In this document: in pieces, positions 1 to 64,000 of the stretch
Layout: each line of letters opens with the position of its first letter
How positions within the stretch are numbered: position 1 is the first letter of the stretch
Source of the DNA: Tubiluchus corallicola
Taxonomy: Eukaryota; Priapulida; Priapulimorpha; Priapulimorphida; Tubiluchidae
NCBI GenBank assembly: GCA_030141605.1
Contig: JAQGDQ010000436.1
Span: forward strand, 1 to 64,000
DNA: 64,000 nt
Reading direction: 5' to 3'
Notes under the pieces: generated by a model
Databases searched by the model: none
Told to the model about the DNA's origin: nothing
The model's input: only the letters and a program-made list of their open reading frames with translations
Program-made: the position numbers and the translations under genes

Positions 1-101
1 TGCATTAGTTCCAAAGCTATACAACAAGATAGGAATTTGCCGAATTAATAGGGATGGTGTGATTCCTAGATCAGCTGGTGATTTTTCTGTTTCGCAAGCA
101 T
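1..101. repeat. Left arm of perfect 101-bp inverted repeat
   Basis: Bases 1-101 are the exact reverse complement of 2261-2361. The identity stops abruptly at base 102 (paired with 2260). It reaches base 1, so the arm may continue outside the window. The two arms enclose 102-2260, which holds an NPHP4 exon in the wrong orientation. Confidence 0.97.
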
Positions 102-1148
102 GATTTACCAGTATTGACCAAGCAAGGCACTGAGTGCTGCTTAAAAGTGTTCTGCCAATAACATACAGTGTACTGTGAATACAGTGACCAATAATTCATA
201 GCTATACACACAGTTGAAACACAGTTTAATAATCTAATTTTACCATAATCCCACAAGGGCCATGTTTGTCTATCTGGTTTAACTATTAAAAAGTTGATCT
301 GTTTCTCGTTAATAAAATTACTACCATAGGAGCTATTGTTAAGAAAATCCGATTATTAATACCAGTGCACCGTTTGATAAGGCCACATTTTCAGCAATAA
401 GCGACAAAAGCAATAGCAAAATTATTTTTGGTATTTTGTCTATCTTTTAAGATATGCATTTGAAATTTAAGCTGTTTACTGGACTAACGTGTTTTTAGTC
501 AAAGTGACACTGAAAGTTAAAGTTAATGGTTTCCTCATAACTGTTCTGCATGTGCAACTGCTGAACAAAATTTTAGTCTGTTGAATGAACGTGAATCACT
601 GTTGTATGCTTCAGTCATTCTGTAGGCATGCGAATAAACTAACTGCATGCTTAATCGTCATAACATTAATTAGGATGTGTACTGTACTTTGTTAAATACA
701 CAAGCTTACAACAGGCGCTGCATAATAAAATGGCCACTTATTGCTGATGATTTTATTAAGTAGCAACTACTGTGGCTTGATAAAATGAAGGATATTGTTT
801 AGGTCATTTAAGTAGAGAGAAAGCTGTACTTTAGATTTTTCTGGCAAAATGGCTGATCCGGGTGAATTCAAATGTATCTTAATAGACCACGTGATGTGCG
901 TTATTTAACAATCTATAATAAACAGAACTTTGTTTACTGTTCAGTGCCATATTTCAATGATTAGTTTAGTTTGAATGTTTGAAGGTCCCTTATTAACAAT
1001 ATTTGACTGTTCTATGCACAATTTTAGTACTGTCACATTTAAATGGCTCACACGTATGTTACACTTAAATGGCTCACTTGTATGATGAATTTGTCATGTT
1101 CATTTATCGAAGCTGCTAAATTGATACTTTTTTGTCTAACATCTGCAG

Positions 1149-1379
1149 CTTGGTCACAGCGTTCTTCACACGGAAACGTTTACTGTACCGTTGCGCTGGG
1201 TGGCCTGGTGCCCCTTTGCTGGACCTCCCGAGCATGCTGTCTCTTTGGAACTCAGCGGTGGTCCATTGCCCCATCCTGATGCGATACTAGTGTACAGAGA
1301 AATGGATGTTATTGGTAACGAGTCATCTAAATCATCTCCTGGGTTATTACAGCTAGTCTGTGGTTTGCATCCTGCAGAG
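1149..1379 (+). CDS. NPHP4: NPHP4 exon 8, inverted relative to the rest of the gene
   Basis: The exon has acceptor ...ctgcag before 1149 and donor GTATGA after 1379: 231 nt, 77 codons, phase 0 at both ends. It contains TVPLRWVAWCPF and HPDAILVYREMD. These match the nephrocystin-4 segment that directly follows the 'AVIFQLEYVF' region (human MVRWAVWNPLL ... SHCLVYKV). Exon 7 on the minus strand at 2455-2590 also ends in phase 0, so the two would join in frame if this exon were flipped. The orientation is opposite to exons 1-7. As sequenced, the transcript cannot use both. Confidence 0.85.
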
Positions 1380-1568
1380 GTATGAAATATTACTAGCTTC
1401 TTGCAAATTAGCGTAACATGTAATGATGTGTGTGATAATGTAAATCTAAATTGAAAACTGTCTTCAAATCTTTACAGATTTAAAGATTTTACTTTTAAAG
1501 TAAAATACTACTTTTTGATTTTTTTTAATGGGTAGCATCTTTTGTAAATATTTAATTATCAGCAGAAA

Positions 1569-2168
1569 TATATGTATGCTTGCATAGCAAAATTGTCAGT
1601 AAGTCAACAATTAAGCTTTTCTAGTTATTCACGTATCCTGAATCTCCATTTCATGAGGATCATTTTGATACCAAGTTCATCACTCTGTGTTATTCCTAAG
1701 CTGAGATAATCCGCGTTGAAGTTGAGGTGCAGGCTGCACACTGAAAAACTTAACCTTGAGAAAATCACTGTTAAAGTCAGCCATTGTTTTTTGTTGCATT
1801 TCTACAAAACACTTAGCAACCGTAGAAATGTTGGTTGCTATGGACTTTGCAAGAACACATTGAAGTTATGTTTAAATCCAGTTGATGGCTCTTCGTGAAG
1901 AAGATCTAAGCTTGGCAACAAAAAAAACCTTGAAGCAAAATGACTGTATGAGAGTATCAGGTTATAAGATTAGATTTTTGGTATTTTTCAATGTCTTCTT
2001 GATGATTTAATGCTAGAATACAAAAGTCCAATAAATTTAGCATTTGTTTTTATAAAAAGTAAAATGTTTACGTTTGACCAAATTTCTGATGCTTTCTACT
2101 TTGAAGCATCATAATGTACTTTTAACTGTGCCAACTTATGAACGGTTTTGGTTTGCAAGCACACATAT
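1569..2168 (+). mobile_element. Long-TIR MITE, copy 1 (about 600 bp)
   Basis: The left end carries TTGCATAGCAAAATTGTC and the right end, reversed, TTGCAAACCAAAACCGTT, each continuing into a CATAAGT-like block, so the ends are imperfect inverted repeats of roughly 35-40 bp starting with TATATG. It is related along its length to 12213-12572 and 51362-52035, all in the same orientation here. It has no ORF of its own, so it is non-autonomous. It lies inside the inverted NPHP4 segment. The TATA ends suggest a TA target site, as in Tc1/mariner-type elements (inference). Confidence 0.75.
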
Positions 2169-2260
2169 GTGATGATATCTGTATTTTTATTAACTTTGCT
2201 TAGTGGCAAAGATAATTTTAAACTGAACCTGTAAGGAGTAAAGAGCAGATTTTTGTTTTT

Positions 2261-2361
2261 ATGCTTGCGAAACAGAAAAATCACCAGCTGATCTAGGAAT
2301 CACACCATCCCTATTAATTCGGCAAATTCCTATCTTGTTGTATAGCTTTGGAACTAATGCA
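2261..2361. repeat. Right arm of perfect 101-bp inverted repeat
   Basis: This is the exact reverse complement of 1-101. It lies in what should be the intron between NPHP4 exon 7 (ends 2455, minus) and exon 8 (1149-1379, plus). No transposase or typical transposon end is visible at the arm edges. Confidence 0.97.
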
Positions 2362-2454
2362 GTGTATTATACAAAAACAGCCTGGCATTCAACTAGGATG
2401 CCAGGTGATTTTTCTTGGATAAACTACAAAAAATCACTAATCAGTGCGTGTTAC

Positions 2455-5400
2455 CTGTTGATTTTCTGCAGGTAATGGATGTGAGATGATGTACTCCAAG
2501 GTGAAAACAACAGCAAACAGCGGATCATTTACTAGTCCTTCTAAATGAAATTTGTTTCTCATGACTAGACTCTTACACTCTTGAGTAGATCTAAAAACAA
2601 ACATAATTTCCTATCAAAAATTTCACTGCAATTTAGAATATCTACTGTCAACATATTAAAATACTATCCTTTGAAACTGAACACATCACTGAGTAGGATA
2701 AAATCTAGAATTAAAACTACAGTGTTCCCTCACTTATCGTGGGTGTTCCATTCCAGGCCCACCCCCGATAAGTGAATTTCCGCGAAGTAGGGACGCAAGT
2801 ACTACATTTCATTTTTGCTGTGTATTCATCCGCCGAATAAATACACTATTTACTGCAAATGGTAATTTTTATGATCTATAATATTCTTTTAATGTTAGAA
2901 TTAATATTTTTAATATATTTTTATACATTTTGTGACTTTTTTATACAAAATTCATCAAATCTATACATTACTGTACAATACGTACTACGCACGTGCAAAA
3001 ATACTTTAGACGGAGTACTGCAAAAACCCGCAAAACAGTGAACATACGTGATAAATATTTTACATTAATATTTTTGAAAACCCACGAAACAGCAAGTCCG
3101 CGATAAACGAACCAAGAAGTAGCGAGGGAACGCTGTAAATTTAAATACAATTTCCAGTCTAAATCGACAAGAATAAATTCTAATTAAGTGTGTTAACACA
3201 GACAATGTAAGATGCTTCAAGGTTTCTTTTCAGTTGAAATTAGCCAAAGATGCCTGTTGGGACACCTGACACATCCAGAAGAATAAATTGAACAATAAAG
3301 TTTGTTATTCTTGCCAAATTGTGAATTTCTAAAATATAAGTTAAATCCGTTCACATTCTTCCATTGATCAGCCGTGTATCTTCACTTTTCACCATTCTTA
3401 CGCCGACTCACCCACTTAAGAAAAAACAGAAGTTAAATGACACAATACATTGGCCTACAGCAAGTGGACCAACGTAATGTGCACATTAATGCAGTTAAAA
3501 AAGGTGGGTTTCCCGATAAAGCAACTAAAAACTGAAACGACTTACACAGAAGAGTTTTTTGGACTCAACCGGACGGATTTATTCAAGCTTGGCGATCGGA
3601 ACATGCTCGAGCGACGAAGCATGGAATTATCCCGTCTGATGGCGCCACCTTCCACTTCCTGTTGCAAGTGAACGATCTGGGGTTCTTCGATGTAGCACCA
3701 GCCATTATGTACACCAATCTGAATTGCAAAACATGTCACATATTAAAAGGGAGAAAAGATTTACATTTCTACAGCTGTGGTATTCTGCAGGCATCCATTA
3801 TAGCCTACTGACCACAATAACCAGATGCACTGTTACTTCATTACTTTAAGTACGAACTTGCCCATGTTCAGCAACTCATTCGGTTAGGTGCTTGAACTGT
3901 AGCCCAAAGGCTGTGAGTTCGAGTCTCACAATGCTGCTGTGATTTGATGTTATTCCGTAAGCAAGGCAGACTACTAAAATACTAAGTGGCGCTACAGTCA
4001 GACTACTAAATTACTTATCGGCGCTACACTCCTTTCACAATACATCGATAGCTCTCTGAGAAAACGGAACCCAATATGGGCAGTGAAAAATGTTGTCAAC
4101 ACGTTAAAGTCTGAGCACTTGATGGTATGAATTCCCAGAGAGCTAAGACTGCAAATTCCGGGTTTAAATATCAACTTTTAAGGTTCTGTGAAAATGAAAA
4201 TATGTTCTTATCACAAATAGTGTTCCTTACGCTTATCACCTTGAATGTAAGGTATTCAATCCCCAAAATTTTTTCAACCAACTCCTACTGCAGGCATTAT
4301 CATAGCCAAATTTGACCACACCTCAAATGCTAAACAGCTTAATTTTAAAGCATTCTGTCTGATACGCATGTGTTTGTGTAGAAGATGATGAAAACAGAAA
4401 ACAACTGTTACCTGAAGTGAATTTTCAATGACTTTATCATTCATGACAGTGGCAGATTTAGGGGGTGAGCCCATAAGCATTAAAATGATTTGCTAAATTC
4501 AATTGTGCCTTTATTAAAATTTAACACCTGGAAGAATGATAGATCACAAGGGTTTTTTCAAAACACACAAAAGTTATGCACATCATGTACACTGCATACC
4601 AATACCTTGGTGTGTAATTATGAGTTAAAAGTTTGAGGTGACGTGAGTTTTAAACATCTGAATGACTTGAGGAAATAACTTCTACCAGTCACAAACATGG
4701 TCACAAATGCAGTAATATACATTAGCAGCTCCTAGACCCCCTAACTGCTTTTTCGTTGGGTACCCTGTTTTCAAAAGCCTAAATCCGCCCCTGTATGAGA
4801 GGCTAAGTGATCACAAGAATGAACTAAGATTAGGATTAACAGTACTGTAGCTTTTTTTGACAAACAAATTCCAAGTTATTACAAAGAATAGCACAAATTT
4901 GTAATTACAAATTTATGTACTTTATGACATAGCTGTCAAAATAAAATAATAATCGAATCGAATCTAGTCTAATCTAATAATCAAGTATTCTAATTACAGC
5001 CCCGTTGGCTTTTACCTCATCTATTGTAGCCATAAAATTTATTCTTGCCCACAATAATCTTAAGCAATTCACCCTTTTTACACGTACAACACTTCTAGTT
5101 TATTAACACATACTTACTCGCACTCGGCGCTCAACAATATTAAGCAGACTGTCGTCGCCGGCAGCATCTACTCGATTAAGTTTATCTTCGCTTAAATGCC
5201 GACGCAGAGCATCCTCAAACTTATCAGTGCTGGGATAGAGAGTTATGGTGAGTTTTTCTATGGAGCAGGAAATCTTTTTTGAGAGTTTTGGTTTCGACAT
5301 ATAGTCTAAAATGTAAATACAGTCTTGCAAAAAGTTGAAAATTCATACAGTAGAGCACTGAGGCTGTTAACGAATTGACACCATCATATTTCTTTAAAAA

Positions 5401-8400
5401 GTTACTTGTGCCATACAAATTGTTTATGAAAAATTTTGGCTACAAGTCAATCAATTATGTTGCATTAATTCAGACAATGAAACATGTCATTAATGCATTA
5501 ATGTAGGGCAGCAGTACAGCATACTTTATCAGCATTTACCCTTATAGCTTCTCAGACTGTAAGTAATTATAAGCAGCTGCACAAAACAGAAACAAAAGAC
5601 CATTCCTTAACAACTGCTCAATGCATAATTTATTCAACTAGCAGCAACAAAACGAGCAAGGTAATTAGGTGCGTGCTAATTACATGTGCTCAGTGACAGA
5701 AGTTAAGCAACACTGAGCTTAGTCAGGAGATAGAAGAGTGACTTCCAAGATCGATGCCATTTTGCACGTCACGCTGCAGATGGGTATTTACCTTACTGAG
5801 CGGTAATGTAAATAGCAAAGGTAACCAAACAAGATGGAGACACCTCTGCTGGTTCAGTGTCTCATTTTACTCTCTAGCACTTCATAAAAGGTTAGGTGTC
5901 AGTCATGCCGCAATAATCTACATTGAGCAGGCCCTGTCACTTGGAGCTAGATTTCAGTTTGCAGAGTACTGAACTGTATTAAAAACATTAGCAAAGATTA
6001 ACACCACAGTCAGTACACTACAAACACTTAAGAAAAGAGAATCAATATACCACCGGCTGAATTCGGCACAATTCCAGGCACCGCCTCCGTGGAACTCAAC
6101 AGCACATTTTCAGGAACAAGGTGAGCCACCCGAAGCATGGCTTGATGCGTTCGTATGCTGAAGACAAACCGACAACCGGGAATGACCGATAAATCCGGAT
6201 TACCCTCTATGGGATCTTCCATTCGTAACAAAGCTCTGGGTGAACCAGTGTACATATCCAGACTAAAAAGTGAAATGATAAAAAATTCAAGGTATAAAAA
6301 TTAAAATGAGATGTCATTGTTCTATAAAATGTTATGTAATATGTCTCAATGTAATGTCATGACGAAAACAGTTTAAACAAAACTGTGCTAGCAGCATGAA
6401 ATAATGTAACCGAGAAAGAACTGCTTTTGTGTAAATGAATGCAGTCATTAACAAAAAGTTTTGAAGTATAATTGTCTAAGAAAATCATAAATTTATACCT
6501 TATTAAAATAAAGGATACAAGGATATTGCTAATGCTTAGCAGCTCGTGGACACAGAATATCAACACCTTTAATTCCTTTACCTTTGCGAGCGTGAAGCTT
6601 TGTTACTTGCAACGTCAACCATGTCGCCACGGTAACCAAACAATCTAAACAGTCCCCACCCACACGACAATAGCTTAGTACAACCGTCACTTTGAGGTAA
6701 TGTTCCCACCAGCTCAACCACCAGAACAATGTTAGCATCTTTGAATGGAGTATGAAAAAATACATCCTTTAAAAAGAATAGTAACACTTGTTAATATAAG
6801 AATGGGGAGAGTTTATTAATAAATCTAAAACCTGGAAAAATTATATTCATTATAACAATAAAAAAAGTCTGAGCTTCTGGCAAGGAATCGAACCAAGAGC
6901 TTACTAACTGATGATCAAACATCTGAACAAGCTGACATCTTAACAATATGTCGCAACATCATTCGTAGTTTTATGCAGAAACGTCAATGGCAGTAACTGC
7001 AGTGAATAAATAATATGTTATTTTATTATTTAAGTACACTAATTACTGTAATTAGCAAACTGTCGCATGTCTATCTTCTGATATGGTCTAACTGTTTTTA
7101 TAAAATATTAAAAAATGTTTACTAAACAATTTTAAAGTCGAAACGCACAATGACAATAAGACAACGACATACATGGCTGTATGGCAGCTTCGGGTTCTGA
7201 GAAGTAGCATGCCGGACGTTCGCATCTGGTCCGATCCACGACCTCCCAAAAAACTGTCTGTAAGTGATATCATAGAAATGCACTCTGACGTGGTACTTGA
7301 TCTTGGTGACATCTTCCTGATGAGATGAAATAAACCAAAACTGAATTAAACCAGCATTTTACAAGTGCCCAAGGTACTGAGCCATTCACAGCAAGAATCA
7401 CAAAATGATGAAGAAAGAAAGAACAGAAACTGTACAAGCAGATATGCTAGAAGTTACACCGGCAATGACATATTGAGTCTTTTAGACGAACTACTTTTTT
7501 ATACACCTAAAGCAATGTAAGCTTATATTTATTATTCTTTGGCAGAGTCTACCCAACGCAGATGGCGTGGTGGTAACACTGAAAGCTAGTTCATTATTAG
7601 AGATAATTCCCCGGGATGTCATGGAACACTCACAAAATTGGCAAAGCTCTCTTAGCCATGTTAAGTGTTTGTGTGTTGTGTTGGTTGTGGGTTTTTAGCG
7701 GAGACTCATCCATTTACTGAATAGAATTAATGTTGCGCTCTGTAGTTTAAAAGTTTTGGTAAACAGACAACATAACCATTCAATTATTTCACTCACTTAT
7801 ATGCTGGGCAAAGCTAGTTACTCAGGAATTAAAGCTTTAATGTCAGGTGATTAAGGTAGTTATTGCCAGCTAAATGGCAAAGCTGCAAGATGGAGGTCCA
7901 TTAGAGTAACCTGCATTTAGCCAAGGCTATAAGCATCTCATTTATAACCCTATTTCACCTTTGTGCAGTTGCTTGCACCAGTTCTGAACTACAATCCATG
8001 ATACTGCTATAAAAAACTCCTGGCTGGTTTTTGTAGATATGGTTTCACAATCTATTATATATAACTTGAATACTTGAACAAAGGTTGCAGTGTAGCGGGT
8101 GAACGAAGAGTTCATAAAAAATACAATCAAAAGTTGAGAGGAAAGGGAAGGTTGTAATGGGCTATGGTGTTTGCTAAGCCATCAAAGTTTTGAAGCAGCA
8201 TCTGATCTGATGAATGAATGGATAGGTGATTTCCTTCTGGAAATTTCTGCCTCCCATCATTTATCTGTTTGAATAAGGTTGGATCTGTACAATCATACAT
8301 CCGAACATGACTAACACACCTCCCCGATGATTTACCATCTCATCTTAAAGAATTGAGCATATTCCGGTTCTGCCACAACTGTTTACATTAAGTAGGAGCA

Positions 8401-11400
8401 CCTATTTTGAGCGCTGAATCTTGATTTGTAGTGTCAAACTGTACAGAAAAGGAAAGGCAGTTCGGGAGGTCGGCTTCACAATTTAGTTGGATAGGTGTTT
8501 CAAAAAAATTATTCAAATTAATTAATTATTAACACTTGCAATTATCAAGACTAATATATACTATTAACAACTTACTTCTAAACCAACAATAATTGAATCT
8601 AATCAAATCATAATTATTTTATAAAGAAAAGGCTAGAAATCTTACTAACAGTAAAAATTCCACTCAAAATATTAGGATTCAAAACAGAATTCAAAGTAAA
8701 ACAAAATGGAGCCGTGACACAGTCCTTTGAAGTTTGTAGTTGTTTGCACCGAAACAGAGATGGAGCCACCAATCCACGACTCTTAACCAATATCTCAGAC
8801 CACTTCTTCGATGCATAAGTTTCGTCAAAAGCTGGCATAGCTTCAAAGCTTACACGTTTTCTGTTGACAGAGCGAAAAAGCTGAACATATCTTGTCATGA
8901 ACGTAACGCGTCTAAACGTGTTTTTCACTGGCATCTTTTCATCTGATGTTTTATTCTTATTTTCTGTCGATCCAGGTTTACAACAGTTCACAGCAAACAT
9001 GTTAATGTGTTTTAATTGTACACCAATATGTGTCTCCACTAGTAAAATTACAATTCCAGTATACTAAATTCCTAATAGTATTCTAATTTCATGATGAAAT
9101 GCATGAAATACAGCAACACCAGTACCCACAGCTCAAAGCCACACTCACTAATGAAACCAATACATACGAGAACCACTTCAATAATGATTATACACCTGCT
9201 AACCTGCTCCAGCGTGCACCTTACTTAATGACCTAAACGCACACCTGTGATTCAATAAATAATTCACTTCAAGATGGGCACTCCAACTATCTAATTAATG
9301 CCAGGTAAGGTGCAGCTGTTATTATAATTACACCATTTCTGGACCAATTCCAGAGATGATCGTATTGATCCATAGCACAAATTGATTTTTTGTGTTAAAG
9401 ATAATGGCACCAGTCTCAACATTAATAATGATGGCATACTTAGCGATATAGTCAAGTGAATAACAAACATTTCTGTAAAGAATAAAACTGTGGTACAAAC
9501 GATAAGAACATGTACGTTTTGCACGTACCATAATCCATCATTAATGGCAGGTCTAATGTTGAATACTTGTAGCAGAATCAACCACAAACTATATTACTTC
9601 CCTTGAACATAGTTTTTTCCTTGAACATCTTAATCACAAAACTTGTTTCTGATCTAGCCAGTGTTTGAATAAGTTCATGCACGTACACATAGTTTGAAAC
9701 GGTAGTTTTTACACTTGTGCACATAGTCTGGAAGTGATTCTAGGACAGCGATGTTCATTTTTGCTGTTGTCTTCACATAGATCAAATTATTATAGGTGCT
9801 GATACAGGTCACAAAGTGTAAGTTCAAATAATTTTTAACCCAATTTTATGTTGTGTTTTGTTTCTCTCGAAAGGCTCATAGAGAAAACCAGAAAACACTT
9901 CAAATTAAACTAGTTTATTAAGCGAGAATTCTACAACACAGAAGTATGAAGGAACTCGAAATGATTACACTAAACGTGAAAATCTGGAAAACGTTTAAGT
10001 GTATCTGAAAATACAAGTATACAAGAGAATGTGTAAGTGGCGTCCGTGCGAAATCTGCGTGTCCCAGTCAGCGGCCTGCTACACCTTATATAGGGTGCCC
10101 AAGAAGTTTCTTTCCAGAACATTCTACACGGTAAGACGATTATTCTAACGGAACATTCCACAATGTTCTATTTAATTCTAACAGATGCCAGTGATCTCCA
10201 CAACATTTTACACATTCAAATTTATGGTAAGATCTGCAACTATTTTAAAATGTTTACTCTATTTACAGTCAGTTTACTAGGGTGATTATGTTGTTTTTAC
10301 AGATGCGCTACTTGTAGCAAATGGGTATTGTTAATAACTAAATACGTAAAGTAAATTGATTTGCATGCTGTATAAAACATAAAAATACAATGTGCTTGCT
10401 TGTTATGCTTCTTCACTATTGTAACAGGTGGAGCCACTGACCAGGAATCCAAATTACACGTACAAAGCAGACTGTTAATGTATTTTAACAAACATATAAC
10501 GTTCTGCCCTCTCACAAAATCATGGTATAGTTGTAAAACAGTCTCATACATCGTCAAAAACTGACAGCGTTTTTACAGTATGTTGAATGCGATAGTTTTG
10601 CAACTTAGAAAAAGAATGTTCAACTTAATAAATTCAGGAATTTTGAGTTCGATTTCAGGTACTCATCGGTGAAATAAGTAATGCGCCCTTCACCAAATTG
10701 TATCAAAAAAATGTTCAGAATACATAAAAGCATTACTACAATAACTCTCATTTTGATTTCTTCTTCCGCCACATGCAGTTTAAACATAGCTTTAATAATA
10801 AATTTTTATCAGTGTATTGCTAATAGCACAGCTACTATGTTCACATTTTATATATATATATAATGTAACGTTGACAAGATGATGAAGCTGAACGTTGACA
10901 ACGCAACTATATGCAATGGCTTCGTACGGATAAGTCCATCACAATGTAGAGGGGGTCGAAAATAAATGACATTTTGCCGCCGCAACACTATATACGAAAA
11001 TAATCATATTATAACTTGATTTTCTAAATTCTTAATTGATTTATAGTTATTAGTTCATCGGATTATTTCTTGCTATCAGTGCATTTGTGTATCAGTGATA
11101 TGATTTCTCTCAATATTAGCCCACAGTCATTATAAGTAATAGCTTCAATGTAAATTAGCGTGAATTGTGTGAATACAGCTAAAAAACATCTAAATCTGTA
11201 CCCGGTTGTTATTGCAAAATTAGTTGTCTTTGGATACTAAATGAATTACTAAACAAGTCACATTTTCATTCAAAACTACACTCTTATTTACAAAATAATT
11301 CATTTTGACTGTTGCCATCATCGCAATAATAAGCTCACGTACTCAAAATGTGCAAAATTATTTGGACAAGGTGTGTTTTTTAGTACTCATTTTCTTCACT

Positions 11401-14400
11401 GCATAAATCGTCCATATGTAAACACCCTGAAACTAACATATTATATTACTATTGTATACTGGATAATAACTCTTTTTTGAAAATTTATAAAAATTTGTAT
11501 TTGACAGAAAAATTCAGGTGATTATACCAATATTATTAATATGCAAGATCCTCCTGGTTACTGTATTGCCATAAATAGTATATTAGCAGTCTGGTTGTCA
11601 ATACAGTACAACCCGAGTTATCCGGACAATCTAGTTGTGGAACGTCACAAAAGTCCGGATAATCGGGAAAGTCTGGAGAATCAGACTTACTTATTTTTCC
11701 TTAAAGGAAGGCAGGATAATTTTTCATATACTACCTCATTTTCAAGTCCGATAAAAAGTATACAGTTTAACACAATTAATACCGCAAAAGTGTTTCTGAA
11801 AATTAAATAATAGATTAAAAATTTAATGAACGGCGGGCAAGCCCAATTAGTGATGACATCCCAAACTAACATAATTGCTACTGTAAGTTCTTCAGTGTGT
11901 TGCACTGAAACTAGGCAAGTTTTAAGATTAAAAATACAAATTTGAAATTTATCACTGTGCTCATGCTGAGCTGTCAAACGTATGTAGTTTGTCAGAAACT
12001 AACACATCTGAACTGAGAGCTACAGTACCTTCTTTTGTGAAATGTGTTTCCAAAATGCAGGTGCTAGTGTACGTCTAATTAGCGAATGGCAAAATGTATT
12101 TAACGACAAAGAACTAGTGGTGCGAACGTGAAATTGTATTTGTGTGGTAATAATTCTTTCATGTAAGTCATTTTTGAAAAAATATAATGTTTCCTTTCAA
12201 TATTTTAAAGAGTATATGTGTGGTTGCATAGCAAAATCGTCCATAAGTCAGCAGTTAATGTTTTCTAGTTATTCACATACCCAGCAACTTCATTTCACGG
12301 GAAGAATTTTGATACCAAGCTCACCGCTCTATGTTATTTCTAAGCTGAGTTAATCCACGTTGAAGTTGAGGTGCAGGTTATGCACTGGAAAACATAATCT
12401 TGAGAAAATCGTTGTTAAAGTTCGCCAATGTGTTTTGTCGCGTCTCTACAAAACACTTAGCTACTGTACGAAAGTGCAGTTACTATGGACTTTGCAAGGG
12501 CACATTGAAGTTATGTTTAAATCCCGTAGATGGCTCTGACTTATGGACGGTTTTGGTTTGCAAGCACATATATTGTTTTGACTTACAGTTTAAGACTGGG
12601 TCCAGTTTTGCTTTAATGAAGGACATGCCATATCACAAATTAACTTTGAATCTCAAACTGGTTGAAAGTCCTGACTTTAGCAGCTTAGCTGTTTCATTAC
12701 CCAAAAGCTCTATTAATTTTTAATTTTTGATGTTGGTATTATTACAGCACCCCTATTCTACATACTGATTCCCCAAGGTAACTTTTTTTTGTTGTCCAGC
12801 AGGGGTACACGGGTGACTGTATTTCGGGCAAAGGTTTCTATCTCGTGAATTCTTACTCCAATCACATTTTGCGCAATATTCATGTTGAAGTAACATCTGG
12901 TGGGAAATTGGGAGAAATATTTCAAAATCGAGAGAAGGGATGTTACTAAAAAAGACCTGGAAGCCTCCCAAACAAATCGGGAGAGGTTGAATATCTGGCA
13001 TCATGCCCAACAAACCCCTACAGTGTTGCAAATGACCTAATCGAATTAAATCAGGATCTCAGTTTCAAAAATTATTTTTTTTTGTAGTAGATCGGGTCTG
13101 CAGATCTCACGAAACCACTCTTTGCGACCCGGCAGTCTGAACATAAAAAATAAGTGGGTCTGCACATCTCTGCCTGGCTTTATTCACATCAGTGTAGTAA
13201 ATGTGACAACTTTTGGAATCGCTTTTACCGAGATTGGAAAGGTAACTACTTGAGAATGCAATTAGTGTGAATCAATAGGTAAATCTACTTATGTTTCTCG
13301 TTATGTTAATGTTTGAGGTGTCATAATTACTTTAATAATAACGTACTCCGGAACCCTTTTACTTTAATAGCATGTTGTCACTTTTTTCATTATTAGCAGG
13401 TTTTAGTTAATTTTTCTTCAGAAACGATAAGTGTTCTGCTACAAAAGAACAGAAGCAAGAGAAGTAGGCATGGCATTGTCACTGGCAAGACAGTCAAAAA
13501 CTGAGTGCACAGTTAGAGCCTTCAATTCAATGGTGTTAACACATTACTGCGAAGAAGAACATGTGTCGAACACCTCAGCAGTCATCACACTTGATGCCAA
13601 CTGGATGGCGTAGGGCGCGGAGTACACTACTAGCCGAAGTAGGACACTTCCGCCAAAGTGCATGTACTAAATTTACGGAAAAGCAGTGTGGTACATGTGG
13701 TAATAATGGCATAAAAAACATAAAACAAAATTTGTTTTAGAAAAAAAGGAACATTATAATAATGATGAATAGTCCTTGACAATCTATAACTGTATTTTTT
13801 ACACTAATATCATCATTATTATTAGCTCCATTAATATCATCATTGCATTAAACTAAGTATCTAATGCTTTAAAGAGAGAAAGTGTGTAGGGTACATAGCT
13901 CACTAGCCGGTTTACTTAATAGAAAACACTTATTTGTCCAAGAGGTAGTGAAACAGATCACCTGTCTGCAAAGCGAGACAAAATCAAAATGATCTACCTT
14001 AAGCAAATGTTGAAATCGCCTAAAAAGCGGGCTTATATCACTTCAAAAAGTTTAATATCGAAGCCAAATTTAATATTGGCCATTCTAAAAGCTCAGAACA
14101 AGATTATTTTATTTTATCAGATGTATAATAAATTATTCACTGTGTACTGATGTTTTCAATTTCTATTATTAAATAAACAAAGACACTGGATGCTGCCAGT
14201 ACGGTTAAAGACTCAATTTGTGACCTGTCTCCAGTTTCCTACTGGGGCATCCCATGTATGACTTGGGCTAGCTCATGTACGGCAATTGTCCTACTTCGGC
14301 TAGTGTCCTACTCCGCTCCCAACAATGGTACACCTTAATGCTATAGACTTTACATCAGTATAGCATTAAAGTCAATATGGATAAAAACTATGAACTGAAA

Positions 14401-14870
14401 TTTATGTTATACAGTCTGGATAAGTTGGTCCAGATAACCCAATATTTCAGATAATTAGGGTCCGGTTAATCGAGATTCTACTGTAGTCAACGTTACCCTA
14501 CAAATTTTTAAATGCAATTTTTCACCTTTATTGTTGTTCCCAAAATTTCACATTTCACAGTACCAAAGACAAATAGGTGAGACTATGTGATCAAAACGGT
14601 AAAATGAATATCAGTCGATAGCTCGAAACATTTAACGTTGCTTGAAAACTCAGCTTACGCTTATAACTCTATTCTATGCAAATTTTAACATTCATTATTA
14701 TAAACAGTTACTTTAAGATTAGGATGCGGCTTCACCCCCTCCAAAGATTTGATACTCATGCAAAAAGGAGTAGTGTGGTCAGCTGCCCGTTGCTGCCTTT
14801 CCAGCGCGGGTAACACAATTGTCTTATTTTCGGTAAAAGAATGCCAATCCGTTTTACAGAAAGGCGCCAT
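2455..14870 (-). CDS. NPHP4: Nephrocystin-4, N-terminal part (exons 1-7 on this strand)
   Basis: Nephrocystin-4 is a scaffold of the ciliary transition zone that works with NPHP1 and RPGRIP1L. Exons, 5' to 3': 14712-14870 (start ATG at 14870), 7173-7316, 6582-6766, 6051-6262, 5118-5305, 3546-3718, 2455-2590. All phases agree (0,0,2,1,0,2,0). Diagnostic segments are HVRVHFYDITYRQFFGRSW (human HLRVSFFDVTYRHFFGRTW), FFHTPF...LSCGWGLFRLF, YTGSPRALL, LVPENVLLSS, LTITLYPSTDKFED, ERRVR-IGVHNGWCYIEEPQ and DPLFAVVFTLEYIIS. With the flipped exon at 1149-1379 the visible coding length is 476 codons, about a third of the roughly 1,400-residue human protein. The rest would lie left of the window. Intron 1 (7.4 kb) holds the Tigger-like element. 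No other family shows this order of segments. Confidence 0.9.
2720..3135 (+). mobile_element. Tigger/pogo-like MITE, copy 1 (416 bp)
   Basis: The left end is CAGTGTTCCCTCACTTATCG and the right end, reversed, CAGCGTTCCCTCGCTACTTC. TA is present on both sides. The interior is AT-rich and matches the element at 60434-61025 in opposite orientation, but lacks about 180 bp present there. CAGTGTTCCCTC ends with TA target sites are typical of Tc1/mariner-group (pogo/Tigger) non-autonomous elements. Confidence 0.85.
3880..3965 (+). repeat. tRNA-like SINE head (diverged)
   Basis: The sequence has an A-box-like stretch (TCGGTTAGGTGCTTGAACTG) and a B box (GAGTTCGAGTCTCAC) at tRNA-like spacing. A cloverleaf cannot be completed convincingly, so this is more likely a tRNA-derived SINE or pseudogene than a working tRNA. 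It lies in NPHP4 intron 5. Confidence 0.35.
4447..4793. mobile_element. hAT-like MITE (about 347 bp)
   Basis: The left end is CAGTGGCAGATTTAGGGGG and the right end, reversed, CAGGGGCGGATTTAGGC. There is no ORF. I do not see a clear 8-bp target duplication, so the copy is old or the borders are slightly off. It lies in NPHP4 intron 5. Confidence 0.6.
5697..5760 (+). repeat. 5S-rRNA-like SINE fragment
   Basis: GAAGTTAAGCAACACTGAGC followed by GAGTGAC reproduces, with mutations, the internal-promoter part of 5S rRNA. Similar diverged stretches recur in this window (8199, 24830, 39157, 45935, 47655, 57755, 58078, 62185). Confidence 0.5.
6870..6960 (-). repeat. tRNA-like SINE head (diverged)
   Basis: On the minus strand a B-box-like TTGGTTCGATTCC follows an A-box-like AAGATGTCAGCTTGTTC at tRNA-like distance. 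No full cloverleaf is evident. It lies in NPHP4 intron 2. Confidence 0.3.
8199..8400 (+). repeat. 5S-headed SINE copy with family tail
   Basis: A 5S-like piece (AATGGATAGGTGATTTCC) is followed by a tail with ACATCCGAACATG, ATCTCATCTTAAAG and CCGGTTCTGCC. The same tail appears, reversed, at 24830-25062 and, forward, at 20985-21110, which shows a shared interspersed family. Confidence 0.5.
8646..9000 (-). CDS. NPHP4: Alternative or duplicated NPHP4 first exon
   Basis: This is an open frame with ATGs at 9000, 8934 and 8838, and a strong donor (GTAAGA) after 8646. The part from the 8838 ATG, MPAFDETYASKKWSEIL and then VTAPFCFTLNSV, resembles both the human NPHP4 N-terminus and the exon at 14712-14870 (MAPFCKTDWHSF ... 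TTPFCMSIKSLEG). The donor leaves one base. It fits exon 2 if the acceptor at 7312 is used, 4 nt inside the phase-0 acceptor (7316) that suits the distal first exon. A weaker phase-0 donor (GTTAGT) lies just before it. This exon could be a second promoter's exon, a decayed duplicate, or the main start. Confidence 0.5.
9050..11600. other. NPHP4 intron 1, no confident gene
   Basis: The stretch is AT-rich with only short ORFs. A minus-strand open stretch at 9331-9531 (containing LDYIAKYAIIINVETG) has a plausible acceptor at its start but matches no family I recognise and has no visible partner exons. Nothing else stands out. Confidence 0.5.
12213..12572 (+). mobile_element. Long-TIR MITE, copy 2 (360 bp, internally deleted)
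   Basis: It starts TATATGTGTGGTTGCATAGC and ends ...TTTGCAAGCACATATA, so the inverted ends are well kept. It shares the left half of the family (to ATGGCTCT near 12537) and then jumps directly to the right end, a deletion of roughly 240-310 bp compared with the copies at 1569 and 51362. It is nested in the Tigger-like element. Confidence 0.8.
13613..14320. mobile_element. Nested TIR element (about 708 bp)
   Basis: The left end is GGGCGCGGAGTACACTACTA and the right end, reversed, GGGAGCGGAGTAGGACACTA. Both are followed by GCCGAAGTAGGAC, giving inverted repeats of more than 35 bp. No ORF and no clear target duplication. The superfamily is not assigned. Confidence 0.65.
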
Positions 14871-14884
14871 TGCTGTAAACAAAT

Positions 14885-16500
14885 TCTACTGATGCGTGAA
14901 TGCACAGTAGTTTGATGCATCACTCACTGAGTCTCAAAGTTTTTCTGCGACTTCGTCTAGATCAGAAGTGAAAGACTTTTTGATTGTGACTTCGATCCCA
15001 AGTCCAAAGTTTCCAATAAAAGTATTCTAAGATCACATGCACCACTAAACAGGTTAGCGTACTGTCATGATTTTTGCCCTCCTACCTTTCTCTCACTTCC
15101 ATTGATATTATTACCCAATTCTCAGTTACATTGTTAGGTGTAGTCTTCTACAAAAGCTCACATAATGCATAATAACTTTTACTACGATTAAGTAAGAAGA
15201 GTGTGTAAATAACCAAATGGTTGTACATTCTCCTCATACTTAGTTTATTTCAAATTTTATTGATGTGCTTGTGTTATGATAATGAAATAAATTTCATAGT
15301 TCATGACTGATTTTTGTGAATGCCAAATCTCAAAGTACAAAGTCTGGATAAATTTTATAGTGAAAGTTGACAACCTGAACGTGTTTTCCGTTCTGCTCGC
15401 CAGTTACAACCTGGCAGCCTGACATTCACAACCAATTCAGGCAATTTCTTTGCATGATCGCCGACATATTTATAGGTTTGTAAAAGAATTAATTTACCTC
15501 GTGGAATGTAGCTGCTGTAATTATAACAATCCTTCTTCAGGAACTGGGACTACTTCACTACAACAAAATGGGACTCAGTTAGAATTGAAACTAGTTGCAT
15601 TTGCTGCAAAGGAACTTGCAACTAAATTAAGTTCCATTTCAACTTTCACATACAGTTAACTTTTGCTATTTTTTCACATTTTTATATAATATCCGTGCTT
15701 TCTTTAGTTTGGCACCCTAGAAAAAAAACCATGTTAGTTGTTTTCAGGAATATTTAAGAGATGCCAGTTAGTTTGGGTAGTTCACCTTGGATTATTCAGT
15801 GCATAGCTTGGTGGGCAGAAAAGAGTGAAACAGTGCAATGAATGGGGAAGGAGCAAAGTTTCTTTTGGCGTAAGGGTCTTGGAACTAAAAGTAGTGCCTT
15901 TACTAAAAAGCTAGATGAACTAGGACCTTAAAGTTTCTTTTTTTCACAGAGGAACTCTGAACTGGAATTAGTTCCGTTTCTTTTCAAAGAACTAGGTCCT
16001 GAAACAGAGGACTTTTACAACTCTGCATGTTTATATGTTTAAGAGCTAAAATGAGAGATAAGCCTTCATTTAATTTTAAAACTTTTATAATCTGCATTTT
16101 CTAGAATTAATCGACTATCATAACATTTTGTACAACTACCAAAAACTACAAAATCGGATTTCCAATGTTAAAAATATTGTTGCTATAATAAACGTTATCT
16201 TTATTTTTAACACAAGCACTAGACTAACATAATACACTTCTAAGACTAGTAAATTAACTCAAGGAAAATTCTAAGCAAGCCATTATGTAAACTTTTTTAG
16301 CAAACACAGATCAGATAGGCCCATATTCATTACAAAAACTATGGTCCAGTTGAGTATACAACTGATCTATGTGATTGAAACAGCTATGCTACTGAGGCAC
16401 TGGACCATATTTAATAGCATTTGAAACTGTTGATTAAAACTGGCTGAAAGAATGTCTTCTGGAAGGCCTGTCTGCAATGGTGCTATATCCAAAACTAGGG
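14885..16500. other. Intergenic stretch upstream of NPHP4
   Basis: No convincing exon on either strand. This should contain the NPHP4 promoter and any 5' UTR, but no core promoter motif can be picked out with confidence. Confidence 0.5.
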
Positions 16501-16505
16501 CCAGA

Positions 16506-16990
16506 TTACCACTTACTAGCCAAATTAGAAATTCTGAGATGGCGAATTGGCGATCGGCGTGCGTTGGCTGCCCTTAACAAATTTCTGTTACTAAACAGGC
16601 TATCAAAAAACGAGCCCTGTCTTCCATTAATGAGAATGGTAAATTGTGGAGGGACAGTCCCATCCTGATTGGCTTTATTATAAAAAGAATGACGTGGCTG
16701 AATCTTGAAGTTCTTTTGACTCAAACCACCATGATAGAAACCTGGTGACTGAGAACTGGTATGTCTTTCAGTTAAACTGGGCAACGGTCTTCTGTTGGCA
16801 GTCTCGTGAGGCAATGGAATATATGTGTTGGTGGTTTTTGTAATGACACGTGGCTGTCTGTTGCTGTCTCTAGAAGAGTAGTATGTGCAGGATTGAAAAT
16901 GTGGAACCCCACTGTTTGAATTCATCTTTGGCAAAGTACATCTCGAAATTCTTTTATTTGAGTTGCTGGTTCTCCTGGTATTTTTGTTAT
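16506..16990 (-). CDS. Possible alternative terminal exon of the secreted-protein gene
   Basis: This is an open frame of about 160 codons to a TAA at 16506. There is no ATG until well inside it, and it is preceded by a strong pyrimidine tract ending TTTTTAG (exon start 16990), so it reads as a 3' exon. A second AG sixteen bases in (exon start 16974) accepts phase 2, the phase left by the exon ending at 18571, so it could be an alternative to 18140-18443. The first acceptor would need phase 1. The encoded tail is basic, rich in N, S, R and P, with VPPQFTILINGRQGSFFDSL near the end. It might instead belong to a separate gene whose 5' exons I did not find. Confidence 0.4.
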
Positions 16991-17069
16991 CTAAAAACAA
17001 CAAAAAGAAAAGCTTAATGCAAATTATCAATGTTTCTGACAAATAAACGAACTGGGGATTTTGCACACT

Positions 17070-18139
17070 TGGCCATCTGACTTTGTTAGTTGCTTATCGT
17101 AGATGACAAAAATATACCTAAACGACAGCAACAGCCACACTGCAGCAACTTCTTGAAACTAGTTGTCTAGCAGTTTTTGACATAAAAAATATCTTCTACC
17201 TTATTTTAAAGTCCAAACTTGCCCCTTATGCAACCCAGATGTATTGATGTATTCTAAGCCACAAGGCTGACAGAAGTTAAAAATCCATACTACTAACGCT
17301 GACATTGTAGTGTATCACTTATCATTACTATCTGAGGTGCAACAGATTCAAAATTTACAAGTATAATTCAGTTCCTGGCATTTTGATCATCCATTCGACA
17401 AATTAGCAGTAATTGTCAAAAAAAGTGCACTGTGTACATACGTGTGATTATAGAAAAAACCTGAACTAATATTAGTAAAATTTAATTAAAAGCAACTGTG
17501 AGTCTGTGTCAATGATTCTATAAATAGGAATCAGACCAAGACATCAACTAGGCCTCTTTAAATAAAATTGTGCGTATGCCTATGTAATAAAAGGGTAACT
17601 AAATAATAATAAGAAATGATGACAATGCGAATTCTACCAAAGGCATTTGATTACTCTGTGACTCCTGCTCTAAAACTAGTGAATACAGCAACTCTAGTCA
17701 TTGCAAACTGCACTTCTAATACCATAGAATAGAGAACGTCTGTATGCAGTAATTAATAACTGTTAATAATATCTGCACTAAACAGCAGTAGTTTATGTTT
17801 TTTCCATAAATCTAACATTATAAACCAGAATTCCTAATAAGCCAGCTAAAGGATACTGACACATTACGACTTTTATTATTCGTTTTTGTGATTTTCAACC
17901 TTTCTAATGGGTTTTCGCCCATTCTGTAAAAACTGCAGGTATGTCAAAGAAAATGCATTTGAAGAAAAAAGTGCACTGTTTATTTGTATGTTAAAAGTTC
18001 CACTGCTTTCATTGCTAATAATTTTTGTGGTTACATTTTAGTCGCAAGTGTGTCACTATCCAAAAATTAAGAAAGCAATATGATAACCATCACCTAAGGA
18101 ATTAAAGTCCATCAACACCTGGTTTGTAATGACTATTTT
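17070..18139. other. No feature seen
   Basis: AT-rich DNA between the two candidate terminal exons. It would be intron if the 16990 exon is spliced to the gene at 18571-21348. No coding exon or repeat is recognised. Confidence 0.5.
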
Positions 18140-21100
18140 CTACTGGTAGAAGCCTAATGGTGTACCGTCGATGTCTGGACCTCCGTAGCGTGGATCAATT
18201 GAAGAAGGTGGGATAAACTCTCCTCTGCCATCGCCAAACTGAGGTCCTGGTGGATAGCCAGGTCCTTGTACATATCTGGGATCAAATCCTTCAGGGCCCC
18301 GTGAAGGAACTTGATGAGGAACGCGGCGGTTGTTTGGAATAAGAACAATCCGCCTTTCAAATTGACCATTGCGAGTTGGAAGAATGAGAGCAACTGGTGT
18401 TACGTCACGTTGTGGACCCACAAAACTCTGCCCTTGAGACGACCTAGAAACGTTTTGTAAACTTGTAAGTGTCATATCATATACCTAAGGACATAGTGAA
18501 ATCTTAGCAACTATTTGCAATAAGTTCGCAAAACAGTTTTGCAAAACAGAATGGAGAAAGAATTTCTTACCCTGCAAACGGAAATGCCGACTCTTCTTGA
18601 TCATCATTGTTATATTTGTAATCACCTTCTTGTGCATCAAGGTATTCACTTGGACTGGGATATCTTTCAGCCCCTGGAGCAAACTGTCTTGGTGGCAAAT
18701 CTGAAGGTGACAGCCGTCTAACGGAACCTCCGGGAAATTCAAATCGAGAAGATTGAGCGGGTATGGGCGGTTGCTGGTAAGTAATACCAACATTTGCTAT
18801 ACTGTCTCTACTTCCAGTTCTACTATTCGATACTACTACTTGATCAGTAACGTCTCTGTTTTGCGGGATCCGTTGTATTCTTGTTTGGCCTGGGCGAATG
18901 GCTCGTCTTGGCAGTAAGAAAAATGGTGCTGGACCATTTTGTTGTCCAAGCTGAAGGCCTGTTGGGCGACCCGGTGTTTGGATTGTAATTCCACTTGTTT
19001 GGCGGCCGTTCTGGCTACGTCCAGATGGTATTTGACCTTGGAATCTGCTTCTGAGAACTTGGTCACGAATTACTGGATTAAATCTTGGTTGGTTGTCAGC
19101 ATGTTCTGGCCCAACAAAGAAGCCACCTTGTCTTGGTCCATTATTATTTCGTACTAAATGAGGTGGCAAATCACTGAACGGATTGGCTTGTTGACTTCTC
19201 AGTGGGCCTTGTGGGAAAGTGTTTTGTGAACTAAACGATGTTGGCCCTCGTCCAAATCCTGGTGGAACCTTTGGGAACTGATTACTACTTTGTGGTCTTG
19301 AAAACTGCAGCCTTGGGTCAACATTAAAGTTATTCCCTCCAATGCTTGCTCGTTCATTATTTGGGCCAGAAAAGCCTCCCTCGGAGCCTCTTGTCGACTG
19401 TTGTTGAGGTCCTACAGGAAACGGCCCTCGTGCATTTTGGCCAAAGTCACGACCAACAAAAGAGCTTGCAAATGAATTTCCTCTATTATCTGAATTGTCA
19501 GTATTGGCTCTGTTGTTTGAAATGCCAAACAGATCTAGCGACGGTACTATATCATCTTGGCCATCAAGAACATTATCAGTGGTGTCTTCTCTAGCTGGTA
19601 GAGGTGGCACATTATCAAGTGGAACTAACTGTTGTCCCTTGCCATCATTTCCATTAGCTCTGCCATTAGAAAACAATGGTGGTAGAGCAGCAGGTAAGAA
19701 ACTTTCATCTCCTGTGTCATCATCACCATCATCATTTTCATTTTCTGGCAATGGCGACAATCCAAAATTAGTACCTGGAGGTATAAATAAGACGGGTGGT
19801 TCTTGATTATCGCTGATTAAAACGGGCTGAGACACGTCTGGTGGACTTGCATGATCTGATGTTTCAAAAGGAGGATCAATTTCATCCTCGTCAGTAATTT
19901 CACTCTCCTCATCTCGTGGATCACTGATATCGCCTGCAGTCTCAGAAAATCTAACAGAAAGCCCGGGTGGTAAGAAGGCTGGAACATACTCTGGTCTGTT
20001 GTAAATGATTTCATCATCAGAATTCTCTTCATCCACTTGCGATGTTGGAGGAAATCCAGGCGGTAGAAATACTACAGGTGCATCTTGATTTGTCTTTACA
20101 CTCACGTCATGGGTCTTCTCATCTACAACTGCCCTCTGGTCTTCGTCACTTGTTTCGTCTGCATCATCCTCTTGTGTGTCATCTATTGTAATTGGTGGCC
20201 CTCCACCTAAGATTCTTGGAGGGAAAAACCCAAAAGGAATTTCAGGCTGTATATCTGTTGCACCTGATTGGCGATTTGGTGTTGGAACACTGTCTACTTC
20301 AGGTGGTATGCTAAATTCTTGCCTAATTTGAGAACTGCTAGGTTGTCTTGAATTCTTTTCTGCGAAAGGTGGAGACTGATCAGATTCCGGCAAAACAGGT
20401 GCACCATGCAGCAAAAGTGGCAAAAATTTTGGCGGCATAGGATCGGTATCTTCTTCTGCATTTTCAGCACCTTCATTTGCCGTTCCCACGCGATATTCCG
20501 GACTTATCCTCGCCAGTTCTGGAGGTAGTACAGCAAAAGGAGGAAAACTGTCATGAATGGCGTCATCATTATTTTCTACATCAGTTTCTGACAGAGGTGG
20601 TTTTTCCACATCTTGAACTTTAGGATGCTGTTGCACGGTCTCATCAACATCTGATGACTTTAAACTGGTTTCAATACTGGCAGTGTCCGGTAAAACTGCA
20701 GGTTCAGATTTTTTGACAGCAATGACTGGTTGCTGATTTTTGCTTCGGTTCCTGTCAAAAAATGTGGTGACGGGAACAGGAAAGCCATCCACTTTCTGCC
20801 CAAGACTAAAGAAGAAGGGTCGTCGCCTATCTTTAGGTCTATCCAGTGTTCCAGCACTTATTAGAACAATCTGAAATTACAAATCAAAGAGAACGTATAC
20901 ATGCGTTATGAAATTTGTGATCACTTTGTAAGGGCAGTTTGGCTGCGTAATAATTATTTTCTTGTGTGGCAATTTACCTCATTGAAGAGGATCCATACAC
21001 ATCCGAACAATGCCAACACACCTCTGTCGGGTCAGTTACTCGTCTTAGAGGATTAGTCTTTACAATATGCAAAAGAACCAGTCCTGCCACATACGTACAT

Positions 21101-21348
21101 TTCAAGTAGGTTCTACAATTAATGTAGAATGCGTTGCACGAAACTGTGTAGAAAAGACAATAGTCTTACATTACATTGATCAACTATTTTGATTTGCTTT
21201 TTCGTACTTGATTCCAAAACTGTTTGTGGATATACAAAAACAGCCAAGTACACATACAGTAGCTACAATTGGAAACTGTGTTCTCGCAATTACATACCTG
21301 CACTACAGCGACCAACAGCACAAGTTGTGCACCCACGGATGTGTTCAT
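18140..21348 (-). CDS. Secreted acidic, proline-rich protein of unknown family (884 aa)
   Basis: Three exons: 21298-21348 (start ATG, phase 0), 18571-20870 (2300 nt, ends phase 2), 18140-18443 (ends TAG). Exon 1 and the start of exon 2 together give a signal peptide, MNTSVGAQLVLLVAVVQ + IVLISAG, then a basic RPKDRRR patch. Roughly residues 50-420 alternate hydrophobic proline motifs (AVLPPE, FFPPRI, FLPPGFPP, FLPPGLS, FIPPGT, ALPPLF) with blocks rich in D and E. Residues from about 430 on are rich in N, Q, G, R, P and F. I see no cysteine pattern, transmembrane segment or known domain. The composition is that of an extracellular matrix or secreted disordered protein. The function is unknown and I do not assign one. 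The splicing of the signal peptide across the 427-bp intron strongly supports the model. Confidence 0.75.
20985..21110 (+). repeat. SINE tail fragment
   Basis: It carries ACATCCGAACAATGCC, CACACCTC and CCAGTCCTGCCAC in the same order as the tail at 8283-8390. It lies in intron 1 of the secreted-protein gene. Confidence 0.4.
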
Positions 21349-21889
21349 GGTCACCGTTGTGTGTCTTATTAACCTGCAAAACGTCATCAACAAACACGTA
21401 AAAGACAATTTGAAATGCGACGAGCTACGCCTTGTTAAAGAGTAACTGTTAGAGTTCTAGGTTTTATTAGCAGGACAACTATTTCGTACGAAACTGCTTT
21501 CTCCGGCAGGGCAGTCCGTAGCATGGCCTGTAGTAATAGTGAAAACTTCATTACCTTCTATTATTTTCATGCATTTATAATTGTTTTCATAAGCGGCGAC
21601 GAGAAACATTTTCGTTTCGTGAACGTAACTATAACTACTTTTTACCAAACGCAGTTCGGAGCTGTGGATGGGATGAAATCCCCCATGAGTATGCAGCCCA
21701 TAGGATTGATAGGAAAATCAGCGGAGTTATGGTGGGTTCATCCCAAATGCTGTCTCCAGTGCATATGCTTTTTTCCTAATGCTTAAACAGTTTTGTAATA
21801 TAACACGGGAAGCGGTTGTATCACCTCTGCCTCCATCTACAAGGACTACTATTGACTTAGTAAAAACTAATGCAACTTTTAAATTATAT

Positions 21890-21927
21890 ACACACACACA
21901 CACACACACAAGCACACACGCACACAC

Positions 21928-22007
<80 letters not shown>
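21890..22007. repeat. (AC)n microsatellite
   Basis: About 118 bp of near-perfect AC dinucleotide, interrupted near 21910-21930. It makes spurious Thr-His and Cys-Val reading frames on the two strands. Confidence 0.98.
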
Positions 22008-22009
<2 letters not shown>

Positions 22010-22962
22010 CAGCAATCACTGCATTACTACAAACATATTATGATAATTGCTGCTATTATAATACGAACTATATGTCAAGGCTAAACTAACATCGTTTGTT
22101 TTTTCCGGGGTTTGATCGGCACTTGAAAATTATCCTGCAATTTCACACGTCGTGAAATTATGCGTTAGAGAATGGATACTTCTAAACAACGTAATTGCAA
22201 AAAAAATTATGAGGAGGTAAGACTCCCTTTGGCGTCTGTAGAATACGCATACTTATCAATCTGGACATTCGCTAAAACAATTACTTATTTAAAATCTCTG
22301 CATTTACTAAGGCATTTAATTTTAAGTATACCAGGCTCGAAGGGAGCTTAAAAGCTTAAAATTGTGCTCATTTCAGTATTAAGTGTTTCTTTAAGTTAAA
22401 GTTGTGTGTAAAATGCGCGTCTTTGTTTGTTTATTTGACTTCAAACTATCCAATACTATTACTATTAATAAATCTTGCAAAAAGTTTAGTTAGCTATCCT
22501 ATCAAGAAAAAATAACAGCTGCTTATAAACAGGCAGGAAAAGATTATTTCTTTTGGGCATGCGCAGCTGAAACGTTTAGAAATTCCTGATCATTTTGCAC
22601 TCGAGTTTCTTCCAGACAATTCTGGAAAAGTAATGCGTAGTTTTTCCCTGCCCTGAAGCTAGTACAGAAAATTAGGTTACCTGTCATTAGAAGGTGTCCT
22701 AGGGAGAACGAGATGTCACGTGTACTAGTACATGTCAGAGGCACTACGTGCAATGTTTGAGTAATATTGATCATCAGTGGATTAACGTCAGGCTTCAGCG
22801 TGTTCAATCCAGGATATCTTTTGTGTTGTTTACATGCTATTCAGATGGACGTATTTGGTATTATTTGATAAACGAACAAGTTTGGAGCAGTAATTTCAAG
22901 GTGTCAATTGAGTGTTTTTCTCTGGCTGTACCGCCATAGGTATCAATATCAATTTACAGTGA

Positions 22963-23075
22963 ATTGCTATTACTTATACTGGATAGTATGATTGCTATTA
23001 CTTATATTGGATAGTATGTTTGCTATTACTTATATTGGATAGTATGTTTGCTATTACTTATATTGGATAGTATGT
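22963..23075. repeat. 28-bp tandem repeat, 4 copies
   Basis: The unit is TTGCTATTACTTATATTGGA plus TAGTATGT, nearly identical in four successive copies. It is intergenic. Confidence 0.95.
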
Positions 23076-24829
23076 ACACGTGCACACGTATATACATGTA
23101 GGTATCATGTGTTGATAGCTGAGTGTAAAATACCTATTTAACATTTGCAGGAAAAAATGTGCTTAGCAAAGCTCCAACCACAATTTCAGCAAAGCTACCT
23201 AGTGAACCTGCTGTTAGCCAACATCAGCGCTTATACAACTTAACATCAGTCATAGATAATAGTACGTACAGTAATTAAATTAGTTGCGGGAAGACGTGGG
23301 AGCTTTGAATCGCTCTAAACAAGAGCTTGTAAAGTTCATTTACAGTTGTGAAGACAGCGCATGCATTGTAGGTTGTTTTTTGAACAACTTCTCACAAGCC
23401 CCAGGGCAATGTCGTGATTTATAACTAGATTTAATCGTCATGAAATTCCATGATGGTCTAAAGATCTGCTAAGATAACATCTTACTGGATAAATTAATGA
23501 ATGTAAGAAAAACTAAGAACTAGATGGAAGTCTTGACATTTCAGCTTGTGCATGAATCGTGAGTTTGTGTTGATAAGCATTTTATCAAAAAATATAAACT
23601 TATAATAATCACTGTCTTTGTGACTGTGATCCTTATGTTTTGCGCATTGTATAATCTGAGCACAAAGCAATTTCTATGGCACACAGGTAGACCTACCTTA
23701 CTTTTGTTGATCACAAGTTACGATAAGTTTCGTTTTTGAATCTTTTTTCGCTTAATTACAACTTCAAAAGTAGAAAAAGAAAACGTCGCGCTAGTAACCT
23801 TAACGCCATATGTTTTGAGGTCTGACCTACCTGTCTTGTAAAAAGAATTATTACGGTAATAATTAACATCACTCAACAAAAAAATCTTTACCAAAAACAA
23901 CGTTTCAGTTTGTCAGGCACTGGTATCGTTATCATCGGACAGTGAAAAATAATAGCTGTTAGTCTGTTGTTGAAGTATTGCTTTTAACAAGTTTCATTTT
24001 ATTGTGGGGATAATAAATATTACTGAAATGATATTTAAATCTATTGTTAGAAAGAAATGTGACCAGCAGTTATATTGTTTAACACTTGTTTCAAGGGTCT
24101 AACCTTAACGTTTGGTCATTTTTATATAGGGAATTTCAGGGTCACTATTTTAGTTTCGTTTTCTTTCCTTCTTCCGCCAGCAGTTTAAACATTATTAGTT
24201 ATCTAGTTAAGCATCTCTTTTTGTCAAGACGTTATTGGTATTTCGTGTGTTAGAAAGACTCATTTGAAAAAGTCTAAGCATAGATAAATAAAGCAATATA
24301 ACTTTTACAAAAAAGAAGAAAGAAACCAGTATATTTGCAAATATAACAGAATTAAATTTCTTCAAATTCGTTAAAGTCGCTAACGCTTTACGTGAATCCA
24401 CAAGAGTTGGCTTAATTCCATTCATCGCTAACCTTTTTAGTTTTAATTGTATCTCCATGTTTCACTGTGCAGCTTTTTAACTACTTGCTTCATTCACGGA
24501 ACAAAGTGAAATTATCTTTCTCAACGCGCGTCATCTTACCTTTAGAATTTTGGTCGCGTTGGAGAGAACCGTGTCAATGGAACACAAACTTTCTCTTCAC
24601 CAGTTTCCAGTGGAACGTTTATGTACAAAACATGAACACTGCAGCCTGCGACGGTCTATACTAAACTATACTTATGTATGAAAAAGCGTTCATGCGTTGA
24701 GAGAATTAAAATGACCTCGTACTAGACTTTCACTAGCCAGTAAATTTCCATATAGTATAATAATAAAGGTTACATGGCAAAGTTTATTAACAGCGAATGC
24801 ACGGTTTTTCATATACAAGTCGGCACTTT

Positions 24830-25062
24830 GTAAACCAAGATCAAGCATACGCAAGTATGATTAAGGCAGGACCGGAGCCTTTCTCGTAATAGTAACTTAA
24901 GATGAAATACTGAGTCACCCAAAGTGTCTTCGCCACGTTCGGACATGAATACACTCTTTTTCGATGATATGAATAGGCAGGACAATATGGAAGATACAAA
25001 CCCAGTGCCCCCATCCATTTAATGGCATGGTTGGTGTTGCTTAACTATTGTCACTAAACACA
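24830..25062 (-). repeat. 5S-headed SINE copy
   Basis: On the minus strand AGTTAAGCAACACCAACCAT and AATGGATGGGGG (5S-like) are followed by GGGTTTGTATCTTCC, ATGTCCGAACGTGGC and CCGGTCCTGCC. It is the best-preserved member of the diverged family in this window, with head and tail both recognisable. Confidence 0.55.
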
Positions 25063-25247
25063 TATTTCTTAACAACAGTAACATGCAAGTTGTTTTATGA
25101 ATGACCTGTTGCTCTCATTTCTAGGCACAACATTTTAGCGCAACTGTATTTATAATATGCACATGCATTAAAAATACTTCAGCTGGGACCTTTAGCTGGT
25201 ACGACTAAATCAGTTTCTGATTCTGTCAGCCACCCAGTCGCTCTTAC

Positions 25248-25783
25248 AGGGCCGGCTCAAGGTTGTTCGATGCCCTAGGCAGAAGTATTTTTAGCGCCCC
25301 CCTAAACGATCAACCCTTTTCTTTACTGTCACTCATTTTATCAAGTAATATCAACAGCTTCTTTGCCTTCCGTTTCCTGTATTCCGATCCTGGAAACTTC
25401 GATTTTTACAGGTCTATCTGTCATTAGACAAATGCTATTGTAAGAATTTTTTTATTAATGGAGAGATCGTTATTACAAGCACTTTCATAGATCTGTAGTT
25501 CCTTGTAGAAACTGCGGCAAAAAGCAGAACAATGCGTCAGTAGTGTCCGAGTGAAATGACGTAATCTTACGAAACCAGATGTGGGAAGACACTGCCTAGC
25601 GTCGATGAATCATGCATTTTGACAGGAAAATAACGCAACTAGTTTGTCACATTTAATTAAAGTGTAGTGCACTTAAGCGATTACAAAATCTTAAAGTTAT
25701 TAATTATGCTAAACTTAAAAATTAAAGAATTGCTTCCAGAATCTGTCACCCTAGGCAACTGTCTGGTGGTAGAGTCGGCCCTC
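25248..25783. mobile_element. GGGCCGGC-ended DNA element (about 535 bp)
   Basis: The left end is AGGGCCGGCTCAAGG and the right end, reversed, AGGGCCGACTC, with CCCTAGGC blocks facing inward near both ends. The right end is followed by a partial second copy (GTCTGGTGGTAGAGTCGGC). No target duplication found and superfamily not assigned. Confidence 0.5.
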
Positions 25784-27667
25784 TAGTGTCTGGTGGTAGA
25801 GTCGGCGTACACTAAGTTGAGGTTAAAATATCCATTTTCCTGTTAATTCTTGCAAACCATAACTACTGGACATATGTTTAAAATGACTTTTGTGACTAAC
25901 AGCAGCCGAATTAATAACTTGTGTCGTATGCAAATTTTCGAAATAGAATGACGAAAGCTCTGTCTGGTTGCAAAAATCTTGTACACAAGCTGGAGTTATA
26001 ATAACAACAGATTAGAATTATGCGGTCTGATAACTGCAATAACGGCACGAAAATGATCAGAAATAATGCAATAATGATGATGACAACAAAATGGTACGCA
26101 GGCCTAAGAGAAGAACAATTTAAACAACATTTTTTTTGCTTTACGCAGGTGTGAAAATTAACATCACTTACTAAAATACGTTTCCCCAGAATCACTCTTG
26201 CATTACTGAATAAATTTTACATATTCATATTACTGAAGCGGACGTAAGTATCGGAAAGGCACATCAAATTAGTTGCAACCTCGTTACGAACCGAAATCAG
26301 GAGTCAAGAGTTAGATAGGGGTCAGGGCCTGGAAGTCGTCTTATTCATGTGCTTCTTTCACAAACAAAAATCAAGAAAATTAAACCACTAAGTTGTTCAA
26401 ATTTCTTGATTTTTACTCTGAATCACACTGTAGACACAACAAAAAGCAGTATTGGTATTTTCAAATGCAGAAGGTCGAGTATTAAGAAATTACCTTAGTA
26501 TAACCCACTACAAACAATCCAACTTTGTGTACCTTACACAGTACTACACCACAAGCACTTATATTTGTCCAGTATTTCAGTTATGTCAATTAATTTTTTT
26601 TACTTGTGACCTAATTTGCATTTTGTATCATGTGACCTTTGCTGTTGGAAGTTGAGTTGACCTTTGATTGACTTTCATGGTTTAATTTACTCAAAAGTAA
26701 TATTTGCCCCCCCCCCGAGAATGTAAAACTATGTCACAAAGATTTTGCATATTGTGTTTTTTGTTCCACGTGTGTGCGCCATTTTTGTTCCAATGGCAAA
26801 ATTCGATTTTATGTGTGACGATCAATTTATAGTTTTAAATAAATCTTTTTGTATTAAATAATTGGAACTTATCCGTGATTGTATTTATAGTATAGTTCTT
26901 AGCGTTTTCCTTTTTATGTGTTGTTTTTATCCTTTTACTCTTAACTTATTATTCACATCAATAATATTTACCTACTATAACAAATTTTAATCCTTACTTG
27001 CTCACTTGTACATACTATTTTAACTTAACTGTAATCTTCAGCTTATGAGAACCATTGGAGCAAAAGGTCCTGAAAGAAAGAAGCATTCTATTTTGAGACT
27101 ATAATTGACATTCAATGTTTTATTCACGTTAAAAGATTGCTTGGTACACTCGACTATGACATCTTAATACTGGAAAAAATTTGCCTGGCAGCAGTAATGG
27201 ATTAACAATAATGGTAATATTACGTCCGCATTGTTGTGAATCCCCGACTTGGATAGCATCTTATCACAGAAAACAACCAAGTGTTCTAAAATAACTTTAC
27301 TTTATTTGCATACAAATGAAATAATGAATGCAGTCATGTTTACTTCTTTGTAAACATCGTTTGTTTTAGAAAAAATAACGAACCTTTTACACAAACATAC
27401 AAAAGACAAGGATGATGTTTATCTCTTTCAGTAAGCTGTACAAACAGCTTTACGTATTAGCCATTCTTTCATTACCTTTCCAGCAGTTTTCATCAGTACT
27501 GAACAGGCATCTTTAGAGAGTACTAATAATGTGTACTAACAGAGGGTACTGCAGTTGCACGACTTAGGCAGTCATACATATAATGATCAAGTTATGAAAA
27601 GTTGCTTCTTGTATTACGGTTTTTGACTGCTTTATACTCCACATTGTAATAAAACTGGCTACACACG

Positions 27668-28375
27668 ACAACTAAACTTTCAAGATGCCAGTAAATCATC
27701 CAACCAGTCTTCTGATTCAGTTGTATCTTTGACAACTAAACTTTCAAGATGCCAGTAAATCATCCAACCAGATTTCTGATTCAGTCGTATCTTTGACAAC
27801 TAAACTTTCAAGATGCCAGTAAATCATCCAACCAGTCTTCTGATTCAGTCGTATCTTTGACAACTAAACTTTCAAGATGCCAGTAAATCATCCAACCAGT
27901 CTTCTGATTCAGTCGCATCTTTGACAACTAAACTTTCAAGATGCCAGCAAATCATCCAACCAGTCTTCTGATTCAATCGTATCTTTGACAACTAAACTTT
28001 CAAGATGCCAGTAAATCATCCAACCAGTCTTCTGATTCAGTCGCATCTTTGACAACTAAACTTTCAAGATGCCAGCAAATCATCCAACCAGTCTTCTGAT
28101 TCAGTCGTATCTTTGACAACTAAACTTTCAAGATGCCAGTAAATCATCCAACCAATCTTCTGATTCAGTTGTATCTTTGACATCTAAACTTTCAAGATGC
28201 CAGTAAATCATCCAACCAGTCTTCTGATTCAGTTGTATCTTTGACAACTAAACTTTCAAGATGCCAGTAAATCATCCAACCAATCTTCTGATTCAGTTGT
28301 ATCTTTGACAACTAAACTTTCAAGATGCCAGTAAATCATCCAACCAGTCTTCTGATTCAGTCGTATCTTTGGCAA
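27668..28375 (-). repeat. 64-bp minisatellite built from the AVEN terminal exon, 11 copies
   Basis: There are eleven head-to-tail units. Read on the minus strand, each unit begins TTG(C/T)CAAAGATACGACTG, contains the C-terminal codons of AVEN (TESEDWLDDLLAS), the TGA stop and ten more bases ending TTTAG. The rightmost unit (from 28375) is the annotated coding exon, preceded by a good acceptor (TATTTGCAG). The other ten lie downstream and would be 3' UTR. Units differ at a few bases, several silent (TTA/TTG Leu, GAC/GAT Asp, ACG/ACA Thr), a few not (Thr to Ala, Thr to Ile, Asp to Ile). The unit is 64 bp, not a multiple of three, but each has its own stop. Confidence 0.95.
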
Positions 28376-31300
28376 CTGCAAATAGATAACTGATTAGCCT
28401 CGTTACTATTCAGTATGGATTAAGCAAAATGGCATCTGTGTAAAAGTGATGCTTATACTAAAACAATCTTTCAAAAACAGAATTTCACTAATTAGTCAAA
28501 ATCAACAAACACAAACAAAAACAACAACAATAAAAGCAATGATAACTACAGCAACAACGACGATGTCGACGACGACAATGACAACAAAAACACAGATTGG
28601 TTAATGATACAAATAAATTGTTAAGTTTATATTTGAAAACAAACAGCCCTGTAAAAAATAAATTTGGCCAACATCAAGATCAAACTGAAATCATCGAATC
28701 AGTAACGTGCGAACATTCCACCTAGTTTGTAGGCCGCTTCGTTCCGTTCTCGAGATTGTACGTTTTTTCTGAGACGCCCGACTGTTTTTTTGCATAGGCC
28801 GTTTGTGAAATTTTTTACAAAATTAGTGTGGGTAGGTTGACTAGGATTAGGAGCTATGAAAATTATATAATATATCTACCTGGTGTGATATAAAAGCAAC
28901 ACACAGAATTAAGGGTGGGCGGCAAAAAGAAAAGTGGAGAGAACTGGCAAGAAAGACAAGTTTGCTTCAAAACTTTATCTACAAAAACATGAGCAGATTT
29001 AATCAAGTTATTATTAGTTTAACAAACACAATCTCACCTGTATTTGATGCTGGTGATTTTGACTGGTGAACAACTGTAGCTCCACTCAACAAATTATCCA
29101 ATTCATCATCTAGTAATTGCTCATCCATCATATCTAAAAGTTCATCGGGTTTCTCTTTTGTTTCTAAAACCTCAACCTTTTGCAAACATAGCTTCTCTTC
29201 CAAAGTCTCTGTGACCTTCTCTATATCAGGTATCCCTGTGGTACCCAGAGCTAATGTCTCACTAGGCTCATTGCAAGTAGGGGTTGTTTTTCTTATTGTC
29301 TCAGCTATTCTTTGCATGTTATCATTGCTCAGAAGCTGGTCAAGTTCACTGTCAATATTCACAGTAGAATGTTTGACAGTGCTGCCATCTACGTCACTTT
29401 TAAAGGCGCTTATTTCAACGTTTCTAATTTCATCAGATAATGGAGGTTGAGGCACGTACGGTGTAGGATTGTAATTCTTTCCGTTTTTCCAAGCTTCTTC
29501 ATCGAGCCTAGCAATCTGGTTAGGCTATTGAACAAAAACATTCATAGTCACTTACAATATTTATTGAAATGAATATTTGAAGGACATGACCCATAAATTT
29601 CCACATACAAATAATGGCCTATGACACACATTTACATTAAATTACTTCCTGGTTAGTGTTGTTGTAAGACTTTTGCAAAAACAGCCGAAAAACATGATCC
29701 ACAAATCACAGGCTTAGTTAAAACACTTAGAAATATTTCAATATTTTGAAAATAATTTTAAAAGAAAACCGGACGATTGTGTAAACATTAGTTCAGAATA
29801 AAGAATGCTCTAAAATATTGAAAACTACAATAGCTTTTTTAAATCAAAACTTAGATTACACAATAATTACCTCAGATACTCAAATGTCTTTAAACTTACA
29901 AAGCTACGCACAGCTCAGTGAATCTACTAAGATTGACAACGGCGCCTTTTTGTCACATGCGTGTGGCCGACAAATAGAACGCGGCACCGTGATAACTATG
30001 ATCATGAACTGCAGTGTTAGTTTCTGATGTCTATATGACATAGAGCTCATTTTAGTTCACTCGTTTCTGATGTCACTCGTTTAAACAGTAATACTTATGC
30101 AAACGTGCTTGACGCGTAAGGGAAGATGCCTGTTATTGCACAAACTGTGGTTAGTTTCTGACATAAGCAATAGATGTGTTCGGCTGCCGTTTAATTAACT
30201 TTCTAAGCTAATTATTAAAATGTAAGAAACAATTACTGACTTTTATAGGCAAGAAAACGTATATTTTGGACAGCAAATTAAAATGAGACTGAGTCTAAAC
30301 AATCATCCGGTTTTCCTTTAATATTTTCTTGTGACCACTGTTGCATTTTAGGCTGGTGAAACTAAACCATTATCACAGTTTCTTGGCCTTCGGTGGCAAC
30401 AATTTAAGCCAGTAATTTTCTTTTTGAAAAAAAAACAAGTATTTTAATATGATAAACTAAAAATACTCTATTTAAATTTGTTAGTATTTTGTTTAAATTT
30501 CTTGATTATGTTAGCAAATAATTATTAATAATACTTGTGTATTTACAAAACTTAAACACTATTTATGTATTCTATTTTTTCTTTTTCTTATCTTATTTAT
30601 TTTAATTTATTTCTCTCGGGCATTAAAGCGGATTATTTTTCGTTTTATACAACCCGCAGACAACATATTGCAAGGCAATACAGGTAAAGCTCACCCAACA
30701 AAATGTAGCAGGACAGGAATCTATGTAAAACGACACACCGCACCTTTCACATATCATAACTGAGAAATAAGGATAGGTATGAAATTCAACCTATCAAATG
30801 CCACTCTTGAACTTAGGATTAAGTTAGGATGAAATTTACATCAAGATTAGTAGATACTTTACCATTGAAAAGTTTTGGTTAAGATTATGTTCCTATTGCA
30901 TTATGTTTTTAAAAAGAACCACACAGAACAATTTTTCTCTGGATTCCCATCAATCAAATTATCATTTAAAGGCAGGGTTGCCGGATTAGAAAATTAGAAA
31001 TATGCGACACTCTTAAAATCTCTCTCTATATTAGTAACAACTTCTAACAACACTAGTTTCCTCTTCATTAAGAGAATATGAGAAAAGAAAGTATAATTAC
31101 TTATAAAGTTACAACTAAGAAGGTAGTAAAAATGTAGTTCTATTACTAAATTTGAAAATGAACTGAATACCAGACATTTGGATGTCCCTGAAAGGTCAGT
31201 ACGGGACAGGGACATCAAATATGGGACATGTCTTGTATATAAGGGAACCCTCTCTAAAGGTTTTTTTCAATGAGACGTAGCTAAAAGACGGAACAATACC

Positions 31301-32608
31301 TCAAGTAGATGCTCTATTTCAAGTCTCTTATAAAGTGGAATTGAGTTCACAGCAGTGGCAAGTTCTTCGATGTCTAATTTCAAGAAACCTTTTGTATCGG
31401 GAGTCGTGGCGAGTTCTTCGTCTGCTTCTTTTTCTTGTTGAAAGCGAAAGTAATCCGACGATGCTTGAAAAATCATGCGACAACTTTAAGAACAATTATA
31501 TTAGTCGAGAGAACAAAACTGTAAAATGCACACATTTGTGTATGATGTTTGTTTAAAACGCATTACACAATACATACTGTGCAACAATAACACAGCAACT
31601 ATGAATTTAACTCTCAAACAAAGTAGGGGGAATGGGGTAATTTGGAACCCATTTTAATTTAAATGATTATTAAACACTTCCTGCTTCCAACGTTAAGTTT
31701 TCTGCTTATAAAACACATAACACCCTCAAGCATAGAGGGTAACCTTCTTGTGGTAATGTTTGTTCATATAAACACTGCAAAATGTTTAGTTTATACAATT
31801 ATATCTATAAAAACGTACGTCAATAATACCTATAAAAACAAATTAATGTAATCTTAACATATCAGTTAAAGAAAGCTGTCAATTCTATAATGGCAAAGTG
31901 TTTGAGAATTTATTTGTATAAAAAATGTATAATAATTTTCTGTGTCAAGTAAGTCGGGTATACTACAATGTTTGTAATCAGAGCTGGCAATTTGAGATTA
32001 GATAAGATTATAACTTCTTAATATAAATTTATTAGACAAAAATATGAAAAAATGGGCCCAAATTGTCACATCTCACCCAATTTAAAATTGGTTATTGGTT
32101 TTACTTCAATAAGTATAATTAGAAGTTTGTGTTGGTAAGTACACTATTTATGGAAACACAAAGTTCAAAAGTACTCATTAAACCAATAACGTACAAAAAG
32201 CATTAAGAGTTATGTTATGTTAGCCTCTTCGGTTTTGCTTCAAATCATTTTAAAAAATGTATGCCACTACTGTAGACTGCTTCCCATTTCAAAAAAAAGT
32301 AAAGAGGAGTTATTAAGATGTTAGAAAAATAATTCTTCATTTTTTGGAAAATGTCACGCAAAATGCCAATCTTGACTTTGTAGTATAAACTAATATAATC
32401 TTATTATATATGCCGGGTTTTTGGCAGGTCACACGATCAACGCCCACTTTTACTTGGATAACTCAAATACGCAAGTACCTGTACCTCCACAATCAATCAG
32501 CGAGCTAAAATCTGCTCCTCTTAAGTGCTGAGATACTTCTTCTGTCGCTTGCTCAAGATCTGGTTTTGTATTATCAATAATTTTTCTTTTTCCATAAAAT
32601 TTCTTCAT
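28320..32608 (-). CDS. AVEN: AVEN-like cell death regulator
   Basis: AVEN binds Bcl-xL and Apaf-1 in vertebrates and also acts in ATM signalling. Exons: 32485-32634 (ATG at 32608), 31300-31463, 29038-29524, 28320-28375 (TGA). Phases match (1,0,1). From that ATG the protein is 276 residues. Family marks are GADFSSLIDCG then SDYFRFQQEKEADEE (human DFSVLLSSAGDSFSQFRFAEEKEWDSE), the ELATAVNSIPLYKRLEIEHL helix, an acidic middle, DDELDNLLSG, and a C-terminal EDWLDDLLAS (human LEDWLDSMIS). The frame is open upstream of the ATG to the acceptor at 32634, so a further 5' exon may add residues. The human RG-rich N-terminus is not seen. A GC-richer stretch at about 33895-34090 with a good minus-strand donor (GTAAGA) may be a non-coding first exon. 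The last exon is the first unit of a tandem array. Confidence 0.8.
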
Positions 32609-32679
32609 CCTGAGGATATCCTGATAAATGGAAGCTGCAAGAAAAATTTATACCAATGTGAAATGTGAAAATACATGCA

Positions 32680-33166
32680 TACTTCAATCACCCGGTTCAT
32701 CTGATTTGAATGGCCAGTCAATGAATCTTACCAACCGGGATCCTAAGCAGGTGTTAACTCTCTACAAAGCTTACGTGCGTCCATTATTAGAACATTCTAG
32801 TGTAGTATGGTCACCATTGTTACAATTTGACATCAAGAGATTGCAGAAAGTTGAAAATAGGTGCCTGCGATTATGTTATGCAGCTGTTTGCATCCTGAGA
32901 TTTGTTCACTCCAAAAAAGGAGAGAAACAGCTGATTTGTACGAGGTATTCAAGAATGTGCAGACAACCGCTTTAGTTGTGATACACTGTTTAAGGCTGCA
33001 CCTCTGCTGTCCACTCGCGGTCATTCTAAGAAACTTATGCAAGAACTAATTGTAAAAGTTAATTTTTTCACACCGCGTAGTGAACAAATGGAACAGTTTG
33101 CCAGAAAGAGTGGTTAGTGCACCGAAATTAAACCTTTTTAAGGAGAGACTGAGGGCTTCACGATAG
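32680..33166 (+). pseudogene. LINE reverse-transcriptase C-terminal fragment
   Basis: It encodes TLYKAYVRPLLEHSSVVWSP and DIKRLQKVENRCLRL, then after frame changes LFKAAPLLSTRGHSKKLM and VVNKWNSLPERVVSAP...NLFKERL and a stop. This order is the classic 3' end of a non-LTR retrotransposon ORF2 (jockey/CR1/RTE-like groups). Frameshifts make it dead. It lies between AVEN exon 32485-32634 and the gene's likely 5' end, on the opposite strand. Confidence 0.85.
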
Positions 33167-34139
33167 TCATGCTTTAAGAAGCCAAATATATGAAAGATTA
33201 GTAAAGTTATTACTGTTTATGTTCCAGCTGCATGAAAGCCAGAAAAAATGAAAACATAAAATTTGACCACATTCAGCTTATTTAAACGTATTTACAAAGA
33301 TGCTAACCAATTTCAAGGCTTGGAATAAAATGTGTTATATCTAGGGATGAATCAGTAAATAATTCATTGATTTTGAAAAAAGGGTTATTGTTTTACTCAG
33401 CGGAAAATCAAAATTGGCATTCATTGGCTTTTTTTACAAATTAACTCTTTGATTGCCATATGGAAACGAGGTGTGTTGGATACTCTGCACGTGATCTAAA
33501 CTAAATAAAAGCACCAATACTATTACTGTCACATGTATGTTGAAACAATAGCTGTGTCATAAAAACTGTAACAAACAATTATACAATCATATCTGCCTTG
33601 ATTATTATTCTTCTGAGTTATTATAACGAAATGTCATAGTGAGTAAGCGAAGAGCATTTGTAAGTTATATTTGTAAACATTCCAGATAATGGCCAACTAG
33701 TTGATTTATAAAAGCGCGCTTTCACTATATCCTTGGCATTCAAATTCTAAATACGGTACGATAGAATGCACGTGTACTAATGGGGTACGCTTGTTACTGT
33801 ATGCGCGCTGCATCAACACTTAATTATAAATTCAAGTAAACTAAACTTGAATACACATTCAGAAAAGAAAATCGTGGCACCAATTCTGTGGTCATCTTAC
33901 CCTGATTGTAGTTTAGCTATATGTACTTGCTGGAAGTTATTCTTGCAAAATAAATTCGTGCAAAGTTCAACAGAAACATCGTTTTTTATTCAGCAAAAAC
34001 TTCAACGAAACTTTCCCGCAAGCAGTGCGCTTGGTTGCATCCATGTAACGCTAAAACGGGCGATAATGTCTCGGCGCCCTCTATACTTACTAAAATTAAC
34101 ATTTCGTAATAAGATAAAAGGAAATCATTATTGTAATGC

Positions 34140-37100
34140 TGATTATTAACTAAACTCTATTATGTTCCATAAACAACTGATCATCTTTGTAGATATCTAT
34201 AAAAATCACCTATGTAGATATCATTATTGTAATGCTGATTATTAACTAAACTCTATTACTTTGCACACAGCCGGTTTATGTAGTATTTAACGTGTATTGC
34301 TTTGCCAATATACATTGTGTGTATTTTTGCAAATAAAACTGAATTGAATTGAATTATGTTTCATTAACAATTGATCATCTTAGTAGATATCTGTAAAAAT
34401 GACTTTGACAGGTTTTACGTTTGTTTGGCTAAGAATCCATTCCTTGTCCTGGCCTTTGCTTTATTAATAATCGCAAGAAAACATTATCACAATCAGTTCG
34501 ATTATAATTTATTCGCATTTTATTATTAGTACCGTTTTCAACAAATTCATTGCACATCGTACTTACAAGATTACATGACAAATGCACAGCAGCAAACAAT
34601 ATGGAAGCCATAGTAAATCAGAAGTTTTGTTGTATCACAATTTGTAACATACTAATACTAATATTTGCTAAACTATCAGACTTATTTCAACTGTCGACTG
34701 TAACTCTTCAGGCTTTTTAAAGACCTACTCATATGCTATTGTACAGTTCTACATGCACTTTTCATACTGAAATCTGTCATTCGGTGGACATTACAGGCTA
34801 ACAACTACCGAATCATTAAGGCAAATTACACAGAAGCTTTATTTAAACAAACAGAATAAGAATTCAATTTCGAAAATACGAGATTCAGAAAAAGGGGGGC
34901 ATGCTTTGACATCAATGGTATTTGCTCAACAATTTTATGCAAGCAAACTAACAAAATCAAAATGGTAGATCCATTTTAATAGTGTATCAGAGCAGAATGA
35001 CCAACTTCCAGATAAAAAAGAAGAAATAGATCTTGATCATAGTTGCCAATAACAAACATTTGTCAAACAGGCTAATCTTACAGAAGGGAGATTTGTCGAA
35101 ATTTAGCCAAATTCATTTAGGAAGAAGAAATCGCAGATGAGAGATGACCATCGTCACATCAGGTTAATAATTACTTACTTGTGGTTCAAAATATTTTCAT
35201 TCCATTATCAGTAAGTGGGTAATGCAAGAAAGGTTAGAAGTAAAGTTGCCTGGATAAGATTCAGAATATAGACTGCAAAGTGAGACAGTTACCACAGTGA
35301 GAAATTGTTTTCATGCTAGCACAATAACATTCATGATAGCACAATAGCATTCGTGCTAGCATAATAACATTCATGGTAGCACAATAGCATTCGTGCTAGC
35401 ATAATAACATTCGTGGTAACACAATAGCATTTGTGCTAGCATAATAACATTCATGGTAACACAATAGCATTCGTGCTAGCATAATAACATTCGTGGTAAC
35501 ACAATAGCATTCGTGCTAGCATAATAACATTCGTGGTAACACAATAGCATTCGTGCTAGCATAACAACATTCATGCTAGCACAATAATGTGAAAATGCAT
35601 TCCTAACATTAGCATAAAGTCACAAACAGTCTGCGACAGAGGTAGTACAATCAAACTCACTGCAACAACGCATTATGGGATTATGAGACTCAAACATTTT
35701 CAAGGCTTACTATACTGCATACAGAATGTCGTGTGTTTGCAAAAACCTCGCAAAAATTTACAGGTACTTCAAGTAATACGATTACAATTTAATTTATAAC
35801 AAAGCAAAACCATTGGAATACTACAAACTGGTGTAAGAAATGTTAAACTAATAACAGCTCTTTTACTTACTTATTCGCACTAACTCAAATACTATACAAG
35901 TACTGTAAGACAATTACCTACAATTCATGATATGTACGTAAGCTGCAGCATTTTTGTAAAAACTGAACTACATAGCACCAACTTAATTTTAAATAATTAT
36001 TAAGCAAATGAGGCAAATTATGCTATAACACGATTGGCAAACATAACGACAATATTTTGTACAACAAGTTCTATAACAATTTAATACATGTGGATGATTA
36101 GAATACAATCGCACAATAACGAATCCAAAGCGATTGTGTCATACACTTGATTAGAGCGTTTGCACAGTCTAATTATGCTCTTAGCCTACAAGGAAAATGG
36201 TCTTTGCTTTCTTCAGTCACTGCATGCTACATGTTAGGTGAAACAAACAAACAAGAGATACCACACAAACTATAGCTAAGAATAAGGCCTATGACTAGAT
36301 GGTGCATCAATGGAGATTTATCACTATAACACTTTGCTATATTAGATAGGATGAGACATATTACATCATTTTGTGCTACTCTTTTACCTTAAATACCTCA
36401 GATCAGAGTAAAAATACACTAAACACTACAAAATCACACATATATGTTTTTGCTCGTAAATGGGCACTTGCAAGTGAAAAAGCAAATCTATTAAAATGGA
36501 AAGACCAAGGAATGTTATCTACTAAGCATCAGATGTTATTTAAAATAGAAAAATGGTGAAGTGGATAAGTGGTGGATAACGTAATTAAAACAGTAACAAT
36601 GGACATTTTCACAGCCTACAGTAATAACACAGATAAGAATACCGTTGTTACGTTTAACTAGAAGTGGATGTAAATTCCAAATTTTGGGATCGGGGAACGG
36701 TGCTGCAACACTTAGGCTAGTGTAGTCAATTTCATAGCCCGGGTTTGGTATACGTGGCATAAACTTCATTTGGTGACATAATCTTCTCTATATGCTACTG
36801 TCTGAAACGTTAGATCTAATCAAAACAAGTATTTACCACTGATTATAATGTCTATTGATAATTTACGCCTATATTTCACACTACTATTTCCAATTACTAT
36901 ACCAATTTTGAATTTTTTATATATCTGGGGCAAAATAACATGGATACTAAATTATTCTGTTTTTTATCAGCACATTAAATGATCTGGTTACATTAACTTC
37001 AGTCTGCATAAATAACCTATAGTATGCGTGCAAGATCAATAATATTCTTTTTATATATGATGCACTACAATAGTTGTGATCCAAATCCAATGCTCTGGGA

Positions 37101-37289
37101 TTAAGTTATTCCTTATGTCAAAACCCCAAAGTCAGAATGGGTTCTAGGATTGACAATGTCTGCAAGTGAATATAAGTGACATAATAAAACATTTTCCACA
37201 AACATAATTATTCACAATATACAAACATAAAAGTATGGACTGCGGAGGAAACATAATCATTCAGTCCAGGGCTGGGATACAGTGACTTA
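34140..37289. other. Intergenic region between AVEN and PLEKHM2
   Basis: It holds a local duplication (ATTATTGTAATGCTGATTAT at about 34127 and 34223), the 20/40-bp tandem array at 35312 and the presumed PLEKHM2 3' UTR just below 37290. A minus-strand frame at about 36600-36760 (MPRIPNPGYEIDYTSLS) has coding-like codons but no recognisable family, so I leave it unannotated. Confidence 0.5.
35312..35588. repeat. 40-bp tandem array of paired 20-bp half units
   Basis: The unit alternates ACAATAGCATTCGTGCTAGC and ATAATAACATTCRTGGTARC, so each 40-bp unit is itself two diverged 20-mers. About seven 40-bp copies are present. Non-coding. Confidence 0.95.
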
Positions 37290-40200
37290 TCAACAACTTG
37301 GCTGTTTCCAGGCATCTCTTAATGTAAGAACCTCTTCCCGACATTTCTCTCGCAATCTTCCGTCTTTTACTTCGTGCACTGGCATTTCAGTCTAAGAGAA
37401 ATCACACAAGCTTTAAGTTATACAGTCTTCAAGAATCACAGATCAACAAATAATGGCCAATGTTAGGAATATGATAGTTTTTCATTAACTCGTACCCTCG
37501 TAAAATTTTGAGACAATCCTGAGCACTCAGTTTAAACAAACACAAATCGTGCTACTAGTTCTTATTCACTGCATCGTCTTAATTCAGCTAACTAAAATAG
37601 CGCTGCATTAGTTTTATGTTTTCCTGCTTCAAACAGCAAATAGCGGAAGATCCAGAAATGAACGTTAACTGTCGTATAAAGTCACTACAAGCTCTGAAGA
37701 TAATCATAGTTAATTTATATTGATCAATCGCTGAATTTTTTAATGGAATAGTGGAATAAAGCATGTCACATCCAGATAATCTAAAGCAGGAATATGAAAC
37801 AGGCTGGTTTTGTCACACTTATTTCAGACAAAGCAAACATTACAAAGAAAATGAGCGGAGATCAGGATTCAGAGTCTGAACAGTAACAATCAACAATCTA
37901 TGTCTTGCAAATGTCTGCAATGCTGCTAAACTGTGGGGTGCAATGATTAGCCATCTAACAGAAAATGGGATATATTGAATGTGGGCTCTGATGTTTTTGC
38001 CAAATGTTTTGCACAATTTGTCAGAGTCAATCATCTTTCAGAAACCAAGTTTAAGTATGTTATCACCTCTCTTACCTGTTTATATTATGAACAGTATACA
38101 TACAGTATACATCAAGAAAAGTATACATACAGAGGAACTTCATTAGCAGTGGCGGCTCATAACTAAAATCAGTGGGGGTGTTGCTTCAGAAAATTTTTAG
38201 CCATTGCTTTAATACTGTGCAAAACAAAACAAACATATGTAATTTTAATGTTGTAATTTGTAATTGTAATTTTAAACAAACAAACGTACAAAAGTTTATA
38301 CATAAACTTGATAAAATCCTAAATAAAAAATTGTTTTGCTTACTAATAGCCTAAATTGCTGCAGTTCAAGCTTAATCCATTCATGGTAAGCAAGCAACAA
38401 CTGACAACAAACTGTATGAGCAACAGTACTTTCTCTACTTGGACTCAGACATGTGTGCATGGCTGCATGCACACAACAGCCAAACACCGCATTGCAGGAG
38501 CGCACTGTGCTGAGCTGTGAAGCAAACACTACTAACCTCACCTGCTCTGGTTCCGAACCAGTGTAAAGAAAGAACTAAAGAAAAAAGACTTATTATATTG
38601 AATATTATCAATAATATTGAGTGAAAATAGGGGGTGCTGCAGTTCCACAGTGTCTATACACGAGCCGCCACTGTTAATTAGTATGCAGGAGTACTCAAAA
38701 TGATATGACAGTAAATGGTAAAGGTAATATTGTAAGCTGAGCAAACAGACCTGAAAGATCTCCTGCCATGTTTGACAAAGCTGCTGCAGAAATTTATGCT
38801 GTTCCCATTCAGATGTAAAATAGAGAATCCAGTGGGCATTTTTTGTTGATCCGCCGAGAGAATGAGAGTCCTGAAAAACATTGCATGTGATCAGTTTAGT
38901 TTAATGAGGCTGCAAATAATAGCACCTCGGTGCTTCCATTAGTAACTGATAATCTTGAACTTGAGTACAAGTAATAAGTTTACATGTAAATTATATCAAA
39001 GTTTAATTCAACTTTGCGTTTGACTTATTGAAAATCTTCGATTAATTCCGAAGTCCAAAATAAATGGTAGAAATCTGCTGGCAGGCACACAGATTCTTAA
39101 CTATTCATACACGCCATCTCTCTCAATAAGGTATATATTATCAAGGACAACAATTTGAGGTGGTCATCGATCCACTTATTAACCAAGTCAAGTGTTGCTT
39201 AACTTCAATAGCTAACAACACACTTCGTAACCACGCCAAATTGATTGGCTTCATATTGTAATTGACAATGCAGGTTAATATGTCAGCACTCCAGAGCATG
39301 GAAATGATAATGCAGCATCAACAAACCACACATTCTCAATATCTCAATTTCTGATGAATCAAAAGCACATATTGTGTGGATTATTTAGAATTAGTAATTA
39401 ATCAGTTATAGTTGCCATATTTGTGACTGCGGTGGCAAAGCTTTACTAGGAAGGTAAACACCATCACCCAAATGTAGAAAGAGAGATATTAGCAGGACCT
39501 CTCAGTGCTTACCAATGCCATAATCATAATTAGGAACATGGTTCAAAGCCTTCAAGTACATTGCATAAATTACAGTAGCTTAAATGACATTAACAGCAAC
39601 CAGAATCGTATTTTAGCAAATAACTTTATTATTATCAATAAACAAAATAACATGTCTACCAGCTTGCTACTTCCATTAGATTAGTCCAGTTTTTGCAATG
39701 CATTACTTGCATGCTTCAAACCATGTCTGTAGCTGTGATTAAAGTGTTGGTAAATGCTAAAACATTAGGCATTTAAAAATGTAAATAATGACGCTCTACA
39801 TTTAGTAGCTGATGTTTACTTGTGCAAACCTAGTAAAGGCCACCATTTTAGTAACATTTCAGCTAAACTCCAATATTCAAACGTGAGAATTTGAACATTA
39901 GAAAAACATGCGAATACAGTATAAACTTGACAAGCACATATAATAATTCTTCAAATAATATCAGAACTGTAAAAAGTCATGCAAAATCATTTACAAAAAT
40001 AAGATGTACCATAAAGGTGTTTTGAAAGCTTAGAAAATAAAACTGCTTAATAGAAATTCCATAAAAAATATTTCATTACTAACTATAACTGACATGCGGC
40101 ATTTGATAACAAAATGTTCTCGTTTAACCCTCAAACATTGTTTATTAGACGTAGCAATGAGTGATTGTACAGTCTGTACTTAACTTTGCTGTTATTTTTT

Positions 40201-43200
40201 TCAGTGAAGTGTTTTGTTAGATTTCAAACATATGTTTTCAATTTTTCCACTGACAGCATGTTGTGGATTTTCCCCGGGTTTTACGCTAGCCGCTCTTAGA
40301 ATGCTGTATTATTGTGACAGTGAAAATGGGAATGGAAATAATGATGAACAAGATTAGCAAACACCACTACTGTACAGGGATTATAGCAAAGAACTGCATA
40401 TAGAATGTCATTTTGGCTTTTTAAAAGTTGTCAACTTAAGAAAAAACAGATTAGTGTGTTAGACAAGAACACAAATTGCCATTTAATTAGAAAACTACTG
40501 GCAAAATCTTGTGATAGCCGAAGCCAACCATCGCTAAAAGAGTTGTCGTCGAGCAAATGAATTACACAACTAAAACAACGGCAATCGAAGCCAGGTACAA
40601 CGACAATCGAAGCTGGATACAATGGCAATCGAAGCCAGATTAGCAGAAGGTTGTTTGTCTTTTCGTACAAAAAAACAAACGAACATTCACAGTCTGCAAG
40701 GTGAAAGCAAAACAACTTACCAGCTGTTCTAAACCTTGCATGTAAGTCTGTCAAACAAACATGCATAACGAGGTTAGTGTCTATAGAAAAACTACAGAAA
40801 AACGCTCAAAAACACTCATCATAATTACCAGAAATTGTATTTACTTGACGTAAAAAAAGCTTAGTAGCGCTGGATAAGAAAGCAGCAAAGCATAGCTCAT
40901 TGGAGAAAGTCCATAAAATCTACCACACAGTATTATACCATAAAGTGAGAAAGTGTTACATAAACAGATTTCTACAATTTTACAGAACGTACTCGTGAAA
41001 ATTACCCGTGAAAACAATTAAGAGAAATAATTGGAAACAGCACAAAAAGTATAGTAATTCTAGTGCAAAAAATTTACAAAAGTACTTACGAAAGCATCGT
41101 CGGCATGTTCATCTTCTACATACTCAAATACCTGAAGAGTTATTAAATTAAAGTTTATTTCTTACATCAAAATTTAAAAAACGATTGTCTTGAAATTCTC
41201 TCTAATTAACATAACAAAGATAACAGGTGATTATGTAGTTCATTTCAGTACGCTCACTCCTTTACTATTAACAACAGCGAAATGATAGTTCATACGTGTG
41301 ACAGTTCAAGAAATGGTCTCGTTCTGCTCTGACGACAGGAAATTTGAGCAAGCTGTTGTTTTTAGTTATGAACCAACTCCAGATAGGTGATAATCAAAGA
41401 TAATTCTTCAAGATGAAACATAGGCGATTTTTAGTCCTTTCGAAGATCAGGATCGCACCTCACAAGAAATGGAAAACAAAACTGCACAGGTGGAGTTTTC
41501 TCAATCATTAATTAACTAACCTCGACATTTCTTAACTGTGCAGCCAAACATACGCCATTATAATATATCATGATAACATAACATGTTATCATATAACATG
41601 AAGACTGACGTCTGTTTTGCAGACACCCAACCAAGAAATAATCAAAGGTGGACATGCTTAACTTTGAAAACCAATTCTAAATTAAACTCCAAACTTGTGT
41701 TACATTGTGTGAACTTATAATGGAAATACATGTGGTCAGATGTTTGAGGTAAAAGTAGAAAAAACACTTTGTAGGTATGTGTGATTCAATTTGGCAGACT
41801 CTAGAACAGTGGTTCCCAACCTTCTGCTGACGACGACCCCTTTCCAGAGCCCTGCATCATATCTCGAACCCACGAAGAACATAATCACATGTTATACTAT
41901 TATACATCATTACCTTTCACATTTATTAATTTTAACTTACTACTGTATTCAGCAAATTATTGAACAATGAGTGATTGTTTCATTAATTCATTAATGTGAT
42001 GGTTGCACCTGTTTCCCAGCAACCAGTATTGCAAGGAGATCCGGGGATAAAATGAATAGCGACACGCCTTCAGGCAGTGTACACTGTACAGAACAGCACG
42101 CATTTTCATTTTCCCGGAAAATCAAGCACCGGTAAACCGCATTTAGAGCGGGAAAAACCCTGTTTGACTTTCTAGAAAAAATGATGTAATGAGAGACTGA
42201 GGAAACAAGACCTACTTACATACTTTTCGTGAAAAGAGCATTTCTTAAAAAAGTTTTTGGACTAGCCCACGGACCCACGGGGGTCGCGACCTTAAGGTTG
42301 GGGAAACCATGCTCTAGAAAAAAAGCTGCTGATACAAACAACTGAAAGTGGAAGTCAGCAGTAAGTATGTAGAGTCCTACTGCAGCTGAGACAAATATGA
42401 ACGATTTCAACTTACCATAACACAGTAATCTCTTGACATTGAATCAACGCTGATGCTGACTAGATCGTGTAAAATTGCACTTCCCAGAGTTCGTACAAAA
42501 CCCGTCTGCAGTTCTTCGTGACACATGAGCACTCTGTCTCTGGTCATGACTAATGCACACGGCACTATGCACTGAGGTTCTTCCTCTGTTACCTAAAATA
42601 ATTTGGTGCTTCGCCATCAAGTGTTTGTGAAGAAATATTGTTGTTGCAAGATGTGTTATTCACACTTATAAACAGCATTTTCAGTAATTAGTTATCTCAT
42701 TAAAATTACACTTTTTAAAAATCACTTTATAAAATACGCTTAGTCTACACGAAACTACTTACAGCACACAGTACTTACATTAGCAAATATTTCAATTTTC
42801 ACATTTTCTTATAGTGTAATATAAAATAATACTATAATATAGTATATGACATAATATAATTGCTTTGGGCTGCCCTGGTTTGATTCATTGGCTTAATAAA
42901 AGAAAAATTTTAAGGACAGATGGGAATGTTACAAAAACTACATTAATCGAGCACCAGTACTTATGGTCGACTGACTACAAGCATCATATTACCACAGAGC
43001 ATAGGCCACAATTTTCCACAAATTTAATTCAGGGAGTTGCTCTCGATGTTCAATTTCAATAAATAAGTTTTTCATCGACAAATGAGGCACCTCAATAATA
43101 AACATGGAAAAGAAGGAGGAGGAGAAAAAGAAGAACAATACATTCACGGACCATTCAAGCAACCAAAATGAAACTTACCCCCTGTGAGACAATCTGTAGG

Positions 43201-46200
43201 AAAGCATACATCCAATCAGCTGCTTCGTGTTCGTTTGAACCGGCTAGTGTGAGTGCTGAACCATCCGATGTAATAAGCTCAAACGTGTTTGGAACATCAC
43301 TGCTAGGACAACGACGACAACCGCCCATTTCTGGACCACTAAAATATTAACACAATATTACACTGAATGCATTGAGGAAGAGGTAAAGTGCAGACTATAA
43401 TGGTTGTTAGCCTCTTTGCAGTTTCCTGGTGTTAAGTACCGCTTACACAGGGTTGATGTTCAGATGGTACAATATGTAGGAGGATTATGAGCTCATTCAA
43501 GGACCAATCAACACCTATTCGTTCAACAAACTCCACTAGAGGCATTTCAGTTCTGCTTTGTAATTGAAAAGCTAATCTTCCATTAAAGAGAAGAAATAGG
43601 TTTTTCCTTTGTTTGCTGCATGGCTAAACAAGTAAAATAGTAGTGAAAAAATACAAAAATCGCATAACAATTAATTGAACACAATTAATGTTAATACATA
43701 ATGTTTAGTTAATGTTTGATACAGTACTTTTAAACAGTGATAAAACGATAAATTATCATTTTACTTTATAATGTAGTGCGAGTATCGGAAATGACACTTT
43801 CCATGAAAAAGTGCAAAAAGCTAAGAAAGCCGTGCTAAACTAATTTTGAAAGAACTGAAGACACCTCTTAGAAACTAGACTTGAAACAAATTATAAACCA
43901 GTACAATAAACAAGTACACTGGTGTTCAACAATTTAGATTATCCTTGATAATGATTTATACTCCAGTTCTGCTACCACTAAATACATCAAGTAGCTCATG
44001 GCATATTTTAAGTCCCTTATTCACTAAAAGTACCACTCAGAAACACCATAGCTGTGAAGATGATCTATAAAGTTTTAAAATGTCATTCAAATCAGTGCTC
44101 CAGGTTCTCATAGGGTGCTTGGTTTGACAAAATAACATCATAAAAACAGCAACTACGATCACGTACAGACGTATTTGCTATCACGCTTACAAAACATACC
44201 TAATTTGTAGGCAGAGGCTTGGAACCTTGTCAAACTGTTCCTGGTACTGGTACAGCCAGCCATTTCTGAAAAAATAATAAAATTGATAAAATGTTCAAAC
44301 GTAATGAAAAAATCTATTAATAGATCGCTGAAAGAAATGAAGCAATTATTATGGTAAGAAAAGTTTATCACACTGCAAAATCTCGGGTTATTGTTCAAAT
44401 TCCTTTAATACAAATCAGCAATCATATGATTTTTTTACTTTTTCCAAGAAATCTTACTTAAGAACGAAGAAGCTGCTCTTCCAAATGGGCCCAGTGAATA
44501 TGTCGGACTTATCCAGGTGCATCAACATGCCTTCCCTATCAGTGCTCACATTGTGTGTACCTAAAGTGGCATCCAAGTCTTCCCAATGTGTCAGGGAGTA
44601 GAAGCGCAAGTCTACGTTATGCATCTGCAAGAGAAACATTAGGCCTTTAGCATGAAATCTGAGTTTGACTAGACTAAAGCTGGGGTCACATTTATTCTCA
44701 AGTTTTTTAAATATACAAATTTTCTAAACACTATGAGGTATAAGTGTTGTTGAATAAATATTTTGAATTTTTGAAAAAAATGAAATGTTTTGTTAAAAAA
44801 CGTCTCGAAAGCTCATTTCAGGTGCATCAAAATCTGCCATATCACCACGTCACTCACCCACAAACATAAAATTTGAATAACTTACTATATTCTTCTTGCC
44901 AGGTTTTTCAAGATTTGTTGGCAACCGCATGCTGTTTAAGATTTTCATATGTGGTGGTGTTACTGGGCACAAATTATTGCAAATGCATTTCAAAACAATA
45001 GCCAAATTGCAGTATGTTTAAAGATATAGCAAGAAACAAATATAACAGCTGTATGTATAAAACAAAATTTAATTAAGTAAGGGACAAATTACTGACTAAG
45101 TTTAGGATTGACTTTGAGTTCTAGAAATAGGTGTTACGCAACATTATTAGGAAATTTGAGCGTAATACCGATTAGCACAAATGACTAAATGTAACGACAT
45201 TCCATCGGTGGTTAAATTTGCTGGATGTTCAGCTTACGTAGCACGCAAAATGAACAAACTCGACACACAAACTTATCAGCGACAGTTTCCATTGCGCATT
45301 AAACAAAAACACGAAACATATGGAAATTACTGCTATCCACTTTGCAAATAAATCATTTACTTCACAGCAGGTTTCTTTGGCAATCCACTTTCGTAGCGCC
45401 ACTTTCTGCATTGTTGCATCAGTGAGCACGTTGGGAAGAACGTGGGTGTAGGGACTGCGACGAATAGCGATCTCTATGCTCGACACTATACTCCTGTAAG
45501 CAAACAAAATACGTCAAGATGAAAAGCATTTATTTGAAGTACAAACAACATACCTTCATGGTTACACAGATTTGTTGTTATTGGATGGATAGGTTTCCAT
45601 GTGGAACATAATTTTGCACATTAGCAAAATATATAAAACTAATTCACACACGAAATTTCAGACAATTATAATATGTATTCTAACAGTTTTGAGTCCGCAA
45701 ACAAAACTCTGTTTTATCACTTTAGCTTAACTGGGCTTTATCATCGACTTTTATATGCTGATTCAAAACATTTATGTTCTCAAAACAGCTCAGTTCCCTC
45801 TAAGACTTTTTTATATAATTCTGCACACTGCAAGCCAGAGTCAACCACTCAACAGCAGGCTAATGTTGATGCTTGTAGCAGGACGGGGATCCGACTCATC
45901 AAGGATATGCCTCTAAGATAAAACTCTAAATTATCAGAAGTGTCTTAGCCACATTCGGATGTGAATTCATCTTCATTTAAGAAGTAAAAAGTGAGAATCA
46001 CTTTTGTAAATGAAACTTCTGTAAACAGGTATTGAACCCAGTGATCACCCACGCATTCAATGAACAGAGTCGGCAGCAAGCTCAACTTTGGTCATCATGC
46101 TAAAGCCAACACAACTGGGACATTTATTTGAGTTCCATTAGGGGCTGTTACGTATTTCATAAGTTTTCTGTTTAATGAAAATTCATGCACATAATGCAAG

Positions 46201-49200
46201 TTTCAGAATTCGGGTGCAAATTTACCAATCTCAAAATGACAAACGATTCGTTACCTTGTTAAGTTTTCATCACCCGTACAGATCCAGAATTGCCGGCGTT
46301 TATTATGACAAACAAGATTAATTGTCTGATAATTTATGCTCAGCTGCAAGAAATGAAACCAATACGTTACTACAGAAAGCCATTCCCTCATATTTCACAG
46401 GATCATATCATAAAGTCTTGCAAATTTCTGAGCTTCTGGTTTGTAAATCTTTGTCACATAAACAAATGTAGGATAAAATTACCAAAACTCATGCTGGCTG
46501 TGGCTAATGATAATCACTTATAACTTACTCGAAGCTCAATGCATTAATTTAATAACCTGGACATGGTCAATGTACAAAGAAGTAATTTTGTTTATGTTAT
46601 GGTATGCCAGAACAAGTCTCTTTACAAATCTGATTTTCTCATTCACCAAAACAAACAAAAAAACTTGAAAACTTGAAACTGTCACTTCTTTCAAGAACTT
46701 ACAACTTGCTAGCCAAATATAATTATGTGTAGAATGTTTGTCAGCAGAGTTTCAGTGAAAATGCAATACAAAACACTGACAATGCTACACAAAATACTGA
46801 AAATGCTACACAAAACACTGACAATGCCATACAAAACACTGACAATGCTACACAAAATACTGACAATGCTACACAAAACACTGACAATGCCATACAAAAC
46901 ACTGACAATGCTACACAAAACACTGACAATGCCATACAAAATACTGACAATGCTACACAAAACACTGACAATGCCATACAAAACACTGACAATGCCATAC
47001 AAAACACTGACAATGCTACACAAAACACTGACAATGCTATACAAAATACTGACAATGCTATAAAAAATACTGACAATGCCATACAAAATACTGACAATGC
47101 AATACAAAATACTGACAATGCTATACAATATAGTGACAATGCCATACAAAACACTGACAATGCTATACAAAGCACTGAGAATGCTATACAAAGCACTGAC
47201 AATGCTATACAAAATGCTGATAATACAATGCAATTTGCTGACAATGCCACTACTTCTTGCTAGTGAAGATGTTACTGACAATTTCTGTCCATGGAAGTTC
47301 TAAGCATTCCTCTAAGCAGTGAACCTTTGTTTATAACAAACTAAGGAGGAGTGGCACATTAGTTTACTATGTCAGTTGTAATACTGAAGATTTACTATAG
47401 TCTACTACAACAGAGTACAATGCTACTTCACTGACATGTGCTACATCAAAATACAAGCTTAGCCAATAGTTTTTCCTGGGCTTCCTTCTCAAACTGTGCA
47501 CTTTTTCTGTGGCAAGACCGGAATGTAGCTCATTATCAAAGCTAATTGTTTAAGAAGGGGACACAGAACTGCATGCATATCAGATGCATATATAATTAAA
47601 CTTTGGTGAGGTGAACAGCCAGAATCAGTATGGCAATGAAACCACCTAAAGCTAGTACTGAGCTCGGCAGTCACTCGTCCATTCATTGACCAGCCTTGAC
47701 AACTAGCCTTGCTTAACCTCAGTAGCTAAATGTACTGTATAACTTCTAGTTTGACTTTGTCCCAGTGTAAGCATATATGCATTACTTATCTAAAATATAA
47801 TTAAATGAACAATATAACATAAGAAAACAAGCCATTTAAATTCGTCAAACGCATCAGCAAAATGCAGTAGTACAACAAAGTGATACAAGTTCTTACCGAG
47901 ATGTAGTCCAGTTCCGTATAGCCCATACTGGCTTCCTTTCTGTATTTACCCGGCTCTAATCCATGCCGTAGAAAATACATGCAGCGATCAGTTAACATGA
48001 GAAAGATTGTTAGCACTTCTCCTTCCGTATGATTTGTAGACGCATGAAACATCTACAAGAAAAATAAAAACAAAATGAAATCATAAATTAATGTTCACAG
48101 CAATAACTTATTATTTAACAACAATATTCCTCAAGAAATAAATTTCATATAGAGGAAACAAATGCGGTGGAAATTCAAACCAGTTCTCCAGGTGAGGCCA
48201 GCAGCTCAAATGACAAAGCAACCCGCCATGTAGACAGGAGATTTTGCATTCGAATTCTGGCTGGCCCACAATTTTTCAGTGCCTCTTTCTTCGAGTGATT
48301 AGCCAATAGCTATTTGTTATAAGCGTGACGTCTTTTTTTAACACATGCTTATATATATATATATATATGTGTATGCATATATACGTTTATTTATATATAC
48401 ATGAATGGAAAAATAAATAGTCGTTGTTAAATTCTATCCTATAACATATTTTCACGTACACCTACCACTTGAGGATTCACAAAAAAGTATTGAAAATGAA
48501 TTATAACAGCTGATCTCAAGAGGAATCAGGGTTTCAGTAACAGTATGACCAATGCTCTACTAAAATACTTAAATGCCAAATTAGCCAAAATGCTGGCACC
48601 TGAAAAACAACAGAATATAGTTTTTTACCGAGTTCACAAAATGTTACTTGACTTTTTATCCAGAAGATGGCAGCACGGGCTCTGCTTTAATGCCTAGCCA
48701 ATGCAAGTATAATTGCCGTTCCTGCCACATAAACAATAGTGATATCAAACAGTTAATAATTAAGATTTACCTACCTTATAAAACTGTTCATTCTGATGTT
48801 CCGCCACGTCCAGCATGGTCAGCAAGAGGGTATTATTGTCCAGTTTTATTTCAGATTCATGGAGAACTCCGGGCCGTTGCGGCTTTTTGATGGCCGTTCT
48901 CTTGTTGGCCAAAACGGGTTGAACTACCGTAGACGTTTTCGTCAGAACGTGCAGGGAATCATTCTCGTAACTCGCCTGCGATTCCGCTTTCGATTCTAAA
49001 CCATCCCCTAATTCGACTATATCACTCGTATCCAACACCGGAACATCGTTCTGAATTTCACATGGATTTTTATTCACGTTATCACAGCTTCGATTTGAAA
49101 AATGCAGATCATACACAGACACTTCGTCATTTGCAAACACCGCCTTCTCTTCGCGAACAATGTCATCGGCATCGAGAGCATTCAACTTAGCTTCGGCATT

Positions 49201-52200
49201 GGCAATTTCTGTCGCAAGATCTAAACAATTTCCTGGCAGCTTATGCCCACTATCAACATCATTATTTTGCACTGCATTCACAAAAGTCTCGGGATCAGAC
49301 AAATAACATCTGACGTCATCTGACACCTTATTAGGCAAATTAAAACTGACTTTTAATGTCGGCGAAAAAAGATCTGAACCAGCCGGTTGTCGTTTTGACA
49401 GATTAGTGTTCTCTTTTTCTTCAGTAGAACTCCTTGTAGTTGACGATGTTTCTTGTTTCAAAGGTTTATGGCTACTACTGACAGAAGTTCCAGATTCGTG
49501 GTTTTCATGACCAATCTTTCTTTGTGGAAGTGCTTGTTTGCCAGACTTTGATAAGCCAATGTCCACTGGTCTCTTTCCAGATTTTTTCCCTTTATCTGTG
49601 AGCTTAGTCGGAGGAGTTCGCTTCCTGGTTGCTTTGCTGTTTCTTACCTTTAGTGTGGAAAAACAATTAAAATAGGACATCAGTAGTGAAGAAAACTTAA
49701 GCAATTAGGAAAATATTGTGTTTTGGTAAAACTTTATCTTAACATTTGCATTACGTAATTAGCTTAGATTGTATAGGGTACGGTCTGTCTCTGGTTGCCT
49801 AGTACTTTCTCAAAGATTCACATACACTGGTTTCAAGTCAAATTTTCTGAGCCATATCATTTCAACTGTCCAATAGCTTTTGTAACGATCAATTCATTAA
49901 GGCTGTGGACATACCAGTTCAACTTCTAGAAATGGCAAGCCAAAAATTCAGAGTCCTGCACCTAAATTCACTACTCACCCTAATGACTTCTAGACTTGCG
50001 TCGTCATTGTCGTAGCTTATTTGATCTAAACGCCGGATTCGATGATTGTCCAAAAGTTTATGTGTTTCACCAGTGTCTGTAACAGATGCATGAACAATGT
50101 GCGAAATGGAAACAATAGACGGTGTGAAAATAAAACAGTTAACAATCATCGCAGGCATTTTGTTTACAAATGGAACAACATTTGTAAGAGAAACCCTCTA
50201 GTCAACGTCAACCAACAAACTTTTGCTAGGAGAGTAAAACTCCATATCAGCTTTGCAACATTGAAAAGGTGATGCGCACTGAGCAAGTTGCAACAGAAGA
50301 GAATGATAATGAATGCATAGTTGAAAATGGATCCATCCTACGTTTATGGTTCTGGGAGATGACTTAGAACGAAAACTAAGTGCTTTAGTTAGCAAAAATA
50401 ATCACATCTGAGGCCGCGTTATAAGAAAATTTTATGTCAGATACAAGTCCAGGGGACGCACATCCTTGGACTTTGCCAAGCTGATCACCCAACTGGCTAT
50501 TAACATGTCATCTGGTGAAATCTCAGCACTTTAGTTAGTAAAAGTAATTACATTAGAGACCTTTGCCAACCTAAGCATCCAGTTGGTTGCTAACACTATA
50601 GAAAAAAAAACAATGAGAATTCAAATGATGCACAGATGTCGACCGATATACGAAATACCTTTTAGTTCCTTTGGTGATTGTCGCGGACTCTTGCTGTTCC
50701 CAGTAAGACTAGAATGTGTAGAGCTCTCCATTAGACTAGAGTAATCGCTGTCTGGTAGGTCCTTGCTAGAAACCCGAGACAGCTGCAACAGAAATCATTG
50801 CTGGTAACAGCAAGTAAATACATAATAAGCACTCATCATAAAGGACGTCGGTTCAAATCTAAACTAAGTCCTGATTTTTATATTTTCTTCTTTACAATTA
50901 TATTAAAGGTCAGTAAATTAATAATTATGGGGTTTATTCCAACAGAAAGCAACAATATTGCAAATAACATTAAAATAACTAATTAAGCATTTAATCAGTT
51001 TAAGAAAAATCAGAACTTACACTGCACTAGAAAATAACATAGTAACTAAAAAGTACAGAATGTGATATTTCGTTCTCATTTTTGGTTGTTCCAAGCTATG
51101 ATCAAGAACAAATTACTGAAAAAACATTTTTTGTATTATTATAATTATATAAAAATGAAGCTGAGTCGTGACGCTATCTTTCACAGCACCGATGGTGCCG
51201 ATTTCCTTATCAAACAGATATTCTGTTTTGCCAAAACTACGTAAACATGTTATTACTATACAATAATGAAGAGTATTATTAACAACAAACCAATTAGTCA
51301 AATTACCTTAATTAGTCATAACACTATAATTGATTATAGTTGTGTAACAGTTAAGCTAATCTATAAATGTGTGATTGCATAGCAAAATCATCCATAAGGC
51401 AATTAAGCTTTTCTAGTTATTCAAATGTCCTGAATTTCCATTTCATGAGGATCATTTTGGTACCAAGCTCATCGTGCCACGTTACTTCTAAGCCGAGATA
51501 ATCTACATTGAAATCGAGGTGCAGGCTATTCACTGAAAAACATAACCTTGAGAAAATCACTGTTAAAGTTAGCCATTGTTTTCTGTTGTGTTTCTACAAA
51601 ACACTTAGCAACCGTACGAAAGTGCAGTTGCTATGGACTTTATAAGAGCACATTGAAGTTTTGTTTAAATCCAGTAGATGGTGCTCTCTGATGAAGATCT
51701 GAGCTTGTCAACAGAAAAAAAACGAAGAAAAATAGATACTTCCACGATCCACTATCGGAGTTACAAAATACAAGTTTTTTTTTGCAATTGCAGTACTAGT
51801 TTTTATCCAGAAAAGTGGATAAGAGGTTATAAAAATAGATTTTTAGTACTTTTGAACTTTTTCTTGATAATTTGATGCTAGAATAAAAAAGTCCAATACA
51901 TTTAGCATTTGTTTTGATAAAAACAGAAAATCGACTTTTGACAAACTTTTTGGTGCATTCTACTTTGAGAGGCATCATAACGCAGTTTAAACTATGCCGA
52001 CTTATGGGCAGTTCTGGTTTGCAAACACACGTATAATGAGTTAAGGAAGGAAAAAGCTGAAACATAAGAACTTAGGACAGCTAGGTCATGTGGATTTATA
52101 GCTCTACTGGTTAAAGCATTACAAGTTGTAATCTCTGTCAAGTCATAACAGAATTTAAACTCTATTAATACTCAATTTTGTTACTACAGTGCAAGTTTTA

Positions 52201-55200
52201 AAGCAAAGTCAATTTTGTGGTGCACAGTACTACAGGTAACGAACAATACCTGAGATATTTCACTTTCCATGCTGCACAATGACACCGCATCTTCCACATC
52301 GCTCGCACAGCTGTTTGTGCGCTTTGTGCGAGGTACAGATACGTAACATGATGCTTGCAGATCTAGATATGGTACATCCTGTTAAAAAAAGAAAAACAAT
52401 TACAAAAGTTTTCAGATTTTATTTAAAAATCCTAAATTCTTCAAAGTGGAACTGCCATGCACTCTAAAAGAAGTAAAAATACTTGCATGATGTGACTAGT
52501 TATTTACTAATCACATTCTTTCTATAAAAATGTAGTTAGCTAGAGGATGTGGAGATAATGATGTAGGGGATATTGGCATTATTAATTTTATCAGAATTAA
52601 ACGCTTCCGTAGTGTGACGCCACCTGTCCGAAATTATTAAAATTAACTTAAACTAAGCAAGCAGGTAGGCAGTTAATACCTGATGTTTGGCTATCATGGA
52701 TCTGTAAAATATTTGTCGGAGAGAAATTACATATTAAACGTTAAAAGTCAATTTAAGCTACATATTGAAATTGTCTGAAGTTTTTATTTAATGCAGTTTA
52801 TAGACGAAACTCTTGTACAAAAAATATGCTCATCAAAAACTTGTAACACGGTTTAGCTTAATGTATCATGATTTGTAGCTCACGCAAATAAGTAATATAC
52901 AGAAAAATTCATTAGCTAAAGAACAAACAATTCATGGGTATCAAAGAAAAGTTTAATACCATTATTACTAACATATTACTCACATATTACTCACAATTAC
53001 GTTCTTTATCGTCACCACTATCATCACGATCACCACCATCATCATCTCGTCAACAAGATCATCACCATCACCACTTAGTCATTGCTTTCACGATCTTGAT
53101 CACCTCCATTTTTAATTAATAAACAAATCTAAGACTGCAACTTCAATGGATTTGTGCAAATATCTCAGATTACATACCAAATCAATGGAAAACATGATGA
53201 ATTCTAAGCCAGCAGCCAAGGTGAGCAGCACTTGTAGACACTGAACATCCAGCAGAAGCGCATGTTTGACATAAAACTGTCGGACTAACTTCTCGTTTTG
53301 CATGAAACAACGAACATAGCTTTCCAAATTATTCTCATTTAGTGCCAGATACAACCAGGCTCGTCCTACACAGAGAAAATGCAGATTATAAATGCTAGCA
53401 AAAACAAATACATAGATCTATTTTATTGTTGACGAACCAAAGTTTAAATGAGCTAAATAATTGCTTAGCAACCGGGAGATCTTAACTTCAACTTGTGTCT
53501 GGAAGAATTCACAGTTTTTACGCAGTCAAATGGTTTTTTTCTTTCAAACAATAGTCACTAAAATCTTTTAACTTGCACTTATGATATATTTACAAAGATA
53601 GTCAGCTAGTGTGTATTTAAAAACCAGTTTGATACTAAAACTCTGATTTAAGTAGAATTTATACATGTAAAACCTGAAAATACAATACTACACATCTGCA
53701 ACCATTTAAGCATGGTTCGAATATGAAAACCTATAGTGAAATTTCGGGTATTGCCGAACATTCAAATTTTGAAGTACGTTTCAAAGTCCCCTAGACACAA
53801 ATTAAACGATTAAACTTTTTTTGCAAGCATGTGACATAACATTACAATGAAGACAAAAATTAAATATGAGTTGAGGTAAGAGTAGGCTTTAATTTATAAG
53901 GATGCACCTAACAGACTGATGCAAAATTCAGTCAGTTTACTGCTGACCAAAAAGAGAGGTTTCCACAAAAGACTAGAATAATTCTGAGCAATGGAATAGT
54001 TTACTAAAGCTGTTTAAGAATAACTAATTTGCATTTTAAGTCTACACATGTGTTTAAAAAAAGAACTTAATCAATTTCACTAGCCATGCTGATAGAAAGT
54101 ATGAGCTGGCTAATAATTGTTAGACCGGTTAATCGATTTGGGTTTTGGGTTGTAATTATTGACTTTTTTCAGCTGCCATGTCAATTGTGTAATGGACACC
54201 AATTTCAAAAAGTTGCAGAAAACAGGTAAAACAGGATGTATAGCCATAAAATAACTAGCATGAAGAAATGCACCCATAAAATAAAGTAACAATCGATGAC
54301 GTAAAACAACTATTGAATAGGTTACGTATCCGATTGATTAATTAATGCAAAATAACTGATGCTGTCATTTATCAGCAATCATTTAAATGAAACCATTTGC
54401 TCTTTTTAATATACCTCGTCCAATGTCTGTCAGCACGCGTGGCAAACTTGAGATCATTTTAACGTCTTCCTTGTGAGTGAATTCCTTCACCATAGACCAG
54501 TATCCTCGGCTAACGTGACGTAATCTGAAACAGTAAAAGAAATTAAAGAAAGTGAGCAAGATATAACAACAGAACAGCTGCAAAAATTGCGGCAACAGTC
54601 GACAAAGGAAACATAGAGGTGGTCCTAGAAATTTTATGAAAGTCATATTATTATACAGCCTCATAAAATTTTGGTAGCTACGTATTTGTTGCAAGATGTG
54701 AAAAAACGGTACTTTCAAAGTCTAATACTTCTTGAATTATTTTTTACACATATGTCAAGTTATCTTACAATTCATAGTATTATTTTGTTACACATATGTC
54801 AAGCTATCTTACAATTCATAGTACTATTTTCTTACATATATGTCAAGCTATCTTACAGTTCATAGTATTATTTTCTTACACATATGTCAAGCTATCTTAC
54901 AATTCATAGATTTAATGTACGCGGCACACAATAATATATACAGCTTATGCACAATTTACAATCAGTTATCAGTAAAAAGAAAGAAGCCTCCCATCAAGAC
55001 ATAATAACAGTCTTGCATCTTTCCTATTCACTGTTTTTACTGGCACAGAAATCGCTGAGTTGTAAACAGTTAGAACTGTGAAATGGCATCTCCTAGTAGC
55101 TACACACCTCCCTTCAACTTCTCTGATTTGCTTACTGTTGTCTAGGATTACATACTAAAACTACGTGCTGATATTTTGTTTCCAAATAATCACACTGGGT

Positions 55201-58200
55201 AAACCAAATGAGGCGTTAAATAGAATCTGCCAACTGGTCAAGCCATTGGGCTCCAGTGTCCAGCAGAAGGGATGCCCTTATGAAAACACTGACACTTTCA
55301 TTCACGAAAATTTGAACCGATGTAAAAACTATTTTTTTTCTTAATCTGTTGCTGACGAGTTACTGGCATAAAATTTAGTTATCTCTAGGAATTTAAACGT
55401 TTTTTATACAATTTGGTATTCTAAAAGCTACAATTCAACACTTAGCAACAAAGGCTAGTTAATGATTGTTTGTGGCAAAACTGAATTTCGCTCAAAATCA
55501 AGGATAAGTACCTAAGATGAGATACTGAACAGACAGAAAGTGTCCTTTAGTCACGTACGGCTATTATACTTGCATCATCTGCAGTATCGTTTGACTTAAT
55601 GGCTGATATAATATATATATATAGGATAGACTACGGCCAAATCACGTTGAAGACACCGCTTCTCGTCTGATCACCGAAGTTAAGCAACATAGAGCCTGGT
55701 TAGTACTTGGGTGGGTGACCGCCTAGGAATACCAGGTGCTCTAGGCTTGCGGGATGCTCACACTGTATCTCGGCACTAGGCGGAGCAGCTGCACAAGCAG
55801 CCAACGGCTAGAGGGCGGAGGAGGTCAAGTGACCCAACGGAGTAAACCTTCCAAATCAGGAGTGGAGCCCCAAAGGCGGACCAATGCAGCATGCTCACTG
55901 ACTCCTGCAGCTGACCTGGTGCCAAACGTATCACTCCACTTTCCTTTGAACTACACGAGGGAGGAAGAGAGGGGGTTCCTGTTGTCTGGGCAACTCAGGA
56001 TATCCATACACCTTGCCCAGGCGTGCACCCTGGAGACGTTCAAGGATCGCACTGCTCAGCCACAGTCGACGCTGCAGCTCCATCAATGTGATCAATAACT
56101 GACTCTCGTGGCGCACACTCCATTGTCTTCCGAGACAGAAGGATGCCAACCATTATATATTATATATCGGATATATATCCATAAAAGACTATGATGACGG
56201 CATCGATGAAGACAGCGGTGACGATAAGATAAGAATATTATGATGATCTTTATAACAAGCAAATTTAAAAGACTGTATTTGTTCAAATGCAAAAGCACAG
56301 ATGCCATGACTCCCACATTTCAGACAGAAGATTAAAAAGGAGTGGTTTATTTTTTTCAAGTTGTTTTTTTACTTGGCTTTACTTACAAGATAAATTCACG
56401 GTTGCTATAACATCAGTCGAGTTGAAACTAAATCTTTCTGACACGTCATTTACTTTCTAAACAGAGGAAATTTAAACTAAACAAATGTACGCACTAGAAA
56501 CATTACTCCCTGCCTTTCTCTACATTAACTTTCTATTTGTAATGCCACTATATTATTTTTAATAGACGCAGAAAATAAATATGCTACAGTCTGGTTTCAA
56601 AACATTGTAAATTTGAAAATGCGGCAGAAATTGTTAAAGCAACGGTATAGTGAGAAAGCGAAACAGATACCTAGTCTAAAAATACAACTTTGTGAAATCG
56701 TTACTAAGTCAACTTTATCCTCTCACATAGCAAGAGATCAACAGTAACAATCACAAAATTGACCTTGACTTTTTGGTTAATTGACATTTGGCTTTTTAAC
56801 ATCAATCATTCTGCTACGAATGAGGTAGGCCTTGAATGATAAAGCATGATATTTTTTTGCTATATTAAATTAAACAGCTCAACTGTCAAATTTAAGCTGG
56901 TTAAAAGCTAAACGTTTGGTACTGAAGTTTTTGACAGTGTGAAGCAGAAAATGGAACATGCTGATCCAAAATATGTTTGGATTTTAATAAATTTAACTAT
57001 AAGGATTAGTGTTTAATGAAGATGCTAATGAGTTACCCTGTTACTATGACCTTTGACCTCAAAAAGAAAGCAGTTCCAACAACAATTCTACTGTGTGTGT
57101 TAAAAACAATGCTTTTATCAAAGCTGGATCAACTTCCACTGTTCCTACCAATTGTTTTTGACCGTGTTGTGGACATGCGAACAGAACAGACACACGGCTA
57201 CAAATATAAAAGCCATAGCCTAGCTTCTGGTACCAGCTAGAACTGCCTCTAGATTCTAGAAACAACAGCAATGCTTAAGGCATTAAAAGCTTCAAATGCC
57301 CTAGGCCATCTGTCCTCTGGCTACAGTCTGAACTTGCAGTTCTGTTAAATGAAGCCAGATTTAGTGCACAAATGCCCAGCAATCAAGGTTTACTCAGCTG
57401 AAGCCATTTGACACAGAAGGAGAATAGGCGATTAAGTCAAAAACAGCATAGAACTAGTGAACGCTTTTGACTGTGTCAAAAACTATGGTAATACCGATTC
57501 TGCTTCTGTTTTATATTCTCAAATAAAAATGTTTTTCAGAATGATTAACAGTACGTATGTATGTGCTGTTGTCTTGACATTACAAATTTCAGTGAAATCA
57601 GAACTTGTCACTTGTGCGTGGGTTTTAGGTTAAGGCTCTGAAGATTATAATGTTGCCTCCGCTGAATTCGCCATACTGGATGGCGTAGGAATTGCATTTC
57701 AGTTTCATAGTGAAATCTGAACTTCCAATTTGTTTCTAGCCAACAACCAGTCACCCATCTACTTATTAACTAAGTCCTGGGTTGCTTTTTTTTCGCAACC
57801 AAGCCACAACGACCACATAACTTCCCAAGATAACAGTAAATTCCAGGAAGTAGAAAAATAATGAATTTTGCTATCAATAGAATATTCAGAGTCAAACCAA
57901 TTTTAAGGAAAATACAAATTACATAATTTTGTAGAAACCACAAAACCTGGCAAAAGCATTTTGCCTGAAAAGCAACATGTTTGAAATGACAATCAGACAA
58001 AAATTTAAATTAAAATGATGAAATGACTATGTGTTTTGTTTTTCTTACGTATAAAAACACATTGTATATTCGGTTACAAAGTTAAGCAACAGTGGGTCTG
58101 GTTATCATTACCAAACGAATGAGTCTCAAACCTATGTAACTAAAATGTTCTATACTTTCACGTAATAAAATGTTCTGTACTTTCATGTAATAAAATGTTC

Positions 58201-61200
58201 TGCACTGCTACTCATTGTTTGAATGTACTCCTTAGCAAAAACTTACGTAGTACCTTGTACTATAAAGTTTACCAGTTTATTACTATTTTATTACTAAGTT
58301 CAGCTGTCCACACGCCCTCCTCCATAGTCACCTCTTTGCAAAGTTTCTGAATGAATCACTGCAGCCACATTCCAATGGAATTAATACCACAGAATGGCTT
58401 CAGGCTAACCAGAGTAACATGCAGGCACTGCCTTCTCTCTTTGGCTTCAACAAAGACTCGTGTTACAAGACAGAAATGAATCAGAGGGAGCCCCAAACAT
58501 CCTGTTTCATTACCCTAACTTACAACGCGCATACTAGAAAGCACTGTCACTATTTCAACTCACATATATTATTGTTAAAGTCATAATTTGCTTTTATATC
58601 AACATCAGCAATAATTTAAAATTTTCAACATGAAGCAATGTTAATATTAAAAATGGGAAGACACAGCGATTAAGTAAACTACTGAGTCAAGCGAAAGAAA
58701 AAACAATAAGAAAAGATCATCACCAGCAATATACTTTTCCTCTTACGTTTTTCCATGGTGTTGATCTCTGCTTACCAATGACTGTGTTGGCTTTTCCTAT
58801 CATCTATTCAGAACTTAATTTAATGATCATGTCATTACAAAATCGAAAAAAGCACCGATCTTTGCATTTTTTTATTCTTTTTTCTCACTAGATGACAGTT
58901 CATCTTGTTTGATTAAAACATTGGTGTTTTTTCATTTCTTTGTCACGTTTTTTTTATTAATTGTAACAAAACTTGGTTTTAAGAATTATACCTATGCTAT
59001 TAATTACTTATTACGATGTCTCTGTCAGATATAGATGACTGCCAAAGTTAGGGAAATTCTAGCCACCAGCAACTGGATTCGTGACTAAGAATTGAATAAC
59101 GTGGCTAATTCAGTGCACGGAGCAGAACTTCTGCAACTGAGATTTAGTTTACAATTTGTAAAAACCTGTTTTTCGCAAAGTTAGAGGGAAAACAAGTATC
59201 AGATGAAAAACAGGAATGTCAACACCACAATGATGAGAGCTTAATTGGCATGAAATGTACTGTACAAAAGCTAAAAAAGTTTTCATTTAACACGTCAATA
59301 AGCATGAAGTAGCGGTTATTTTTTTAATATTAATTTTTGTAGCAAACTGGAGTGCCATTGTGAGTGGCATGTACCATTACGGCATTCAAATATAAGCCAG
59401 CTTAGTTATTAAACAGCAGTGCAGCCAAATTAAAAGAACTTATACAAAAATTTCTTTTTCATTGTAGCTGCTTAAGCCTGCTTTATTTTAAAATTATATT
59501 TTAGATGTTAAAAATTGGCAATTTACGTTTTTCATTAAGAACTAATGGTGCATCCTAGCAGCCTTTTGGTCCCATACACGTGGTTTGTGAGAAGGCAGTG
59601 ATAATAATAAATGCAGTCTACAATGATGGAGCTCTCCAACTAGTGCAATTTGTATGCTAAATTACACAAAATACTTATATTGCAGAGTATACACCTGCTG
59701 AGCTGGTCAGCCCACACTAGTGAAAAATATCACATGGGTCTGCACCTGCTATATTATGATATATTATGTATATATTATGATATATTATGGTCATATCTGA
59801 CCACATTTTTACATTCGGAAGTGGTTAACCTTACATTTGACTCTCAGTAAAATTTTCATGGCTTTCTCACAACCCAGAAATACACCAGATACAAAGCAGA
59901 ACACCCTCCATTGAGACACAACAAAAATTCAAACTCACCCATAAAGGAATGCATGGTCTAGATGCTCGCAGAGTCGATGCACTTGCCAGCTGTCATTAGT
60001 TAAAACAATCTCATCGTTTTCAGTTCCGTTCTCACGTAAACACTGCATCTCTTGTATCTAACAGCATAAAACAATTCCACTGTGAAATATGACAGAATAG
60101 AAGCCTATACCTTTGAAGTATTGGCATTCGCTAAGTAAGTCTAAGTTTGTCTAATGCAAATTGGCAAGCAGTCTCACCGAGAAAACATTGCATGCACAAA
60201 AGTTTCTTTAATACCTGCATAAGTACAGCTTGCACAGGCTCATCAGTCATCATACTAAAGTACGCACGCATTTTTATGTAAAGTTTTAATACATTTTAGT
60301 TAAAAACTGGTTTGGATTCATGATTGCAAAAAATAAAATGAAGAGAGAGAGAGAGAGAGCGAGAGACTGATAGCGGATAAAAATCCCTATAAATGCCAAA
60401 TTACTGCCTAACTAACTAATGTCACAAACTTTACAGTGTTCCTACTTCGCGGTTCGTTTATCGCGGACTCGCTGTTTTGCGGGTTTTCAAAAATATTAAT
60501 GTAAAATATTTATTGTGGTATTTTTGCTGTTTCGCGGGTTTTTGCGGTACTCTGTCTAAAGTATTTTTGCACATGCGTAGTACGTATTGTACAGTAATGT
60601 ACAGATTTGACGAATTTTGCATAAAAAAATCACAAAATGTGTAAAAATATATTAAAAATATTAATTCTAACATAAAAGAATATTATAAATCATAAAAAAT
60701 TACCATTTACAATAAATAGTGTATGTATTCGGCGGATGAATACACACCAAAAACGAAATGTAGCACTTGCGTCCGCTTGAGATGCTACTTGCCGACGTGA
60801 GATTGTAATACAACACACGATTGGTTGATTGATGGAAAGCGACCAACCAGAGAATGCTGCTCTGTATCCCAGTCGCTGGTTGGCTCAGGTACCGTGCAAT
60901 CTGCTTTCTTTCGCTGTGCGCAGCTACCCCCAGGGTTTATAAAGACTTAGAATAATGTATAACTACTAAAATAAGTATAGCGTCCCTACTTTGCAGGAAC
61001 ACCTGCGATAACTGAGGGAACACTGTATATGCGACAGATAAAATGGGGTTGTGGCAAACCCCTACTAGCAGAAAAATCAGAGAAACACCTTCAGATTTGT
61101 TAGAAACCACTTCCATTCGTTTACATTTAAAACACACAGCGGTAGTACAAAATTCAACGAAATCAGTAAAATCACGTCACTGATAATGTAGTATAAAGTA

Positions 61201-61424
61201 TAAAAAGCTTCCAAACCCAAAAAAATTAATGTAAGAAATTCATTAGCTGTCAGTAATTGTCTTGACCTGCTAAGAAGGTTTAATCACATAGATGCTTAGC
61301 TGTTTCATTCTGCAACACTTAATTTAACTAATTATTTTTGCTAATTACAAACCTGTTTGATAGCAGTTGAAATATTAGTGAGGATGCGATCGCGCACTAG
61401 CATCTTATCAGCTAAACCTGCCAT
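37290..61424 (-). CDS. PLEKHM2: PLEKHM2 (SKIP), RUN and PH domain protein, 983 aa
   Basis: SKIP couples Arl8 on lysosomes to kinesin-1. The 19 exons are 61353-61424, 59939-60057, 54415-54524, 53178-53365, 52250-52378, 50659-50782, 49979-50076, 48775-49647, 47897-48052, 46255-46343, 45361-45493, 44458-44624, 44200-44265, 43179-43338, 42416-42592, 41090-41131, 40721-40747, 38751-38870, 37290-37391. All have GT-AG introns and consistent phases. The total is 2952 nt, against 1019 aa in human. The RUN domain (about 43-163) has LCEHLDHAFLYG, GYWSMVKEF, YLALNENNLESYVRCF and YVKHALLLD. A polar linker (164-571) follows. Then come a conserved block (YFLRHGLEPGKY, YTELDYIS, NKRRQFWICTGDE, VLTDATMQKVALRKW), a PH domain (about 730-828: MLMHLDKS, WKSSFFVLKNGWLYQY, FELITSDGSALTL, ADWMYAFLQIV) and a C-terminal tail (FVRTLGSAILHDLVSIS). 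No W occurs in the linker. Confidence 0.93.
38147..38673. mobile_element. hAT-like MITE (527 bp)
   Basis: The left end CAGTGGCGGCTCATAAC and the right end ...CGAGCCGCCACTG form inverted repeats. The flanks TTCATTAG and TTAATTAG are an 8-bp target duplication with one mismatch, as expected for hAT. It lies in PLEKHM2 intron 18. Confidence 0.85.
39157..39207 (-). repeat. 5S-rRNA-like SINE fragment
   Basis: On the minus strand GTTAAGCAACACTTGACTTG and then AAGTGGATCGATGACCACC resemble the 5S rRNA internal promoter region. It lies in PLEKHM2 intron 17. Confidence 0.45.
41807..42311. mobile_element. hAT-like MITE with perfect 8-bp target duplication (505 bp)
   Basis: The left end is CAGTGGTTCCCAACCTTCTG; the right end, reversed, is CATGGTTTCCCCAACCTTAA. 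It is flanked by CTCTAGAA on both sides (41799-41806 and 42312-42319). This is the standard form of hAT non-autonomous elements. There is no transposase frame. It lies in PLEKHM2 intron 15, about 100 bp from exon 15, with the exon intact. Confidence 0.92.
45935..46100 (-). repeat. 5S-headed SINE copy
   Basis: On the minus strand AAGTTGAGCTTGCTGCC, then GAATGCGTGGGTGATCAC, GGGTTCAATACC and ATCCGAATGTGGCTAAGAC appear in the order of the copy at 24830-25062. It lies in PLEKHM2 intron 10. Confidence 0.45.
46758..47222. repeat. 21-bp minisatellite in PLEKHM2 intron 9, about 22 copies
   Basis: The unit is CTGACAATGCYAYACAAAAC plus one A. As 21 is a multiple of three and the unit has few stops, long repeated frames open on both strands (heptads such as LTMLHKT or SIVSVLY). 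It lies between exons 47897-48052 and 46255-46343, so it is spliced out and is not protein coding. Confidence 0.95.
47655..47730 (-). repeat. 5S-rRNA-like SINE fragment
   Basis: On the minus strand GAGGTTAAGCAAGGCTAG and then AATGGACGAGTGACTGCC follow the 5S pattern. It lies in PLEKHM2 intron 9. Confidence 0.45.
51362..52035 (+). mobile_element. Long-TIR MITE, copy 3 (674 bp, longest)
   Basis: It starts TATAAATGTGTGATTGCATA and ends ...GTTTGCAAACACACGTATA. It shares AACCTTGAGAAAATCACTGT and CTACAAAACACTTAGCAACC with copy 1 and is in the same orientation. It lies in PLEKHM2 intron 5. Confidence 0.8.
54747..54908. repeat. 44-bp tandem repeat, about 3.7 copies
   Basis: The unit begins CACATATGTCAAGCTATCTT and continues ACAATTCATAGTATTATTTT. 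It lies in PLEKHM2 intron 2, a few hundred bases upstream of exon 3. Confidence 0.95.
55627..56155 (+). mobile_element. 5S-rRNA-headed retroposon (SINE3-like)
   Basis: Bases 55630-55748 read as a near-complete 5S rRNA: CTACGGCCAAATCACGTTGA, GATCACCGAAGTTAAGCAAC, GGGTGGGTGACCGCC and ATACCAGGTGCTCTAGGCTT. Several arm positions are changed (ACATAGAGCCTGG where 5S genes have a GTCGGGCC-type stretch). The sequence then continues without a T-run terminator into about 400 bp of non-5S DNA ending GACAGAAGGATGCCAACC and AT repeats. That structure suits a Pol III retroposon with a 5S head. A mutated 5S pseudogene is the alternative. It lies in PLEKHM2 intron 2. Confidence 0.75.
57755..57800 (-). repeat. 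5S-rRNA-like SINE fragment
   Basis: On the minus strand AAGCAACCCAGGACTTAG and AGTAGATGGGTGACTGG match the 5S promoter pattern with changes. It lies in PLEKHM2 intron 2. Confidence 0.4.
58078..58125 (+). repeat. 5S-rRNA-like SINE fragment
   Basis: AAAGTTAAGCAACAGTGGGT followed by CTGGTTATCAT matches the same 5S segment. It lies in PLEKHM2 intron 2. Confidence 0.4.
58141..58207. repeat. 27-bp tandem repeat, 2.5 copies
   Basis: AAAATGTTCTGTACTTTCAT plus GTAATA is repeated with one or two differences per copy. Intronic. Confidence 0.9.
60341..60366. repeat. (GA)n microsatellite
   Basis: A short AG/GA run of about 26 bp with one interruption, in PLEKHM2 intron 1. Confidence 0.9.
60434..61025 (-). 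mobile_element. Tigger/pogo-like MITE, copy 2 (592 bp, fuller form)
   Basis: One end is CAGTGTTCCTACTTCGCGGT and the other, reversed, CAGTGTTCCCTCAGTTATCG. TA flanks both sides. Compared with 2720-3135 it retains about 180 extra bases (60775-60950). It lies in PLEKHM2 intron 1 and is reversed relative to copy 1. Confidence 0.85.
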
Positions 61425-61429
61425 TACAA

Positions 61430-63870
<2,441 letters not shown>

Positions 63871-63874
63871 GACA

Positions 63875-64000
63875 TCAAGGTAGATTTAATAAATCACTTT
63901 TGGTGTAAGTTTCTTGCACGACACTATAGACAGGTTGTGCTGCCTTCACCACTCGTTGTAAGACTTCGCTTGCCTCTTTCTGATCGACTTCCTTTCCCGG
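63875..64000 (-). CDS. C-terminal coding end of an unidentified gene (partial)
   Basis: The open frame from the window edge to TGA at 63875 gives 41 residues, including DQKEASEVLQRVVKAAQPVY and ending SDLLNLP. It looks like an amphipathic helix and a natural C-terminus, with codon use like the PLEKHM2 exons. The gene lies upstream of PLEKHM2 on the same strand and runs off the right edge. I cannot see an acceptor, so the exon start is unknown, and I do not recognise the family. Confidence 0.5.
   Translation of the reverse strand, partial: PGKEVDQKEASEVLQRVVKAAQPVYSVVQETYTKSDLLNLP

Follow-up and report, generated by a model that had tools for sequence, protein, structure and literature searches.

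The window, a stretch of 64,000 nucleotides of the priapulid Tubiluchus corallicola (contig JAQGDQ010000436.1, positions 1 to 64,000), carries on its minus strand a predicted AVEN-like gene that runs into an array of tandem repeats (Table 1). Joined together, three upstream exons and the first unit of the array give one uninterrupted reading frame (284 residues), and every inferred junction has its AG and GT. The exon at 29524-29038 ends in AATACAG in front of its GTGAG donor, and its in-frame join to unit 1 after TTTGCAG gives a product that terminates in SNTVAKDTTESEDWLDDLLAS and a stop. In this gene model the last coding exon is formed by unit 1. For the identity of the gene, a fragment of human AVEN served as the reference. 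Against this fragment blastp returned E = 4e-11 over a 91-column segment in the front part, and the Smith-Waterman score was 126, the maximum in 500 shuffles being 68. In a MAFFT alignment with the human fragment, EDWLDDLLAS was placed on EDWLDSMIS, which aligned the EDWLD C-terminus. Judged against this fragment, the predicted product thus has the similarity expected of the AVEN family, including the acidic EDWLD end. A Pfam search of the product revealed no significant family and a PDB sequence search no significant match. A filter for an arginine-glycine-rich first exon upstream of 32634 retained nothing resembling AVEN, its sole hit being an unrelated open frame (54721-54385). Among viral contigs a search for AVEN relatives produced 15 matches by pattern, and none was confirmed.

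Table 1. Features of the AVEN-like gene and its repeat array (window positions).
Feature	Position	Strand	Basis
AVEN-like coding exon (SIYQDILRMKKFYGKRKIIDN...), not the first of the gene	32485..32634	-	open frame from AG to GT; similar to human AVEN FSKRKIVSN...
AVEN-like coding exon (ASSDYFRFQQEKEADEE...)	31300..31463	-	open frame and protein similarity
AVEN-like penultimate coding exon; donor GTGAG from 29037	29038..29524	-	open frame and protein search
Last intron, 662 bp, ending CTAATCAGTTATCTATTTGCAG	28376..29037	-	gene model
AGTTGCC, upstream half of the microhomology between the array edges, spanning the real acceptor AG	28371..28377	-	edge comparison
Unit 1: 56 bp of the final coding exon up to and including TGA, then AAGTTTAG; presumably the copy in use	28312..28375	-	gene model and array anatomy
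Units 2-11: ten more 64-bp copies, putative 3' UTR	27672..28311	-	TRF and unit anatomy
TTGTC remnant; with the preceding AG, downstream half of the same microhomology (AGTTGYC)	27667..27671	-	edge comparison
AATAAA, first canonical poly(A) signal past the array, followed by a GT-rich stretch	27301..27306	-	hexamer search

The array occupies 28377-27667 of the minus strand and consists of 11 copies of a 64-bp unit followed by a 5-base remnant. TRF reported it as one array at 27667-28377 (period 64, 11.1 copies, 96% matches, 0% indels, score 1317), and a second repeat finder gave a start-to-start spacing of 64 all along. This confirms the 11 copies of 64 bp that the first-pass annotation had described from the sequence. 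Its start has to be corrected to 28377, since the homology takes in the acceptor AG. That annotation had also equated the unit with the whole last exon plus ten bases ending in TTTAG. The whole exon was borne out, and the tail was not: each unit comprises 56 bp of coding sequence including the TGA and then 8 bases, AAGTTTAG, and stop and tail are kept in all 11 units. Pairwise, the units differ at 0-5 of the 64 positions, with 9 of the 64 columns variable. A head-to-tail array of similar units of this length is a minisatellite, for which units of about 10-100 bp are usual. The array DNA matched one place in the 343.5-Mb assembly, in a search that scored the best candidates. The predicted protein matched nine places, all at the AVEN-like locus, again among the best candidates scored. 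Dispersed or paralogous copies were considered and rejected, as within this scope DNA and protein both point to one locus only.

The edges of the array bear on its origin. Compared with unit 1, the final 64 bases of the intron are identical at only 18 of 64 positions; what is shared at the edge is the AG. Beyond unit 11 the shared stretch is TTGTC, so that the array is bounded by AGTTGCC and AGTTGTC. These edges form a 7-bp match with one mismatch (AGTTGYC), which would be compatible with slippage and does not prove it. Pairs of 7-mers 64 bp apart agreeing at 6 or more of 7 positions amount to 164 of 60284 (0.27%) in the window outside the listed arrays, or 178 of 63009 when the AVEN array alone is left out. 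At position 4 a C is found in unit 1 alone, and a T in units 2-11 and the remnant; this fits a first junction whose left end derives from the downstream AGTTGTC. Because the homology ends at the acceptor AG, the branch point and pyrimidine tract of the intron were left uncopied. With the surroundings of the acceptor unduplicated, the AG before units 2-11 derives from the post-stop AAGTTTAG (its TTTAG). An RNA-mediated origin, as a tandem cDNA of the exon, is unnecessary given the microhomology at the edges. Later growth may have left a trace as well. Units two apart differ at 16 positions, the mean in shuffled order being 21.6 (P = 0.022, one of four lags tested); at lags 1, 3 and 4 the likeness of units was not above that in shuffled order (P = 0.55, 0.98 and 0.91). 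Duplications of two units at a time (5-6 to 7-8) are plausible but weakly supported by this.

Arrays of this kind are common in the genome. With a period of 40-200 bp and at least 3 copies, 12 were counted in 195,847 bases (about 61 per Mb), nine of them in 14 sampled stretches (131,847 bases) and three in the window. With periods of 10-200 and at least 3 copies there were 20 in the 131,847 sampled bases and seven in the window. If 15,000-30,000 genes are assumed and selection is ignored, chance alone would place one given edge of 4.6-9.2 arrays genome-wide no more than 2 bp from the acceptor of a last exon. In a genome so rich in minisatellites a few such coincidences of array and acceptor are expected, and a tandem duplication extending beyond the stop would be mild, the first copy staying whole. 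Other minisatellites of the window lie at 35310-35587 (period 40), 46756-47214 (21), 54736-54909 (44) and 22964-23075 (28), and large arrays were seen in the sampled stretches L006 (1101-3151, period 180, 11.4 copies) and L011 (1-1098, period 49, 22.4 copies).

Inside the array none of the hexamers AATAAA, ATTAAA, AGTAAA and TATAAA is present. Downstream of it, a further AATAAA occurs at 27124 and weaker variants at 27636 (TATAAA) and 27344 (AGTAAA). As the nearest AATAAA lies beyond the array, the copies are probably transcribed as 3' UTR, and on this sequence evidence units 2-11 are probably 3' UTR. The units were also compared as potential coding sequence. Nine distinct changes from the consensus were found, of which three are synonymous, six nonsynonymous and none at the stop; two of the nine lie side by side in unit 10 and could reflect a single event. 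Under random change 22-32% would be synonymous, the probability of at least three being 0.32-0.60 and that of no change at the stop 0.36-0.46. The units thus give no sign of coding constraint, in a comparison to which nine changes lend little power. The count of synonymous against nonsynonymous differences had been proposed by the first-pass annotation, which named a random substitution pattern, together with exclusive use of the 28375 acceptor in RNA, as the outcome that would reduce the array to an ordinary minisatellite; as far as nine differences show, the count fits the neutral expectation and a random pattern. Constraint on the last 20 columns, which are invariant, was rejected as a separate candidate: the naive P is 0.026, but for such a run anywhere in the unit P = 0.34.

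The same annotation had proposed that the downstream units could serve as replacement last exons with the same C-terminus. Some pre-mRNAs would then be spliced from 29038 to the AG before one of units 2-11, giving a nearly identical protein end and a shorter 3' UTR and buffering the gene against damage to its acceptor. Part of this was upheld by the anatomy of the units, as an AG precedes every downstream unit and an open frame leads from it to the same stop. Moreover, a branch-point-like TTTAC lies about 21 bases ahead of the AG at 8 of the 10 internal junctions, half of the internal units encode a peptide one residue off that of unit 1, and the IFI6 minisatellite is cited as a source of multiple splice donors (in the citing text of PMC4526556). 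TTTAC is no strong guide, however, because it is missing within 45 bases of the acceptor inferred for exon 29524, and the signals of the intron itself were not copied. Scored with an approximate matrix and expressed as percentiles among the 7238 AGs of the window, the internal AGs are middling (54.9th, and 64.8th before unit 4). On the same approximate matrix the real acceptor is at the 84.3rd percentile and the other inferred acceptors of the gene are at 80.1, 81.7 and 92.1. The exact peptide of unit 1 is encoded by none of the ten internal units. If spliced in frame, units 2, 3, 5, 9 and 11 would give V-VKDTTESEDWLDDLLAS, an A-to-V exchange; units 4, 6, 7, 8 and 10 depart further, and unit 10 turns the ED-WLD motif into EI-WLD. 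Synonymous differences are not in excess either, and in amphioxus RT-PCR suggested that comparable repeats leave regular splicing undisturbed (PMC3087553). With the acceptor region uncopied, the internal AGs middling, no exact peptide and neutral differences, the proposal of spare last exons was not sustained. It is unsupported by the sequence, and use of the internal acceptors is very unlikely. That the units act as low-level backup exons, making the AVEN end robust to acceptor mutation and the 3' UTR variable in length among transcripts or individuals, has a slighter chance still.

Comparably slight is the chance that the repeat-bearing 3' UTR acts as a regulatory element in its own right, apart from spare exons, through RNA structure, binding of proteins or microRNAs, or length-dependent expression. 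The copies do sit where a 3' UTR is expected, ahead of the first AATAAA, and the columns on the stop side are all invariant. Yet marked RNA structure was not found in units 2-4, the folding of which is barely above that of shuffles (z = -1.27, 21 of 200 shuffles being as good), and no Rfam family was detected in that region. An array, or a copy number, created by the assembler would be in keeping with the frequent mis-sizing of short tandem repeats and with the use of a single assembly. This is nonetheless extremely improbable, since nine columns vary, the order of the units is not that of one block copied over and over, the locus is single among the candidates scored in the assembly and many other arrays exist there.

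The reading preferred here, to which a probability of about 0.88 is given, is that the final exon of an AVEN-like gene houses a minisatellite, the surplus copies of which lie unused beyond the stop. A short last coding exon would by chance have been flanked by two direct 7-bp repeats that match imperfectly, AGTTGCC at the acceptor and, 64 bp further on in the 3' UTR, AGTTGTC. The first duplication may have arisen when the two were misaligned, through slippage or during repair, and more slippage or else unequal exchange may then have enlarged the array. The branch point and acceptor of the intron would have stayed with unit 1, which would be spliced normally, its own stop ending translation. 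Units 2-11 would be carried untranslated in the 3' UTR, with no function resting on their coding content. The mechanism of origin, exclusive use of the acceptor at 28375 and polyadenylation past the array are what we infer. A minisatellite could in this way begin exactly at a splice acceptor, hold a complete terminal coding exon and spare the protein, which is unharmed because the first copy already has a stop. The earlier statement that a change in copy number would leave the protein end intact likewise follows from the anatomy, unit 1 having a stop of its own.

Exact-word matching in the open-licence PMC literature retrieved no paper in which a complete terminal coding exon, stop included, forms the unit of a minisatellite, and nothing useful on AVEN. 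Related arrangements have been described. The amphioxus 'mirages' are minisatellite-like tandem duplications of exon-intron boundaries, which the relevant sections of PMC3087553 report for Adh3 and the globins BflGb6 and BflGb9. In BflGb6 the mirage takes in the last part of an intron together with the beginning of exon 2; the two haplotypes carry 6 and 3 units, and RT-PCR suggested that splicing is regular (PMC3087553). Like the mirages as presented there, the AVEN array is a tandem repeat at an exon edge, with copies that carry an AG or GT plus exon sequence; the mirage copies are apparently unused in splicing, and those of AVEN may be as well. Unlike them, it shares only the AG with the intron, covers the whole terminal coding exon and the stop, and has its copies downstream in the presumed 3' UTR. 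A mirage unit spans the exon-intron boundary and includes intron sequence. With 18 of 64 matches and a common AG only, the AVEN unit does not, and although the array would work like a mirage it was filed as an exonic minisatellite.

The minisatellite of IFI6 (6-16), which is reported to provide multiple splice donors (Turri et al., 1995, as cited in PMC4526556), is likewise a case in which the edge of an exon gains several candidate splice sites. It differs in that donors rather than acceptors are multiplied and in that, according to the citing paper, downstream units are used in the mRNA and give rise to isoforms (PMC4526556). Duplicates of exon 4 of a metallothionein gene in the Lumbricus rubellus BAC clone Lr6F14 are described as absent from the final transcript (PMC12783039). 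The earthworm case concerns another gene, with tandem exon duplications and inversions and, in the text that treats this clone, no regular 64-bp array through the stop (PMC12783039). Intron gain by tandem genomic duplication shares the exonic tandem duplication that creates potential splice sites but, in the model as outlined in PMC3443670, needs AGGT as donor and acceptor; no intron would have formed in the AVEN array.

As things stand, the main value of the locus may be a warning for annotation, as 64-bp 'exons' may be called several times at the AVEN array. Should internal units be used, the locus would be a natural test of acceptor choice among near-identical exons.

Against an AVEN exon, on the opposite strand, an open frame beginning YKAYVRPLLEHSSVVWSPLL lies at 32628-32975 of the plus strand. 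It may resemble the terminal part of a reverse transcriptase from a non-LTR retrotransposon; Pfam returned for it a sub-threshold Tcp11 match alone (17.7 bits, cut-off 27). Elsewhere in the window a 5S rRNA gene is predicted on the plus strand at 55629-55747, with a full-length match to RF00001 at 90.8 bits.
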